From: Immundisolibacter cernigliae
GTDB lineage: Bacteria; Pseudomonadota; Gammaproteobacteria; Immundisolibacterales; Immundisolibacteraceae
Reading direction: 5' to 3'
DNA length: 64,000 bases
NCBI RefSeq assembly: GCF_001697225.1
Contig: NZ_CP014671.1
Coordinates: 558,001-622,000 of the forward strand
How positions within the stretch are numbered: the stretch's first letter is position 1; the number at the start of each line of letters is the position of its first letter. A program made the translations under genes and the position numbers. The notes under the pieces are model-generated. The model was not told the DNA's origin and did not search any database. It worked only from the letters and a program-made list of their open reading frames with translations. Positions 1-64,000 of this stretch are shown here, one piece after another.

Positions 1-1769
1 CTGGTCGCCGTGTCAAAGTCGCCGTCAGCATCGGTCACCGTCTGCACCACGCCGATCGCCGCCGCACCGCTCAGGCTGACACCGTCGTCATGCGCGGCTC
101 CCATGCCGTCCACCGGGTGGTTGAAGGTGACGTGCTGCGTCACCGTGACTTCGCCGGTCGCGCTGTCGATGCTGATGGTGAAGGCTTTGATGCCTACGTC
201 GTTGTTGTCGCCCGTCCAGCCTTCGTACTGGGTGTCGCTGATCTTGTACAGATTGACTTCATCCGCACTGCCATTGACGAAGATGCCGGTGAGCGCCCCG
301 TCGGTCGCGCTCAGGCTATAGGTGGTCGTGCCTGCGCCGTCCTGGCCGTATACCGGCGCATTGAACAGGCCGGCAATGGTGGCAGCAGTAATCGTCGCCG
401 TGTCCAGACCGCCGGTTTCGTCCAGCGTGACCGAGCCCGTGCCAGCGTTCGCCGAGGCGTCCGGACCGTCGTCATACACCGTGATAACAATCGGCTGCGC
501 GGCCGTGCTGGTATATGACACACCATTAACGACTACGGTCGTGGAAACCTCAGCGGTGATGTTGATAGGCAGGGTGTCATTGTGCTGATCACCACCCTGC
601 GGGTGGTCCATCGGCTGGAGTTGGGTGAAGGTGTAGGTTTCATTGTTGTTCACCACGATCTGCCAACTACCGTCATTGGCTGTCAGGGTGTTGGTGGCGG
701 CATTCCACGTGGCGTCAGTCGCGGCCAGCGTGACGACGGGTGTCGTGCCCGCGCCCAAGTAAGTGACGTCAAGCACGCCCGTGACGGAATCCAGTCCGCC
801 GGTTTCGTCCACACTGTTGTTAGTGGCATCAATCGCAATATCGTCATCCACGATGGTGACCGTGGCGCTGTCATTGAGCAGCGTTGCACCGATAACGTTG
901 CTGAGCACAATCTGGAAGGTCTCGTTGCCCTCGATCACAGTATCGGCAACGATATTTTCGGTGACGGTAAAGCCGATAAACCCTGCGGGAATCGTGACGG
1001 TACCGGTTTGGGCGCCATCGAAAAAATCGTCCGGATTGGTCGCGGAAACCGGCACGATGGTGTAGGTAACAGTTACCGGTGTCGTGGCCACCTGGCTGAG
1101 AGTAATCAGGAACGTCACCTGATGGCTGAAGCCATCGGAACCTTCTATGACACTGGCGCCCGCGACCCCGCCCGTGATGGGCGTGCCACCGGGAATCAGG
1201 ACGATCCCGCCCTCGCCGGGCTCGCCCCCACCGATCTCCACATCCACCTCGACCGAAACCACGATGCTCGGCTCCGGCTCCTCGGTCGGCAGGATGATGT
1301 CGATGGTGTTCTCGAACAGCAGCGGCTCGGCGGCAGTAGGGATGCCCGCCTCGGGGTTCAGCGCATTGAAGTCGTGGTTCAGGACCACGAACGAGTGGCC
1401 ACCTTCTTCGCCACCGGCGCCGCCGGCGGCGGCCCCGGCCGCGGTGGGCGGCAGCAATTGGGTCGGATCGCCGCCGGCTTCGATGGCGGCCTGGATGTCT
1501 TCAACCCTGGCTACGGCGCTGGCGGCTTCCGCCTCCGGACCTTCCTGGCTGTAGACGTCCGAGTCCAGGACGGCTTGGGCGTTGCCGCCCAGGTCGAACC
1601 AGCCACCGTCGTTGAACTGGATGGTGACGGCGCCGGCATCGGCGGTGCGGATGATCTCGTCGGCGTAGACGACGTCCCCGACGACCAGGACGCGCTCGAC
1701 GCCGTCCGCGTTGACCGCGACGACGTGGCCAACGACGGTGGTGACGATGCCGATTTGCTGCGCTGCCAT
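1..1769 (-). CDS. LapA-type RTX adhesin, N-terminal 589 residues (partial, runs off the left edge)
   Basis: This is the start of a giant secreted biofilm adhesin of the LapA/BapA type, exported by a type I system and held in the outer membrane by its N-terminal plug. Residues 1-108 match the retention module. Residues 109-112 are TAAG, the di-alanine site that LapG-type periplasmic proteases cut in LapA, at almost the same position (108/109) as in Pseudomonas. Residues about 195-310 form a Calx-beta domain ending in VTIVDDD. After that come T1SS-143-type repeats, with DETGGLD at 321-327 and 450-456 and TDADGDFD near the visible end. The ATG at 1769 has GGAGAA just upstream. The frame has no stop to base 1, so the C-terminal RTX and secretion signals lie outside. 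Release is expected to depend on c-di-GMP through LapD/LapG, which are not in this window. Confidence 0.9.
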   Translation of the reverse strand, partial: MAAQQIGIVTTVVGHVVAVNADGVERVLVVGDVVYADEIIRTADAGAVTIQFNDGGWFDLGGNAQAVLDSDVYSQEGPEAEAASAVARVEDIQAAIEAGGDPTQLLPPTAAGAAAGGAGGEEGGHSFVVLNHDFNALNPEAGIPTAAEPLLFENTIDIILPTEEPEPSIVVSVEVDVEIGGGEPGEGGIVLIPGGTPITGGVAGASVIEGSDGFSHQVTFLITLSQVATTPVTVTYTIVPVSATNPDDFFDGAQTGTVTIPAGFIGFTVTENIVADTVIEGNETFQIVLSNVIGATLLNDSATVTIVDDDIAIDATNNSVDETGGLDSVTGVLDVTYLGAGTTPVVTLAATDATWNAATNTLTANDGSWQIVVNNNETYTFTQLQPMDHPQGGDQHNDTLPINITAEVSTTVVVNGVSYTSTAAQPIVITVYDDGPDASANAGTGSVTLDETGGLDTATITAATIAGLFNAPVYGQDGAGTTTYSLSATDGALTGIFVNGSADEVNLYKISDTQYEGWTGDNNDVGIKAFTISIDSATGEVTVTQHVTFNHPVDGMGAAHDDGVSLSGAAAIGVVQTVTDADGDFDTAT

Positions 1770-1930
1770 GGGTGTTCTCCCGGTTGAAGATTGTGTGGAA
1801 ACCGCGGCGCGGCGCCCGGATGGCCGGGCTGGCGGTTTTTACGGGACGCATGATGTGCGCCCCGGGCGGGCGTTGCTATTGGCTAGAAGTCCAAGGGAAG
1901 CGCGGTGAGCGCCCGGCATGGCCGGACCCC

Positions 1931-1985
1931 TACAATTTTCCGATGGCTCGCGCTAATCGCCCGGCGGAGCCGGGCTCCTACAAGG
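1931..1985. repeat. REP-like palindrome, family A copy 1
   Basis: The perfect hairpin GCCCGGC-GGA-GCCGGGC lies at 1959-1975 and is followed by TCCTACAA. The same unit, with the flanking words ATCGCCCGGC and CCGATGGC, recurs near 24931, 30501 and 53811. Nothing else is recognisable in the 258-base gap between the adhesin start and the hydratase gene apart from the adhesin's ribosome binding site. Confidence 0.75.
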
Positions 1986-2027
1986 GCGGTGATTGCGCGG
2001 CGTTGAACCGGGCGCCGCGGCGTGCGA

Positions 2028-2828
2028 TCAGGCGGCAGGCCAGTTCGGCGGGCGCTTGGCGAGGAAGGCGTCGATGCCCTCGGCGGCTTCTGCCATCAGC
2101 AGGTTTTTGGCCATGGTGGCGCTCATGTCGGCGTAGGCCGCCGCCTCGTTGAGGCCGATTTGCGCCTGCACGGCGGCCTTGCCCAGGCTCAGCACGGCCG
2201 GCGGGCGGCTGGCGATCTGCGCCGCCAGGGCGTTGGTTGCGGCGTCCAGCTCGCCGGTCGGCACCACCCGGTTGACCAGCCCGAAGCGATGGGCGGTGGC
2301 GGCATCGATCAGGTCGCCGGTGAACAGCATCTCCATGGCGTGCTTGTAGGCCACGTTGCGGGTCAGCGCCACCGCCGGGGTGCTGCAGAAAAGACCGATG
2401 TTGACGCCCGGCGTGGCAAAGCGGGCGTGGTCCGATGCAATGGCCATGTCGCAGCTGGCCACCAGCTGGCAGCCGGCGGCCGTGGCCACGCCATGCACCT
2501 GCGCGATCACGGGATGTGGAAAACGCCGCAGCGCCAGCATCACCTCGCCGCACAGGCCAAACAGGGCGCCGGCCGCCGCCTCGTCGGGCAGGGCGCGCAG
2601 TTCCTTCAGATCGTGCCCGGCGCAGAAGGCCGGGCCGGCGCCGGTCAGCAGCAGCACGCGCACGGCGGGGTCGGCTGCCAGTTCCGTCAGCGTGGTCTTC
2701 AGTGCCTGCAGCAGGTCTTCGGACAGGGCATTGCGCTGCGCCGGGCGGTTCAGGGTCAGGCGCACCACGCCGCCCGGATCGCGATCGGTGAGCAGCACCG
2801 GGCCGGTGGCCGGATCGGGGTGATTCAT
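2028..2828 (-). CDS. enoyl-CoA hydratase/isomerase family protein (ECHDC3-like)
   Basis: A 266-residue crotonase-fold protein. The oxyanion-hole stretch AFCAGHDLKEL and the block GVNIGLFCSTPAVAL are typical of the ECHDC3-like branch of the enoyl-CoA hydratase family. It probably acts on an acyl-CoA thioester in the cytoplasm; the substrate cannot be read from sequence. The ATG at 2828 (protein starting MNHPDP) was chosen over an upstream start at 2873, which would add a low-complexity leader. The gene is divergent from oxyR with 83 bases between the starts, so the two probably share a promoter region. A link to peroxide stress is only positional. Confidence 0.85.
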   Translation of the reverse strand: MNHPDPATGPVLLTDRDPGGVVRLTLNRPAQRNALSEDLLQALKTTLTELAADPAVRVLLLTGAGPAFCAGHDLKELRALPDEAAAGALFGLCGEVMLALRRFPHPVIAQVHGVATAAGCQLVASCDMAIASDHARFATPGVNIGLFCSTPAVALTRNVAYKHAMEMLFTGDLIDAATAHRFGLVNRVVPTGELDAATNALAAQIASRPPAVLSLGKAAVQAQIGLNEAAAYADMSATMAKNLLMAEAAEGIDAFLAKRPPNWPAA

Positions 2829-2911
2829 GGCGGCAGACCTCGCAGGATCGGCAAACGGCGCGGGCCGGCACAATACCGCATCCGCGTCTGCCCACCCAAG
2901 CCGAGTCGGCC

Positions 2912-3829
2912 ATGACCCTGAACGAACTGCGCTATCTGGTGGCGGTGGCCCGCGAGCGGCATTTCGGCCGCGCCGCGGCGCACTGTTTCGTGAGCCAGCC
3001 GAGCCTGTCCATCGCCATCCGGAAGCTGGAAGAAGAACTCGGCGTGCCGCTGTTCGAGCGCCTGCCCGGACACATCCAGCCGACGCCGATCGGCCAGCAG
3101 ATTGCCGACCAGGCGCGGCGCGTGCTGGCCGATGTCGACACCATCCGGGCGCTGGCCGCCACTGCCACCGATCCGCTGGCCGGGCCGTTCCGGCTGGGGG
3201 TGATCTTCTCGATCGGTCCGTATCTGCTGCCGCGGCTGATTCCGCTGCTCGGCCGCCTGGCGCCGCGCATGCCGCTGGTGATCGAGGAGAACTACACGGA
3301 CGATCTGGGCACCCGCCTGCAGCGCGGCGAGCTGGACGCCGTGGTGCTGTCGCTGCCGTACCGGGCGCCTGACATCGATGTGGTGCCCTGCTACCGCGAG
3401 GAGTTCGTGGTGGCGATGCCGCCCGGCCACCCCTGGACCCGCCAGGCCAGCATCGGACCGGCGCAGCTGGGGGACGAGAACGTGCTGTTGCTGGGACCGC
3501 GGCACTGCTTTCGCGACCAGGTGCTGGCCCTGTGCCCGGCGCTGATGCACAAGGGTGGCCAGCGCCTGGAGGGCAGCTCGCTGGAAACCATCCGCTACAT
3601 GGTGGCCAGCGGCGCCGGCATCAGCGTGCTGCCGGTGGGCGCGCTGGGCGAGTCGCCGCGCGAACGGGCGCTGCTGGCGGTGCGGCCGTTTCGCGGTACG
3701 GCGCCGTACCGGCAGGTGGCGCTTGCCTCGCGGACCGGCTTCTTTCGCCCACGGGCAATCGAGATCCTGGCGCAGGCCATCACCGACTGCGCCCCGTCCG
3801 CCACCGGTTCGTCATCGGCTTTCGGCTAG
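2912..3829 (+). CDS. oxyR: OxyR, peroxide-sensing LysR-family regulator
   Basis: A 305-residue LysR-type regulator with an N-terminal helix-turn-helix (residues about 18-45, with SQPSLSIAIRKLEEELG) and a substrate-binding domain. The redox pair is intact: HCFRDQVLALC puts cysteines at 199 and 208, the numbering of E. coli OxyR, so H2O2-driven disulfide activation is expected. The C-terminal block SLETIRYMVASGAGISVLP is also OxyR-like. The start ATG at 2912 opens MTLNELRYLVAVA, the usual OxyR start. Downstream lies rubrerythrin, with an OxyR-like operator in the gap. Divergent from the hydratase gene. Other LysR proteins lack this cysteine spacing, so the assignment is firm. Confidence 0.93.
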   Translation: MTLNELRYLVAVARERHFGRAAAHCFVSQPSLSIAIRKLEEELGVPLFERLPGHIQPTPIGQQIADQARRVLADVDTIRALAATATDPLAGPFRLGVIFSIGPYLLPRLIPLLGRLAPRMPLVIEENYTDDLGTRLQRGELDAVVLSLPYRAPDIDVVPCYREEFVVAMPPGHPWTRQASIGPAQLGDENVLLLGPRHCFRDQVLALCPALMHKGGQRLEGSSLETIRYMVASGAGISVLPVGALGESPRERALLAVRPFRGTAPYRQVALASRTGFFRPRAIEILAQAITDCAPSATGSSSAFG

Positions 3830-3849
3830 AATCGCTGCGGGCCGGGCAC

Positions 3850-3868
3850 CGATAGATATTGGCTATCG
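3850..3868 (+). promoter_or_regulatory. Putative OxyR operator
   Basis: The perfect inverted repeat CGATAG-N7-CTATCG contains ATAGATATTGGCTAT (3852-3866). It matches the OxyR half-element ATAGnTnnnAnCTAT at every fixed position except one (G for A). It lies 120 bases before the rubrerythrin start and just after oxyR. A second half-element at the usual spacing is not evident, so binding may be weak or to a single dimer. Confidence 0.6.
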
Positions 3869-3986
3869 GCGGCATTGGAAAAATCAACTTCCATCCCCCA
3901 CCTTGCCCGACTACCATGCGTAGCCGTGAAGTTCCGCCAGTCCGGCGGCAACCGAACGGTGTCAATCAACAGCAGGAGGTCATGAC

Positions 3987-4409
3987 ATGGCTACTTTGAA
4001 AGGCAGCAAGACCGAGGGCAACCTCAAGGCCGCATTTTCCGGCGAATCGCAGGCCAACCGGCGTTATCTGTACTTCGCCAACAAGGCCGACGTGGAAGGC
4101 TACAACGACGTCTCGGCGGTGTTCCGCTCCACCGCCGAAGGCGAAACCGGCCACGCCCACGGTCATCTGGAGTATCTGGAAATCGTCGGCGACCCGGCCA
4201 CCGGCCTGCCGATCGGCGCTACCGCCGAGAACCTGAAGGCGGCCATCGCCGGCGAGACCCACGAGTACAGCGACATGTACCCGGGCATGGCCAAGGCGGC
4301 CCGTGAGGAAGGCTTCTCCGAGATCGCCGACTGGTTCGAGACCCTGGCCAAGGCGGAGCGTTCGCACGCCAACCGCTTCCAGAAGGCCCTGGATACCCTG
4401 GGCAGCTGA
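3987..4409 (+). CDS. rbr: Rubrerythrin (short form without rubredoxin domain)
   Basis: A 140-residue ferritin-like di-iron protein, probably a cytoplasmic peroxidase that reduces H2O2. Candidate iron ligands are E20 (SGESQAN), E53 and H56 (GETGH), E90 and E94 (GETHEY), and E124 and H127 (ERSH). The C-terminal rubredoxin Cys4 domain of classical rubrerythrin is absent, so an external electron donor is needed; the downstream Fe-S protein is a candidate. A strong AGGAGGT at 3974-3980 decides the start at 3987. It is the first gene of a three-gene set with the GlpC-like protein and DUF3501, a set found together in many proteobacteria. Confidence 0.93.
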
Positions 4410-4421
4410 GGCCCCGGCGCT

Positions 4422-4455
4422 GGCGGGGACCGGCAACGGTCCCCGCCTCGCTTTT
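4422..4455 (+). terminator. Hairpin after rubrerythrin, probable (leaky) terminator
   Basis: A perfect 10-base stem GGCGGGGACC / GGTCCCCGCC (4422-4431 and 4438-4447) with a 6-base loop is followed by TCGCTTTT. It sits between rubrerythrin and the Fe-S protein gene of the same set, so it may end most transcripts after rubrerythrin and lower expression of the two downstream genes. Confidence 0.7.
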
Positions 4456-4563
4456 CGGAACGTTTGTCGCGGGGTGCAAGGCCCCGTTGCTGGCCGGCCC
4501 GGGTGCCGAGCCATTGCCGTCATCAGTGTCTCAACGCCGGTCCGTTACGCAGGAGCCCCAATC

Positions 4564-5922
4564 ATGGCTGATTCCCCGTCCCGCACGCCGCCCCGCGAAG
4601 GCAGCCTGGAAGCCCCGACCCGGCACGCCATCGAATGGCAGACCGCCGAGTACTACGACGAGCAAGCGCTGGAGAAGGAGCTGGAGCGGGTGTTCGACAT
4701 CTGCCACGGCTGCCGCCGCTGCGTGAGCCTGTGCCAGGCCTTTCCGACCCTGTTCGATCTGGTGGACGAGTCCTCCACCATGGAAGTGGACGGCGTCGCC
4801 AAGGCCGACTACATCAAGGTGGTCGACCAGTGTTACCTGTGCGACCTGTGCTACATGACCAAGTGCCCGTACGTGCCGCCGCACGAGTGGAACGTGGACT
4901 TCCCGCACCTGATGCTGCGCGCCAAGGCGGTGAAGTTCAAAACCAAGGGCGCGTCGTTTCGCGACCGCTTCCTGACCTCGACTGATCTGACCGGTAAGCT
5001 GGCCGGCATTCCGGTAGTCACCGAAACCGTCAACGCCGTGAACCGCAACAAGCCGGCCCGCCAGGTGATGGAAAAGGTCATCGGCATCCACGCCGACGCC
5101 GTGCTGCCGCCGTTCGCGAGCAAGCCGCTGAAGCGCCACTTCAAGGATCAGGCCGCGGTCAACGCGCCGCTGACGCCGCAGCCCGGCGCCAACACCACCG
5201 GCAAGGTGCTGCTGTTCGGTACCTGCTACGGCCACAACCAGATGCCGGAGCTGGGCAATGACCTGGCGGCCATCTACCGTCACAACGGCCTGCCGGTGAC
5301 CCTGGCCGACAACAGCCGCTGCTGCGGCATGCCCAAGCTGGAACTGGGCGACATGGACTCGGTCAATGAGCTGAAAAAACACAACCTGCCGGCACTCGCA
5401 GCCTACGTGGACCAGGGCTACGACATCGTCGCGCCGGTGCCGTCCTGCGTGCTGATGTTCAAGCAGGAGCTACGCCTGATGTTCCCGGACGATGCCGACG
5501 TGCAGAAGGTCGCGGCGCGCATTTTCGATCCGTTCGAATACCTGATCGCCCGCCACAAGGACGGCTTGCTCAAGACCGATTTCAAGCAGCCGCTTGGCAA
5601 GATCGCCTATCACCCGCCCTGTCACCTGCGGGTGCAGAACATCGGCCTCAAGACGCGCGAGGTGTTCCAGCTGATCCCGGACACCGAGGTGGTGGCCATC
5701 GAGCGCTGCGCCGGGCACGACGGCACCTACGGCGTGAAGGTGGAAACCCATCCGCTGTCGATGAAGATCGGCACGCCGGTGTTCGACCGTGTGCGCGAGA
5801 TCGACCCCATCCACTACGCCAGCGACTGCCCGATCGCCTGCAAGCACATCGAAAGCGGCGTCGGCAACGGCAAGCCGTCCGAGCACCCGCTGCAGTTGCT
5901 GCGCCTGGCCTACGGAGTCTGA
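4564..5922 (+). CDS. Fe-S oxidoreductase, GlpC / heterodisulfide-reductase-like
   Basis: A 452-residue protein with two ferredoxin-type cluster motifs: C47-x2-C50-x2-C53-x3-C57 and C90-x2-C93-x2-C96-x4-C101-P. Two CCG-type domains follow, with SRCCGMP and RCAGHDGTYG, as in GlpC and HdrB. It probably shuttles electrons, and its place between rubrerythrin and DUF3501 suggests it serves the di-iron peroxidase; that role is inferred. The ATG at 4564 follows a GGAG ribosome site (CAGGAGCCCC). An upstream in-frame start near 4303 would lie inside rubrerythrin and read another frame of it, so it was rejected. The second cluster motif has four rather than three residues before its last cysteine. Confidence 0.87.
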   Translation: MADSPSRTPPREGSLEAPTRHAIEWQTAEYYDEQALEKELERVFDICHGCRRCVSLCQAFPTLFDLVDESSTMEVDGVAKADYIKVVDQCYLCDLCYMTKCPYVPPHEWNVDFPHLMLRAKAVKFKTKGASFRDRFLTSTDLTGKLAGIPVVTETVNAVNRNKPARQVMEKVIGIHADAVLPPFASKPLKRHFKDQAAVNAPLTPQPGANTTGKVLLFGTCYGHNQMPELGNDLAAIYRHNGLPVTLADNSRCCGMPKLELGDMDSVNELKKHNLPALAAYVDQGYDIVAPVPSCVLMFKQELRLMFPDDADVQKVAARIFDPFEYLIARHKDGLLKTDFKQPLGKIAYHPPCHLRVQNIGLKTREVFQLIPDTEVVAIERCAGHDGTYGVKVETHPLSMKIGTPVFDRVREIDPIHYASDCPIACKHIESGVGNGKPSEHPLQLLRLAYGV

Positions 5923-5925
5923 GCC

Positions 5926-6513
5926 ATGCAAAAACTCACCCGCGCCGACCTGCTGTCGCTGGAGCAGTACGCCGAGCAGCGCCCGGCGATGCGTGCCCGC
6001 GTGCTGGAGCACAAGAAAAATCGCCATATCCAGCTTGGCCCGCACGCCACGCTGGCCTTCGAGGATCGCCTGACCGTCCAGTACCAGATCCAGGAAATGC
6101 TGCGCATCGAGCGCGTGTTCGAGGCGCGCGGCATCCAGGACGAGCTGGACGCCTACAACCCGCTGATCCCGGACGGTCAGAACCTGAAGGCCACGTTCAT
6201 GATTGAGTACGACGACGAGGCCGAGCGGCGTCAGGCGCTGGCAAAGCTGATCGGCGTCGAGGACCGCGTCTGGCTGCGCGTGGCCGGCCACGAGCCGGTA
6301 TACGCCATCGCCGACGAGGACATGGAGCGCGCCAACGACGACAAGACCTCCGCCGTGCATTTCGCGCGCTTCGAGTTCACGCCGGCCATGATCGGGGCGC
6401 TGCATGCAGGCGCGGACCTGGCCGCCGGCATCGACCACCCGAACATGACGGTCAGCATCGACCCCCTGCCGGCCGCCACGCGCGCGGCGCTGGCGGCGGA
6501 TCTGGTCGGCTGA
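5926..6513 (+). CDS. DUF3501 family protein
   Basis: A 195-residue soluble protein of the DUF3501 family, starting 3 bases after the Fe-S oxidoreductase stop, so surely co-transcribed. It is rich in charged residues, with the typical N-terminal run LEQYAEQRPAMRARVLEHKK and a conserved middle segment QYQIQEMLRIERVFE. No catalytic motif or membrane segment is visible. The family has no settled biochemical role. Its constant pairing with rubrerythrin and a GlpC-like protein points to peroxide or metal stress defence, which is inference from context. Confidence 0.85.
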   Translation: MQKLTRADLLSLEQYAEQRPAMRARVLEHKKNRHIQLGPHATLAFEDRLTVQYQIQEMLRIERVFEARGIQDELDAYNPLIPDGQNLKATFMIEYDDEAERRQALAKLIGVEDRVWLRVAGHEPVYAIADEDMERANDDKTSAVHFARFEFTPAMIGALHAGADLAAGIDHPNMTVSIDPLPAATRAALAADLVG

Positions 6514-6550
6514 GCGGCCACCACACGCACCCATCGCAAGGACACCGTAA

Positions 6551-7156
6551 ATGCGACAGGCAAGACTGCTGCTGGCCACGCTGCTGGCTTTGGCCCTGAG
6601 CGGCTGCGGCTACAACAAGTTCCAGACCGGTGACGAGCAGGTCAAGGCGGCCTGGTCGGAGGTGCTGAACCAGTACCAGCGCCGCGCCGACCTGGTGCCC
6701 AACCTGGTCAACACGGTCAAGGGCTTCGCCGCGCAGGAGAAGGAGGTCCTGACGCAGGTGACGCAGGCCCGCGCCTCGGTCGGCTCGATCCAGGCCACGC
6801 CGGAACTGCTCAACGACCCGGAAGCATTCGCCAAATTCCAGGCCGCGCAGGGGCAACTGACCGGCGCTCTGTCGCGCCTGCTGGTGGTGTCCGAGAACTA
6901 CCCGCAGCTGAAATCGGACGCCAATTTCCGCGACCTGCAGGCGCAGCTGGAAGGCACCGAGAACCGCATCACCGTGGCCCGCAACCGCTACATCAAGGCC
7001 GTGCAGGACTACAACGTCACGGTGCGCTCGTTCCCGTCCAACCTGACGGCGATGCTGTTCGGCTACCGCGTGAAGCCGAATTTCACGGTCCAGAACGAGC
7101 AGGAGATTTCGGCGCCGCCGAAGGTCGATTTCAGCCCGGCACCGGCCCGGCCGTGA
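6551..7156 (+). CDS. lemA: LemA family lipoprotein
   Basis: A 201-residue LemA protein. It has a signal peptide ending in the lipobox LSGC (cysteine at 18) and then the family's helical core, with YQRRADLVPNLVNTVKGFA and, near the end, the signature TAMLFGYRVKPNF. LemA proteins are membrane-anchored helical bundles of uncertain function that commonly sit beside TPM-domain genes, exactly as here. Start ATG 6551 lies about 10 bases after GCAAGGA. The next gene begins 22 bases downstream, so the three are probably one operon. Confidence 0.92.
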   Translation: MRQARLLLATLLALALSGCGYNKFQTGDEQVKAAWSEVLNQYQRRADLVPNLVNTVKGFAAQEKEVLTQVTQARASVGSIQATPELLNDPEAFAKFQAAQGQLTGALSRLLVVSENYPQLKSDANFRDLQAQLEGTENRITVARNRYIKAVQDYNVTVRSFPSNLTAMLFGYRVKPNFTVQNEQEISAPPKVDFSPAPARP

Positions 7157-7178
7157 CCAACCGCCGCGGCGACGCCCG

Positions 7179-8036
7179 GTGCTGACGGCATCCCGAATCC
7201 TGATCCTGGCCTGGGCGCTGTGCAGCCCATGGGCGGCCCACGCGGAGGTGGCCGTCCCGTCGCTGACGGCCCGCGTCACCGACCTGACGGCGACCCTGAC
7301 ACCCGAGCAAAAGTCCACGCTCGAACAGTCACTGCGCGCCTTCGAAGCGCTCAAGGGCAGACAGATCGCCGTCCTGATGGTGCCCACCACGGCGCCGGAA
7401 ACGATCGAGCAGTATTCCCTGCGCGTAGTCGAGCAGTGGAAACTCGGACGTCAAAAGGTCGATGACGGCGCCCTGCTGATCGTGGCCAAGGACGACCGCA
7501 CGCTGCGCATCGAAGTCGGTTACGGCCTGGAAGGCGCCCTGAACGACGCCACCAGCAAACGCATCGTCAGCGAAGTCATCACGCCCTATTTCCGGCAAGG
7601 CGACTACTACGGCGGCATCAGTGCCGGTGTGGACCGGATGATTCGCGTCATCGACGGCGAAGTCCTGCCCCCTGCGCCAGCCAGGCCGGTGCGGGAAGGC
7701 GCCGCGTTGCTGCGTAATCTGCCCCTGGTCCTGTTTCTGATGGTGGCGATCGGTGGCGTGTTGCGGGCGGTGCTCGGACGGCTGCCGGGCGCAGCGGTCG
7801 GCGGCGCCATCATCGCGGTGGTCGCGTGGCTGCTGATCGGCACGGTCATCGTGGCCCTGATCGCCGGGGTGCTGGCCTTTTTGTTTACCTTGCTCGGCGG
7901 CGGACGCGGTGGCTTTGGCGGTTATCCGGGGGGTCTGGGCGGTCGCGGCGGGTTTGGCGGCGGCGGCTTTGGCGGCGGTGGTTTCGGCGGCGGCGGCGGC
8001 AGCTTCGGTGGCGGCGGCGCGTCGGGGCGGTGGTAG
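7179..8036 (+). CDS. TPM-domain membrane protein, YgcG family
   Basis: A 285-residue protein starting with GTG. The signal peptide (residues 1-22, cleavage after AHA) leads to a TPM domain at about 30-165, with GALLIVAKDDRTLRIEVGYG. Two hydrophobic segments follow (about 175-200 and 205-235), then a C-terminal tail made almost only of Gly, Phe and Ser (GGGGFGGGG type). TPM domains are periplasmic or lumenal and are linked to membrane-protein assembly or phosphatase activity. The glycine tail is typical of bacterial members next to LemA. Start choice is moderate because GTG has only a weak upstream ribosome site. Confidence 0.87.
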   Translation: MLTASRILILAWALCSPWAAHAEVAVPSLTARVTDLTATLTPEQKSTLEQSLRAFEALKGRQIAVLMVPTTAPETIEQYSLRVVEQWKLGRQKVDDGALLIVAKDDRTLRIEVGYGLEGALNDATSKRIVSEVITPYFRQGDYYGGISAGVDRMIRVIDGEVLPPAPARPVREGAALLRNLPLVLFLMVAIGGVLRAVLGRLPGAAVGGAIIAVVAWLLIGTVIVALIAGVLAFLFTLLGGGRGGFGGYPGGLGGRGGFGGGGFGGGGFGGGGGSFGGGGASGRW

Positions 8037-8038
8037 GC

Positions 8039-8539
8039 ATGGACTTGAAACGCATCCTCAGGCACCTGCTCACGACCCGTCGGCACCTCACGCGGGCCTT
8101 TCCAAAAGCGGCGCTGGCGGCCATCGAGCAGGCGATCGGGGCCAGCGAGCAGCAGCACGCAGGGCAGCTGCGCTTCGTGGTCGAGGCGGCGCTGGACAAC
8201 GGACCGCTGTTTGGCGGCCAGACAGCCAGGGAGCGTGCGCTCGAGCTTTTCTCGCAGCTGCGCATCTGGGACACGCAGCACAACAACGGCGTGCTGATCT
8301 ACCTGCTGCTGGCGGACCGGGACGTGGAGATCGTTGCCGACCGCGGCATCCACGCGCGGGTGGGAACCGAACAGTGGGAAGCCATCTGCCGCGAGATGGA
8401 AAGCGCCTTCAGGCGCGGCGATTACGCGGCAGGCGCGATCCACGGCATCGACGCGGTAAGCAGGCATCTGACGCGGCACTTCCCTGCCGCGGGCGGCGAT
8501 GTCGGGAACGAATTGCCCGACACCCCGCTGATGTTGTGA
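8039..8539 (+). CDS. Second TPM-domain protein, cytoplasmic-type
   Basis: A 166-residue protein with no signal peptide, starting 2 bases after the first TPM gene's stop. It carries a TPM domain at about 30-150, with LRIWDTQHNNGVLIYLLLADRDVEIVADRGI and RGDYAAGAIHGIDAVS. LemA, TPM with signal and glycine tail, and TPM without signal is a recurring three-gene order in proteobacteria. Function is unknown; co-transcription and tight spacing suggest the three act together at the inner membrane. Start is the ATG at 8039, in place of a longer frame that overlaps the Gly-rich region. Confidence 0.85.
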   Translation: MDLKRILRHLLTTRRHLTRAFPKAALAAIEQAIGASEQQHAGQLRFVVEAALDNGPLFGGQTARERALELFSQLRIWDTQHNNGVLIYLLLADRDVEIVADRGIHARVGTEQWEAICREMESAFRRGDYAAGAIHGIDAVSRHLTRHFPAAGGDVGNELPDTPLML

Positions 8540-8655
8540 GCTGATCGGCACGGACCGGCTGCGACATTCCGGTCACCACCCGCTCCCGGCACCAGGCGGC
8601 CAGGGGCCGCCATGCGATACTGCCGGCCCCGTTGCAGCCTGCCGGTGAGGCCGCC

Positions 8656-9309
8656 TTGGACAGCTATCACGAACTTGTCCGCACCATCGCGCTGACGCTG
8701 GGCGTCGGCTGGGCCAGCGGCATCAACCTGTACGCCGCCCTGCTGGTGCTGGGCATCGCCGGGGCCACCGGCGACCTGGCCCTGCCGCCCGACCTGCAGG
8801 TGCTGGCCAGCCCGCTGGTGATCGGCGCCGCCGGCCTGATGTACGGGGTGGAATTCTTCGCCGACAAGACGCCGGGCGTCGACAGCGGCTGGGACGCGCT
8901 GCACACCTTCATCCGCATCCCGGCCGGGGCGCTTCTGGCGGCCGGCGCCGTGGGCGAGGTCACGCCGGCGCTCGAAATCGCCGCCGGCATCCTGGGCGGC
9001 GGCATGGCCGCGACGAGTCACGTCACCAAGGCCGGCACGCGCCTGCTGATCAACACCTCGCCGGAGCCGTTCTCGAACTGGACCGCGTCGGTGGCCGAGG
9101 ATGTCGCCGTATTCGGCGGCCTGTGGGCGGCGCTGAACCAGCCCTGGCTGTTCATCAGCCTGCTGGTGGCCTTCCTGGTGCTGGTTGTCTGGTTGCTGCC
9201 CAGGGTGTTTCGGGCCTTGCGCAAGGTCGGCGGCGGCATCCTGCGACTGCTGGGCCGGCGACCGCGCGCGCCCGCTGCCGACCCGCCGGCCAGTATCGAA
9301 CATCAATAA
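8656..9309 (+). CDS. DUF4126 family inner-membrane protein
   Basis: A hydrophobic protein of 217 residues with about four membrane spans. The segments GVGWASGINLYAALLVLGIAG and GVEFFADKTPGVDSGWDALHTF are typical of DUF4126. The C-terminus is a basic cytoplasmic tail. The TTG at 8656 was chosen because GGTGAGG sits 6 bases upstream; an upstream TTG at 8632 is possible. No function is established for the family. The gap to the preceding TPM gene (about 115 bases) makes separate transcription possible. Confidence 0.75.
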   Translation: MDSYHELVRTIALTLGVGWASGINLYAALLVLGIAGATGDLALPPDLQVLASPLVIGAAGLMYGVEFFADKTPGVDSGWDALHTFIRIPAGALLAAGAVGEVTPALEIAAGILGGGMAATSHVTKAGTRLLINTSPEPFSNWTASVAEDVAVFGGLWAALNQPWLFISLLVAFLVLVVWLLPRVFRALRKVGGGILRLLGRRPRAPAADPPASIEHQ

Positions 9310-9333
9310 AAGAATTCAGGCCGGAGGAGTAAC

Positions 9334-10500
9334 GTGGATTTCGAGCTGACCGCCGACCAGCAGGCCATCTGCGAGCAGATCGAGCGCCTGTGCGCGCCCT
9401 TCGACGACCGCTACTGGTTCGAACGGGACCACGACGGCGAATTTCCGCTGGATTTCGTGAGCGCCATGGCCGACGGCGGGTGGCTGGGCATCGCCATGCC
9501 GGAGGCCTACGGCGGCGCCGGGCTTGGCATCACCGAAGCGGCGCTGATGATGCAGACCGTGGCCGCCTCGGGTGCCTGCCTGTCCGGCGCCTCGGCCATT
9601 CACCTGAACCTGTTCGGGCCGAACGTGATCGTCAAATTCGGCACGCCCGAGCAGCGCGAGCGTTTTTTGCCGCCGCTGATCCGCGGCGAGCAGCGCGCCT
9701 GCTTTGCCGTGACCGAGCCGAACACGGGCCTGGACACGACGCATCTGAAAACCTTTGCCCGCCGCGACGGCGACCGTTACGTGGTCCACGGCCAGAAGGT
9801 GTGGACCAGCAACGCCCAGCACGCCCACAAGATGCTGCTGATCGCCCGCACCACGCCGCTGGAGGAAACCGCCCGGCCGATCGACGGCCTGACGTTGTTC
9901 TACTGCGACCTGGACCGCGCCCGGGTCGAGGTGCGCGAGATCGAGAAAATGGGCCGCAAGTGCGTGGACTCGAATCAGGTGTTCATCGACGGCCTGGAAA
10001 TCCCCGTGCAGGACCGCATCGGCGAGGAAGGCCAGGGCTTTCGTTACCTGCTGCACGGCCTGAATCCGGAGCGCATCCTGATCGCCGCCGAGGCCATCGG
10101 CATCGGCCGCGCGGCGCTGCGCAAGGCCACCGAGTACGCCAGGGAGCGGGTGGTGTTCGGCCGCCCGATCGGCCAGAACCAGGCCATCCAGCATCCGCTG
10201 GCCGAATGCTGGGCCGAGCTTGAAGCCGCCAACCTGGTGATGCTGAATGCCGCCAGCCAGTACGACCGTGGCGCCGACTGCGGCGCGCATGCCAACGCCG
10301 CCAAGTACCTGGCCGCCGAGGCCGGCTTCAAGACCTGCACCCAGGCGGTGATGACCCACGGTGGCTTCGGCTATGCCAAGGAGTACCACGTCGAGCGCTA
10401 CCTGCGCGAGGTGATGATCACCCGCCTGGCGCCAGTCAGCCCGCAGCTGGTGCTGTGCTATCTGGCCGAGCGGGTGCTGGGCCTGCCCAAGTCGTACTGA
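9334..10500 (+). CDS. Acyl-CoA dehydrogenase family protein
   Basis: A 388-residue flavoprotein with the three acyl-CoA dehydrogenase domains: N-terminal helical, central beta (FAVTEPNTGLD at about 124-134, KVWTSN at 155-160) and C-terminal helical. GGAGGAG stands 6 bases before the GTG start at 9334. The catalytic glutamate of the medium-chain enzyme position is replaced: the stretch aligned with YEGT reads APVS. A glutamate at 246 (LNPERILIAAE) aligns with the base of isovaleryl- and long-chain dehydrogenases, so activity may use that residue. It heads a cluster with a CoA-transferase and a GST, which suggests catabolism of an unusual or branched acyl-CoA. The substrate is unknown. Confidence 0.9.
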   Translation: MDFELTADQQAICEQIERLCAPFDDRYWFERDHDGEFPLDFVSAMADGGWLGIAMPEAYGGAGLGITEAALMMQTVAASGACLSGASAIHLNLFGPNVIVKFGTPEQRERFLPPLIRGEQRACFAVTEPNTGLDTTHLKTFARRDGDRYVVHGQKVWTSNAQHAHKMLLIARTTPLEETARPIDGLTLFYCDLDRARVEVREIEKMGRKCVDSNQVFIDGLEIPVQDRIGEEGQGFRYLLHGLNPERILIAAEAIGIGRAALRKATEYARERVVFGRPIGQNQAIQHPLAECWAELEAANLVMLNAASQYDRGADCGAHANAAKYLAAEAGFKTCTQAVMTHGGFGYAKEYHVERYLREVMITRLAPVSPQLVLCYLAERVLGLPKSY

Positions 10501-10516
10501 TGCCCGAGGCAATTTG

Positions 10517-11641
10517 ATGTTCGCGCCGTTGGCCGGCGTGCGGGTGCTGGAACTGGCGCCCTTCCTGCCGGGGCCGTTCGCCGGCGCGCAGTTGCTGGCG
10601 CTGGGCGCCGAGGTGGTCAAGCTCGAACCGCCGGGCGGCGATCCGGGCCGCCATCTGCCCGATGAGCTGTTCGCCATGAACAACCGTGGCAAGAAAAGCG
10701 TCTGCGTGGATCTTAAGGCGCCCGGCGCAGGGGCCTTCGTGCAGCGCCTGGTGGCCGGCTTCGACGTGGTGCTGGAGGGCTTTCGCCCCGGCGTGGCGGC
10801 GCGGCTGGGCGTCGATTACGACACGCTGAAGCAGGCCCGGCCGGACCTTGTCTACTGCTCCCTGTCCGGCTTTGGCCAGACCGGCCCGCGCGCCGCCCTG
10901 CCCGGCCACGACCTGACCTATCTGGCCGCCGGGGGCGCGCTGGCCCGGCCCGGTCACTGGCAGGGACCGCCGCAGCGACCGGGCGTGCCGGTGGCCGACA
11001 CCGCCGGGGGCCTGTTTGCGGCACTGGCCGTGGTCTCAGCCCTGCTGCGCCGGGCGGCCACCGGCGAAGGCGCCTACCTCGATGCCTCGCTGACGGATGC
11101 GGCGCTGAGTCTGGCGGCATGCCGCGGGCTGGCGCCGGCCCAGTCGCGGACCCATCTGCACCCGGCGAACGATCTATTCACCTGCCGCGACGGCGCGCTG
11201 ATCGCCGCCGGCCTGCTGGAGGATCATTTCTTCGACGGTTTCGTGGCGGCGCTGGGCGAGGCCGGGGCCGCACTGCGCGCCCCGCAATACGCCGACCTCA
11301 CCAGCCGCCAGCGGCACGGCGACGCGCTGCAGGCGGAACTGAAAGCGCTGTTCGCCAGCCGCGACGCAGGCGACTGGGAGGCGCTGGCCGAGGCGCACCG
11401 GCTGCCGATGGTGCGCGTGCAGGACGTGGCCGAGGCGCTGGCCGAGCAAAGCCCAGGCGCAGCGGCGCCCGCCTTTCCGGTGTGCGTCGACGGCGCACCC
11501 CTGCCGGCACCGGCGCAGCCGGCACCGACACTCGGCGCCGACGCCGCGGCCGTGCTGGCCGCCATCGGCTACGATGCCGCCGCCGTCGCGGCGCTGGCCG
11601 CGGCCGGCGTGTTGATCCTGTCCCCTACGGAGCCTTCATGA
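10517..11641 (+). CDS. CoA-transferase family III (CaiB/BaiF, AMACR-like)
   Basis: A 374-residue class III CoA-transferase family protein. GHDLTYLAAGG places an aspartate at 132 where the family has its catalytic Asp. The His-Asp pair in GHD resembles alpha-methylacyl-CoA racemase (GHDINYLAL), so racemase or CoA transfer are both possible. The N-terminus VRVLELAPFLPGPFAGAQLL is typical. Starts 16 bases after the acyl-CoA dehydrogenase and overlaps the next gene by ATGA, so the three are one operon. If a racemase, it would convert the R to the S acyl-CoA isomer for the dehydrogenase, an attractive but unproven pairing. Confidence 0.87.
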   Translation: MFAPLAGVRVLELAPFLPGPFAGAQLLALGAEVVKLEPPGGDPGRHLPDELFAMNNRGKKSVCVDLKAPGAGAFVQRLVAGFDVVLEGFRPGVAARLGVDYDTLKQARPDLVYCSLSGFGQTGPRAALPGHDLTYLAAGGALARPGHWQGPPQRPGVPVADTAGGLFAALAVVSALLRRAATGEGAYLDASLTDAALSLAACRGLAPAQSRTHLHPANDLFTCRDGALIAAGLLEDHFFDGFVAALGEAGAALRAPQYADLTSRQRHGDALQAELKALFASRDAGDWEALAEAHRLPMVRVQDVAEALAEQSPGAAAPAFPVCVDGAPLPAPAQPAPTLGADAAAVLAAIGYDAAAVAALAAAGVLILSPTEPS

Positions 11642-12354
11642 TCGAGCTGTACCAGTTCGCCCCCGCCTGGGGCCTGCCCAACCCCAGTCCGTTCTGCATC
11701 AAGCTCGAGCTGTACCTGAAGATGACCGGCCTGCCATTCGAGGTCATCACCGAAAACGACACCCGCAAGGGCCCCAAGGGCAAGATTCCGTTCATCCGTG
11801 ACGACGGCCAGACCATCGGCGACTCGGAACTGGTCATCGAGTACCTGAAGGACAAGTATGGCGACCGCGTCGACGCCAGCCTGACGGCCGAACAGCGCGC
11901 CCGCGCCCACGCCATCAACCGCATGCTGCACGACAGCACCTACTGGGTGCTGCTGCACTGCCGCTGGATGGAAGACAACGGCTACCAAGCCATGCGCCAG
12001 GCGCTGTTCGGCGACCTGCCGTGGCCGCTGCGGGTGATCATCCCGCCGCTGGCCCGCCGCAGCCTGCGCCGCAACCTGACCGGCCAGGGCCTTGGCCGGC
12101 ACAGCCGGGACGAGATTTTCCGCTTCGGCTTTGCGGATCTTGACGCCCTGTCGGTGCTGCTGGGCGAGAAGGCGTTCCTGCTGGGCGACACCCCCACCAG
12201 CGTGGATGCCACGGCGCACGCCTTCATCATGAGCCTGGTCGGGCCGCCCATCGACAACCCGATGCGCGAGCGCATCCAGCGCACCGCCAACCTGATGGCC
12301 TACTACCAGCGCATGAACCAGCGTTTCTATCCGTCGCTGGCGGCCGCGCGCTGA
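11638..12354 (+). CDS. Glutathione S-transferase family protein (Faxc/metaxin-like)
   Basis: A 238-residue protein with an N-terminal thioredoxin-like GST domain (residues about 1-75: NPSPFCIKLELYLKMTGLPFE, then GKIPFI and DSELVIEYL) and a C-terminal helical domain. The domain layout and the C-terminal stretch SVDATAHAFIMSLV resemble the FAXC/CdGST group rather than classical detoxifying GSTs. The ATG overlaps the CoA-transferase stop (ATGA). It may handle electrophilic acyl intermediates of the operon, but nothing in the sequence fixes the substrate. Confidence 0.85.
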   Translation: MIELYQFAPAWGLPNPSPFCIKLELYLKMTGLPFEVITENDTRKGPKGKIPFIRDDGQTIGDSELVIEYLKDKYGDRVDASLTAEQRARAHAINRMLHDSTYWVLLHCRWMEDNGYQAMRQALFGDLPWPLRVIIPPLARRSLRRNLTGQGLGRHSRDEIFRFGFADLDALSVLLGEKAFLLGDTPTSVDATAHAFIMSLVGPPIDNPMRERIQRTANLMAYYQRMNQRFYPSLAAAR

Positions 12355-12487
12355 AGGGGATGCCGTTCAGCCCCCGTTCAGCCAGCGGCCCGCATACTGC
12401 GCCTGCGTCGTGATCGACGGGGCGCATGAAGAATCCATCAACCGTGGTCGATGACGTGCAATTCGATCGCCATCAGGAGCGTTGCCG

Positions 12488-12817
12488 ATGAAAACAATCA
12501 AGACCTGCTGTTTTGCCCTGCTGACTCTGGTCGCCGTGAGCAGCGTCCAGGCCAGCGACACCGTGGATGCCGCCATCGGCGGTGGCCTGGGTGGCGCCGC
12601 GGGCGCCGCCATCGGCAACGAGGTGGGAGGCCGCGACGGGGCCATCATCGGCGGCGCGGTGGGCGCCGCAGCCGGCGCAGCCATCACCACCGACGATGAC
12701 CGTGATCATTACCGTGACGGCCGCCGCCGTTACGTCGAATACCCGTACGACGACGGCGGCCACCGCCACGGCGGCCACTTCTGCCCGCCGGGCCAGGCCA
12801 AGAAGGGCAACTGCTGA
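12488..12817 (+). CDS. Secreted glycine-zipper protein
   Basis: A 109-residue protein with a cleavable signal peptide (cut after VQA, residue 22). It then has a glycine zipper of repeated GxxxG steps (AAIGGGLGGAAGAAIG and GAIIGGAVGAAAGAAI), expected to form a membrane-inserting hairpin. The last part is rich in Asp, Arg, His and Tyr and ends CPPGQAKKGNC, whose two cysteines may form a disulfide. AGGAGC 8 bases upstream supports the ATG at 12488 over an in-frame TTG at 12482. The function is unknown; similar proteins are periplasmic or outer-membrane stress proteins. Confidence 0.8.
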   Translation: MKTIKTCCFALLTLVAVSSVQASDTVDAAIGGGLGGAAGAAIGNEVGGRDGAIIGGAVGAAAGAAITTDDDRDHYRDGRRRYVEYPYDDGGHRHGGHFCPPGQAKKGNC

Positions 12818-12833
12818 GCCGCCCGCAGGAAAT

Positions 12834-12870
12834 CGACCGACAACGGACGCAAGCCCGTTGTCGGTCGTTC
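12834..12870. terminator. Bidirectional terminator hairpin
   Basis: A perfect 13-base stem (12834-12846 with 12855-12867) and an 8-base loop lie between two genes that converge here. The downstream run on the plus strand is only TTC, so termination there may be weak or Rho-assisted, but the position and stem strength fit a shared terminator. Confidence 0.75.
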
Positions 12871-12874
12871 GCCT

Positions 12875-13840
12875 TCAGGCGATGCCCAGTTCCCGGAGCT
12901 TGCCGCCCAGCCACTCCCGGCGTTCCTGCGTGACGTCCGCCACCGGCGCCAGCACGTAGCCGCCCTTGAGGCCAATCGCGTCGTACCAGGGTTTCAGCAG
13001 CGTGAAGGCACTGGCATAGGTGCCGGTGCGGGCCAGTTCCCAGACCGTCATGTCCTCGATGAAGCCGGACGCCGCGCGCAGCGACAGCCACTTGGCCTGC
13101 GCCGCCGGCCAGTCGCCGGCCGCCGCGTCGGCCATGTACTGGCGGATCACCGGGCGCAGCTTGCCGAACACCGTGTAGTGAAAGGCCGCCCACTGCAGGA
13201 ACTTGTAACCCAGGCGCAAATCGTCCAGGAAGTACTGCTCCATCGGCTCCGAGACGAAGAAATCCTGGCGCAGGTCGCGGCGCAGTTTGTAGGTGTCCGA
13301 GCGGCGCAACGAGCCCTGCTTGACGCCGACCAGGGTCGGCAGGTCCGCCAGACGCTGCATCAGTTCCAGGCTCAGCACCGTGCCCGACACCGGCGTGCGG
13401 TAGAGCACGATGGCCATGTCGCTGCGGTCGGTCAGGTACTTGTAGAAGGCGAAGATTTCATCGTCGCTTTTCAGCTGCACGGCCGGGTTCATGACCTCTG
13501 CCACCTGGTAGCCGAGCGTGCGCGTGAACTCGATCTTCTCCAGCGCCTGGCGGGCCGAGGGGTCCAGGATGATGGTGGAGATTTTCATGCGCCCGGCGTT
13601 CGCGTCGGCCACCAGCTCGTGGTAACGCATCCATTCGGACAGGGTCAGGTTCCAGGCCTCGCCGATGAAACCGCCGACCACGATGCCCTCCATGCCCATG
13701 TCGACGAAGGCATCGATGTTGTGCCGCAGGGCCGGCGCGTCCACCTCGCCGTCGCGGGTGAACGGCGTCAGCGGGGCGTCGTGAAAGCCGTGCAGGTTGG
13801 CCTGCGCCCAAGACTTGGCTTCGTTTCGCGTGTATTCCAT
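12875..13840 (-). CDS. Dihydrodipicolinate synthase / N-acetylneuraminate lyase family aldolase
   Basis: A 321-residue class I aldolase-fold protein. The Schiff-base lysine is K174 in GVKQGS and the family tyrosine is Y147 in VLYRTP. The N-terminal substrate loop differs from true DapA: where DapA has GTTGE this protein has GGFIGEAWNL, so a lysine-biosynthesis role is unlikely. AGGAGGAG about 7 bases upstream fixes the ATG at 13840 over one at 13861. It would condense or cleave a pyruvate-type keto acid. It stands alone, so no pathway can be named. Confidence 0.85.
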   Translation of the reverse strand: MEYTRNEAKSWAQANLHGFHDAPLTPFTRDGEVDAPALRHNIDAFVDMGMEGIVVGGFIGEAWNLTLSEWMRYHELVADANAGRMKISTIILDPSARQALEKIEFTRTLGYQVAEVMNPAVQLKSDDEIFAFYKYLTDRSDMAIVLYRTPVSGTVLSLELMQRLADLPTLVGVKQGSLRRSDTYKLRRDLRQDFFVSEPMEQYFLDDLRLGYKFLQWAAFHYTVFGKLRPVIRQYMADAAAGDWPAAQAKWLSLRAASGFIEDMTVWELARTGTYASAFTLLKPWYDAIGLKGGYVLAPVADVTQERREWLGGKLRELGIA

Positions 13841-13927
13841 GCTGCTCTCCTCCTGTTCCATGCGTGAGTCCGGCGACCGCAGCGACCGGCAGCGGGCATC
13901 ATAGTCCCCGGTTTTTCAATCACGCTG

Positions 13928-14353
13928 ATGTCTGCCATGCGCCGCTTTGTGTTTTTCGCAATGTTCGTTGGCCTGCCGCTGGCCGAGCTTTATCTGGTGC
14001 TGCTGGCGGCGGCGCGACTGGGCGCGCTCACGACGCTGCTGTTGCTGATCCTGGGCGCCGTCGCCGGCAGCGCGGTCATGCGCTACCACGGCATCGCCAG
14101 CGTGGCGCGGCTGCGGTCGGCTCTGGCCGGCGGGCAATCGCCGGCGGGACCGATGCTGGAAGCCGTGCTGGCGCAGCTCGCCGGCCTGCTGCTGGTAGTG
14201 CCCGGCTTCATCACCGACGCGGTCGGTGTGTGCCTGCTGATCGCGCCGCTGCGGCGCTGGCTGGCGTCACGCCTGGCCGGCCTGCCCGGCCCTGGGTCCG
14301 GCACTCAGGTGCGCATCATCGAAGGCGAGTTTCGCAGCCGCGACGAGGACTGA
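13928..14353 (+). CDS. fxsA: FxsA family inner-membrane protein
   Basis: A 141-residue membrane protein with the FxsA layout: two N-terminal spans (residues about 5-25 and 30-48), a cytoplasmic helix and a further hydrophobic region around LLLVVPGFITDAVGVCLLI, the signature of the family. In E. coli FxsA relieves phage T7 exclusion by the F plasmid and is otherwise dispensable. An alternative ATG three codons in (MRRFVFF) is equally likely. It converges with otsB, with 13 bases between stops. Confidence 0.9.
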   Translation: MSAMRRFVFFAMFVGLPLAELYLVLLAAARLGALTTLLLLILGAVAGSAVMRYHGIASVARLRSALAGGQSPAGPMLEAVLAQLAGLLLVVPGFITDAVGVCLLIAPLRRWLASRLAGLPGPGSGTQVRIIEGEFRSRDED

Positions 14354-14366
14354 ACGCCGACCGCCC

Positions 14367-15515
14367 TCAGTCCAGCAGCGACGCCAGGGCGGCCAGCAGG
14401 GCCTCGGGCGAGTCCAGACGGCAGCTTGCCGCCGTCGGCCGTCCGCTGCGGGCGATCAGCACCCCGTAGCCGCCGGCCCGCCGCGCGGCGCGAAAGGCGG
14501 CTTCGTCGGCCAGATCGTCACCGAAGAAAATCGGCATGCAGTGTCCGACCAGGCGCTGCATGCGCCCGTGCAGCCACTCGACAGCCGTGCCCTTGTCGCG
14601 ATCGATGGCGGGGCGAATTTCCAGCACCTGCCGGCCACCGTCGACAACGAGCCCGTCGAAGGCGGCAACCGCGCTTACCACATCGCGGCGCAGCATGACC
14701 GCGGCGCCCGGCGCCACGGCCCGGTAATGCACCGAGACGGTCACGCCCTTGTGCTCGATGACACAGCCCGGATACCCGCCCAGCAGCGGCGACAGGCGAT
14801 CGTGCACGGCATCCAGAAGCGGCCGCCAGCCGGCCGCCAGCTCAAGCGCCTGCGGATCGTAGTCGGCACCGCGCAGTTCAAGGCCGTGATTGCCGGCCAG
14901 ATAGGCGGACGGCAGGGCCACGCGCGTGGCCAGATCATGCAGCGCCCGACCGCTGACCACCGCCAGCGGATGGCGCGCCACCAGGCGTGCGAGCAGCTCG
15001 CGCATGGCCGGCGGCAGGCAACCGTCGGCCGGATGATCGGGCACCGGCGCCAGCGTGCCGTCGAAATCGAACAGCAGTGCCAGCGGCCGGCCGGCCAATG
15101 CGGCGAGGATCGCAGCGGCATCCGGCAGCGCGCGGAATTTTTCGGCGTACGCGCTCAGCAGGCTGCCGTTGCCGATCTCGGATGGCGCCTCGAGCAGCAA
15201 TTCCGCGCCCGCGGCAAGCTGCGACGCACCGTGCTTGCCACTGCCCAGCCCCGCCACCAGGCCGGCGCCGGCGCGCCAGGCGGCGCGCACCGACTCGGCA
15301 TCGATGGCCAGCACGACCACCTGCTGCGGCGCCGCGTGAAACGGCGGCGGCAGCGCATCGCCGAGCTGGCTGGCCAGCATCGCCACCGCCGGCAGGCCAA
15401 GCGCCTCCAGGGACGGCAGGATGCGCCCCAGGCCAGGCCGCGGGCGCTGGCTGACGACCAGAACGGCACTGGGTTGAAGCGAATCGGAAGCCGTGTTGGA
15501 CGCGAGCTTGGGCAT
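14367..15515 (-). CDS. otsB: Trehalose-6-phosphate phosphatase with N-terminal vestigial HAD domain
   Basis: A 382-residue protein. Residues about 145-382 are a complete trehalose-phosphatase: motif I FDFDGTL with D150 and D152, VVSGR, AGNHGLELRG, and the C-terminal FFGDDLADEAAF. Residues 1-130 resemble the C-terminal half of a HAD phosphatase (VRAAWRAGAGLVAGLGSG, then AAGAELLLEAP) without a nucleophile aspartate, as in the two-domain OtsB2 of mycobacteria. It would remove phosphate from trehalose-6-phosphate to give the osmoprotectant trehalose. No otsA is in the window. It is followed by fxsA on the other strand. Confidence 0.9.
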   Translation of the reverse strand: MPKLASNTASDSLQPSAVLVVSQRPRPGLGRILPSLEALGLPAVAMLASQLGDALPPPFHAAPQQVVVLAIDAESVRAAWRAGAGLVAGLGSGKHGASQLAAGAELLLEAPSEIGNGSLLSAYAEKFRALPDAAAILAALAGRPLALLFDFDGTLAPVPDHPADGCLPPAMRELLARLVARHPLAVVSGRALHDLATRVALPSAYLAGNHGLELRGADYDPQALELAAGWRPLLDAVHDRLSPLLGGYPGCVIEHKGVTVSVHYRAVAPGAAVMLRRDVVSAVAAFDGLVVDGGRQVLEIRPAIDRDKGTAVEWLHGRMQRLVGHCMPIFFGDDLADEAAFRAARRAGGYGVLIARSGRPTAASCRLDSPEALLAALASLLD

Positions 15516-15570
15516 GGCGGGAGTCCGGTGGGAAACGCTGTGGCGAGACGGCTGATCCGGCGCTGGCAGA

Positions 15571-16389
15571 CTAACTCACCCCGCCGGCGGGCGCATCGGC
15601 AGTGCCCGGCATCGCGGCGGCCCGGCCGATGATGGCCGGCTGCCCCCACACCGTGGGCAGGTCCGTCAGGCGGTCGAACACGGCCACCGCGCCGGCCGCC
15701 GAAAAATCGCAGCTGCGGTCGTAACCGTAGGTCACGGCCACCGTGGCAACACCAGCCGCCCGCCCCGCCGCCATGTCTATGTGCGAGTCCCCGACCAGCA
15801 GGCAGCGCTCGGCCGCCACACCCAACCCGGACAGGGCCGCCAGGACCGGCAGTGGATCCGGCTTGAGGCGGGCCGTGCTGTCGCCGCCGATGATGATGGC
15901 AAAGCATGCGTCCAGGCCCAGGGCCGCCAGCAGCGGCCCGACGAAACGGTGTGGCTTGTTGGTGACGCAACCGAGCCGGATGCCGGCGCCAGCCAGTGCC
16001 GCCAGCGTGGTGGCGACACCCGAATAGAGCCGACTGTCGCGGCAGGGTTCGGCGGCATAGTGAGCGTTGAAAACGGCCATCGCCTGGCCGTGCAGTGCCG
16101 CCGGCGCAACGCCTTCGGGGCAGCCGGTCAGCGCGCGGTGCAGCAGACGCGCGGCGCCGTTGCCGACCCAGCCGCGCACGCGGTCCTGGTCGGCCGCGGC
16201 GTGTCCGACACTGGCCAGCGCGGCGTTCACGCAACGCGCCAGATCGGGCACGCTGTCGACCAGGGTGCCGTCCAGATCGAACAGGATCGCCTGCGGTGCC
16301 AGCGAAAGTGCGCCCTGCAATGGTGCAACGGCGTGGCCTGACGGCGTCTTTGCTGTCGCCACCCGTGCGGCATCGCAGGCGCGCGTCAT
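15571..16389 (-). CDS. gph: Phosphoglycolate phosphatase
   Basis: A 272-residue HAD phosphatase with ILFDLDGTLVDS (motif I, around residues 35-46), an N-terminal cap with VRGWVGNGAARLLHRAL, motif II VTNKPH, and motif IV VGDSHIDMAAGRAAG. The cap sequence and ending match Gph, which detoxifies 2-phosphoglycolate arising from DNA repair. About 30 residues precede motif I, more than usual, so the true start may be further in; the ATG at 16389 is the longest option. Probably transcribed with nudF, whose stop is 6 bases away. Confidence 0.88.
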   Translation of the reverse strand: MTRACDAARVATAKTPSGHAVAPLQGALSLAPQAILFDLDGTLVDSVPDLARCVNAALASVGHAAADQDRVRGWVGNGAARLLHRALTGCPEGVAPAALHGQAMAVFNAHYAAEPCRDSRLYSGVATTLAALAGAGIRLGCVTNKPHRFVGPLLAALGLDACFAIIIGGDSTARLKPDPLPVLAALSGLGVAAERCLLVGDSHIDMAAGRAAGVATVAVTYGYDRSCDFSAAGAVAVFDRLTDLPTVWGQPAIIGRAAAMPGTADAPAGGVS

Positions 16390-16395
16390 GCCGGC

Positions 16396-17025
16396 TCAGC
16401 CCGCCTCAGGCGAATTGGCTTGCAGACGGGCCCGATTCAGGGCCAGCCACTGCAGGGCGATGATCGCCGGACTGTTCTGGATCCGGCCGGCCGCCAGCCA
16501 TTCGAGGGCCGTGCCGAAGGGAATCACGTGAACGCGGATGTCCTCGTCCTCGTCGTCCACGCCATGGATTCCGCCGACGCCGGTCAGGTCCGTCAGCGCG
16601 CAGTACAGGGTCAGATGCTCGCTGACCGCGCCGGGGCTCATGTAGTAGGCGGCAATCGGCAGCAAGTCGGGGCCGAGCTGGCAGCCGGCTTCCTCGACTG
16701 CCTCGCGCCGGGCCACGTCGGCCGCAGTTTCTGCATCGTGGATGATGCCGGCGACGATTTCGATCTGCCACGGCGCCCCGCCGTGCGCGTACGGCCCAAT
16801 GCGGAACTGCTCGATCAGCAGCACGCTGTCGCGCTGCGGGTCGTAGGGCAGCACGGCGGCAGCGTGGCCGCGTTCGAACAGCTCGCGCTGGAACGGCCGG
16901 CTCCAGCCGCCGCCGAACAGGCGGTGGCGCAGGCGATACTGGTCGACGCGAAAGTAACCCTGAAAAACCGTTTCCCGCTGCAGCACTTCCACATCGCGCT
17001 GGCGGTCGAATTCACTGGGGCTCAT
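16396..17025 (-). CDS. nudF: ADP-ribose pyrophosphatase (Nudix)
   Basis: A 209-residue Nudix hydrolase with the complete box G-x5-E-x7-REAVEEAGC. The surrounding segments (FERGHAAAVLPYDP, EDIRVHVI, NSPAIIALQWL) match NudF, which splits ADP-ribose into AMP and ribose-5-phosphate. The ATG at 17025 gives an N-terminus (MSPSEFDRQRDVEVLQRET) that lines up with E. coli NudF; an ATG at 17076 would add 17 residues. No clear ribosome site supports either. It heads a short minus-strand run with gph. Confidence 0.9.
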   Translation of the reverse strand: MSPSEFDRQRDVEVLQRETVFQGYFRVDQYRLRHRLFGGGWSRPFQRELFERGHAAAVLPYDPQRDSVLLIEQFRIGPYAHGGAPWQIEIVAGIIHDAETAADVARREAVEEAGCQLGPDLLPIAAYYMSPGAVSEHLTLYCALTDLTGVGGIHGVDDEDEDIRVHVIPFGTALEWLAAGRIQNSPAIIALQWLALNRARLQANSPEAG

Positions 17026-17131
17026 CGGGACGCGCGCTGCTTTGCATCGGACAGTAGGCGGGGGTGAGCTTGTCATGGTAGCAGCGGTGCGGGGGTTTGC
17101 CGGCGCAACCGAATGGGGTTACAAGAGTCCA

Positions 17132-17148
17132 TGCACCAGCGCAGTGCG
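17132..17148 (+). promoter_or_regulatory. Possible NtrC-type enhancer site
   Basis: TGCACCAGCGCAGTGCG matches the 17-base NtrC consensus TGCACCA-N3-TGGTGCA at 11 of 14 fixed positions, and it lies about 115 bases before the sigma-54 promoter below, the usual range for an enhancer. This is a single degenerate site, so the call is tentative. The rest of 17026-17448 has no gene. Confidence 0.4.
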
Positions 17149-17248
17149 ACGACCCGTCAACTTGCTGCGCCGTTTCGGGTCAAAGAACCACAGTGATGCA
17201 GGGCGCGGAACCGGCCCACGGCATGGGGAACGAGACCGACCTGGCCAC

Positions 17249-17265
17249 TTGGCACGGGTCTTGAT
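17249..17265 (+). promoter_or_regulatory. Sigma-54 (RpoN) promoter of the prkA operon
   Basis: TTGGCACGGGTCTTGAT carries the -24 element TGGCAC and the -12 element TTG at the exact 5-base spacing of the sigma-54 consensus (TGGCAC-N5-TTGC), with A in place of the final C. The only gene downstream on this strand is prkA, about 185 bases away. In E. coli the homologous yeaGH operon is nitrogen-regulated, which fits. Confidence 0.7.
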
Positions 17266-17448
17266 AACAGTCACTTTGGGAGGCGTCATCCACCCCTGAC
17301 ATCGTTCCTGCCCCTGCGGCCCCTGCGGACCGCTGCGTGGGCGGGGTCGGGGAATGCCAGCAGGCAACGGATGGTCGACAACACAAGGCAATCAGAAACA
17401 GGAAACCGCACGCACGCAACAGGATTGACACACGACGGAGGTCGTTAC

Positions 17449-19383
17449 ATGGGTACGAGTACTGGATCCTTCGCTGACCTGATCGGTGAAGACCGCAAAG
17501 CGCGCCAGGAGCACAGCTGGCAGGGCAATTTCCTGGATTACCTGGAACTGGTACGCCAAGACCCGACCATCCCGAAGCTGGCGCACGCCCGTCTGTACGA
17601 GGCGGTCACGGCGGCTGGTGCCACCGACCTTGGCGAGACCGACGACCCGCACCTGAACCACCTGTTCGGCGACGAGCGCATCAAGCGCTACCACTACTTC
17701 GAGAAGGAATTCTTCGGTATCGAGCGGTCGATCGCACAGATCGTCCGCTACCTGCACTCGGCCGCCCTGCGCGGCGAGGAAAGCCGCCAGGTGCTGTACC
17801 TGATGGGCCCGGTCGGCGCCGGCAAGAGCTCGCTGGTGGCCAAGCTGCAACGGGCGCTGGAGGAAACCGAGCCGGTCTACGCCATCGACGGCTGCCCGAT
17901 CGCCGAGGAACCCCTGCATCTGATACCGGTACACCTGCGCCGCAGCTTCTCGGACGTGCTGGGCGTGCCGATCGAGGGCGAGCTTTGCCCCATGTGCCGG
18001 CACCGCCTGGAAACCGAATTCGGCGGGCGCTACGAGGACGTGCCGGTCGCGCGGGTGGCATTTTCCCGCCACCGGCGGCGGGGAATTGGCGTGGTGCCGC
18101 CGGTCGACCCGAACAACCAGGACACCTCGGTCCTGATCGGCTCGGTGGACATCTCCAAGCTCGACCGCTACTCGGAGTCCGACCCGCGGGTGCTGGACCT
18201 GTCGGGCGCCTTCAACGTCGGCAACCGCGGCATCGTCGAGTTCATCGAGGTGTTCAAGAACGAGCCCGAATACCTGCACACCATGATCACGGCCACGCAG
18301 GAGAAGTTCGTGCCGGCGCCCGGCCGCCACGGCACGGTGTACGTGGACTGCGCCATCATCGCCCACTCGAACGAGGCCGAGTGGCAGAAGTTCAAGGCCG
18401 ACCACACCAACGAGGCGATCATGGATCGCATCGTGGTGGTGAAGGTGCCCTACAACCTGCGCCTATCGGAAGAGATCAAGATCTACGAGAAGATGCTGCG
18501 CGAGTCGCAGTTCCGGGCCCACATCGCGCCGCATACGCTCGAAACGGTCAGCATGTTCGCCATCCTGTCGCGCCTGGAGCCCACCTCCAAGTGCGACCTG
18601 ATGACCAAGCTGCGCCTGTACGACGGCGAGGAAGTGGTCAAGAAAGGCACCACGCTGAAGCTGTCGGCCAAGTCCCTGCAGGAAGACACCCACCGCGAGG
18701 GCCTGTTCGGCATCTCGACCCGCTTCATCATGAAGGCGCTCGACAATGCGCTGGCCGACAACCCCGAAGTCGGCATCAACCCGATCAGCGTGCGCGAGGC
18801 GCTGGTGGACATGGTCAAGCGCGCCGATATGGCCGAGGACACCAAGAAGCTGTACCTGGAGTTCCTGCAGGACACCCTGCACAAGGCCTACCTGGACATC
18901 CTTGAAAAGGAGGTCACACGCGCCTTCGTGTTCTCGTTCGAACAGCAGGCCGAGGACCTGTTCCAGAACTATCTGGACCACGCCGAGGCCTACGTGAACA
19001 AGTCCAAGGTCAAGGACCGCAACACCGGCGAGGAGCTGCGCCCGGACGAGAGCTTCCTGAAATCGGTCGAGGAGCAGATCGGCATCGTCGGCTCGGCGGC
19101 CGAAGGCTTCCGGCAGGAAGTCATGTCCTACCTGTGGGCGGCCACGCGGCGCGGCGAGAAGGTCAGCTACCGGGCCTACGAGCCGCTGCGCGACGCGCTG
19201 GAGAAAAAGCTGCTGCATTCGGTGCGCGACATGAGCCGCATCGTCACCAAGTCGCGCACCCGCGACGAGGAGCAGAAGGACAAGTACGACACGCTGATCC
19301 AGCGCATGATGGAGTTGGGCTACAACGAGCACTCGGCCGAGGTGGTGCTCAAGTACGCGGCCAACAACCTGTGGAAGGACTGA
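17449..19383 (+). CDS. prkA: PrkA (YeaG) serine protein kinase
   Basis: A 644-residue protein, exactly the E. coli YeaG length. The N-terminal AAA-type domain has the P-loop GPVGAGKSSL (around residues 120-130). The C-terminal PrkA domain extends from about 370. YeaG is a stress- and starvation-induced kinase that acts with YeaH. GGAGGTC 6 bases upstream of ATG 17449 decides the start; a longer in-frame start at 17371 has no ribosome site. It is the first gene of prkA-yeaH-spoVR and lies behind a sigma-54 promoter, so nitrogen or stationary-phase control is likely. Confidence 0.95.
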   Translation: MGTSTGSFADLIGEDRKARQEHSWQGNFLDYLELVRQDPTIPKLAHARLYEAVTAAGATDLGETDDPHLNHLFGDERIKRYHYFEKEFFGIERSIAQIVRYLHSAALRGEESRQVLYLMGPVGAGKSSLVAKLQRALEETEPVYAIDGCPIAEEPLHLIPVHLRRSFSDVLGVPIEGELCPMCRHRLETEFGGRYEDVPVARVAFSRHRRRGIGVVPPVDPNNQDTSVLIGSVDISKLDRYSESDPRVLDLSGAFNVGNRGIVEFIEVFKNEPEYLHTMITATQEKFVPAPGRHGTVYVDCAIIAHSNEAEWQKFKADHTNEAIMDRIVVVKVPYNLRLSEEIKIYEKMLRESQFRAHIAPHTLETVSMFAILSRLEPTSKCDLMTKLRLYDGEEVVKKGTTLKLSAKSLQEDTHREGLFGISTRFIMKALDNALADNPEVGINPISVREALVDMVKRADMAEDTKKLYLEFLQDTLHKAYLDILEKEVTRAFVFSFEQQAEDLFQNYLDHAEAYVNKSKVKDRNTGEELRPDESFLKSVEEQIGIVGSAAEGFRQEVMSYLWAATRRGEKVSYRAYEPLRDALEKKLLHSVRDMSRIVTKSRTRDEEQKDKYDTLIQRMMELGYNEHSAEVVLKYAANNLWKD

Positions 19384-19402
19384 CCGCGAGGCAGGCTTGA
19401 AA

Positions 19403-19435
19403 ACGGGCTGGCGGCCCCGGTCGCCGCCAGCCCGT
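19403..19435 (+). other. Strong intercistronic hairpin between prkA and yeaH
   Basis: A perfect 12-base GC-rich stem (ACGGGCTGGCGG at 19403-19414 with its complement at 19424-19435) and a 9-base loop stand 19 bases after the prkA stop. There is no T-run, so this looks more like an mRNA-stabilising or processing structure than a terminator. It could set a different level for prkA than for yeaH and spoVR. Confidence 0.65.
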
Positions 19436-19485
19436 CGCATACGGCGCCGCACCGTGCCACGCGGCGATGCACAGCAGGAGGGGCT

Positions 19486-20703
19486 ATGACGCGCGCCCAG
19501 TTCCGATCATTCCCAGCCGACGCACTGCGCTCGGACCGCAGCGCCGGCGATCGCGCCCGGCACCGCCAGAAGGTGCGCCAGGCGATCCGCGACAACATCG
19601 GCGACATCGTCGCCGAAGAGGCCATCATCGGCCGCAGCGGCGACCGCATGGTCAAGGTGCCGATCCGCGGCATCCGCGAATACCGCTTCGTGTACGGCCA
19701 GAACCAGCCCGGCGTCGGCACCGGCGAGGGCGGCACCGAGGTCGGCCAGAGCGTCGGCCAGGGCGACCAGTCCGGCGCCGGCAAGGGCCAGGGCGGCAAC
19801 GAGGCCGGCCAGGATTACTACGAGACCGAGATCAGCCTGGAAGAGCTGATCGACATCATGTTCGAGGACCTGTCCCTGCCGGACCTGGAGCGCAAGAAGC
19901 TGCGCCAGTTGCCGTCCGAGCACGCCTTCCAGCGCAAGGGCTTCCGGCATTCCGGCATCCGCGTGCACCTGGACAAGAAACGCACCGCCATGCAACGCAT
20001 CCGGCGCCAGATCGCCCAGCGTGCAGGTGCGCCGGGCGTGCCGACCGGCGAAGGCATGGCCGGCGACACCGAGAAGCGCTTCCCCTTCCACAAGGAGGAC
20101 ATGATCTACCGCCGCCTGCTGCCGGACACCCGGCCGCAATCGAACGCCGTGGTGCTGTGCATGATGGACACCTCCGGCTCCATGGACAGCACCAAGAAAT
20201 ACCTGGCGCGCTCGTTCTTCTTCCTGCTGTATCAGTTCGTGCGCAGCCGCTATGCGGAAGTCGAGCTGGTGTTCGTGGCCCACCACGCCACCGCCGCCGA
20301 GGTCACCGAGGACGAGTTCTTCCACAAGGGCGAGTCCGGCGGCACGGTGATTTCATCCGCCTATCAGAAGGGGCTGGAGATACTCGCCGAGCGCTACCAC
20401 CCGAGCCTGTGGAACATCTACGCCTTCCACTGCTCGGACGGCGACAACTTCCCCGGCGACAACGACAAGACCGTGCAGGCGGCCGAGGCCATCTGCGAGA
20501 TGGCCAACCTGTTCGGTTACGGCGAGATCAAGCCGCCCGGCCGCGGCATCTTCGAAAGCTCCATGCTCGAGACTTTCTCGCGCATCAAGTCCGACTGCTT
20601 CCACGCCCTGACCATCCACGGCAAGGAAGACATCTGGCCCGGCCTGAAAGCCTTTCTGCAAAAGGACCGGGCCGCACAGGCCACCGGAGGTGAACATGCG
20701 TAG
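19486..20703 (+). CDS. yeaH: YeaH/YhbH family protein (DUF444)
   Basis: A 405-residue DUF444 protein. A charged N-terminus is followed by a Gly-rich linker (about 75-110, GTGEGGTEVGQS). A von Willebrand A-like domain then carries the metal site DTSGSMD near residue 229. YeaH is the partner of the PrkA kinase; in Bacillus the homologue YhbH is a sporulation protein. AGGAGG 6-10 bases upstream supports ATG 19486. Its end overlaps the start of spoVR by 8 bases, so the two are translationally coupled. Confidence 0.93.
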   Translation: MTRAQFRSFPADALRSDRSAGDRARHRQKVRQAIRDNIGDIVAEEAIIGRSGDRMVKVPIRGIREYRFVYGQNQPGVGTGEGGTEVGQSVGQGDQSGAGKGQGGNEAGQDYYETEISLEELIDIMFEDLSLPDLERKKLRQLPSEHAFQRKGFRHSGIRVHLDKKRTAMQRIRRQIAQRAGAPGVPTGEGMAGDTEKRFPFHKEDMIYRRLLPDTRPQSNAVVLCMMDTSGSMDSTKKYLARSFFFLLYQFVRSRYAEVELVFVAHHATAAEVTEDEFFHKGESGGTVISSAYQKGLEILAERYHPSLWNIYAFHCSDGDNFPGDNDKTVQAAEAICEMANLFGYGEIKPPGRGIFESSMLETFSRIKSDCFHALTIHGKEDIWPGLKAFLQKDRAAQATGGEHA

Positions 20704-22123
20704 CTGGGACGTCGATGACCTGATCGGCTGGGACGAGCGCATCCGCGAGAAAGTGGCCGAATTCGGCCTGGACTGCTTCCCGCAGGTGTTCGAAATCTGC
20801 GACGAGGAGCAGATGCTCGGCTACATGGCCTACCACGGCATGCCCTCGCACTACCCGCACTGGTCCTACGGCAAGTCGTTCGAGAAGCTCAAGACCACCT
20901 ACGACCACGGCGTCAGCGGCCTGCCCTACGAGATGGTCATCAACTCGAACGAGTCGATTGCGTACCTGATGCGCAACAACTCGCTGTGCCTTCAGATCCT
21001 GACCATCGCCCACGTCTACGGCCACAACGATTTCTTCAAGAACAACTTCACCTTCCAGGGCACGCACCCGGAGCTGACGCAGTCGCGCTTCAAGGCGCGC
21101 GCCGACCGCGTGCGCCGCTACGCGGAAGACCCGGCCATCGGCATCGACAAGGTGGAGGCGGTGCTGGATGCCGCCCACGCGTTGTCCTTCAACTGCCGGC
21201 GCAACCTCGGCGTGCGCAAGCTGGGTCACGCCGAACAGCGCGAGCGGGCCATCGAGGCCACGCACGGCCCGCACGACCCGCACCCGGACATCCACCGCGC
21301 GCCGCAGCTGCCCGAGCCGGACCTGCGCCGCGTGCCGCTGGAGCCGGAAGAGGACATCCTGCTGTTCATCCGCGACCACAATCCGTACCTCGCCAACTGG
21401 GAGCGGGACCTGCTGACCATCGTCCACGAGGAAGCGCAGTACTTCATCCCGCAGATCGAGACCAAGATCATGAACGAGGGCTGGGCCAGCTTCTGGCACC
21501 ACCGCATCGTCAATAGCCTGGACCTGCCGGCCGACCTGCAGATGGAATTCATGGTCCACCACTCGCAGGTGGTGCGCCCGCACCCGGGCAGCATCAACCC
21601 GTATTACCTGGGCTTCAAGCTGTGGCACGACATCCTGCGCCGCTGCGAGAACCCGACCCCGGAAGAGCGCGAGCGCTACGGCGGCCCCACCGACGGCATG
21701 GCGACGCTGATGCGCATCCGCGAGGCAGACCGCGACGCCTCGTTCCTGCGCCAGTTCCTGACCGGCCGGCTGATGCGCGAGATGGACATGTACGAGTTCG
21801 GCCCGGAGGACGACGAATACGTCGTGCAGCGCGTGGCCGACGAGGACAGCTGGCGGCAGATTCGCGACACCCTGATCGGCAGCGTCGGCATGGCCGCCTT
21901 CCCGGTCATCCGCATCGACGATGCCGACTACGACGGCGCCCGCAAGCTGCACCTGACACACGCCTACGACGGCCGGGAACTGGAACTCGGCCAGGCCGAA
22001 AAGACCCTGGCCTACCTGCACCGCCTGTGGGGCCGCGGCGTGGTCATCGAAACCACGCTGCAGGACAAGCCGGCGCAGCTGATTTATGACGAGGGTGGTT
22101 TTGCGCCGAAACTCGCCGCCTGA
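20696..22123 (+). CDS. SpoVR family protein (YcgB-like)
   Basis: A 475-residue SpoVR-like protein with the family blocks HWSYGKSFEKLK, YEMVINSNESIAYLM, AHVYGHNDFF and MNEGWASFWHH, all rich in His and Glu. These may bind metal, though the biochemical role is unknown. GGAGGTGAAC in front of ATG 20696 sets the start; the GTG at 20690 is the tail of that ribosome site. Third gene of the prkA-yeaH-spoVR operon, an arrangement conserved from Bacillus relatives to proteobacteria and tied to stress or starvation. Confidence 0.94.
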   Translation: MRSWDVDDLIGWDERIREKVAEFGLDCFPQVFEICDEEQMLGYMAYHGMPSHYPHWSYGKSFEKLKTTYDHGVSGLPYEMVINSNESIAYLMRNNSLCLQILTIAHVYGHNDFFKNNFTFQGTHPELTQSRFKARADRVRRYAEDPAIGIDKVEAVLDAAHALSFNCRRNLGVRKLGHAEQRERAIEATHGPHDPHPDIHRAPQLPEPDLRRVPLEPEEDILLFIRDHNPYLANWERDLLTIVHEEAQYFIPQIETKIMNEGWASFWHHRIVNSLDLPADLQMEFMVHHSQVVRPHPGSINPYYLGFKLWHDILRRCENPTPEERERYGGPTDGMATLMRIREADRDASFLRQFLTGRLMREMDMYEFGPEDDEYVVQRVADEDSWRQIRDTLIGSVGMAAFPVIRIDDADYDGARKLHLTHAYDGRELELGQAEKTLAYLHRLWGRGVVIETTLQDKPAQLIYDEGGFAPKLAA

Positions 22124-22156
22124 GCGCGCCTTGGGACGGGTGGAAACTGCCGATCT

Positions 22157-22261
22157 GTAACCCATCATGCGGCGCCGGGGCACACGCCTGAGCCCCCCTG
22201 ACAATCCGGCTGCGTGTACCTATTCGCGGATTGATGGGTTACGCTGCGCTTCACCCATCCT
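22157..22261. repeat. Inverted repeat / palindromic element after spoVR
   Basis: GTAACCCATCA (22157-22167) and its exact complement (22232-22242) flank a 64-base spacer. The right copy also pairs with ACCCATC at 22255-22261 to make GATGGGT-N13-ACCCATC. This GATGGGTTACGC-type palindrome is of the dispersed repeat class. It marks the left edge of the accessory island. Confidence 0.6.
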
Positions 22262-22342
22262 AGGCGCTACGCTTTTGGTTGCCCATGATATTTACGTCAG
22301 GTGACTGGGTAGGTCGTCGCGTTTCAAATCAAGGGGATTCAT

Positions 22343-22699
22343 ATGCGCTTGCTTGTCTTAGGTTTCCTTCTTATCTCTCTAGCTGGCTGTGCAACTGCGG
22401 CAAAGCAGACCAATGCACCAATGAGCCAGTACGACAACAATACGAAACACGCCATTGAGCCGCGCCCTGATGGCTTTTTAGTTTCAATCTACTACTCGCG
22501 CTATCAATTCTTTCCCGAGAGCGACGCAGTTGCCACTGCGTGCAAGCAAGCGCTCACGTCCATCGCCCACGAGCACGCGTCCAAAGCGGGCCGTGAGATC
22601 GAGCAGATCAATGAGCAGGCGATCCGCCTCTCTATGGGCCGCAACGGCTTGTCTGGCATTACGTCATGCAGTGCTTCTGCGCCCGCCAAGTGGAAGTAG
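22343..22699 (+). CDS. Cassette-encoded lipoprotein of unknown function
   Basis: A 118-residue protein with a signal peptide ending in the lipobox LAGC (cysteine 16), so probably lipid-anchored in the envelope. No known domain was recognised; the middle has YYSRYQFFPESDA and the end is rich in Ser and Ala, with two further cysteines. AAGGGG 7 bases upstream supports the ATG. Base composition is visibly poorer in GC than the neighbours. The gene is followed 6 bases after its stop by an integron attC site, so it is the gene of a mobile cassette. Confidence 0.8.
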   Translation: MRLLVLGFLLISLAGCATAAKQTNAPMSQYDNNTKHAIEPRPDGFLVSIYYSRYQFFPESDAVATACKQALTSIAHEHASKAGREIEQINEQAIRLSMGRNGLSGITSCSASAPAKWK

Positions 22700-22704
22700 C
22701 CGCC

Positions 22705-22764
22705 ATCTAACAATTCATTCAAGTCAACGCCGCTTCGCGGCACGGCTTAATTCAGGCGTTGGGC
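22705..22764 (+). mobile_element. Integron attC recombination site (60 bases)
   Basis: The site opens with ATCTAAC (fits RYYYAAC) and closes with GTTGGGC (fits GTTRRRY). The interior is imperfectly palindromic, with central hairpin GCCGC-TTC-GCGGC at 22729-22741 and the CAATTCATTCAAG and CTTAATTCAGGCG arms typical of aadA-type attC. Crossover would fall between 22758 and 22759. No integrase gene or attI is visible in the window, so this is an orphan cassette. Confidence 0.85.
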
Positions 22765-22779
22765 CTCAAGGAGAAGTTC

Positions 22780-23193
22780 GTGAATCGTCGAGACAGCAAG
22801 ATCGTTGAGCTCATTGAGTCAGGTGCCGATCCCGATAGCCTGACAGCGCTAATTCGAGAGGTCATGGCGTCCGATCTATCGCACATGGCGGAGATTGCAG
22901 CGATGATAGCGAACGTTAGCACGAACGGATCGGACCGCAATAATCAACTCTCAAAACTGCGTGTAATTATGTCGAGGATCTGTGATGAAATGGGCATAGA
23001 GAAGCTCACGGTCAAGAGCGCGCGAGGCGGCTACGTCGTGACGCGTTCAAACCCCAGATACGATCCACGCAGACTACAAGGCTTAATTACCTCCATTGAA
23101 CGCGCTGCAGAGGAATTGAGGCATCTTTCACCGGTGGAACGTGAAGAATTCCTAGATCACGCATGCAGAGTTCTAGGCATCCAGCGAGCGTAG
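22780..23193 (+). CDS. Second cassette-like gene, hypothetical protein
   Basis: A 137-residue soluble protein with no recognised domain. It looks mostly helical (IVELIESGADPDSLTALIRE, then MASDLSHMAEIAAMIANVS) with a central segment TVKSARGGYVVTRS. AAGGAGAAG 6 bases before GTG 22780 fixes the start; a TTG at 22759 would begin exactly at the attC crossover and is less likely. The gene begins 16 bases after the attC site, as cassette genes do, and is lower in GC than the chromosome. No attC follows it; an IS110 remnant lies there instead. Confidence 0.7.
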   Translation: MNRRDSKIVELIESGADPDSLTALIREVMASDLSHMAEIAAMIANVSTNGSDRNNQLSKLRVIMSRICDEMGIEKLTVKSARGGYVVTRSNPRYDPRRLQGLITSIERAAEELRHLSPVEREEFLDHACRVLGIQRA

Positions 23194-23199
23194 ATACTG

Positions 23200-23512
<313 letters not shown>

Positions 23513-23532
23513 CGCGAAACAATGGAACCGAG

Positions 23533-24045
23533 ATGCGATATCGGCGTACGGATACAAAAGGCGGCACCTACTTCTTCACGGTGAACCTTGCGCAGCGTCA
23601 ACTTCGCTTGCTGGTGGACCACGTTGCGGTTTTGCGGGCCGCTGTGAAAGAGGTGAAAGGGCGCCACCCTTTTCACATTGATGCATTCGTGGTCTTGCCG
23701 GATCACCTGCACGCAATATGGACGCCGCCGGAAGGCGACGCCGACTTTGCGATGCGGTGGATGTTGATCAAGGCAGGGTTTTCGCGACACATCGCCAAGG
23801 GTGAACACCGAAACGCGAGCCGGATTGGCAAAGGCGAGCGTGGAATCTGGCAGCGGCGGTATTGGGAGCACATGATTCGCGACGCGCACGATTACGAACG
23901 GCATGTGGATTATGTTCACTATAACCCTGTGAAGCACGGACACGTCAACCGCGCAGCGGAGTGGCCACATTCGAGCATCCATCGGTATATTGCGGCTGGC
24001 ACCCTGGGTTATGATTGGGGTGGCGAGACCAACGGAAGAGATTAA
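23533..24045 (+). CDS. REP-associated tyrosine transposase (RAYT)
   Basis: A 170-residue single-domain transposase of the IS200/IS605-like Y1 group. It has the HUH metal motif in LPDHLHAIW (H58, H60) and the signature YVHYNPVKHGHV near residues 128-139, where the catalytic tyrosine (Y128 or Y131) lies. Such proteins cut and join single-stranded REP palindromes and are domesticated or host-fixed genes. The start ATG 23533 is chosen from a longer open frame because upstream codons run through the REP repeats. REP copies flank it in opposite orientations (23392-23512 and 24077-24110), which implies they are its substrates. Confidence 0.9.
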   Translation: MRYRRTDTKGGTYFFTVNLAQRQLRLLVDHVAVLRAAVKEVKGRHPFHIDAFVVLPDHLHAIWTPPEGDADFAMRWMLIKAGFSRHIAKGEHRNASRIGKGERGIWQRRYWEHMIRDAHDYERHVDYVHYNPVKHGHVNRAAEWPHSSIHRYIAAGTLGYDWGGETNGRD

Positions 24046-24076
24046 AGTGGATATGGCGAGCGCTGAAATAATTCGC

Positions 24077-24110
24077 GTTGGGGTTCGCAAGCTCACCCCA
24101 ACCTACGGGC
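24077..24110 (-). repeat. REP unit, family B copy 3 (inverted)
   Basis: GTTGGGGTTCGCAAGCTC followed by ACCCCAACCTACGGGC is the reverse complement of the units at 23392 and 23464. With them it brackets the RAYT gene as inverted repeats, the arrangement usual for bacterial RAYT loci. Confidence 0.85.
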
Positions 24111-24177
24111 AGCTACGGGCTAAGCGCGCCGTAAGGCGCAATGACCGCGGAGCATTGCGTCGTATGAATCTTCATCC

Positions 24178-24206
24178 GGTGCAATGCGGCTTCGCCTTAT
24201 TGCACC
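24178..24206. repeat. Palindromic element in the RAYT downstream gap
   Basis: GGTGCAAT and ATTGCACC form an 8-base stem around a 13-base loop (GCGGCTTCGCCTT). It looks like another interspersed hairpin. The rest of the 307-base gap 24046-24352 holds the family B copy 3, a possible coding remnant at 24249-24338 and nothing else recognised. Confidence 0.5.
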
Positions 24207-24248
24207 CGCGCTCCCGACGCCAGGTCACGGTGTCAATCCAGTCTCCTC

Positions 24249-24338
24249 GCCGGCGGGCTGACGCCCGATCGCGCAACAGCTTTGCTTGCCGATATCAAAA
24301 AGGCCACGGACGATATCAGGCGAACAATGTCAGCATAA
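24249..24338 (+). pseudogene. Possible C-terminal coding remnant
   Basis: A frame ending TAA at 24336-24338 reads AGGLTPDRATALLADIKKAT then DDIRRTMSA, an amphipathic helix-like stretch. It has no start codon of its own and no upstream body. It may be the last 30 codons of a gene cut by a repeat insertion, or a chance frame. Confidence 0.25.
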
Positions 24339-24352
24339 GTGAGAAAGCAACA

Positions 24353-24793
24353 ATGTTTAAACATTTCATGTTGCCTCTGGGAATGGCAGCATTAATGGCG
24401 TGCTCATCAGCAACGGAGGAGGTTTCGAGCGACCGAGCGGGGGTTGCGCCCGACGATGCCATCCTGGCATGGGCGCGCGAGCGGCATGGTGAACATGTGT
24501 ATCAGCCTATACAAATTTTCTACGGAGATTTCACCGGCGACGGCTTGGTCGATGCCTTGGCTTGGGTGCTTTATCCAAGCGGCGGCAATAGCGATTTTCT
24601 GGATGTAGCTCTGTTCCGCAACGAAGACGGACTCATGGCCTATTATCGGAGCGTTGATGACGTATTCGGTAGCAACCCGCGCGATGTTGTTTTTGATCAA
24701 GGGCGCATCACACTGACCACAACAATGCCGAAGCCGGACGACCCACGCTGCTGCCCAACTGGGTTACGTGATTGGGTAATCGACACGAAATGA
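24353..24793 (+). CDS. Lipoprotein of unknown function (accessory island)
   Basis: A 146-residue protein with a signal peptide and lipobox-like LMAC (cysteine 17), then a small globular domain with FYGDFTGDGLVDALAWVLYP. The string DFTGDGLVDALA resembles the calcium-binding FG-GAP/VCBS type loop (DxDGDG-like), though only one copy is present. The base composition is lower in GC than the chromosome backbone. The start ATG 24353 has only a weak GAGAAAG site. The gene lies between REP units and has no recognised partner. Confidence 0.65.
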   Translation: MFKHFMLPLGMAALMACSSATEEVSSDRAGVAPDDAILAWARERHGEHVYQPIQIFYGDFTGDGLVDALAWVLYPSGGNSDFLDVALFRNEDGLMAYYRSVDDVFGSNPRDVVFDQGRITLTTTMPKPDDPRCCPTGLRDWVIDTK

Positions 24794-24796
24794 CAG

Positions 24797-24850
24797 CCCG
24801 TAGGTTGGGGTGAGCTTGCGAACCCCAACAGGTCATGACAGGTCGTGACA
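24797..24850 (+). repeat. REP unit, family B copy 4
   Basis: CCCGTAGGTTGGGGTGAGC then TTGCGAACCCCAACAGG repeats the family B hairpin, followed by GTCATGAC and GTCGTGACA words. Same orientation as the copies at 23392 and 23464. Confidence 0.8.
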
Positions 24851-24856
24851 AAGGAA

Positions 24857-24983
24857 GCTGAATAAATCCATCCTGGATTTTCCAGCGCCCGCCATCGGGA
24901 AATAGCCTTGCGACGCAGCTTTGCCACGCGATCATCGCCCGGCGAAGCCGGGCTCCTACAGTTCGCCGATGGCTCGCAATCCT
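24857..24983. repeat. Composite repeat: family C unit and family A REP copy 2
   Basis: 24857-24898 is a 42-base unit that recurs inverted at 47496-47537 with a single mismatch; its core is AAATCCA-TCC-TGGATTT. 24937-24953 is the family A hairpin GCCCGGC-GAA-GCCGGGC followed by TCCTACA and, after it, CCGATGGC. Together they fill most of the 236-base gap before the cysteine-synthase-family gene. Confidence 0.7.
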
Positions 24984-25029
24984 TAATTCGGTTATCCAGA
25001 CTCCCCAGGCCGGCTTGGCCGCGGCCGCC

Positions 25030-26031
25030 TCAGGCCAGCCAGTCGGGCGTCGGCAGGCCTTTCTCGCGCAGAAAGGCCGGGTTCCACAGCTTGCCCTGGT
25101 AGCGCTGGCCGTAGTCGCACAGCAGCGTGACGATGGTGTGGCCCGGCCCGAGTTCCCGCGCCAGGCGCCGCGCCCCGGCCAGGTTGATGGCCGTGGAACC
25201 GCCCAGCACCAGGCCTTCCTCGCGTGCCAGGTCGAACAGCAGCGGCAGCGCTTCCTGGTCCGGGATGGCGTAGGCGCGGTCCACGGGGGCGCCTTCGAGA
25301 TTCGCCGTGATGCGGTTCTGGCCGATGCCCTCGGTGATCGAATTGCCCTCGGCCTTCAGCTCACCGTGCATGTAGTAGTTGTAAAGGCCGGCGCCCAGCG
25401 GATCGGCGCAGGCGATGACCACGTCCGGCCGGCGCGCCTTGAGCGCCATGCCGATGCCGGCCAGCGAGCCGCCGGTGCCGACCGCGCAGACGAAGCCGTC
25501 CACCGTGCCGCCCGTTTGCTCCCAGATCTCCGGACCCGTGGTCTCCAGATGCACCTGCCGGTTGGCGACGTTGTCGAACTGGTTTGCCCACAGCACGCCG
25601 CCCGGCTCCGTGGCGGCCAGCTCCTCGGCCAGCCGGCCGGACAGGCGCACGTAGTTGTCGGGGTTCTTGTACGGCACCGCCGGGACTTCGCGCAGCGTCG
25701 CGCCGGCCAGACGAATCGCGTCCTTTTTTTCCTGGCTCTGGGTTTGCGGAATGACGATCAGCGTGCGGTAACCGAGCACCCGGCCGACCAGCGCCAGACC
25801 GATGCCGGTGTTGCCGGCGGTGCCTTCCACGATCAGGCCGCCGGGGCGCAGCGCGCCACGCCTTTTGGCGTCGCGGATGATGCCCAGCGCCGCGCGGTCC
25901 TTGACCGAACCGCCGGGGTTCAGGAACTCGCACTTGCCCAGAATTTCGCAGCCGGTTTCGTCTGACAGCCGGCGCAGGCGCAGCAGCGGTGTGTTGCCGA
26001 TCAGGCCGATGAAGTCCGGGGTTATGTTCAT
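25030..26031 (-). CDS. PLP-dependent cysteine synthase family protein
   Basis: A 333-residue fold type II PLP enzyme. The PLP lysine is K44 in NPGGSVKDRAA and the substrate loop reads EGTAGNTGIG. The glycine-rich phosphate loop is AVGTGGSLAGIG. The protein is close in layout to CysK/CysM, but the N-terminal and C-terminal segments (WNPAFLREKGL, DYGQRYQGKLWNP) are those of the group annotated as cysteine synthase A or cysteine desulfhydrase (Cds1-like). It either makes cysteine from O-acetylserine and sulfide or runs the reverse. No cysE or transport partner is adjacent. Confidence 0.85.
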   Translation of the reverse strand: MNITPDFIGLIGNTPLLRLRRLSDETGCEILGKCEFLNPGGSVKDRAALGIIRDAKRRGALRPGGLIVEGTAGNTGIGLALVGRVLGYRTLIVIPQTQSQEKKDAIRLAGATLREVPAVPYKNPDNYVRLSGRLAEELAATEPGGVLWANQFDNVANRQVHLETTGPEIWEQTGGTVDGFVCAVGTGGSLAGIGMALKARRPDVVIACADPLGAGLYNYYMHGELKAEGNSITEGIGQNRITANLEGAPVDRAYAIPDQEALPLLFDLAREEGLVLGGSTAINLAGARRLARELGPGHTIVTLLCDYGQRYQGKLWNPAFLREKGLPTPDWLA

Positions 26032-26131
26032 GCCTCTACTCCTGTGGCGCTGGCCGGCTCCGGGCGATACACGGTGGCAGTGGAAACCGACCGCGCGGAC
26101 GCCGCGGACCGTCTTGGTCGGCCGTCTTGCG

Positions 26132-27967
26132 TCAACCGTTCAGATCGCGCACCGCACCGCGGTCGGCCGAGGTGGCAAAGCGCGCGTAGGCTCGCAGCGC
26201 CGTGGAGACGCTGCGCTCGCGGTCCTTCGGCTGCCAGGGGGTAGCGGATGCTTCCATCGCTTGTCGCCGGCGGGTGAGTTCGGCTTCGTCCACGGCCAGA
26301 TGAATGCGCCGGGCGGGGATGTCGATCTCGATGCGGTCGCCCTCCTCCACCAAACCGATCAGGCCGCCGGCCGCCGCCTCGGGCGAGATGTGGCCAATCG
26401 ACAGACCGGATGTGCCGCCCGAGAAGCGGCCGTCGGTGACCAGCGCGCAGGCCTTGCCCAGGCCCAGCGATTTCAGGTAGCTGGTCGGGTAGAGCATTTC
26501 CTGCATGCCGGGGCCGCCGCGCGGGCCCTCGTAGCGGATCAGCACCACGTCGCCGGCCTGAATGCGCTTGCCCAGGATGGCCTCGACGGCATCGTCCTGG
26601 CTTTCGAACACGCGCGCCGGGCCGGCAAAGCGCAGGATGGACTCGTCCACGCCGGCGGTCTTGACGATGCAGCCGTTCTCGGCCAGGTTGCCGTACAGCA
26701 CGGCCAGGCCGCCATCGCGGCTGTAGGCGTGTTCGAGATTGCGGATGCAGCCCTTGGCGCGGTCGATTTCCGGCTCCCAGGTGCGCGCCTGCGAGAACGC
26801 GACCTGGGTCGGCACGCCGCCGGGGGCGGCGCCGAACAGCCGGTGCGCGGCCGGATTGGCGGTCGCGGCGATATCCCAGGTGGCCAGCGCATCGCCCAGC
26901 GTCGGCGCATGCACGGTCGGCACGGAGAGGTCCAGCAGGCCGCATCGGCCCAGCTCACCGAGGATGCCCAGCACGCCGCCGGCGCGGTGCACGTCCTCCA
27001 TGTGATACGCGGCGGTGGCCGGCGCCACCTTGCACAGGTTCGGCACGCGCCGGGACAGGCGGTCGATGTCGGCCATGGCAAAGTCGACCTCGCCTTCCTG
27101 CGCGGCGGCCAGCAGGTGCAGCACGGTGTTGGTGGAGCCGCCCATGGCGATGTCGAGCGCCATGGCGTTTTCGAACGCCGCGCGGGTGGCGATGCCACGC
27201 GGCAGGGCGCGGGCATCGCCCTGTTCATACCAGCGCCGGCACAGCTCGACGATGGTGCGACCGGCCTGCTCGAACAACTCGCGCCGGTAGGCATGCGTGG
27301 CCAGCAGACTGCCGTTGCCGGGCAGACTCAGACCCAGCGCCTCGGTCAGGCAGTTCATGGAATTGGCCGTGAACATGCCCGAGCACGAGCCGCAGGTTGG
27401 GCACGCGCTGCGCTCCATGGCCAGGCTCTCGGCGTCGCTGACGTTCGGATCAGCGGCGGCGATCATGGCGTCGATCAGGTCGACGGCCGTTTCGGTGCCC
27501 TTCCACTGCACCTTGCCGGCCTCCATTGGCCCGCCGGATACGAACACCGCCGGAATGTTCAGGCGCATGGCCGCCATCAGCATGCCCGGCGTGATCTTGT
27601 CGCAGTTGGAGATGCACACCAGCGCGTCGGCGCAGTGGGCATTGGCCATGTACTCGACCGAGTCGGCGATCAGCTCGCGGGACGGCAGCGAATACAGCAT
27701 GCCGCCGTGGCCCATGGCGATGCCGTCATCGACGGCGATGGTGTGGAACTCGCGCGCCACGCCGCCGGCGGCCTCGATCTGCCGCGCCACGATCTCGCCC
27801 AGGTCCTTCAGGTGTACGTGGCCGGGCACGAACTGCGTGTAGGAGTTGGCAATCGCGATGATCGGCTTGCCGAAGTCGCTTTCCTGCATGCCGGTGGCGC
27901 GCCACAGGGCGCGCGCGCCGGCCATGTTGCGGCCTTCGGTGGAGGTGCGGGAACGGTAGGCGGGCAT
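26132..27967 (-). CDS. ilvD: Dihydroxy-acid dehydratase
   Basis: A 611-residue enzyme of valine/isoleucine synthesis that dehydrates 2,3-dihydroxy acids to 2-keto acids. It carries the Fe-S cysteines in [11 protein letters not shown] and [14 protein letters not shown], and the C-terminal [16 protein letters not shown]. Length is close to the 616 of E. coli. ATG 27967 starts [20 protein letters not shown], the usual beginning; a longer frame to 28549 only shadows cobU. Transcribed toward the cysteine-synthase-family gene with a 100-base gap. Divergent from cobU. Confidence 0.96.
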
Positions 27968-28108
27968 GAGAGGCTCCGGAAACGACCGAGCGGTGCAGGG
28001 CTGACTGGGCATTCTAGCCGCCCGGCACCGCGCGGGCTTGCCGACACCGACCGCTGCTGGCCCGATAATGGCGCCTGTCGCCATCCCCATCCGGTTCGCC
28101 TTCCTGAT

Positions 28109-28630
28109 ATGAAAACGCTGATCCTGGGCGGTGTGCGCTCGGGCAAGAGCCGCCTCGCCGAACGGCTGGCGCGGGAATCGGGCCGGCCGGTCACCTACAT
28201 CGCCACCGCCACCGCGGGCGATGCCGAGATGAGCGAGCGCATTGCCGCCCATCGTGCCCGTCGGCCGGTCGACTGGGCGGTGATCGAAACTCCGCTGGCG
28301 CTGGCCGCCACCCTGCACGCGCACGCCCGCGCCGACGGCTGCCTGATCGTCGACTGCCTGACGCTGTGGCTGACCAACCTTCTGCTGGCAAACGATGAAC
28401 AGGCGCTTGCCCGCGAACGGCAGGCGCTGCTGGATACGCTCGCTGTCCTGCCGGGCGACATCCTGCTGGTCGGCAACGAAACCGGCATGGGCATCGTGCC
28501 GCTGGGCGAACTGACCCGCCGCTACTGCGACGCCGCCGGCTGGCTGCACCAGGACATTGCCGCCTGCTGCGATCGGGTGCTGCTGACCGTGGCCGGGCTG
28601 CCGCTGGCGCTCAAGGGCGAGCTGCCGTGA
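28109..28630 (+). CDS. cobU: Adenosylcobinamide kinase / guanylyltransferase
   Basis: A 173-residue bifunctional enzyme that phosphorylates adenosylcobinamide and transfers GMP in the late step of cobalamin assembly. The P-loop is GGVRSGKS (residues 7-14); the guanylylated histidine is probably H48 (AAHRARRP). [12 protein letters not shown] and [10 protein letters not shown] match CobU. The stop overlaps the GTG of cobT (GTGA). No cobalamin riboswitch is evident in the 141-base gap to ilvD. Confidence 0.95.
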
Positions 28631-29682
28631 GCCTCGACTGGCTGCACGGACCCTGCGCCGTGCCGGACGCCGCTACCGCCGCCCGCGCCGCCGCTCGGCA
28701 AGGGCGGCTCACCAAGCCGCCGGGTTCACTCGGTCGACTCGAAGCCCTCGCAGTGCAGCTCGCGGCTTGGCAAGGCCACGACCAGCCGACGCTGGAGTGC
28801 GTTCAGGTTTGCGTATTTGCGGGCGATCACGGCGTGGTCGCGCAGGGCGTGTCGGCCTTTCCGCAGGCGGTCACGGCGCAGATGCTGCGCAACTTCGTCA
28901 GCGGTGGCGCGGCGGTCAGCGTGCTGGCGCGCCAGCTCGGCGCGCATCTTGAAGTCGTCAACCTGGGCACCGCCGTCGACCCCGGTCCGCTGCCGGAGCT
29001 GATCGACGCCCGCATCGCGCCCATGACGACCGATTTCACGATCGCGCCGGCCATGACGACGGCGCAGCTGAACGCCGCACTCTCGGCCGGCCGGGATGCC
29101 GTGGCGCGCGCCCGAAACGCCGGCGCCCAGCTGTTCATCGGCGGCGAGATGGGCATCGGCAACACCACGGCGGCGGCCGCGCTGGCCTGCGCGCTGCTGG
29201 GCGAGGCGCCACAGCAACTGGCGGGCCCGGGCACGGGACTCGATGCGAGCGGCGTGCGGCGCAAGGCGGCCGTCATTGCGCAGGCCCTGTCGCTGCACGA
29301 AGCGCACTGCGGCGAGCCGCTGGAAGCGCTGCGGCGCCTCGGCGGCTTCGAGATCGCCGCCCTGACCGGCGCCGCCATCGCCTGCGCCCAGGCCGGGCTG
29401 CCGCTGCTGGTGGACGGCTTCATCGTCAGCGCGGCGATGCTGGCTGCGTGCCGCATCCAGCCGGCGGTACGCGACTGGCTGTTGTTTGGCCACCGCTCGG
29501 CCGAACCGGGACACGACCGCGTGTTGCAGGCGCTGGACGCCGCGCCCCTGCTGGCGCTCGATATGCGCCTGGGCGAGGGCAGTGGCGCGCTGACCGCGCT
29601 GCCGCTGCTGCGCCTGGCCTGCGCGCTGCATGGCGAAATGGCGACGTTCAGCGAAGCCGGCGTTGCCGGGAGCCAACCATGA
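28627..29682 (+). CDS. cobT: Nicotinate-nucleotide:dimethylbenzimidazole phosphoribosyltransferase
   Basis: A 351-residue enzyme that makes alpha-ribazole phosphate, the lower ligand of cobalamin. [17 protein letters not shown] near residue 60, [10 protein letters not shown] and the C-terminal LGEGSGA, which holds the family's catalytic glutamate, are intact. The GTG start overlaps cobU and the stop overlaps cobS. With cobU and cobS it forms the nucleotide-loop branch, so the strain probably completes cobalamin from salvaged or otherwise made cobinamide. No cobC phosphatase follows. Confidence 0.95.
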
Positions 29683-30422
29683 TCACCGCCCTGTGGCGCC
29701 CGCTACGGCTGGCGCTGGCCATGCTGACCACGCTGCCGGTGCCGCAGCCGACCGCGCCCGATCCGGACGAGCTCGGACGCGCCCCCCTGACCTACCCGCT
29801 GGTCGGCGTGCTGCTGGGCGCACTGCTGATCGGCGCCAGTTGGGCGCTGTTCGACCTGCCGCCGCTGGCCGGCGCGGCCATCGTGCTCGCGCTGTGGACG
29901 CTGCTGACCGGCGCGCTGCACCTGGACGGCCTGGCCGACTGTGCCGATGGCCTGCTGGGCGGCCATGCCGATGCAGCGCGGCGGCGCACCATCATGCACG
30001 ACCCGCACGTCGGCAGCGCGGCCGTGGTCGCCCTGGTGCTGGTGATGATCGGCAAGTTCGCCGGCCTGGCGGCGGCGCTCGATCACGGCAACCTGCTGCC
30101 GCTGCTACTGGCACCCGTACTCGGCCGCGGCGCCGTGCTGGCGCTGATGTGCGCCCTGCCCTACAGCAGCCCCGGCGGCATGGCAGAGGCGATCACGGCG
30201 CGGCTGCCACGCCAGACCGGCTGGCTGGTCGTGGCGGTGGTCGCAGGGCTGTCGCTGATCGTGGCGCCCGGCGCCTTGCTGCTGGCGGCGCTGCTGGTCT
30301 GCCTGATCGGCCGCGGCGCCCTGCACCGGCTGGGGGGCGCCAGTGGCGATGTCTACGGCGCGGCCATCGAGTTGATCGAGACCGCCGTACTGCTTGCGAT
30401 GGCCCTGCCATCCGGCACCTGA
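29679..30422 (+). CDS. cobS: Adenosylcobinamide-GDP ribazoletransferase (cobalamin synthase)
   Basis: A 247-residue integral membrane protein with about six to seven spans that joins adenosylcobinamide-GDP and alpha-ribazole. The signature [15 protein letters not shown] lies near residue 80, followed by [22 protein letters not shown] near the N-terminus is also conserved. It overlaps cobT by 4 bases. It is the last gene of cobUTS; a 295-base repeat-rich gap follows. Confidence 0.94.
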
Positions 30423-30479
30423 ACGCCACCGGGCCACGGCCGCTACAATGCGCGCCCGCCGCCTGGAAAGACTTGGTAG

Positions 30480-30560
30480 GCGCGCAGCTTCGCTGTCCGA
30501 CGATCGCCCGGCGGAGCCGGGCTCCTACAACGCGATGATCGCCCGGCGGAGCTGGGCTCC
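30480..30560. repeat. REP-like family A copy 3 (two hairpins)
   Basis: Two tandem units are present: GCCCGGC-GGA-GCCGGGC at 30506-30522 and GCCCGGC-GGA-GCTGGGC at 30541-30557, each after the word GATC and before TCC. Same family as the units near 1959, 24937 and 53818. Confidence 0.75.
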
Positions 30561-30570
30561 AGCTTTTCGG

Positions 30571-30635
30571 CTCGGCTTGCAGCCGATGATTTTGGCAGCT
30601 CGGCCCTGCCCTGCGGGAAACACCGAATACTTCAG
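30571..30635 (-). repeat. Dispersed repeat family D (inverted copy)
   Basis: About 65 bases that, as a reverse complement, match 47398-47461 at roughly four positions in five, including the words TTTCCCGCAG and GCTGCCAAAATCA. Both copies sit in gaps after genes. The remaining part of the 295-base gap (30636-30717) shows no recognised feature beyond the start region of the lipoprotein gene. Confidence 0.6.
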
Positions 30636-30717
30636 TATTTCCCAAGGCATTGGCACCCGAAAACCTGTGGTCAGCCTCGGTGTCTCAGGTACAGCTTTCC
30701 CGACCTCAAGGTACTGT

Positions 30718-31191
30718 ATGTTATTTCAATTTTACAGATTGACCCTCATCACGCTGGCCGTCGCGGCAACTGCCGGGGGCCTTGGTGCGTGCGCCTCCAG
30801 CACCGCCGGCAACGTCTACTCGCGTGATGAGGCGCGCCAGGCACAAGTGGTGAAGTTCGGCACCATCGAGGCCGTCCAGCCGGTCAAGATCGAAGGCAGG
30901 CCCGGCTACCTCGGGGCCGCCACCGGCGCCGTGCTGGGCGGGCTTGCCGGCAGCACCGTCGGTGGCGGAACCGGTCAGAAGGCGGCCACCGTGGCCGGAG
31001 CCGTAGCCGGCGGCGTGGCCGGGCAGGCCGGCGAACGTGTCCTGACCAGGGCCGATGGACTGGAAATCACGGTGCGGCTGGAAAACGGCAACATCATGGC
31101 CATCGTGCAGGAACAAAGCGAGCAGCAGTTCCAGGTCGGCCAGCGGGTGCGCGTGGTCGAGCACAACGGCACTTACCGCGTATCACCCTGA
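30718..31191 (+). CDS. slyB: SlyB-like outer-membrane lipoprotein with glycine zipper
   Basis: A 157-residue protein with a signal peptide ending in a lipobox-like GLGAC (C25). It then has the Gly zipper [21 protein letters not shown] and further GxxxG steps, and a C-terminal beta domain ending in [12 protein letters not shown]. This is the SlyB/PcP family of outer-membrane lipoproteins, PhoP-linked and stress-related in enterics. The ATG at 30718 has only AAGG 9 bases upstream. Precedes rpiA by 14 bases, so the two may be co-transcribed. Confidence 0.87.
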
Positions 31192-31205
31192 AGGAAACCG
31201 CAGAC

Positions 31206-31865
31206 ATGGCTGACCAGGACATCGGCAAACGGCGCGCCGCCGAGGCGGCGCTCGAATTCCTGCCGCAGGACGAGGTGATCGGGGTTGGCACCGGCTCGAC
31301 CGTGAATTTCTTCATCGATTGCCTGGGTGCATTGCGCCAGCGCATCAAGGGCGCCGTCGCAAGCTCGGTGGCCACTGCCGAACGCCTGCAGGCGCAGGGC
31401 ATCGATCTGGTCGACCTGAACGACGCCGGCACGCTGTCCGTCTACATCGATGGCGCCGACGAGGCGACCGCACACCGCCAGCTCATCAAGGGCGGTGGTG
31501 GTGCGCTCACGCGCGAGAAGATCATTGCCGCTGCCAGCCGGCAGTTCGTGTGCATCGCCGACGAATCGAAACGGGTCGGACGCCTGGGCGCCTTCCCGCT
31601 GCCGGTGGAGGTCATCCCCATGGCACGCAGCTACGTGGCCCGCGAAATCGTCGCCCTGGGCGGCCGGCCGGTGTACCGACACGGCTTCGTCACCGACAAC
31701 GGCAACATCATTCTGGACGTGCATGGCCTCGATATCGTGGAGCCGATCAAGCTCGAACAGACACTCAACAACATCGCCGGCGTGGTCAGCAATGGCCTGT
31801 TCGCCGCCCGTGGCGCGGACGTGCTGCTGATCGGCAGCGCCACGGGCGTGCAGCGCATCGCCTGA
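31206..31865 (+). CDS. rpiA: Ribose-5-phosphate isomerase A
   Basis: A 219-residue enzyme that interconverts ribulose-5-phosphate and ribose-5-phosphate. The signature [13 protein letters not shown] is at residues about 26-38, followed by DGADEAT and [12 protein letters not shown], which contain the active-site Asp, Lys and Glu. The size matches E. coli RpiA (219). Start ATG 31206 follows AAGGAA. Cytoplasmic, pentose phosphate pathway. Confidence 0.96.
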
Positions 31866-31932
31866 GCCGACCCGCGGTAACGCCCTGACCCGTGTGACAA
31901 TACCGGCAGTCCTATCCGGGGAGCCGAAGCGC

Positions 31933-32985
31933 GTGTCAGGCGCGATCCATTTCAGCCAACTTCGGCATTACCTGCCGCTGTCCACGTTTCCGCGCGCCCA
32001 GCTGGTCGAGCTGGCCGAACTGGCGCGCATCATGGAACCCGCCGATCGCAGCCTCATCTTCGAAGCCCCGCACGAGCCGTTCGGCGAATCCCTGTATCTG
32101 CTGGCCGGCGAGGCCAGCGCCGTCACCACCACTGGCGTGGCGGCCATCATCGAAGCCGGCACCCCCAGCGCCGCCTATCCGCTCAACGACGGGCGCTTCC
32201 GGTCGGTGACCGCCTTTTCGGAGGTGGTGCTGATGTCTGTGCCCTTCGAGCTGGTCGACCTGATGTCGACCTGGGACCAGCTGGCGGTCGTGGAGCGTCG
32301 CAGCGTGGACCGGGCCACTGCATTCTTCAGCCGGGGCATTCCGCGGCGCTGGAGCTACGGCTTCTTCCCGGCCCTGCGCAACACTCCCGCGGCGCGCATC
32401 GAAGAACTGATGCAAAGCTTCGTGCCGCAGGCGGTGCAGGAGCGCCAGGTAATGACCCACCAGGGCGAGCCGGCGCGCGAGTTTTACATCGTTGACAGCG
32501 GCACTGCGCTGGCGACGCGCGAGAGTCCGGCGGACGAAGGCGAGTCGATTGAACTGGCGCAGCTGGGCGAAGGCGAATGCTTTGGCGTAGAGGCACTGGG
32601 CGATGCACCGGTCAGCACCGCCACGGTCAGCATGATCAGCGATGGCATGCTGATGCGCTTGCCCGCGGAGGACTTCCGGCGCCTGCAGACGCCGCCGCAG
32701 CAAGCGCTGGTGGCCGCCGCGGCGGCCATCGAACTGATCAGCACCGGCGGCCACTGGCTGGACGTGCGCCAGCGTGGCGAGTGGCAAAACTCGCACCTGC
32801 CGGGGGCCTACAACCTGCCGCTGCAGGAAATTCGCCTGCACGCCGGACGCCTCGATCCGACCGTTCATTACGTGTGTTACTGCAACAGCGGTCGACGCGC
32901 GGCGGCAGCGGCGCATATCCTGACCCAGATCGGCATTGCCGCCAGCGTGCTGAGCGGACACTACCGGCACGTCGGCGGCGAATAG
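31933..32985 (+). CDS. Cyclic-nucleotide-binding and rhodanese fusion protein
   Basis: A 350-residue protein. Residues about 20-120 look like a degenerate cyclic-nucleotide-binding domain. Residues about 160-265 form a better one (REFYIVDSGTALATRES, then LAQLGEGECFGVEALGD). Residues about 270-345 are a rhodanese domain with the loop CNSGRRAAAAAH, where a cysteine is in the catalytic position. GGGGAG 9 bases upstream supports GTG 31933; a GTG at 31894 is an alternative. It probably senses a small molecule and moves sulfur or acts as a phosphatase-like signal protein; the ligand is unknown. It is followed by rpoH. Confidence 0.8.
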   Translation: MSGAIHFSQLRHYLPLSTFPRAQLVELAELARIMEPADRSLIFEAPHEPFGESLYLLAGEASAVTTTGVAAIIEAGTPSAAYPLNDGRFRSVTAFSEVVLMSVPFELVDLMSTWDQLAVVERRSVDRATAFFSRGIPRRWSYGFFPALRNTPAARIEELMQSFVPQAVQERQVMTHQGEPAREFYIVDSGTALATRESPADEGESIELAQLGEGECFGVEALGDAPVSTATVSMISDGMLMRLPAEDFRRLQTPPQQALVAAAAAIELISTGGHWLDVRQRGEWQNSHLPGAYNLPLQEIRLHAGRLDPTVHYVCYCNSGRRAAAAAHILTQIGIAASVLSGHYRHVGGE

Positions 32986-33073
32986 ACGCACCGGCGCCCG
33001 CCCGGGTCAACCCGGCGAAGCGACCGCACCAACACGGGCGGGGAGCGGCTCATTTCGGCAACTCGGGACGGAT

Positions 33074-33100
33074 TTAGCACTCTAATCGGCCGAGTGCTAA
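33074..33100 (+). promoter_or_regulatory. CIRCE operator for HrcA, upstream of rpoH
   Basis: A perfect inverted repeat TTAGCACTC-N9-GAGTGCTAA, the exact CIRCE consensus, ends 31 bases before the rpoH ATG. HrcA represses through CIRCE at GroE and DnaK operons in many bacteria. Here it would place the heat-shock sigma factor itself under HrcA control. Nothing else in the window would be controlled by it. Confidence 0.92.
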
Positions 33101-33131
33101 CATTTTGGCGTCCATCGCGAGGAAACCCTGT

Positions 33132-33988
<857 letters not shown>

Positions 33989-33992
<4 letters not shown>

Positions 33993-34261
33993 GCGAGCCC
34001 GAGCCGCGTCGTTTCGGGTTTCTGGGCGTGCTGCGGGAGATGGCCTGGGCCTTTCTGGGCGTGCGCGACCGCGGCAGCTACGAGCGCACCACGCGCTCGA
34101 ACCCGCTGCACATCATTCTGGCCGGGATACTGCTGACCGCGCTGCTGGTGATCGCGTTGGTCAGCGTGGTGAAATTCGCGCTCGGCGAACGCCCGGCAGC
34201 CGACCCCTCAGCGCACGCCGTACCCGGCAAGGTAATGATCGATCAGCAGCGCGGCGAATAG
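33989..34261 (+). CDS. DUF2970 small membrane protein
   Basis: A 90-residue protein with a basic N-terminal half ([21 protein letters not shown]) and a single membrane span at about 44-66. It matches DUF2970, a family often found near respiratory or cytochrome oxidase genes. The ATG overlaps the rpoH stop and the last 54 bases overlap the 3' end of ctaB on the other strand. Its role is not known; the position between rpoH and the oxidase assembly genes may be incidental. Confidence 0.78.
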
Positions 34262-35116
34262 GCCCATCAGGTAGGTGATGGAAAAGCGAAAGGTCGCCGA
34301 AGCGACCGCGCTGTCCTGCGTGCGGTAAAGCCGCACTGCCCACTGGATGAAGCGCCCGCCCAGCAGCAAGGCCGCCAGCGCATAGGGCCAGCCGGCGAAA
34401 CGGGTGGCGAACGGCAACAGGCTGACCGCCAGCAGCAGCGCCGAGTACAGCAGCACGTGCAGGCGGGTGTAGGCCAAACCGTGTGTCACCGGCAGCATCG
34501 GGATGTTGACCCGCGCGTACTCTTCGTGACGGCGGATGGCCAGCGCCCAGAAATGCGGCGGTGTCCACACGAAAATGATCAGAAACAACAACAGCGCCGG
34601 CGGATCCACGCTGCCGGTGACGGCTGTCCAGCCGAGCACCGGCGGCGCGGCGCCGGCCGCCCCGCCGATAACGATGTTCTGCGGCGTGGCGCGCTTCAGA
34701 TAGCGGGTGTAGATCACTGCGTAGCCGATCAGCGATGCAAAGGTCAGCACCGCCGTCAGCACGTTGACCCACACCACCAGCAGGCTCATCGACAGCAGGC
34801 CCAGCACCGCCGCAAACACCAGCGCCTGCGACGACGTGATGCTGCCATTGGGCAAGGGCCGGTTGCGGGTGCGGTCCATCTGCGCATCGATGCGGGCATC
34901 GACAACCTGATTGACCACCGCCGCCGACGACGCGGCCAGGAAAATGCCGAGGTTGCCGGCCAGCAGGGCGTTCAGCGGCACCATGCCCGGCACCGCCAGC
35001 AGCATGCCCACGACGGCCGTAAAGCAGATCAGCGCCACCACCCGCGGCTTGCACAGCTCCAGATATTCGCGCCACAGCGGCAGCGGTGGCGCATCCAGCG
35101 GTATCGATTCAGCCAC
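34208..35116 (-). CDS. ctaB: Protoheme IX farnesyltransferase (heme O synthase)
   Basis: A 302-residue integral membrane UbiA-family enzyme with about eight to nine spans. [21 protein letters not shown] holds the polar Asp residues that bind the prenyl diphosphate. It converts heme B to heme O, needed before heme A can be made for cytochrome oxidase. GTG 35116 overlaps the ctaA stop by 8 bases, so both come from one message that starts further up at SURF1. Confidence 0.95.
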
Positions 35117-36128
35117 GCGCGGCCCCGCTGCGATAAAGGGTGTGGATCAAGGTCAGCAGCGCCAGCAGCAGCAGCGCCGCGACGGCATTGTGCGCCGCCG
35201 CGACCGGCAAGGGCAGGTGCAGCCAGACATTGGCGATGCCAAGCGAAACCTGGGCTACCAGCAGCGTCAACATGACGGCAGCGGCGGCGCGCAGCGACCC
35301 GGGCTGGCGCAGCGCATAAATCCCCACTGCGCCCAGATACAGAAAGGTGACCACAGCCCAGGCTCGATGCGCCATGTGCACCGCTACCCGTGCCGGACTG
35401 TCCAGCACGCCGAACTCGTAGTTGACGCCCAGGCCCCGCCACATCACGAAGCCATCTGCCATATCCATCGGTGGCCACCACTCGCCCATGCACTTCGGAA
35501 AAGTCGGGCAGGCCAGGGCAGCGTAGTTGGCGCTGGTCCACCCGCCAAGGGCGATCTGAACCACCAGCACCGCGATGCCCACGAGCGCCAACCGACGCAG
35601 CCGCACGGGCGGCCGGTGGCGGGCCGGCACGAATGAGCGCGCCCCCAGATAGCCCAGCCACAGCAGGCTGAGCACCGAAAATCCACCCAGCAGATGGCCC
35701 ATCACCACCACCGGCTTGAGCAGCAGGGTGACCGTCCACATGCCAAGCGCGGCCTGAAACGCGATCAGCGCCAGCAGCGCAGTTGCCAAGGCGCGTCCAG
35801 CCGCCCGCCGCCATGCGGATACAGTCAGTCCCAACACCACCAGGCCGAGCAATCCGGCGGCATAGCGGTGGACCATTTCCTTCCAGGCCTTGGCCGGCTC
35901 CACCGGCCGATGTGCGAAGGCCTCATTGGCCCGATCCAGCGCCGACGGACTCGCCGGCACGCCCACATGCCCATAACAACCCGGCCAGTCCGGGCATCCC
36001 AGACCCGCGTCCGACAGGCGGGTGTAGGCTCCCAGAATCACAACAACGAGCGCCAGCGCTGCTGCCAGCAGCCAAGGCAAGGGGTGCGCCACCCGCGGCT
36101 TTGTCGGTCGGCTCAATGATCGCTCCAT
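35109..36128 (-). CDS. ctaA: Heme A synthase
   Basis: A 339-residue COX15/CtaA-family membrane protein with eight spans. Two Cys pairs in [11 protein letters not shown] and [12 protein letters not shown], and histidines in [26 protein letters not shown] and AAAHNAVA, fit the heme-binding sites. It oxidises heme O to heme A in the inner membrane. The ATG overlaps the stop of the preceding SCO-like gene by ATGA. Confidence 0.95.
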
Positions 36129-36691
36129 CAGTTGGCCACGAAGCGGCGCAGCAAGTGGTCGATGTCCTTGCGCGCGGCGCGCGGATCGTAATCCTTGCGA
36201 AAGCGCAGCATGGCAAAGTTGCGCGGGTCCACCAGCACGAAAGCCGTGTCGGATGGCGGCGCAGCATCGCTCAGCGCGGCCAGCAAAGAACCATTTTGAT
36301 CTTCGAACTGCACCATGCCAGGCTGTTCTTCAAGGCGTTCGGCACTCAGACCCTGCCCCGGCGGATGCACATACAGGCGCGCCAGGGCCTCCTGGTAGCG
36401 CGGCAATGACCGCCCTATCTGGCGCAGGTCGACCAGCGTCTTCCAGCAGGCCTCATCACACGGGCCGGCCACGACCAGCTTCCAGCGCCCGGCGGGAATG
36501 GCCGCCACGGTATCGAGCGGCACGGCGATCGGCGGTTGTATGAGAACCCCCGACAGCCGGGGCGCCGGGTACCAGTCAAGGCCCAGTTGCCGATATCCCC
36601 AGGACAACAGCAGAGGCCCGAAGAACAGCGCCGCCAGCCCGACCAGCAGCAGTCGGCTGCGTCGCTGCGCGGCGCGCGCTTGTTCGTTCAT
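36128..36691 (-). CDS. SCO-like copper/oxidase assembly membrane protein
   Basis: A 187-residue protein with one N-terminal span (about 15-33) and a periplasmic thioredoxin-like domain. The domain shows GPCDEACWKTL, a CxxxC motif of the SCO1/SenC kind that handles copper for the CuA site; the partner histidine of SCO1 was not identified with certainty. It sits between SURF1 and heme A synthase. GGAGGAG just before ATG 36691, and the ATGA overlap with SURF1, define the start. An oxidase-assembly role is inferred from motif and place. Confidence 0.82.
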   Translation of the reverse strand: MNEQARAAQRRSRLLLVGLAALFFGPLLLSWGYRQLGLDWYPAPRLSGVLIQPPIAVPLDTVAAIPAGRWKLVVAGPCDEACWKTLVDLRQIGRSLPRYQEALARLYVHPPGQGLSAERLEEQPGMVQFEDQNGSLLAALSDAAPPSDTAFVLVDPRNFAMLRFRKDYDPRAARKDIDHLLRRFVAN

Positions 36692-37446
36692 CGCTCCTCC
36701 GCCGTCGTACCGGACCGGGCGCGTCGCAGCCCAGCCACCAGATATATGCCGAACAAGGCCCCGGCCAGCCCGAACCACTGCACGGCGTAGCCGTAATGCC
36801 GCTGTGGCGTCATCGAGACCAGTCGCCAGTCGCGCCGAAAGCCGTGCTCGGACTGCGGTGCCAGCCGCAGCACCCTGGCCTGCACGGGCATTCCAAGGTA
36901 TTCACCCAGTAGCGCCGGATCGATCTGCGACACCACCCACCGGCCGCCGAACGAGTCGCTGACCTCGCCCGTCACCAGCGGCACGTCCGCAGGGCGGTGC
37001 AGATAGCCGATCAGTGTCACTTCCCCGCCTGGCGTCTGCCAAGCCGGAACATCGCTGCGGCGACCACCGCGCGCCAACCAGCCCCGATCCACCAGCAACA
37101 CCTCAGCCAGACCCTCCACCCTGAGCGGCGTCAGCACGTCGTACCCGACCTGTCCGTCGCGCACCTGGTTGTCTAGCAGGCCTTGGCGCTCAGCCAGAAA
37201 AACGCCCCGCACCGTCACCGGCCGATGATCGTCGATCAAATCAACCGACCCGGCCCGCCCCAGATCGAGCGGCGGCTGCTCCTGTATGGCTGCGGCCCGC
37301 GTCAGCAGCTGCGCCTTCTCCCGCCCGCGCTCGAGCTGCCAGACACCCAGTCCGAGCAGCACCGGCAGCGCGACCGCCACGGCAAGCGTCGCCGCAAGCG
37401 TCGGGCGGAAGCGGCGCCTGCAAGAACCGTGGCGGAATCCGGGCAT
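36688..37446 (-). CDS. SURF1 family cytochrome oxidase assembly protein
   Basis: A 252-residue protein with one span near each end (about 20-38 and 225-245) and the SURF1 body. GVWQLERGREKAQLL, VTVRGVF and RGWLARGG are conserved. The C-terminal YGYAVQWFGLAGALFG is the family's second span. SURF1 helps insert heme A into subunit I. The ATG at 37446 is taken; a GTG three codons earlier is possible. It is the first gene of the SURF1-SCO-ctaA-ctaB run. Confidence 0.93.
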   Translation of the reverse strand: MPGFRHGSCRRRFRPTLAATLAVAVALPVLLGLGVWQLERGREKAQLLTRAAAIQEQPPLDLGRAGSVDLIDDHRPVTVRGVFLAERQGLLDNQVRDGQVGYDVLTPLRVEGLAEVLLVDRGWLARGGRRSDVPAWQTPGGEVTLIGYLHRPADVPLVTGEVSDSFGGRWVVSQIDPALLGEYLGMPVQARVLRLAPQSEHGFRRDWRLVSMTPQRHYGYAVQWFGLAGALFGIYLVAGLRRARSGTTAEER

Positions 37447-37515
37447 GACACGCACCCGTCAGCCCGCCGCTGCAGGACTAGAATGCGTCACATTCAACTC
37501 TGGCGAGGGGCGATC

Positions 37516-37749
37516 ATGCTGGTTAAGGCGTTCATTCTGGCCATGCTGGCGGCCATCCTGATCGCGCTTGGCTCAGCCGTGTTTGCCATGCTCGGACCAA
37601 AACGCGGGCAGGACCGCATGGCGCGCGCCCTGACCTGGCGGATCGGTCTGTCGGTAGTGCTGTTCCTGCTGCTGCTCGCCGGTTTTGCCAGCGGCGTCCT
37701 GCAGCCGCACCAGCCTTTCCCGGCAAGCCCGCCCGGTCACAACCAGTAG
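37516..37749 (+). CDS. DUF2909 twin-transmembrane protein
   Basis: A 77-residue protein with two membrane spans (about 5-25 and 44-63) linked by a short basic loop (GPKRGQDRMARALTWR). The family DUF2909 is almost always beside SURF1 and subunit III in cytochrome oxidase loci, so a small assembly or stability role is likely. GAGGGG 6 bases before ATG 37516 gives the start. Its 3' end overlaps that of ctaE (opposite strand) by 13 bases. Confidence 0.85.
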   Translation: MLVKAFILAMLAAILIALGSAVFAMLGPKRGQDRMARALTWRIGLSVVLFLLLLAGFASGVLQPHQPFPASPPGHNQ

Positions 37750-38618
37750 ACGAACACGAACAGGCCGAGCCAGACCACGTCGACGAAGTGCCAGTACCAG
37801 GCCACCGCCTCGAAACCGAAGTGGTGTTCCGGCGTGAAATGGCCCTTGATGCTGCGCAGCAGGATCACGAACAGCATGATGGTGCCCAGCGTCACGTGTG
37901 CACCGTGGAAACCGGTCAGCATGTAGAAGGTGGATCCGTAGATGCCGGACGCCAGGGTCAGATTCAGATCGCCCATGGCATGCGCGTATTCCTCGACCTG
38001 GAAATACAGGAACAGCACGCCCAGCGCCACGGTGGCGGCCAGGCCCAGAATCAGCTGCGGCCGCTTGTTCTTGAGCAGACCCCAGTGCGCGATGGTTATC
38101 GTGACGCCGCTGGTCAGCAGAATGGCGGTATTGAGTGCCGGCACACCCCAGGCCGGCACGATGCCGGTCGGAACGTCGAAGCCTTCGGCCTTGGGCGGGT
38201 TTATCAGCGGCCAGGTCGCCTCGAAATTCGGCCACAGAAAGCTGTGTGACAGCGACTTCATGACGTCGCCTTCCCCGCCCAGCCACGGCACCGAGAACTG
38301 ACGGGCAAAGAACAGCGCACCGAAGAAGGCGGCGAAGAAGAACACCTCCGACACAATGAACCAGGCCATGCCCCAGCGGTAGGAGCGGTCCATCTGTTCA
38401 TTGTTCAGACCGGCCTGGCTCTCGCGAATGACGTTGCCGAACCAGCCGAACACCATCGCCAGCAGCAGCAGCAGGCCGCCCAGCAAGACCAGCTTGCCGA
38501 TCTCATGCTCGTGCAGCCAGTTGACGCCACCGATCACCATCATGGTCAGCGCCAGGGAGCCGACGATGGGCCAACGGGTTTCCGCCGGTACGTAATATCC
38601 GCCGTGTGCCTGTGCCAT
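37737..38618 (-). CDS. ctaE: Cytochrome c oxidase subunit III
   Basis: A 293-residue integral membrane protein with seven spans. The family segments RWGMAWFIVSEVFFFAAFFG and GFHGAHVTLG are intact. Subunit III stabilises proton uptake in the heme-copper oxidase. The ATG at 38618 (MAQAHGG) follows AGGA by 4 bases; a TTG at 38627 is the alternative. It is the last gene of the ctaC-D-(small)-G-E run. Confidence 0.94.
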   Translation of the reverse strand: MAQAHGGYYVPAETRWPIVGSLALTMMVIGGVNWLHEHEIGKLVLLGGLLLLLAMVFGWFGNVIRESQAGLNNEQMDRSYRWGMAWFIVSEVFFFAAFFGALFFARQFSVPWLGGEGDVMKSLSHSFLWPNFEATWPLINPPKAEGFDVPTGIVPAWGVPALNTAILLTSGVTITIAHWGLLKNKRPQLILGLAATVALGVLFLYFQVEEYAHAMGDLNLTLASGIYGSTFYMLTGFHGAHVTLGTIMLFVILLRSIKGHFTPEHHFGFEAVAWYWHFVDVVWLGLFVFVYWL

Positions 38619-38663
38619 TCCTGTCAATCCTCCAAATAGAACGTTTCGGCCACTCGCGGGCGG

Positions 38664-39251
38664 TCAACCGCCGGCCGCAGTGTGACCGGCATGCGCATCC
38701 GCAGGCGCCTTGTGCAGATCGAAGAACGTGTACGCCAGGGTCACGGTTCGCACATCATCGGACAGCTCCGGATCGACGCGAAAACGGACCGTCATGTCTT
38801 TCTGTTCGCCGGCGGCGAGCTTCTGTTCGGTAAAGCAGAAACACTCGATCTTGTGAAAATGCTTCGCGGCCAGACCGGGCGCCACGCTCGGAATCGCCTG
38901 ACCGGTAACTTCGTGCGCCGCCCGGTTGCGGGCCACATAAACCGCCTCGGCCGTTTCGCCGACCCGAACTTTCATGCGCGCCACCTTTGGCTGGAAATCC
39001 CACGCCAAATCGGCATTCGTATTGGCCACGAACTCGACCGTCACCTCGCGGCCCAGCCCAGGCGGCTGGCCGGCCGACTCCTGCGGAGCGGACGCCGCAC
39101 CGGTCAGATTGGACGATTTGCCATTCAGGCCCACCACCTCGCACATGGCGTTGTACAGCGGCACCAGGGCAAAGCCGAAACCGAACATGAGCCCGGCCGC
39201 CAGCAGCAGCCGACGGGTGGTGCGTGCAACAGCGCGTTGGCGTTCGTGCAT
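38664..39251 (-). CDS. ctaG: Cytochrome c oxidase assembly protein CtaG (Cox11)
   Basis: A 195-residue protein with one N-terminal membrane span (about 15-37) and a periplasmic immunoglobulin-like domain. The copper motif CFCF lies in KIECFCFTEQ at about 141-150, and a further conserved cysteine is in PLYNAMCEVVG. It delivers copper to the CuB centre of subunit I. ATG 39251 lies 7 bases after the stop of the small membrane protein. Confidence 0.95.
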   Translation of the reverse strand: MHERQRAVARTTRRLLLAAGLMFGFGFALVPLYNAMCEVVGLNGKSSNLTGAASAPQESAGQPPGLGREVTVEFVANTNADLAWDFQPKVARMKVRVGETAEAVYVARNRAAHEVTGQAIPSVAPGLAAKHFHKIECFCFTEQKLAAGEQKDMTVRFRVDPELSDDVRTVTLAYTFFDLHKAPADAHAGHTAAGG

Positions 39252-39258
39252 CGTCGTG

Positions 39259-39369
39259 CTACCCCACCTGGACCATGATGGTCAGCGAATAAATGGCCAC
39301 CACCAGCGCTGCCAGGCCAATCAGCAACCAGCGATTCGGCCTGCGCCCGGACGCGGAACGGTCTGCCAT
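39259..39369 (-). CDS. Cytochrome oxidase small assembly protein (36 residues)
   Basis: A 36-residue protein, too short for standard ORF scans, that starts at ATG 39369 and reads MADRSASGRRPNRWLL, then a hydrophobic span (IGLAALVVAIYSLTIM) and a short end. A small single-span gene between subunit I and ctaG is a usual part of this locus in proteobacteria. The start codon lies 6 bases after the ctaD stop, consistent with a real gene. Confidence 0.75.
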   Translation of the reverse strand: MADRSASGRRPNRWLLIGLAALVVAIYSLTIMVQVG

Positions 39370-39374
39370 GTGCG

Positions 39375-40952
39375 TCAACGAATTTCCGGGGCGGTCGTGA
39401 AGCTGTGGTAGGGCGCCGGCGAAGGCAGCGTCCATTCGAGGCCGTGCGAACCTTCCCAGACCCGGTCGGTGGCCTTCACGCCGCCGCGCACGGTCTTGAT
39501 CATGATGTACACGAACAGCAGCTGCGACAGGCCGAACACGAAGCCACCGATACTGGCAATGCGGTTGAAATCGGCGAATTGCAGCGCGTAATCCGGGATA
39601 CGCCGTGGCATGCCCTGCAAACCGACGAAATGCATCGGAAAGAACAGCACGTTGACCGAAATCGCCGACAGCCAGAAGTGCAGCTTGCCCAGGCGCTCGT
39701 CATACATGTGGCCGGTCCACTTCGGTATCCAGTAATACGCGCCGGCCATCAGGGCGAACACCGCGCCCGGCACCAGCACGTAGTGGAAATGCGCCACCAC
39801 GAAATAGGTGTCGTGATACTGCATGTCGACCGGGCCGATGGCGAGCATCAGGCCCGAGAAGCCGCCGATCGTGAACAGGAACACGAAGGCCAGCGAAAAC
39901 AGCATCGGCGTCTCGAAGGTGATCGACCCGCGCCACAGCGTGGTCACCCAGTTGAACACCTTCACGCCGGTCGGCACGGCGATCAGCATGGTGGCGTACA
40001 TGAAATACAGCTCGCCGGCCACCGGCATGCCGGTGGCAAACATGTGGTGTGCCCAGACGATGAACGACAGGAAGGCAATGGCCGAGATGGCGTACACCAT
40101 CGAGGCGTAGCCGAAAATCTGCTTGCGGGCGAAGGTCGGAATGATCTCCGACACCACGCCGAACGCCGGCAGGATCATGATGTAGACCTCGGGGTGCCCG
40201 AAGAACCAGAACACGTGCTGGAACAGCACCGGGTCACCACCACCGGCCGCATCGAAGAAGCTGGTGCCAAAGTGCCGGTCCGTCAGCATCATGGTCACGG
40301 TACCGGCCAGCACCGGCATGGCCGCGATCAACAGGAACGCCGTGACCAGCCAGGTCCAGCAGAACAGGGGCATCTTCATCAGCGTCATGCCCGGCGCGCG
40401 CATGTTCAGCACCGTCGCAATGACATTGATGGCACCCATGATTGAGGAGAAGCCCATCAGATGCACGGCGAAAATGAATATATCGGTTGTCGACGGCGCG
40501 AAGGTGGTGGACAGCGGCGCGTAGAAAGTCCAGCCGAATGCCGGCGCACCGCCCTCCAGGAACCAAGTGCTCATCAACAGGCTGAAGGCGAACGGCAGGA
40601 TCCAGAAACTCCAGTTGTTCATGCGCGGCAGCGCCATGTCCGGCGCGCCGACCATCATCGGAATCATCCAGTTGGCGAAGCCCGTCCAGGCCGGCATCAC
40701 GGCGCCGAACACCATGATCAGGCCGTGCATGGTCGTCAGACGATTGAATACCTCCGGCTGGACCAGCTGCAGGCCCGGCTGGAACAGCTCGGCGCGAATC
40801 AGCAAGGCCAGCGAGCCGCCGGTCAGGAACATGATCAGCGCCAGCCACAGGTACAGCGACCCGATATCCTTGTGGTTGGTGGTAAACACCCAGCGCAGAA
40901 TGCCGCGCGCCGGGCCGTGGTGATGATCGGCTTCGTGGGCCAAGGTTGCCAT
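39375..40952 (-). CDS. ctaD: Cytochrome c oxidase subunit I
   Basis: A 525-residue heme-copper oxidase subunit with twelve spans. HGLIMVFG holds a heme A ligand, WFFGHPEVY the CuB His-Tyr pair, WAHHMF two CuB histidines, and VAHFHYVL the other heme ligands. The catalytic subunit reduces oxygen to water. GGAGGA 6 bases upstream of ATG 40952 sets the start. Lies between ctaC and the small assembly gene. Confidence 0.97.
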
Positions 40953-41011
40953 GGCGAGTCCTCCGGACCGTGAATCTTGCGACGTAGCGTACGGGTTTGG
41001 CAGGCGCTGGA

Positions 41012-42148
41012 TCAGCGCAAGGCCTTGATTTGTTTCGGCTGCACCAGGTCACCCTTGTCATTGCCAAAGGCGTTGCGCTCGTAGGTGATGACGGCCGCCA
41101 GATCGACGTCGTTCAGCTGCAAAGCGAAGGCCTGCATGGCGGTGCCGGCCTTGCCATGCAAGACCCGGTCGATGTGACCCTCGACCGGACCGGTTGTAAT
41201 GACGCCGCCCGCCAGGGCCGGAAAAGCCGGTGGAATGCCCTGACCGTTGGCCTGATGGCACGCTACACAATAGGTGCCGTACACCGTCTTGCCGCGCTCC
41301 ATCAGCTCGTCCATGGTCCAGTCCCGGTCAGCGCCGCTCTTGGCCGCCTCGACCTCGGCCTTCTTGGCCGTCAGCCAGGTTTCGTAGTCGGCCTGCGTCT
41401 TGGCCTCGATCACGACCGGCATGAAGCCGTGATCCTTGCCACACAGCTCGGCACACTGGCCGCGATAGACGCCCGGCTGTGGAATGCTGGTCCAGCCGTC
41501 ATTGATGAAGCCCGGCACGGCGTCCTGCTTCCAGCCCAGCGCCGGCACCCACCACGAGTGGATGACATCGTTCGAGGTGATGACGAACCGCACCTTGGTG
41601 TTGACCGGCACCACGACCGGGTTGTCCACATCCAGCAGGTAATGCTCGACCCCGGCCGGATCGCCGTTCATGGCATCCCGGCTGCTCTGCGCCAGGTTAC
41701 TGAAAAAACTGACGTCCTCACCCAGGTACTCATACTGCCAGCGCCACTGGTAGCCGGTGACCTTGATGGTGAGGCCGGAGTCCGAGGTGTCCTCAAGGGC
41801 GATGAGGGTTTTGGTGGCCGGAATCGCCATGGCGATCAGGATGATGAACGGAATGATCGTCCAGACGACCTCGACGGTCGTGTTCTCGTGGAAATTGGCC
41901 GCCACGGCGCCGCGCGACTTGCGAAACGCAAACAGCGAATAAAACATGGCGCCGAACACCACCACGCCGATGGCGACACAGACCCACAGCGAAATCATGT
42001 GCAGGTCGAACACGCGGTGGCTCAGGTCCGTGGCGCCGCGCACAAGGTTCATCCCGTACTCGGCACGGGCCGGTTGCGCCGCCAGGCCGGCCAGCAAGAT
42101 GCCAAGCAGTCGCCCAGGCGCAGCGTGACGTTTTTGTCTCATCTTCAA
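41012..42148 (-). CDS. ctaC: Cytochrome c oxidase subunit II with fused cytochrome c domain (caa3 type)
   Basis: A 378-residue protein. After a signal peptide and two spans, the CuA domain carries [13 protein letters not shown] with the His, Cys, Cys and Met ligands. Residues about 288-378 are a fused c-type cytochrome with [12 protein letters not shown] (the CxxCH heme site) and a later Met. The fusion makes this a caa3-type terminal oxidase. The ATG overlaps the stop of the DUF2244 gene (ATGA), the first gene of this run. Confidence 0.96.
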
Positions 42149-42681
42149 AGACCCATCTCCCTGTTCAATCCGGCATCAAGAGCAATCTCGGGCGCCCGTG
42201 CGCCCAAGGGCTGACCCAGCAGGCGGCCAAGATCGCCGGCCAGTTGCCGGCGCTCGGTCTCGACCAGGAAAACCCCAACTTCAGAAAACCGCCCATGCGA
42301 GCCCAGCAGCAGGCGGCCGCACCCGCGCTCGCCCACCGGCTGCCACTGCAACCTGATCCAGGCGCGCGCAAACTCGTCGCGACACTCGATCCGGTCACCA
42401 CCGCGCAACACGACGACCCGTTCCCCCTCAACCAGGATCAGCTCGCGCCGATACGTGGCCCGCGAGCAGCAGTACAGGGCAGCCCCGAGGGCCGCCACCT
42501 CAAGCCCGCTGAAGGGCAAAACCAGCCACAGACCCTGCCAGGCAAACAGCAGGGCGATCAGGCCGTTGAGCAGCGCGATCACCATCAGAAAGCGCCTGGT
42601 CTGCGCCCAGGAGCTGGATCGGTTCGGAAGCAGCTCGAAACGCCAAGTGCCGTCCCGTGTCTGCTGCGTGCGCAGCGCCAC
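42145..42681 (-). CDS. DUF2244 membrane protein at the head of the oxidase operon
   Basis: A 178-residue protein with two spans (about 30-70) and a soluble C-terminal domain, matching DUF2244 (WRFELLPNRSSSWAQTRRFL). The GTG at 42681 is chosen because AGGAGG stands 5 bases before it; an upstream frame extends to 42753 but lacks support. Members of the family lie directly in front of cytochrome oxidase subunit II, as here, and probably assist the complex. Exact role unknown. Confidence 0.82.
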   Translation of the reverse strand: MALRTQQTRDGTWRFELLPNRSSSWAQTRRFLMVIALLNGLIALLFAWQGLWLVLPFSGLEVAALGAALYCCSRATYRRELILVEGERVVVLRGGDRIECRDEFARAWIRLQWQPVGERGCGRLLLGSHGRFSEVGVFLVETERRQLAGDLGRLLGQPLGARAPEIALDAGLNREMGL

Positions 42682-42765
42682 CGCCACCTCCTGCTGCACC
42701 GTCCGGGCGGGTAACCCGCGCCGCCGCTGGAATGCGTAGCGCACCTGCGACAAAAAGCCGCGCGA

Positions 42766-42795
42766 ATACTACCCGCGGCCCCTACCCCCTGACAA
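42766..42795 (-). promoter_or_regulatory. Possible sigma-70 promoter for the ctaC operon
   Basis: On the minus strand TTGTCA (42795-42790) and TAGTAT (42771-42766) are separated by 18 bases, close to the sigma-70 consensus. They lie about 85 bases before the DUF2244 start and just after the bioD stop. No regulator site was recognised. Confidence 0.4.
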
Positions 42796-42831
42796 GCCGA
42801 AGTGACCTGGAAGACGGTTCCTTGACAGGCA

Positions 42832-44393
<1,562 letters not shown>

Positions 44394-44417
44394 GGCGTCT
44401 ACCTACCGCGCAATCAC

Positions 44418-45578
44418 TCATGCCCAGTCCGGCAAGCCAGCCAGCGCGTCCAGCAGGCGATCCACCTGCGCCTCCTCGTGGGCGGCAGTCAGCACGATGC
44501 GCAAGCGCGCCGTGCCCTCAGGCACCGTCGGCGGGCGCACCGCCGGCACCAGCAGGCCGCGCCGCTCCAGGTGCGCGCTCCAGGCGAGCGCCCGCTGCGC
44601 ACTGCCGGCGATCAGCGGCTGGATGGGCGTGGTCGATTCGAGCAGTGGCAGGCCGAGCTGGCCGGCACCGGCCCGAAACCGCGCCACCAGCGCCTGCACC
44701 TTCTCGCGCCGCCAGGATTCGGCCCGCGCCAGGCGCAGGGCGGCGCGCGTGGCTTCGGCAAGCGCCGGCGGCAGGGCGGTGGTGTAGATGTAGCTGCGCG
44801 CGTGCTGGATCAGCGTCTCGATCAACGCCTCACTGCCGGCCACAAAGGCGCCGAAGCAGCCCAGCGCCTTGCCCAGCGTGCCCATCAGCACCGGCACCGC
44901 GTCGCCGTCCAGGCCCGCCTGCGCCACGCTGCCGGCGCCGCCCGGACCCAGCACGCCAAAGCCGTGCGCATCGTCGACCATCAGCCAGGCCTTGCTCTGC
45001 CGCGCCAGGGTCGCCAGTTCGACCAGCGGCGCCAGATCGCCGTCCATGCTGAACACGCCGTCGGTGATGACCAGCCGGCGCGGCGCGCCATCGGCCGCCA
45101 GCTGCTCGGCCAGATGCCGCGCGTCGCCGTGCCGATAAACGCTCACCCGCGCCTGACACAGGCGCGCGGCATCGATCAGCGAGGCGTGATTGAGCTGATC
45201 CGAGTACACCGCCGAGCGGCGGTCGAGCAGCGCGCCCAGCACGCCCTGATTGGCCATGTAGCCGGTCGAGAACAGCAAGGCTCGCGGCCGGCCGACGGCA
45301 TCGGCCAATTCCTCTTCGAGTGCGTGATGCGCGGCGGTATGGCCGGCCAGCAGGTGCGAGGCGCCGGCGCCGACACCCCACTGCTGCGCGCCACGGACCA
45401 GCGCCGCGCCGACGGCCGGGTGATTGGCAAGCCCCAGGTAATCGTTGCTGCAGAAGGTCAGCAGTTCGCCGCCGGGAAATTTACGAAGCGGCGACTGCGG
45501 CGACTGCGCAATCCGCCGTTCGCGGTACAGACCCGCGGCGCGGCGGGCCGCCAGGCCGGCTTCCAGATCGAAACTCAC
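44418..45578 (-). CDS. bioF: 8-amino-7-oxononanoate synthase
   Basis: A 386-residue PLP enzyme that joins alanine and pimeloyl-ACP. The PLP-lysine stretch [13 protein letters not shown], the HASL in [11 protein letters not shown], and [10 protein letters not shown] are intact. The GTG at 45578 overlaps the bioB stop (GTGA) and gives a protein the size of E. coli BioF; a longer in-frame stretch to 45767 lies inside bioB. Confidence 0.95.
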
Positions 45579-46594
45579 CCGCCGGCAGCGACCGCGACGT
45601 CCGTCAAACCCGAAGCCGGCTCGCCCGGCGCAGCACAGCGCACGGCCGGTTCCGCGGCACTGATGCCCAGTTTCGCGAACAGCGCGCGGTCGCGCTCGGC
45701 CGCCGGATTGCCGGTGGTCAGCAGCTTGTCGCCATAGAAGATCGAGTTGGCACCGGCCAGGAAACATAGCGCCTGCAAGGCGTCGTCCATGCTCTCGCGG
45801 CCGGCCGACAGGCGCACCACCGAGGCCGGCATCAGGATGCGCGCCACGGCGATGGTGCGCACGAACTCCAGCGGCTCGAGCGCCGGCGTGCCGGCCAGCG
45901 GCGTGCCGGCCACCTGTACCAGATAGTTGATCGGCACGCTTTGCGGGTGCTCGGGCAGGGTGGCCAGGGACTCGAGCAGGCCGACCCGGTCTTCACGCCC
46001 CTCGCCCATGCCGACGATGCCGCCACAGCAAACGTTCACGCCGGCATCGCGCACCTGCTGCAGGGTGTCCAGGCGGTCCTGGAAGCTGCGGGTGGTGATG
46101 ACCTGGCCGTAGAACTCGGGCGAGGTGTCCAGGTTGTGGTTGTAGTAGTCCAGGCCGGCGGCCTTCAGGCGCGGCGCCTGGTCGCCACCCAGCATGCCCA
46201 GCGTGACGCAGGTTTCAAGGCCCAGCGCCTTGACCTCGCGCACCATGTCCAGCACGCGCACGAAGTCTTTCTCCCGCGGGCTGCGCCAGGCGGCGCCCAT
46301 GCAGAAGCGGCTGGCCCCCGCTTCACGCGCGGCTCGCGCGGCGGCGACCACGGCATCCACGTCCAGCAGGGCCTCGCGCTGCAGGTCGGCCTCGTGGTGC
46401 GCGCTTTGCGGGCAGTAGCCGCAGTCCTCCGGACAGGCGCCGGTCTTGATGCTCAGCAGCGTGCTGACCTGCACGGCGTTGGGGTCGAAATGGGCGCGGT
46501 GCGTGGTCTGCGCGCGGTGCAGCAGGTCGCTGAACGGCAGCTCGAACAGGGCGCGAATCTGGGCGCGCGTCCAGTCGTGACGAATGGCGGTCAA
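45575..46594 (-). CDS. bioB: Biotin synthase
   Basis: A 339-residue radical-SAM enzyme that inserts sulfur into dethiobiotin. The cluster motif C-x3-C-x2-C is in [13 protein letters not shown], and [12 protein letters not shown] is conserved. The TTG at 46594 is preferred: it aligns with the family start and GGAG lies 8 bases upstream. A more distal ATG at 46663 would add a leader of 23 residues that overlaps the divergent comF region. First gene of the biotin run. Confidence 0.93.
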
Positions 46595-46669
46595 GGGCGG
46601 ACTCCGGAAACGGTGCAGGCGACGTGCCGCCGGCGGCGGCAGGCGTTCAGAATAGCCGTGCACGCTACC

Positions 46670-46702
46670 GTGTCAACCTGTCATGAACGCCAAAGTTGAC
46701 GA
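46670..46702. promoter_or_regulatory. Possible biotin-repressor (BirA) operator between bioB and comF
   Basis: GTGTCAACC and AGTTGACGA are separated by 15 bases, the layout of the proteobacterial bio operator (TTGTAAACC-N15-GGTTTACAA), with GTCAAC and GTTGAC as exact inverted arms. Two to three positions per arm differ from the consensus. The site covers the comF start codon and lies 76 bases before bioB, so it might act on both. Confidence 0.45.
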
Positions 46703-47390
46703 ACACCTCGACGCCCTGCTCGCCTGGCTGCTGCCGCCCCAGTGCACGCTGTGCGGCGCCGCCGGCAGTGAGCGCCTGCCGCTGTGCGACGCGTGCCGCG
46801 GTGAGCTGCCGTATCTGGGCCGGGCCTGCGAGCGCTGTGCGCAGCCGCTGCCGGTTGCCGGCGTGTGCGGCCGCTGCCTGCGTCACCCGCCACCGCAGGA
46901 TCGTGCCCGCGCGGCGTTCCGCTATGCCACTCCGCTCGACCGCCTGGTGCAGCGCCTCAAGTTCGGCCGCCGGCTGGGTGTGGCCCGCCTGCTGGGCGCC
47001 CTGCTGGCCAAGGCCGCCCAGTCCGGACACTGGGAACTGCCCGGACTGTTGATTCCGGTGCCCCTGCACGACACGCGCCTGCGCCAGCGCGGCTACGATC
47101 AGGCGCAGGCCATCGCCCACGAGGCCGGCCGGCGCTTGGGCATCCCGGTCGACGCCCACGCCTGCCGCCGCGTGCGCGCCACGGCGCCGCAAACCGGGCT
47201 CGCGCTGGCCGACCGGCGGCGCAACGTGCGCGGTGCGTTCGCCGTGCAGAAGCCGCCCGCCGTGAGCCACGTGGCCGTGGTGGACGATGTGATGACCACT
47301 GGCGCCACGGCCGGCGCGCTGGCGCTGGCCCTCAAGCGCGCCGGTGTGGCCAGGGTCGACGTGTGGGCACTGTGCCGGGCCGGCCGCTGA
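46683..47390 (+). CDS. comF: ComF family phosphoribosyltransferase-like protein
   Basis: A 235-residue protein. Two N-terminal zinc ribbons (CTLCG...CDAC and CERC...CGRC) precede a type I PRTase domain with the PRPP loop VAVVDDVMTTGATA. ComF (GntX in E. coli) takes part in DNA uptake or use of DNA as nutrient in competent species. Divergent from bioB with 88 bases between starts. The ATG is the only start consistent with the zinc ribbon. Confidence 0.9.
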   Translation: MNAKVDEHLDALLAWLLPPQCTLCGAAGSERLPLCDACRGELPYLGRACERCAQPLPVAGVCGRCLRHPPPQDRARAAFRYATPLDRLVQRLKFGRRLGVARLLGALLAKAAQSGHWELPGLLIPVPLHDTRLRQRGYDQAQAIAHEAGRRLGIPVDAHACRRVRATAPQTGLALADRRRNVRGAFAVQKPPAVSHVAVVDDVMTTGATAGALALALKRAGVARVDVWALCRAGR

Positions 47391-47395
47391 GGAAA

Positions 47396-47539
47396 CGCTG
47401 AGGTATTCAGCGTTTTCCCGCAGCGCAGGGAGGCGCTGCCAAAATCAGCGGCTGTAAGCTGCTGATTTTGTGAGCCATCGGAAAACCACGCTTTTCCGAT
47501 GGCGGGCGCTGGGAAATCCAGGATGGATTTATTCAGCGC
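47396..47539. repeat. Hairpin cluster after comF: dispersed repeat families C and D
   Basis: Four palindromes follow the comF stop: CGCTGA-N5-TCAGCG (47396-47412), AAAATCAGC-N11-GCTGATTTT (47441-47469), CCATCGGAAAA-N6-TTTTCCGATGG (47475-47502) and GCGCTG-N22-CAGCGC with inner AAATCCA-GGA-TGGATTT (47506-47539). The first part matches 30571-30635 inverted; the last 42 bases match 24857-24898 inverted. One or more may also end comF and pyrD transcription. Confidence 0.7.
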
Positions 47540-47552
47540 CTCCCTAAGGGAT

Positions 47553-48485
47553 TTACCAGTTCAGGGCACCGACCAGCGCGCTCACGTTGTGATGGTCGTG
47601 CCCACGCAGGTAGTCGGCAATGCCCTGGTTGATGCTCGGACAGATCAGCGGGTCATAGAACAGCGCCGTGCCGACGCCGACCGCGCTCGCCCCGGCCAGC
47701 AGGAACTCGAGCGCATCGTCGGCGCAGGCGACGCCGCCCTGGCCGATGATCGGCACGCCGTGCCTGGCTGCCACCTCGTACACCTGACGCACCTTGAGCA
47801 GCGCGATCGGCTTGATGGCCGGACCGGACAGACCGCCCTGGCGGTTGCCGAGCACCGGCTTGCGGTAGGGCAGATCGATCGCCATGCCCTGCAGGGTGTT
47901 GATGGCGGCGAAGGCATCGGTGCCGGCCTCGATGCAGCGGCGGGCGTTCTCGGCGATGTCGGTCTGGTTGGGAGACAGCTTTGTTATCAGTGGCTTGCGA
48001 GTCATTTTTCGACAAACTTCCACCACGCGTGCCGACATCTGCGGATCGTTGCCGAACTGCACGCCGCCGGCCTTCACGTTGGGACAGGAGATGTTCAGCT
48101 CGATGGCCGCCACCGGCGAGTCGTCGAAGATGCGCGTGACCTCAGCGTACTCCTCCACCGTGGCGCCGGACACATTGGCCGCGAACAGGGTTTCCGAGAA
48201 GTCCAGGCGCGGCAGGATGTCGCGCACCACCGCCCGCGCGCCGGGGTTCTGCAGGCCGATGGCGTTGAGCATGCCGCCCGGCGTCTCGGCCAGGCGGTGC
48301 GGGGCATTGCCCAGGCGTGGTTCCAGCGTGGTGCCCTTGAGCACCACCATGCCGACGTCGCGGTGGCTGAAGCCGGCCACGCGGGTATATTCCTGCCCGA
48401 AACCGACACAGCCGGACAGCAGAACCAGCGGCGTGCGCAGACTCAGTCCGCACAGTTCGGTCCGCAACAGCCCCGCATCGCTCAT
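47553..48485 (-). CDS. pyrD: Dihydroorotate dehydrogenase, class 1B-like
   Basis: A 310-residue FMN enzyme of pyrimidine synthesis. LNISCPNVKAGG places the class 1 catalytic cysteine at residue 134, whereas class 2 (membrane, quinone-linked) enzymes use serine. GNRQGGLSGPAIKPIAL is typical of class 1B. The PyrK electron-transfer partner is not adjacent. Most gammaproteobacteria use class 2 PyrD, so this is atypical. The ATG at 48485 lies only 12 bases from the divergent trmL start; a GTG at 48506 would overlap trmL. Confidence 0.88.
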   Translation of the reverse strand: MSDAGLLRTELCGLSLRTPLVLLSGCVGFGQEYTRVAGFSHRDVGMVVLKGTTLEPRLGNAPHRLAETPGGMLNAIGLQNPGARAVVRDILPRLDFSETLFAANVSGATVEEYAEVTRIFDDSPVAAIELNISCPNVKAGGVQFGNDPQMSARVVEVCRKMTRKPLITKLSPNQTDIAENARRCIEAGTDAFAAINTLQGMAIDLPYRKPVLGNRQGGLSGPAIKPIALLKVRQVYEVAARHGVPIIGQGGVACADDALEFLLAGASAVGVGTALFYDPLICPSINQGIADYLRGHDHHNVSALVGALNW

Positions 48486-48497
48486 CGTGTCCGACCC

Positions 48498-48968
48498 GTG
48501 TTCCACGTCATCCTCTTGTCACCGCAAATCCCGCCCAACACCGGCAACATCATAAGGCTGTGCGCCAACACCGGCGCCGCACTGCACCTGGTCGAACCGC
48601 TCGGCTTCGAGCCGGACGACGCGCGCCTGCGCCGGGCCGGGCTGGACTACCACGAGTACGCCACGGTGCAGCGCCACGCGGATCTGGCAACTTGCCTGCA
48701 AAGTCTTGCCGCGCCGCGCCTGTGGGCCTTCAGCACCCGCGGCCGGCGGGTATACAACGACGTGGCCTACCGACCGGGCGACGCGCTGCTGTTCGGCTCC
48801 GAGACCTGCGGCCTGCCGGCCGAAGTGCTGCATCGCCTGCCGGCCGAGCAGGTGCTGCGCCTGCCCATGCGGCCCGGCAACCGCAGCCTGAATCTTTCCA
48901 ATGCCGTGGCGGTGGCGGTGTTCGAGGCCTGGCGCCAGCAGGGCTTTGATGGTGAGGGTTCGGGCTGA
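48498..48968 (+). CDS. trmL: tRNA (cytidine(34)-2'-O)-methyltransferase
   Basis: A 156-residue SPOUT-fold methyltransferase that modifies the wobble base of leucine tRNAs. The start VFHVILLSPQIPPNTGNIIR lines up with E. coli TrmL (MLNIVLYEPEIPPNTGNIIR), and LFGSETCGLP and NRSLNLSNAVAVAVFEAWRQ complete the knot. GTG start. In E. coli it lies next to gpsA-secB-grxC; here it is convergent with gpsA and divergent from pyrD. Confidence 0.94.
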   Translation: MFHVILLSPQIPPNTGNIIRLCANTGAALHLVEPLGFEPDDARLRRAGLDYHEYATVQRHADLATCLQSLAAPRLWAFSTRGRRVYNDVAYRPGDALLFGSETCGLPAEVLHRLPAEQVLRLPMRPGNRSLNLSNAVAVAVFEAWRQQGFDGEGSG

Positions 48969-49072
48969 GGCCAGGTTGAGGTCGAATCGCGGCCGGGCTC
49001 GCGAATGTTCATCTTGCGGCCGGCGGAGCTGCGCGCCTACAGGCGCTCCCGCCAAAAACCCGTCATGTTTCC

Positions 49073-50068
49073 CTACAACTCGGCCGATGGCTCCCGTGCC
49101 AACAGTTCCTGCACGGCCTCACGCACGTCATGCTGCTCATAAAGCACCCGGTAGACCTCGTTGCAGATCGGCATCTCGACGCCCAGCCGGGCCGCCAGAC
49201 GCTGCACGCCCCGCGCCGTAACCACGCCTTCGGCTACCTGACCCAGCGAATCCACCGCCTGCTGGACCGTTTTGCCGCTGGCCAGCGCCAGACCGACACG
49301 ACGGTTGCGCGACTGATTGTCGGTACAGGTCAGCAGCAGATCGCCCAGGCCACTCAGACCCAGAAACGTGTCGCGCTGTGCGCCCAGCGCCAGGCCCAGA
49401 CGCTGCACCTCGGCCAGGCCGCGGGTGATCAGCGCGGCGCGGGCATTGGCGCCGAAGCCGAGCCCGTCGGCGATGCCGGCCGCGATGGCCAGCACGTTCT
49501 TGACCGCACCGCCCACCTGCACGCCGATCAGGTCGTCACTGCGGTAGGCGCGCAGTGACCCGCCGTGCAGCCGAGCCACCCAGGCTTGCGCCGCCGGTGC
49601 ATCGGGCGAGGCTACCGTCACAGCGGTCGGCAAGCCGAGCGCCACCTCGGCGGCGAAACTCGGCCCGGACACCGCCACGCACCTGACATCGGACCCGAGT
49701 TCCTCGGCCGCCACCTGGTGCAGCAGCTTGCCGCTGTCTTCCTCGAAACCCTTGGTCGCCCAGGCAATCTCCCGCCCCGGCAGCAAGGGCCCCAGCCGGC
49801 CCAGCACCTCGCGAAAGGCGCTGCTGGGCACCACCACCAGCACGCCACAGGCACCGGCCAGCGCCGCGGCAAGATCGGCGGTCGCCGTCAGCGTCGGCGG
49901 CAGCACGATGTCGGGCAGGAACTGCGCATTCACGCGCAGTGCGTTCATGCTCGCCGCGTCGCCCGGCGCCAGGGTCCACAGGCGCACCGTGTGGCCGCGG
50001 CGGGCCAGCGCAATGGCCAGCGCCGTGCCCCAGGAGCCGGCGCCCAACACCGCCAGGGTGTCAGTCAC
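49073..50068 (-). CDS. gpsA: Glycerol-3-phosphate dehydrogenase [NAD(P)+]
   Basis: A 331-residue dehydrogenase that makes sn-glycerol-3-phosphate for phospholipids. The nucleotide site GAGSWGTALA is at residues 9-18, followed by WATKGFEEDSG and GGAVKNVLAIAAG with the catalytic lysine. Starts with GTG 50068, 27 bases after secB. Cytoplasmic, anabolic. Confidence 0.96.
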   Translation of the reverse strand: MTDTLAVLGAGSWGTALAIALARRGHTVRLWTLAPGDAASMNALRVNAQFLPDIVLPPTLTATADLAAALAGACGVLVVVPSSAFREVLGRLGPLLPGREIAWATKGFEEDSGKLLHQVAAEELGSDVRCVAVSGPSFAAEVALGLPTAVTVASPDAPAAQAWVARLHGGSLRAYRSDDLIGVQVGGAVKNVLAIAAGIADGLGFGANARAALITRGLAEVQRLGLALGAQRDTFLGLSGLGDLLLTCTDNQSRNRRVGLALASGKTVQQAVDSLGQVAEGVVTARGVQRLAARLGVEMPICNEVYRVLYEQHDVREAVQELLAREPSAEL

Positions 50069-50095
50069 GTCGCGCGTTCCGCTGCGCGGCGGCGC

Positions 50096-50575
50096 TCAGT
50101 GCGTCAGCTGCCCGTCGGCCGGCGCCGCCTGCTGGCGCTGCAGGTGCTGCTGATACAGCGCCTCGAAGTTGACCGGTGCCAGCAGCAGCGGCGGAAAACC
50201 GCCCGCCACCGTGGCGTCTGACACCACCTGCCGCGCATAGGGAAACAGCACATTGGGACAGGTCACGCCCAGCACCCAGCCCATCTGCTCGGCCGGCACG
50301 CCCTCGATATGGAACAGGCCGGCCTGCTGCACCTCGACCAGGAACACGGTGTCCTCGCCGCTGCGCACGGTGGCGGTCACGTTCACCACCACCTCGTGCA
50401 GGTTCTCGCCGACCTGCGCGGCGCCGGCGCCCAGCTGCAGGTCGATCTGCGGCTGCGTGGTGGCGTCGAAAATCTGCGGCGCCTTGGGCGACTCGAAGGA
50501 CATGTCCTTCAGGTAGATGCGACGGATGTTGAACTGCGGTTGCGGCGCCTGCGCGGCGTCGGTGTCATCGGCCAT
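50096..50575 (-). CDS. secB: Protein-export chaperone SecB
   Basis: A 159-residue SecB with the N-terminal core FNIRRIYLKDMSFESPKAP and GVTCPNVLFPYARQVVSD. It holds preproteins unfolded for SecA. Together with grxC and gpsA it forms a gene order shared with E. coli. ATG 50575 sits 32 bases after the grxC stop. Confidence 0.96.
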   Translation of the reverse strand: MADDTDAAQAPQPQFNIRRIYLKDMSFESPKAPQIFDATTQPQIDLQLGAGAAQVGENLHEVVVNVTATVRSGEDTVFLVEVQQAGLFHIEGVPAEQMGWVLGVTCPNVLFPYARQVVSDATVAGGFPPLLLAPVNFEALYQQHLQRQQAAPADGQLTH

Positions 50576-50607
50576 GAAAAGGTTTCCTGATGTGAGTGAA
50601 GGATCGA

Positions 50608-50859
50608 TCAGTCGCTGGCCAGCAGGGCGTCCAGCTTGCCGGCACGTTCCAGGGCCGCCAGATCATCGTAGCCGCCGATGTGTTGCGTGCCGATGAATAT
50701 CTGCGGCACGGTGCGCCGGCCGCTGCGCTGTTCCATCTCGGCCCGGCGCGCCACGTCCATGTCGACCGGAATTTCCTGATAGGCCACGCCCTTGCTGTCG
50801 AGCAGGCGTTTGGCCATGGCGCAGTAACCGCACAGAGCGCCGGTGTAGATGGTGACCAT
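50608..50859 (-). CDS. grxC: Glutaredoxin 3 with CGYC active site
   Basis: An 83-residue glutaredoxin. Residues C10 and C13 form CGYC in place of the usual CPYC; TVPQIFIG and GGYDDLAALE, the glutathione-binding parts, are intact. It reduces glutathione-mixed disulfides and supplies ribonucleotide reductase. ATG 50859 is chosen over a longer low-complexity frame. Between the rhodanese gene and secB. Confidence 0.93.
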   Translation of the reverse strand: MVTIYTGALCGYCAMAKRLLDSKGVAYQEIPVDMDVARRAEMEQRSGRRTVPQIFIGTQHIGGYDDLAALERAGKLDALLASD

Positions 50860-50896
50860 GCAATAGGCTCCGGTGTGGGGCAGAACCGACGACGGC

Positions 50897-51304
50897 TCAC
50901 TTGGCCAGCGGCAACTGGGCCTCGGCCCAGCCGCGCATGCCGCCCTTGAGCACATGAACAGGCTCGAAGCCCTGCGCCCGCAGCAGGCGCGATGGGCCGA
51001 GCACGGACTGGCGCGGCGCCGCGATCAGCAGCACCGCCCGCTGCTTGGTCTTGCGCTGCTTGCCGGCCCACTCGGCCAGCTCGGTCGGCGCCACATTGAC
51101 CGCGCCGCGCACGTGTCCGGCGGCGAATTCGGCCGGCGGGCGCAGGTCCAGCACGCTGGCGCCGGCATTCATCAGCCGCACCGCGTCGCCCGGCAGGATG
51201 GGCTGGTAACCGAGCATGCCTTCGAGGGAGAAACTCAGGCCCAGCAAGGCCGCCACCACGGCGAAGGCGGCGAACAATTCGATATTGGCAAGGACGAAAG
51301 CCAT
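50897..51304 (-). CDS. yibN: YibN-like rhodanese-domain protein
   Basis: A 135-residue protein with one N-terminal span (about 5-25) and a rhodanese fold (LDLRPPAEFAAGHVRGAVNVA, then VHVLKGGMRGWAEA). The active-site loop, CxxGxR in rhodaneses, reads AAPRQS, so the catalytic cysteine is missing and sulfur transfer is unlikely. In E. coli yibN is also in front of grxC and secB. It probably has a structural or membrane-associated role. Confidence 0.88.
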   Translation of the reverse strand: MAFVLANIELFAAFAVVAALLGLSFSLEGMLGYQPILPGDAVRLMNAGASVLDLRPPAEFAAGHVRGAVNVAPTELAEWAGKQRKTKQRAVLLIAAPRQSVLGPSRLLRAQGFEPVHVLKGGMRGWAEAQLPLAK

Positions 51305-51364
51305 GGGCCTGCACGGAAGCTAAAGCGAAGGGAGCGCTGGGTCCAGCGCGGGTGAGAGTTTACT

Positions 51365-52687
51365 ATGCACGCCGCCTCGAACACCCTGCCCCGCCCTGGC
51401 GTCGTGCCCCCGCTTTCCAAACCCCTTTCGGCCATTGGCCTGTGCGTGCTGGCGCTGCTGGCCGGGACGGCACCGGTAGCGGCCGACGACGCCGCGCAGG
51501 CCAAATCGCGCCTGGAAAGGCTCGGCGACGAGTTGGGCCAGGTGCTCGGAACCCTGCGCCAGCGCCTGGTGGAGCGCGACAGCCTGCGCAGCCGCCTGGC
51601 CGAGGCCGACCGGCAGGTGGCGCAGGTCAACACCCGCCTGATCGAGACCGAACGCCGCTCCGCGGCCCTGCAGCGCAATCTGGATGAGCTGCGCGCCCAG
51701 CAGGCGCAGGCGCGGGCGCGCCTCGACGTGCAGCGCCAGGCGCTGGCGCGCAGCCTTGCCCTGGCCGCCCGCAGCGGCAACGCCGATCGCCTGAAACTGC
51801 TGCTGAACCAGCAGGACCCGGCCGCGCTGACGCGCCAGTTGCGGTATCAGCGCGCCGTCGCGGACGCGCAGGCCGCGCGCCTGGGCGACCTGCGCCGCCA
51901 GCTGGATGCCTTTCAGGAGCGGGACGCGCAGATTGCCGCGGACGTTGCGGCACTGGCCGACCAGCAAGGCGATCTGCAGCAGCAGCGCACAAAGCTCGCC
52001 GCGCTGCGCGAGGAGCGCAAGAGCCTGCTGGCGCGGGCCGAAAGCGACGTCAACCGTGGCGAGCAGCGCGTGCGGGCCATCGAGCAGGACCAGCGCGAAC
52101 TGAAGGATCTGCTCACCGGCATCGCACGGCGCGAGGCGCGTGCGCGCGAGCGCGAACAGCAAGCACAGGCCGCCGTCGAAAAAGCCCCGAAAGCACCCGC
52201 AGGCGCGCCTTCGGCCCGCCTGCCACCGGCCGGCAAATCACCGGACAGCGCCGGCCCGCCGGTCAGCGCCACCCCGACGCCGAGCCTGCCCGGTGAGCGC
52301 TTTTCGGCCCGTCGCAGCCGCCTGCCCTGGCCGATCAGCGGCCAGCTGAAGGCCCGTTTCGGCACCACCCGCGAGAGCGGACGCACGCGCTGGGACGGCG
52401 TGGTCATCGCGGCCCGTCCCGGCAGTACGGTGCGCAGCATCCACGCCGGCAAGGTGGTCTACGCCGACGTGCTGGGCGGCTACGGATTACTGGTGATCGT
52501 CGACCACGGCGAGGGTTACCTGAGCCTGTACGGCTACAACGACGCCATCCTGAAACGCCCCGGCCAGCGGGTCGCGGCCGGCGAGCCGATCGCCAGCGTC
52601 GGCGACCGCGGCAACGCCAGCGGCGTCTATTTCGAGATCCGCCACCGCGGCCGGCCGGTCAACCCATCGGCCTGGTGCGGCGGATAA
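51365..52687 (+). CDS. envC: Murein hydrolase activator EnvC
   Basis: A 440-residue periplasmic protein. A signal peptide (to about residue 40) is followed by a long coiled coil (about 45-275), a Pro-rich linker, and a C-terminal LytM/M23 domain (about 320-440: VIVDHGEGYLSLYGYN, IRHRGRPVNP). The zinc-binding His of active M23 enzymes is replaced in GRTRWDGVVI, as in EnvC, which activates amidases AmiA/AmiB at the septum. Divergent from yibN. Confidence 0.93.
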   Translation: MHAASNTLPRPGVVPPLSKPLSAIGLCVLALLAGTAPVAADDAAQAKSRLERLGDELGQVLGTLRQRLVERDSLRSRLAEADRQVAQVNTRLIETERRSAALQRNLDELRAQQAQARARLDVQRQALARSLALAARSGNADRLKLLLNQQDPAALTRQLRYQRAVADAQAARLGDLRRQLDAFQERDAQIAADVAALADQQGDLQQQRTKLAALREERKSLLARAESDVNRGEQRVRAIEQDQRELKDLLTGIARREARAREREQQAQAAVEKAPKAPAGAPSARLPPAGKSPDSAGPPVSATPTPSLPGERFSARRSRLPWPISGQLKARFGTTRESGRTRWDGVVIAARPGSTVRSIHAGKVVYADVLGGYGLLVIVDHGEGYLSLYGYNDAILKRPGQRVAAGEPIASVGDRGNASGVYFEIRHRGRPVNPSAWCGG

Positions 52688-52822
52688 GGCGCATCGAAAC
52701 GCCGTGAGCACGCTCCTGTTGGAGCGACGCCCTTGTGGTGCGGCGCCCCGCCGCGAATCTTCGAATCAGGCATTCGGCCCGGGGGCGGGCCTCCCACATT
52801 GAGAACACAGCGCCGCAGGCGC

Positions 52823-53855
<1,033 letters not shown>

Positions 53856-53860
53856 TGCGG

Positions 53861-55153
53861 TCAGCCGGGTGTCCGTTCGCGCGCCACGGCCCGGTAGCCG
53901 ATGTCGCGCCGGTACAGCGCGCCGGGCCAGGCGACCTGCGCCACCACCGAATACGCCAGGCGCTGCGCCTGCGCCACGCTGTCGCCCAGCGCCGTGACGC
54001 ACACCACGCGCCCGCCGGCGGTCACGATCTGCCCGTCCTGCACGGCCGTGCCGGCATGGAACACCTTGCTGTCCGGCGGCTCGGCGACGGGCAGGGCCGC
54101 AATGGGCGTGCCGGTGGCGTACTCGCCCGGATAGCCCTGCGCCGCCAGCACCACACCCAGCGCCGGGCGCGGATCCCAGTCGGCCTGGACCTGGTCCAGC
54201 CGGCCATCGAGCGCCGCCTCGATCAGGTCCACCAGGTCCGAGCGCAGACGCACCATGATCGGCTGCGTTTCCGGATCACCCAGGCGGCAATTGAACTCCA
54301 GCACCCGCGGCGCGCCGTTGACGTCGATCATGAGCCCGGCGTACAGAAAGCCGGTGTAGGGCGTGCCGTCGGCGGTCAGGGCCGCAACCGTGGGCTCGAT
54401 CACCTGCGCCATGATGCGGGCGTGGATGTCCGGCGTGACCACCGGCGCCGGCGAATACGCGCCCATGCCGCCGGTGTTGGGGCCCAGATCGCCGTCGTCG
54501 CGCGCCTTGTGGTCCTGCGAGGTGGCCAGCGGCAGGATGTGGCCGCCGTCGACCATGACGATGAAACTGGCCTCCTCGCCGACCAGGAAGTCCTCGACCA
54601 CCACGCGTGCTCCGGCGCTGCCGAATGCACCCTCGCCCAGCATGGCGCCCACGGCGGCCTCGGCCTGCTCGCGCCGGTGGGCGATCACCACGCCCTTGCC
54701 GGCCGCCAGACCGTCGGCCTTGATCACCATCGGCAGCGGGCGCGCGCGAACGTGCGCCAGCGCGGCGGCCAGATCCTCGAAGGTCTCGTAGGCGGCAGTC
54801 GGGATGGCATGCCGGCGCAGGAACTCCTTGGCGTAAGCCTTGGAACCCTCCAGCTGCGCGGCGGCCCGGCTCGGCCCGAAGCAGCGCCTGCCGGCGGCGG
54901 CGAAGGCGTCCACCACGCCGGCCACCAGCGGGGCTTCCGGGCCGACCACGGTCAGATCGATCGCCTCGCGCTGCGCAAACTCCAGCAGGCCCGTTACGTC
55001 CTCGGCCGCGATGGCGACGTTCTGGACCCCCGCTTCGGTGCCCGTCCCCGCGTTTCCGGGCGCGACGTAAACGCGCGTGACGCGCGGCGAGCGCGCCAGT
55101 TTCCAGGCCAGGGCGTGCTCGCGGCCGCCGGAACCGATCACCAGAACTTTCAC
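53861..55153 (-). CDS. purD: Phosphoribosylamine-glycine ligase
   Basis: A 430-residue ATP-grasp enzyme of purine synthesis. The start GTG gives [19 protein letters not shown], a typical GARS N-terminus. [14 protein letters not shown] and [14 protein letters not shown] are the ATP and Mg sites. It joins glycine to phosphoribosylamine. Lies downstream of purH on the same strand with the antiporter gene between them. Confidence 0.96.
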
Positions 55154-55177
55154 GAATCGTCCTCGTTCAGATAACGC

Positions 55178-56251
55178 TCAGTCGCCGCGCTGGACGCGCC
55201 AGACGCGCGCCGTCACCACCGCCAGCGTGATGGCCGTCAGCGGCAGCACGAAGCCCATCATCACCCGGCCCAGCAGCGGCGCGGCACCGTGCCCGGTGCC
55301 TTCCAGCAGCAGATACGCGGTATAGGCGACGTAATAGCCCAGGAACAGACCACCTTCCCAGCGGGCGATGCGGTGTCCGGTAAAGAAGATCGGCAGGCAG
55401 GCGAAGGCCACCGCCGTCATCACCGGCAGGTCGAAGGTGCGCGCCGCGGCGCTGACCGGCATGCCGCCATCCGCAATCGCGGCGCTTGCGCCGAGTACCA
55501 CCAACAGATTGAAGATGTTGCTGCCGACCACGTTGCCGACCGCCATCTCGCCGTGGCCGCGCAGCGTGGCCAGGGTGGAAGCGGCGATCTCCGGCAACGA
55601 AGTACCCACGGCCACCACCGTCAGGCCGACCACCAGCTCGCTCAGGCCAAGGCTCAGGGCAATGGAAACCGCGCCGCTCACCAGCGCGCGGGCACCCAGC
55701 ACCAGCAGCACCAGGCCGACGATCACCAGCGCCAGGTCGCGCCCCCACACGGTGCGCACGGGCGGTTCCGGCGCCTGCGCCGCGGCGGCCCGGGCGGCGG
55801 CCGATTCACGCCGCGCCAGACGCACCACGAAGGTCGTGTAGGCCACAGCCATCAGCACCAGCGCGCCGCCCTCGACGCGGCCGATGCGCCCGTCGAGCGC
55901 CAGCAGCATGATCAGTACCGATACCGCCAGCATCAGCGGCACGTCGAGCCGGATCAGCTGGCGCGCCGCCACCAGCGGCGCGAGCAGCGCACTGAGCCCG
56001 AGAATCAGCAGCACGTTGGCGATGTTGCTGCCGACCACGTTGCCGACCGCGATGGCCGGCGCCCCGCGCAGCGCCGCGTCCACGCTCACGGCCAGCTCCG
56101 GCGCACTGGTACCGAACGCCACCACCGTCAGGCCGACCACCAGCGGCGACAGGCCGGTGGCCACCGCCAGCCGCGCCGCGCCGCGAACCATCAGCTCGGC
56201 GCCGCCCAGCAGCAGTACCAGGCCGACGATCAGCAGCAGTGCCGTCTGCAC
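55178..56251 (-). CDS. Calcium/sodium antiporter (CaCA, YrbG-like)
   Basis: A 357-residue membrane protein with about ten spans, formed of two repeats. Each alpha repeat has the family motif: [18 protein letters not shown] with a following [11 protein letters not shown], and [20 protein letters not shown] with [11 protein letters not shown]. It exchanges cations across the inner membrane. It is inserted between purH and purD, which are usually adjacent; GTG 56251 is 6 bases after the purH stop, so all are co-transcribed. Confidence 0.9.
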
Positions 56252-56257
56252 GCCGCC

Positions 56258-57817
56258 TCAGTGCCGGAAGTGGCGCACGCCGGTGAACACCATCGCCATG
56301 CCGTGTGCGTCGGCGGCGGCGATGACTTCGGCGTCGCGCATCGAGCCGCCCGGCTGGATGACGGCGGCAATGCCGCGCTCGGCGGCAGCGTCAAGACCGT
56401 CGCGGAACGGGAAGAACGCGTCCGAGGCCATCACCGCGCCGGCCAGTTCGAAACCCGCCTCGGCGGCTTTCAGGGCCGCGATGCGCGCGGAATCCACACG
56501 CGACATCTGCCCGGCGCCGACACCCAGCGTGCGCTGGCCGGCGGCATAGACGATGGCGTTCGACTTCACGTACCTGGCCACTTCCCAGGCGAACATGAGA
56601 TCGTCGAGCTCGGCCGGCGTCGGCGCGCGACGCGTGACGACCTTCAGATCACCCCGCGCCAGCACGTGTGTGTCGGCGGTCTGGATGAGCAGGCCGGAGC
56701 CGATGCGCTTGACCTCGTGCGTGTTGCGCCCGTCGCCCGGCGGAATCTCCAGCACGCGGATGTTCGGCTTGCCGGCGGTCACCGCCAGTGCATCGGCACC
56801 CACCGCCGGGGCGATGATGACCTCGGCGAACTGCCGGCCGACGATGGCCTCGGCCGCCGCGGCGTCGAGCGGCCGGTTGAAGGCAATGATGCCGCCGAAA
56901 GCCGAGGTCGAATCACACGCATAGGCACGCTCGTAGGCTTCTGCCGGCCCGGCGCCCAGCGCCACGCCGCAGGGGTTGGCGTGCTTGACGATGACGCAGG
57001 CCGGCGCCTGGAAGCCGCGCACCGCCTCCCAGGCGGCATCGGCGTCGGCCAGGTTGTTGTAGGACAGTTCCTTGCCCTGCAACTGGCGGAACGTGGCCAG
57101 CGTGCCGGGCGCCGGGCGCAGGTCGCGGTAGAAGGCGGCCTGCTGGTGCGGATTCTCGCCGTAGCGCAGGTCCATCACCTTCACATGGCGGCCGTTGGCC
57201 TGGTCCGGAAATGCGGCCCGCGTGCCGTCCGGGCGGATCGCCGACAGGTAATCGCTGATCGCCGCGTCGTAGTTGGCAACGTGGTTGAAGGCGGCGACGG
57301 CCAGCGCGAAACGATCCGCATCCCCTACCCCGCCGCTGGCCTCGATCTGCCCGAGCGCTGCCGCGTACTGGCCCGGGTCGGTCAGCACCGCGAGGTGGCG
57401 GAAATTCTTGGCCGCCGCGCGCAGCATGGCCGGGCCGCCGATGTCGATCTGCTCGACCGCCTCGTCCAGCGTGCAGTCCGGCCGCGCCACGGTGGCCTCG
57501 AACGGGTACAGGTTCAGCACCAGAAGATCAAAGGCGCCGATGCCGTGGGCGGCCATCACCGCGTCGTCGACGCCGCGCCGACCCAGCAGGCCGCCGTGGA
57601 TCAGCGGGTGCAGGGTCTTGACCCGCCCGTCCATGATTTCCGGAAAGCCGGTCAGCTCGGCCACCTCGCGCACGGCAAGGCCCGCCTCGCGCAGGGCGCG
57701 GCAGGTGCCGCCGGTGGACACCAGTTCGATACCGGCAGCGGCAAGGCGGCGGGCGAGATCCACCACGCCGGCCTTGTCCGACACGCTGAGCAGGGCGCGG
57801 CGCACGATATGAGTCAC
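56258..57817 (-). CDS. purH: Bifunctional AICAR transformylase / IMP cyclohydrolase
   Basis: A 519-residue enzyme for the last two steps to IMP. The N-terminal IMP cyclohydrolase contains [19 protein letters not shown] and [10 protein letters not shown]. The C-terminal transformylase has [12 protein letters not shown], with its catalytic lysine and histidine. The GTG start at 57817 fits the usual [15 protein letters not shown] beginning. Follows fis on the same strand. Confidence 0.97.
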
Positions 57818-57883
57818 GACAGAACCTTGTGGATAGTGCAGATGTCAGGCCCCGGGCGAGTCCGACCCGGGGCGGGGCGGCCC

Positions 57884-58177
57884 TCACAGGCCGTATTGCT
57901 GGAGTTTCTTGCGCAGCGTGTTGCGGTTGATGCCGAGCACCTCGGCGGCGCGGCAGCGGTTGCCGCGCGCCTTTTCCATCACCACCGCCAGCAGGGGCTT
58001 TTCGACCTGCTCCAGCAGCAACTGGTGCAGGTTGGTCGGCTCACTGTCGCCCAGCTCATCCAGGTAGCGGCGCACGGTGGCCGCCACGCACTGCGCCAGG
58101 GGTTGAGCCGGGTACTGGGTGTCCCACGGCGGCGTGACATGCTGATCAGCAGGAACGCTGACATCGGCGGGCTTCAT
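57884..58177 (-). CDS. fis: DNA-binding protein Fis
   Basis: A 97-residue nucleoid protein with the C-terminal helix-turn-helix AAEVLGINRNTLRKKLQQYG and the dimerisation segment HQLLLEQVEKPLLAVVMEKA. Fis bends DNA and tunes growth-rate-dependent genes. In most gammaproteobacteria dusB precedes fis; here the 172 bases upstream hold no dusB and show nothing recognisable. ATG 58177 gives the standard length. Confidence 0.94.
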   Translation of the reverse strand: MKPADVSVPADQHVTPPWDTQYPAQPLAQCVAATVRRYLDELGDSEPTNLHQLLLEQVEKPLLAVVMEKARGNRCRAAEVLGINRNTLRKKLQQYGL

Positions 58178-58349
58178 GCATTGACTCCCTGTGCGCCACC
58201 GGCGTTCAGGGTCAAAACCCCGCCGCCGTGTTCTGGCGCTGATCCGTTCGTTCGAAATGGAGCCGGTCGGCGAGGCGTACTGGCCGCGACCGGGGCGCAA
58301 TGTTAGCCCAAGCGACCGGTCGATGGGAGCGCATTTTTTTTGGCCAGAC

Positions 58350-59033
58350 TCAGTGCAGGGTGAACCTGAAACCGGCCGCCGCCGTGCCCGGGTCCGCCAG
58401 CGGCAGGCGCACCTCGACCGTGGCGCCAGTGGCGAACTGAGGATTGCCCTGCCGCTCGGCCGGCAGATATTCGGCCGGCTCGAACAGGCGCTCGGCAACG
58501 ACCGCGTCAGCGGGGCCGGTCAGCGCCAGTGTCAGCCGCGGCCAGGGCTGTGCCAGCGGCGCCCCGTTTTCGAGCCTGACCACCGCCAGCAGTGCCCCGG
58601 CATAGTCCGGGTGCGAGGTCACGCGCGCCTCGGCAACACGAATCGCCCGCAGGTCGCGAAACGGCGGCAGGCTGCAGCCAAAGCGCTGACAGACGGCCTC
58701 CAGCAGCGGCCGCAGGGACGGCAGCTCGGCAACACGGTTGCGTCCGAACCACAGCATCTGCCCGGCCAGCAGCACCAGCAGAACCACCACCAGGCCGGCG
58801 CGCACCAGGCCGCCGCCCGGTGCCGACGCCGTGACCGCAGACACATAGGCCGGGCGTGGAATATCCGCCGCGTGGCCAGCACGGCCGGAGGGCAGCGGAT
58901 CGACGTCCGCCTGCGCCGCAAACACCTCGCTGCACACGCCGCAGCGGACGCGGCCGTGTGCCGGCACGGTGGCCGGGCCGCGAAACACCGTGCCACAGCC
59001 CGGGCAACGCAGCAGCGCCGATTGCAGGCTCAT
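58350..59033 (-). CDS. DUF3426 zinc-ribbon membrane protein
   Basis: A 227-residue protein with an N-terminal zinc ribbon (CPGCGTVF and CGVCSEVF), a Pro-Ala linker, one span at about 80-100, and a periplasmic DUF3426 domain (about 110-227). Such proteins lie next to prmA in many gammaproteobacteria. The ATG overlaps the prmA stop by 4 bases (ATGA). Function is not established; a role in envelope quality is often proposed. Confidence 0.88.
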   Translation of the reverse strand: MSLQSALLRCPGCGTVFRGPATVPAHGRVRCGVCSEVFAAQADVDPLPSGRAGHAADIPRPAYVSAVTASAPGGGLVRAGLVVVLLVLLAGQMLWFGRNRVAELPSLRPLLEAVCQRFGCSLPPFRDLRAIRVAEARVTSHPDYAGALLAVVRLENGAPLAQPWPRLTLALTGPADAVVAERLFEPAEYLPAERQGNPQFATGATVEVRLPLADPGTAAAGFRFTLH

Positions 59034-59896
59034 TGTTTGCTCCCTTTCACGCAGGCCCAGCCCTGGTCGATGATCGGCAGGTCGAAATTCAGCGCCGATC
59101 CGAACGCCGCCATCACGTCCGGCAGCTGGGATTCGAGGACGCCGGATAGTAGCAAAGCGCCTCCCGGCCGCAGTGCATCAAGCAAATGCGGTGCCAGCGT
59201 CACCAACACCGGCGCGAGGATGTTGGCCAGGATCAGGTCGGCCACGACACCGGCCGGCAATTCCTCGGCCTGCATCACCCGCAGGCGGTCCGACACCGCG
59301 TTGCGGGCGGCGTTGTCGGTGGTGGCGGTCAGGGCCTGTGGGTCGATGTCGAGCGCCCACACCCGCTGTGCGCCCAGCAGCGCCGCGGCAACCGCAAGAA
59401 TGCCCGAACCGCAGCCCCAGTCGATCACCTCGCCACCCACCGGGGGATTGCGTGCCAGCCAGCGCAGACACAGCGCCGTGGTCGGATGCGCGCCGGTACC
59501 GAAGGCGAGCCCGGCATCCAGACGCAGCACCAGCGCGTCCGGCACCGGCGCCGCCGCGCCGGTCGGACATACCCACAGCCGCCCGCCGAAATGGCGCGGC
59601 CGCACATCCTGTCCGCTGCGCGCCCAGTCCTGATCGGCCACGCGCGCGCCGCTCACAGCCGCCACGCCCATGCTGGCGAGCAAGGCCAGCAGCGGTGCCG
59701 GATCGTAGTCGCCCTCGAATAGCGCGCTCAGACACACCTCGGGCCACAGCGGTGTCTGTCCGGGAAGCGGCTCGAGCACCGGCCGATCCGCGGCATCCAG
59801 GCTGGTGATCGCCAGCGCGCCGGCGCTCTCCAGGAGCCCGCACAGCGCATCGTGACTCCCGGCCGCAGCGCGGCACTCGATACTGATCCAGCTCAT
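59030..59896 (-). CDS. prmA: Ribosomal protein L11 methyltransferase
   Basis: A 288-residue SAM-dependent enzyme that trimethylates L11. Motif I VIDWGCGSGILAVAAALLG near residue 152 and the NILA of LILANILAPVL, a PrmA signature, are intact. ATG 59896 begins MSWISIECRAA, the typical beginning; an ATG 7 codons earlier is possible. Its partner DUF3426 follows by overlap. Confidence 0.95.
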   Translation of the reverse strand: MSWISIECRAAAGSHDALCGLLESAGALAITSLDAADRPVLEPLPGQTPLWPEVCLSALFEGDYDPAPLLALLASMGVAAVSGARVADQDWARSGQDVRPRHFGGRLWVCPTGAAAPVPDALVLRLDAGLAFGTGAHPTTALCLRWLARNPPVGGEVIDWGCGSGILAVAAALLGAQRVWALDIDPQALTATTDNAARNAVSDRLRVMQAEELPAGVVADLILANILAPVLVTLAPHLLDALRPGGALLLSGVLESQLPDVMAAFGSALNFDLPIIDQGWACVKGSKQ

Positions 59897-59957
59897 GCCA
59901 CCGTCCTGCGCGTCCATCTGAAAGCTTCTGACACATTCCGCGAGCGGCCGCGGGACA

Positions 59958-61328
59958 TCAGGCCGCCCCGACCGGGCGCCTGGCCGTCGCCGCGAAGGCA
60001 CCCAGACACAGCGCCAGGAATACCAGCCCACCGACCGCCAGCGCGTGCTGGTAATCGGCCCGGCTGTGCGGCGCAAGCACACCGAGCAGCAGCGCCGCCA
60101 GCGCCATGCTGAGCATCTGCCCCACCAAGCGCGAAGTCTGCATGAGGCCGGCCGCCAGACCGAAGGCCGCCGGCGGCACCGCGGCCAGCGCCGCGTGCTG
60201 GTTGGGCGGCACGAACAGCGCCGTGCCGACGCCGACGCAGGCCAGCGCCACCGGCAGCAGACCATAGCTGCCGGCAAGGCCGGTGACGGTGACCAGGGCC
60301 AGGCCGGTCGAGGTCAGGCCAAGACCAGCCATGGTCAGGCGCCGCGCCGGCACGCGATCGGCCAGGCGCCCGGCCGGCGCCGCCAGCACGGTCTGCAGTA
60401 CCGGCTGGATGGCCAGCAACAGCCCGGTGCGCGCCGCGCCGCTGCCAAGGCCGTGCTGCAGTACCAGGCTGAGCACATAGCTCAGACCAAACACGCCGCT
60501 GTAGTGCAGCAGGGCCGCGCCGGCCGAATAGCGCAGGCCCTGCCCGGGCGCCAGCAGGCGCAGGTCGATCAGCGGCTGCGGCGTGCGCCGCTGGTGGGCG
60601 ATGAAGGCCCACAGCAGCAGTCCGGCCAGACCCAGCAGCAGCGGGGCATCCGACTGCTGCGGCCGGCCGCTGGCCAGCCAGAACGTGCCCAGCGCGCCGC
60701 CCAGCAACACCGCGCCGGCAAGGTCGAAACGCTCGCCGGCCGCGGTCGCCGCCGCGCGCGGCAGCAACCGCCACAGGGCCAGCGCCACCGCCAGGCCGAT
60801 CAGACCGGTCAGATAAAACACCGACTGCCAGCCGAAGGCCTGCGTGAGCAGGCCGCCCAGGGCCGGCCCGGCGGTCAGGCCGACATAGGTCACGGTGATG
60901 TTCAGGCCCAGCGCCCGGCCGCGCCGCTCGGGCGCCACCAGCTGCGCCAGCAGCGCCGGACCGGTGCCAAACACGCCAGCCGAGCCCACGCCCTGCAGCA
61001 GACGCAGCCCGATCTGCGCATACGGATCGCTGATCCACGCACCAAGCAGACTGGTAATGGCGATGATGGCCGCGCCCAGCGCCAGCACCGGACCGCGACC
61101 ATACAGGTCGCCGGCCCGCGCGACCGGCATCATGAACACCGCCGCCGCCACGAAGTAGGCGCTCGTGTACCAGCCGGCCTGGGCGGCCGTGAAGCCGCGC
61201 GCGGCGGAAATCTGCGGCAGCGCCACCACGATGGCGGTGGCGATGAACGGCCCAAGAAAGCTGGCCAGCGGGATCAGCGCCAGCGCGAGTCCCGGTCGCG
61301 CCAGGGGAACCGGCGAGGCCACCCTCAA
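59958..61328 (-). CDS. MFS drug-type exporter (DHA2, 14-span)
   Basis: A 456-residue major-facilitator protein with about fourteen hydrophobic segments. GDLYGRGPVLALG is motif A; LQGVGSAGVFGTGPALLAQL and NITVTYVGLTAGPALGGLL match the EmrB/QacA group. The predicted start is a TTG at 61328 (or GTG 61322), so the exact start is uncertain. It follows the RND pump gene by 3 bases, so an efflux operon is likely. The substrate cannot be read. Confidence 0.85.
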   Translation of the reverse strand: MRVASPVPLARPGLALALIPLASFLGPFIATAIVVALPQISAARGFTAAQAGWYTSAYFVAAAVFMMPVARAGDLYGRGPVLALGAAIIAITSLLGAWISDPYAQIGLRLLQGVGSAGVFGTGPALLAQLVAPERRGRALGLNITVTYVGLTAGPALGGLLTQAFGWQSVFYLTGLIGLAVALALWRLLPRAAATAAGERFDLAGAVLLGGALGTFWLASGRPQQSDAPLLLGLAGLLLWAFIAHQRRTPQPLIDLRLLAPGQGLRYSAGAALLHYSGVFGLSYVLSLVLQHGLGSGAARTGLLLAIQPVLQTVLAAPAGRLADRVPARRLTMAGLGLTSTGLALVTVTGLAGSYGLLPVALACVGVGTALFVPPNQHAALAAVPPAAFGLAAGLMQTSRLVGQMLSMALAALLLGVLAPHSRADYQHALAVGGLVFLALCLGAFAATARRPVGAA

Positions 61329-61331
61329 CCC

Positions 61332-64000
61332 TCAGGCCGGGTGTGGCAGCGGCTGCGAGGCTGCCCTCGGCTTCGCCTCGCGACCCGACAGCAGCAGATA
61401 GACCACCGGCACCACATACAGACTGAACAGCGTGCCGACCAGCAGGCCGCCGATGACGACCCAGCCGATCGGGTGGCGCGACTCGGCGCCGGCGCCGCCG
61501 GCAAAGGCCAGCGGCACGGCCGCCAGCAGCATGGTGGCCGAGGTCATCAGGATCGGTCGCAGGCGCAGCACCGAGGCCTGCACCAGCGCCTCACGGGCGG
61601 CCATGCCGCCGGCGCGCAGCTGGCGCGTGAACTCGACGATCAGGATGCCGTTCTTGGCCGTCAGGCCGATCAGCATGACCATGCCGATCTGGCTGTACAC
61701 GTTCAGCGTGAGGCCACTGAAGTACAGGGCCGCCACCGCGCCGGCAATGGCCAGCGGCACCGACAGCAGGATCACCAGCGGGTCGCGGAAGCTCTCGAAC
61801 TGCGCCGACAGCACCAGATAGATGAACGCCAGCGCCAGGCCGAAGGTCAGCGCCAGCGCCTGGCTGGCCTCCTTGAACTCGCGCGAGATGCCGTCGTAGT
61901 CGATGCGCCCGCCGGGCGGCAGGATCTGCTGGGCCTCGGCCGCCAGCCAGTCCAGCACCTCGCCCATGGCGTGGCCGGGGGCGATGTTGGCGCTGATCTT
62001 GGCCGCCCGCAGGCGGTTGAAGTGGTTCAGCTCGCGCGGCGCCACCGCCTCGCGCAGGCTGACCAGGTTGTCCACCTGCACCAGCGAACCGTCGCCGGCC
62101 CGAAGATAGATGTCGGTCAGGTCGGTCGGCTGGCGGCGCGCGTCGTCGGCCAGCTTCACGATCACCTCGTACTGCTTGCCGGCGCGCTTGAAGCGCGTCA
62201 CCTCGCGCCCGCCAAGCAGGGTCTCGAGCGTGCGCCCGACCTCGACCGCGCTGATGCCGACGTTGGCCAGCTTGTCGCGATTCACGTCCACCTTCAGCTG
62301 CGGCTTGTTCAGCTTCAGGTCCGTGTCCAGGTTCAGCAGAGCCGGGTTCTGGCTCGCCCGCGCCATCAGGGTATCGACCGCCGCCTGCAGCTGCTCCCAG
62401 GTGTCGGCCTGCAGCACGAGTTGTACCGGCATCTCGCGATAGCCGCCCATGCCCAGCGAGGCGCGGTTGATGGGAAACGCCAGCACGCCCGGCAGGGCAC
62501 CGAGCTTCGGTCCGAGTTCGCCGGTGATGTCGAACTGGCTGCGCGTGCGCTCGCCCCACGGCTTGATGGTGGCGAACGACGCGCCGACGTTGACTGGCGC
62601 CGGCCGCTGCACGCCCGGCGACACCACCATGAACAGCGTCTTCATCTCCGGGACGGAGCTCAGGATTTTCTCGGCCTCCAGTGTGTTGCGGTACATGTAG
62701 TCGTAGGTCGCGCCCTCCGGGCCGATCATGAGCACCACGAAGTCGGAGCGATCCTCGACCGGCGCCAGTTCCGATTTGAGCTGCGTGAACATCCATGCGC
62801 CGGCCGCGCCCACGCCGATGGCCAGCGCCAGCACCAGCACCCAGCCGCGCAACGCAAGGCGCAGCGTGGCCTCGTAGCCGCGGTTCAGCGCCACGAAAAA
62901 ACGTTCCGTGAACTGATACGCCGGGCTGTGGTGAGCCGGCTTCAGGATGCGCCCGCACAGCATCGGCACCAGCGTCAGGGCGACGAAGCCCGACACCGCC
63001 ACGGCGCCGGCCACCGCCAGCGCGAATTCCCGGAACAGCCGTCCGGTGGTGCCGGTCTGAAAGGCCATCGGCACGAATACGGCGATCAGGGTGATGGTCA
63101 TGGCCAGCACGGCAAAGCCGATCTCGCGCCCGCCGACCAGCGCCGCCTCGCGCGGCGACAGGCCGTCCTCGATGCGCCGGTAGATGTTCTCCAGCACCAC
63201 GATGGCGTCGTCCACCACCAGGCCGATGGCCAGCACCAGCGCCAGCAGGGTCAGGATGTTGATCGAGAAATCGAGCGCGTACAGAAAGAAGAACGCGCCG
63301 ATGATGGCGACCGGAATCGACAGGAACGGGATCAGCGTGGCCCGCGGCGAGCGCAGGAAACCGAAGATCACCACCACCACCAGCGCCAGCGCCTCGAACA
63401 GGGTCCGGTAAACGGCGTTAATCGATTCCTCGACAAAGTCGGACCGATCGGTACCGATCTTGAACTGCATGCCCGGCGGCAGGGCAGCCTGGATTTCCGG
63501 CAGCATGAGCTTGATGGCCCGGGCAACCTCCAGCAGATTGGCCGTGGACTGCTTGACCACGCCCATGCCCACCGCCGGCAAACCGTCCACGCGAATGCCG
63601 GAACGTTCGTCCTCGGCGCCCAGCGCCGCGTGGCCGACGTCCTTCAGGCGCACCGGGTAGCCGTTGACCTCGCGGATGATCATTTCGTCGAACTGCGCCG
63701 GCGTGCGCAGGTCGGTTTCAGACAGCACCGTGAACTCGCGCTCGGTACTCTCGATGCGCCCGGACGGCACCTCGATGTTCTCGCGCCGCAGCGCGGTTTC
63801 GACGTCCAGCGGCGTGAGCCCATACCCGGCCAGCCGCTCCCGATCCAGCCACACGCGCATGGAATAACGCCGCTCGCCGCCGATCAGCACCGTCGCCACG
63901 CCCGGAATGGTCTGCAGGCGGTCGCGCACCACCCGGTCGGCGAAGTCCGACACCTCCAGCGGCGAGTGGCGATCGCTGTAGAAGGCCAGCCACATGATCG
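61332..64000 (-). CDS. RND-family efflux pump inner-membrane protein (HAE1, partial, N-terminus missing)
   Basis: About 888 residues of the C-terminal part of an AcrB/MexB-like transporter; the frame is open to the right edge. The segment GLVVDDAIVVLENIYRR holds the two aspartates of the proton relay, and GGYREMPVQLVLQAD and LRPILMTSATMLLAAVPLA are typical. The periplasmic loop near the visible start (VRDRLQTIPGVATVLIGG) shows that only some 150 residues are missing. It is the inner-membrane pump of a tripartite system; the membrane-fusion gene should lie to the right. Ends 3 bases before the MFS gene. Confidence 0.92.
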   Translation of the reverse strand, partial: IMWLAFYSDRHSPLEVSDFADRVVRDRLQTIPGVATVLIGGERRYSMRVWLDRERLAGYGLTPLDVETALRRENIEVPSGRIESTEREFTVLSETDLRTPAQFDEMIIREVNGYPVRLKDVGHAALGAEDERSGIRVDGLPAVGMGVVKQSTANLLEVARAIKLMLPEIQAALPPGMQFKIGTDRSDFVEESINAVYRTLFEALALVVVVIFGFLRSPRATLIPFLSIPVAIIGAFFFLYALDFSINILTLLALVLAIGLVVDDAIVVLENIYRRIEDGLSPREAALVGGREIGFAVLAMTITLIAVFVPMAFQTGTTGRLFREFALAVAGAVAVSGFVALTLVPMLCGRILKPAHHSPAYQFTERFFVALNRGYEATLRLALRGWVLVLALAIGVGAAGAWMFTQLKSELAPVEDRSDFVVLMIGPEGATYDYMYRNTLEAEKILSSVPEMKTLFMVVSPGVQRPAPVNVGASFATIKPWGERTRSQFDITGELGPKLGALPGVLAFPINRASLGMGGYREMPVQLVLQADTWEQLQAAVDTLMARASQNPALLNLDTDLKLNKPQLKVDVNRDKLANVGISAVEVGRTLETLLGGREVTRFKRAGKQYEVIVKLADDARRQPTDLTDIYLRAGDGSLVQVDNLVSLREAVAPRELNHFNRLRAAKISANIAPGHAMGEVLDWLAAEAQQILPPGGRIDYDGISREFKEASQALALTFGLALAFIYLVLSAQFESFRDPLVILLSVPLAIAGAVAALYFSGLTLNVYSQIGMVMLIGLTAKNGILIVEFTRQLRAGGMAAREALVQASVLRLRPILMTSATMLLAAVPLAFAGGAGAESRHPIGWVVIGGLLVGTLFSLYVVPVVYLLLSGREAKPRAASQPLPHPA

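Follow-up and report, generated by a model that had tools for sequence, protein, structure and literature searches.

The usual picture of an integron is a single integrase with an attI beside it and one array of gene cassettes. Cassettes also occur at chromosomal sites outside an integron: Loot and colleagues are said to have reported in 2024 their insertion at attG sites in E. coli (as cited in PMC12444791 and PMC11023631). CALIN and single-attC elements, classes distinguished by IntegronFinder that carry attC and cassette genes with no neighbouring integrase, are well known and are seen as degraded integrons (PMC9024848), and intI pseudogenes are well known too (PMC2426708). In the chromosomal integrons and CALINs of Xanthomonas, an ancestral integron has repeatedly lost intI, CALINs occupy several fixed loci, cassettes turn over, and CALINs are mobilisable in trans (PMC12444791). 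We analysed a stretch of 64,000 nucleotides (the window) from the chromosome of Immundisolibacter cernigliae TR3.2 (3,243,537 bp, CP014671; PMC5054325), where cassette genes lie downstream of the host gene spoVR (20690-22123, plus strand; Pfam SpoVR, 3e-140). Like a CALIN, this locus has an attC and cassette genes with no integrase beside them. It differs in holding one attC, where a CALIN by the IntegronFinder 2.0 default needs at least two without an integrase (other loci of TR3.2 do carry two or more), and in being among at least 10 loci of the genome, a truncated intI and attI being retained at six of them. The difference from Xanthomonas, where intI lies nearly always downstream of ilvD (PMC12444791), is that TR3.2 has no full intI and repeats a short head with a fixed left end, a head being the beginning of intI with its attI. 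An integron at the Xanthomonas position was considered and rejected: ilvD (26132-28000, minus strand) is not adjacent to the array but separated from it by about 2.9 kb, with cysM (25030-26031) in between, and no intI is present there. Our reading is that window 22296-23193 is probably a decayed two-cassette array, one of at least 10 loci of a multi-locus integron system served by an integrase acting in trans that is now lost.

The site at 22705-22764 (plus strand) is a genuine attC. It begins 5 bases downstream of a lipoprotein ORF (22343-22699), with R'' ATCTAAC at 22705-22711, R' GTTGGGC at 22758-22764, the crossover point between 22758 and 22759, and the L'' and L' arms and central CCGCTTCGCGG hairpin in between. 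The initial annotation had recognised both ends, the arms and the hairpin behind the lipoprotein gene, and three results confirm it. Firstly, BLASTN matched the 60-mer to at least 5000 plasmid records, with 93-95% identity over the full length in the best hits; in both of the records examined, which are class 1 integrons, the match is the attC behind qacF/qacL and intI1 is part of the same array. Secondly, a leave-one-out covariance model gave the site 37.3 bits (E=3e-7 in 64 kb), the runner-up scoring 11.8 bits. The seeds were other attC of the TR3.2 genome and one from a full integron of a relative, the loops of some having been shortened by hand ahead of alignment; covariance models were used instead of a self-written attC finder and simple pairing search, which were too noisy. 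Thirdly, the genome holds a second copy of the site, 87% identical over 54 bp. Across a set of nine attC the L arms covary (85% of cells paired, 0 of 500 shuffles, at most 42% when slid), and a set of 19 sites shows the same covariation in an alignment fitted to the model. A search of Rfam gave nothing at gathering thresholds. That an ordinary hairpin of the host, or a chance match, stands here behind a native lipoprotein gene is scarcely credible. Low-scoring attC-like matches do occur in GC-rich DNA, and the simple pairing search gave many, but the 95% identity over 60 bp to a class 1 integron attC is enough to refute this, and the leave-one-out score, the homologues of the lipoprotein in cassettes, the foreign composition of the cassette genes and the absence of the array from a more distant relative all argue the same way.

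The attC had also been called complete, which holds for its sequence but not for its stem. It departs from the qacF site at three bases, all of them transitions and all in the stem; the canonical bottom-strand fold is weakened because of this position, reaching -4.5 kcal/mol against -14.7 kcal/mol for the qacF site, and its share of the ensemble is 0.025 against 0.13. Nine other attC of TR3.2 gave -5.0 to -21.8 kcal/mol for the canonical bottom-strand fold in the same calculation, and unconstrained minimum-energy folding was uninformative. Judged by its calculated fold, the window attC is probably weak in function. The cassette differs from the class 1 qacF/qacL cassettes in other respects as well: it carries another gene, it is chromosomal and it has no IntI1.

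The first cassette gene (22343-22699, plus strand) encodes a lipoprotein of 118 aa with the lipobox LAGC, which belongs to an unnamed family and had no Pfam or NCBIfam match above cut-off and no PDB fold match at E<=0.001. Ten homologues with 52-71% identity come from other classes and phyla; among their hosts are Kangiella, Oceanospirillaceae, Cellvibrionaceae, Acidovorax, Psychromonas, Magnetospirillum and a deltaproteobacterium. The family shows 36 invariant columns. By eye, an attC of a different type lies directly 3' of the homologue in Kangiella, an Oceanospirillaceae MAG and a Cellvibrionaceae MAG; the covariance model confirms one of the three (locus L058). An attC stands at the 3' end of a single ORF, and the gene recurs in arrays of unrelated bacteria, as in integron gene cassettes. 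Base composition is foreign, with GC 55% and GC3 0.66 in the lipoprotein gene and GC 52% and GC3 0.56 in the second cassette gene, against GC3 0.93 in spoVR. The attC, the homologues in other cassettes and this composition support the identification as an integron cassette made in the initial annotation. A beta-beta-alpha-beta-beta domain is predicted from residue 35 on, behind the lipid anchor, and the most that can be proposed is an envelope-exposed small-domain lipoprotein. For neither cassette gene was a plasmid homologue found, and the scan upstream of the lipoprotein ORF found no consensus promoter.

The array extends beyond the 22343-22764 given at first, an extent that proved too short. 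On the left, a possible 5' boundary of cassette 1 is GTCAGGT at 22296-22302 (plus strand), where GTTRRRY is expected; it matches GTTAGAT, the complement of the cassette's own R'', at 5 of 7 positions, and its similarity to attI ends is not significant. On the right, a second cassette ORF of 137 aa (22780-23193, plus strand) opens with GTG 15 bp after the R' box; it matched no Pfam or NCBIfam family above cut-off. No attC for this gene was detected in 20000-30000, even with filters off, nor was any attC other than 22705-22764 found in the 64-kb window. The array is truncated by the remnant of an IS110-family (IS621-like) transposase C-terminus (23200-23385, minus strand), whose matches to IS621-family transposases, up to 61 aa long, are 62-65% identical. 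Behind the remnant, a REP-associated tyrosine transposase (NF047646, 7.7e-59) was identified in window 23394-24115 with GTAGGTTGGGGTGAGCCTGCGAACCCCAAC repeats on both sides, the transposase with its repeats being placed at 23533-24045. Farther on, a second small lipoprotein ORF (24353-24793, 146 aa, no family) is possibly a former cassette; no attC follows it.

The initial annotation had seen neither integrase nor attI, and this was borne out. The window contains no intI, and comparison of 22124-22342 with eight attI ends yielded no significant remnant (best p 0.012 among eight tests), so that the functional intI and attI of a complete integron are not found beside these cassettes. The annotation had called the cassette an orphan, which our searches for intI and for other attC showed to be wrong at the scale of the genome. 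The second covariance model found at least 13 attC at at least 10 loci in TR3.2 and at least 6 well-supported attC in the sister species (G001); in a more distant relative (G002) there was none among the 150 candidates scored, and as 150 candidates were scored per genome, the counts are lower bounds. We found no full intI in TR3.2, where no tyrosine recombinase exceeds the integron-integrase cut-off (TIGR02249); two full-length matches fall far under it and are read as Xer-type. The genome does carry six N-terminal intI fragments, at 196, 1700, 2797, 2826, 3066 and 3107 kb, none above the family cut-off. Behind each lies an attI-like region that closes with a GTTRGRY-type core, and cassette genes come next; among these we recognised by eye one gene at 1701 kb as aquaporin-like and one at 2826 kb as helicase-like, and elsewhere no named gene.

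For comparison we used the two further Immundisolibacter genomes available, which are draft assemblies (330 contigs in the case of G002). The spoVR region of TR3.2 and the sister species is 95.7% identical in DNA up to window 22268, and homology ends where the array begins; behind spoVR, the sister species carries different cassette material and then the contig ends. This material includes an attC (G001 C20:889-966) that scored 43.8 bits with the site in the model's training set and 25.7 bits by the first model, built without it. Elsewhere in the sister species (C18:44454), the match to cysM, which lies behind the window array in TR3.2, is restricted to its last 51 codons. G002 has no array behind spoVR, uvrD, gloB or the acyl-CoA synthetase gene, and for this reason the arrays probably arrived after the split from G002. 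The arrangement is hence not fixed in all relatives; the initial annotation had named such fixation, with no cassette signs, as grounds for giving up its reading.

That annotation left the choice between an insertion at a secondary site and the last piece of a decayed array. A single insertion by IntI at an attG-type site downstream of spoVR, with never an attI or head in that place, is unlikely. Its attraction is that attG insertions have reportedly been seen in E. coli, that homology with the sister species ends sharply at 22268 and that the locus shows no significant attI remnant; the lack of a significant attI or intI remnant also counts against a decayed array. An attG insertion would leave a single cassette and an empty site in relatives, and the site is empty in G002 but occupied by other cassettes in the sister species. 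A second cassette ORF follows the lipoprotein cassette, and in the sister species the corresponding position is taken by another array, which includes at least one attC; because of these two facts, the spoVR site appears to have been used repeatedly, like a docking site. The locus thus took one set of cassettes in TR3.2 and another in the sister species; elsewhere in TR3.2, unlike at attG sites, there are attI heads, which are lost stepwise from one locus to another. Across comparable loci we observed an intI fragment with attI, only about 80 bp of attI, and neither. Since the 134-kb locus keeps an attI remnant of about 80 bp only, and since at ubiD a cassette-like gene of TR3.2 stands where the sister species carries a head, the window locus may plausibly have lost a head. 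The second ORF, the cassettes of the sister species and these stages make a decayed array the better fit of the two.

The heads themselves are repeats. Type A begins within intI at GGTGGCGCYTGCCGTG (codons HGKRHP) and runs for about 283 bp as far as the attI crossover; it comprises the first ~43 intI codons together with attI. Eight copies exist, three in TR3.2 and five in the sister species. Non-orthologous copies are identical at 0.83 of positions right of the boundary and 0.54 left of it, shuffled sequences giving 0.53. Seven of the eight end within a few bases of the same codon, amid unrelated flanks; the copy at 196 kb reaches further into intI, and the G001 C12 and 3066-kb copies have ~20 bp of left flank in common. 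A second head type, at 1700 kb and in its G001 ortholog, starts at the same codons as type A. At the acyl-CoA synthetase locus (2826 kb in TR3.2, C2:4406 in the sister species) the head differs by species, one having type B and the other type A. In the loci retrieved, the left end has no inverted copy and the heads showed no terminal inverted repeats; the head is therefore probably not a simple transposon, and its copying does not look like that of a classical transposon. We tentatively propose, at a little under an even chance, that the dispersed heads are a repeat making many attI docking sites for one integrase in trans, so that the integron would have multiple sites instead of a single platform with its array, and that the window array belongs to this system. 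Another explanation would place a full integron once at each locus and have every intI decay independently, the shared left end reflecting selection for a cassette promoter in the start of intI, and in known integrons the Pc promoters do sit in the start of intI or in attI. In its favour, too, some heads retain longer pieces of intI, up to codon 68-122, and intI pseudogenes are common (PMC2426708). Yet independent deletions would hardly give seven of eight type A copies one end point within unrelated flanks, and a consensus scan, which can miss a promoter, detected no sigma-70-like promoter in any head, so that we regard independent decay as quite improbable. Within the open-access literature searched, we found no description of short intI-attI units that are dispersed and share a fixed end, and no paper linking Immundisolibacter with integrons.

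Cassettes have turned over behind these heads. At three orthologous loci (1700, 2797 and 3066 kb), the heads of TR3.2 and the sister species align up to the attI core, after which the cassettes differ wholly; at 1700 kb the two genomes align again in the right flank, from 10 bp past the last, weak attC-like site. As the cut point is identical in both species, the cut in the head is older than the exchange of cassettes, barring gene conversion. Different cassettes at orthologous truncated heads suggest that an integrase worked in trans and is now lost. This is the simplest reading of the turnover, although homologous exchange of whole arrays between strains could also produce it.

Under the multi-locus reading, an ancestral integrase of the genus would have served many separate docking sites. 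Once the lineage had separated from G002, truncated heads and arrays with no recognisable head, like the window array, would have been dispersed, for the most part to positions behind host genes, and cassettes would have been swapped at the docking sites by the integrase in trans, which has presumably since disappeared. The lipoprotein cassette may have arrived as a circle through attC recombination. Now it would be immobile on its own and act as a fixed chromosomal gene, because no IntI is encoded, the stem of its attC is eroded and the next attC is gone where the IS110 remnant begins.

Taken alone, the window cassette is ordinary; the repeated truncated heads are the unusual part. If the proposal is correct, many similar truncated heads with different cassettes would mean that a docking site can spread apart from its integrase; cassettes would gain many places in one chromosome, and some arrays filed as CALIN would find an explanation. 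The fixed left end of the heads offers a concrete handle on the copying route. In the attI regions of relatives (L053 in G007, L054 in G003 and L052 in G002), we also observed palindromes immediately 5' of the GTT core; they vary in sequence and keep their symmetry, and a perfect example of 40 bp, GACATCAAAGTGACGTGTTATAACACGTCACTTTGATGTC, occurs in G003 and G007.
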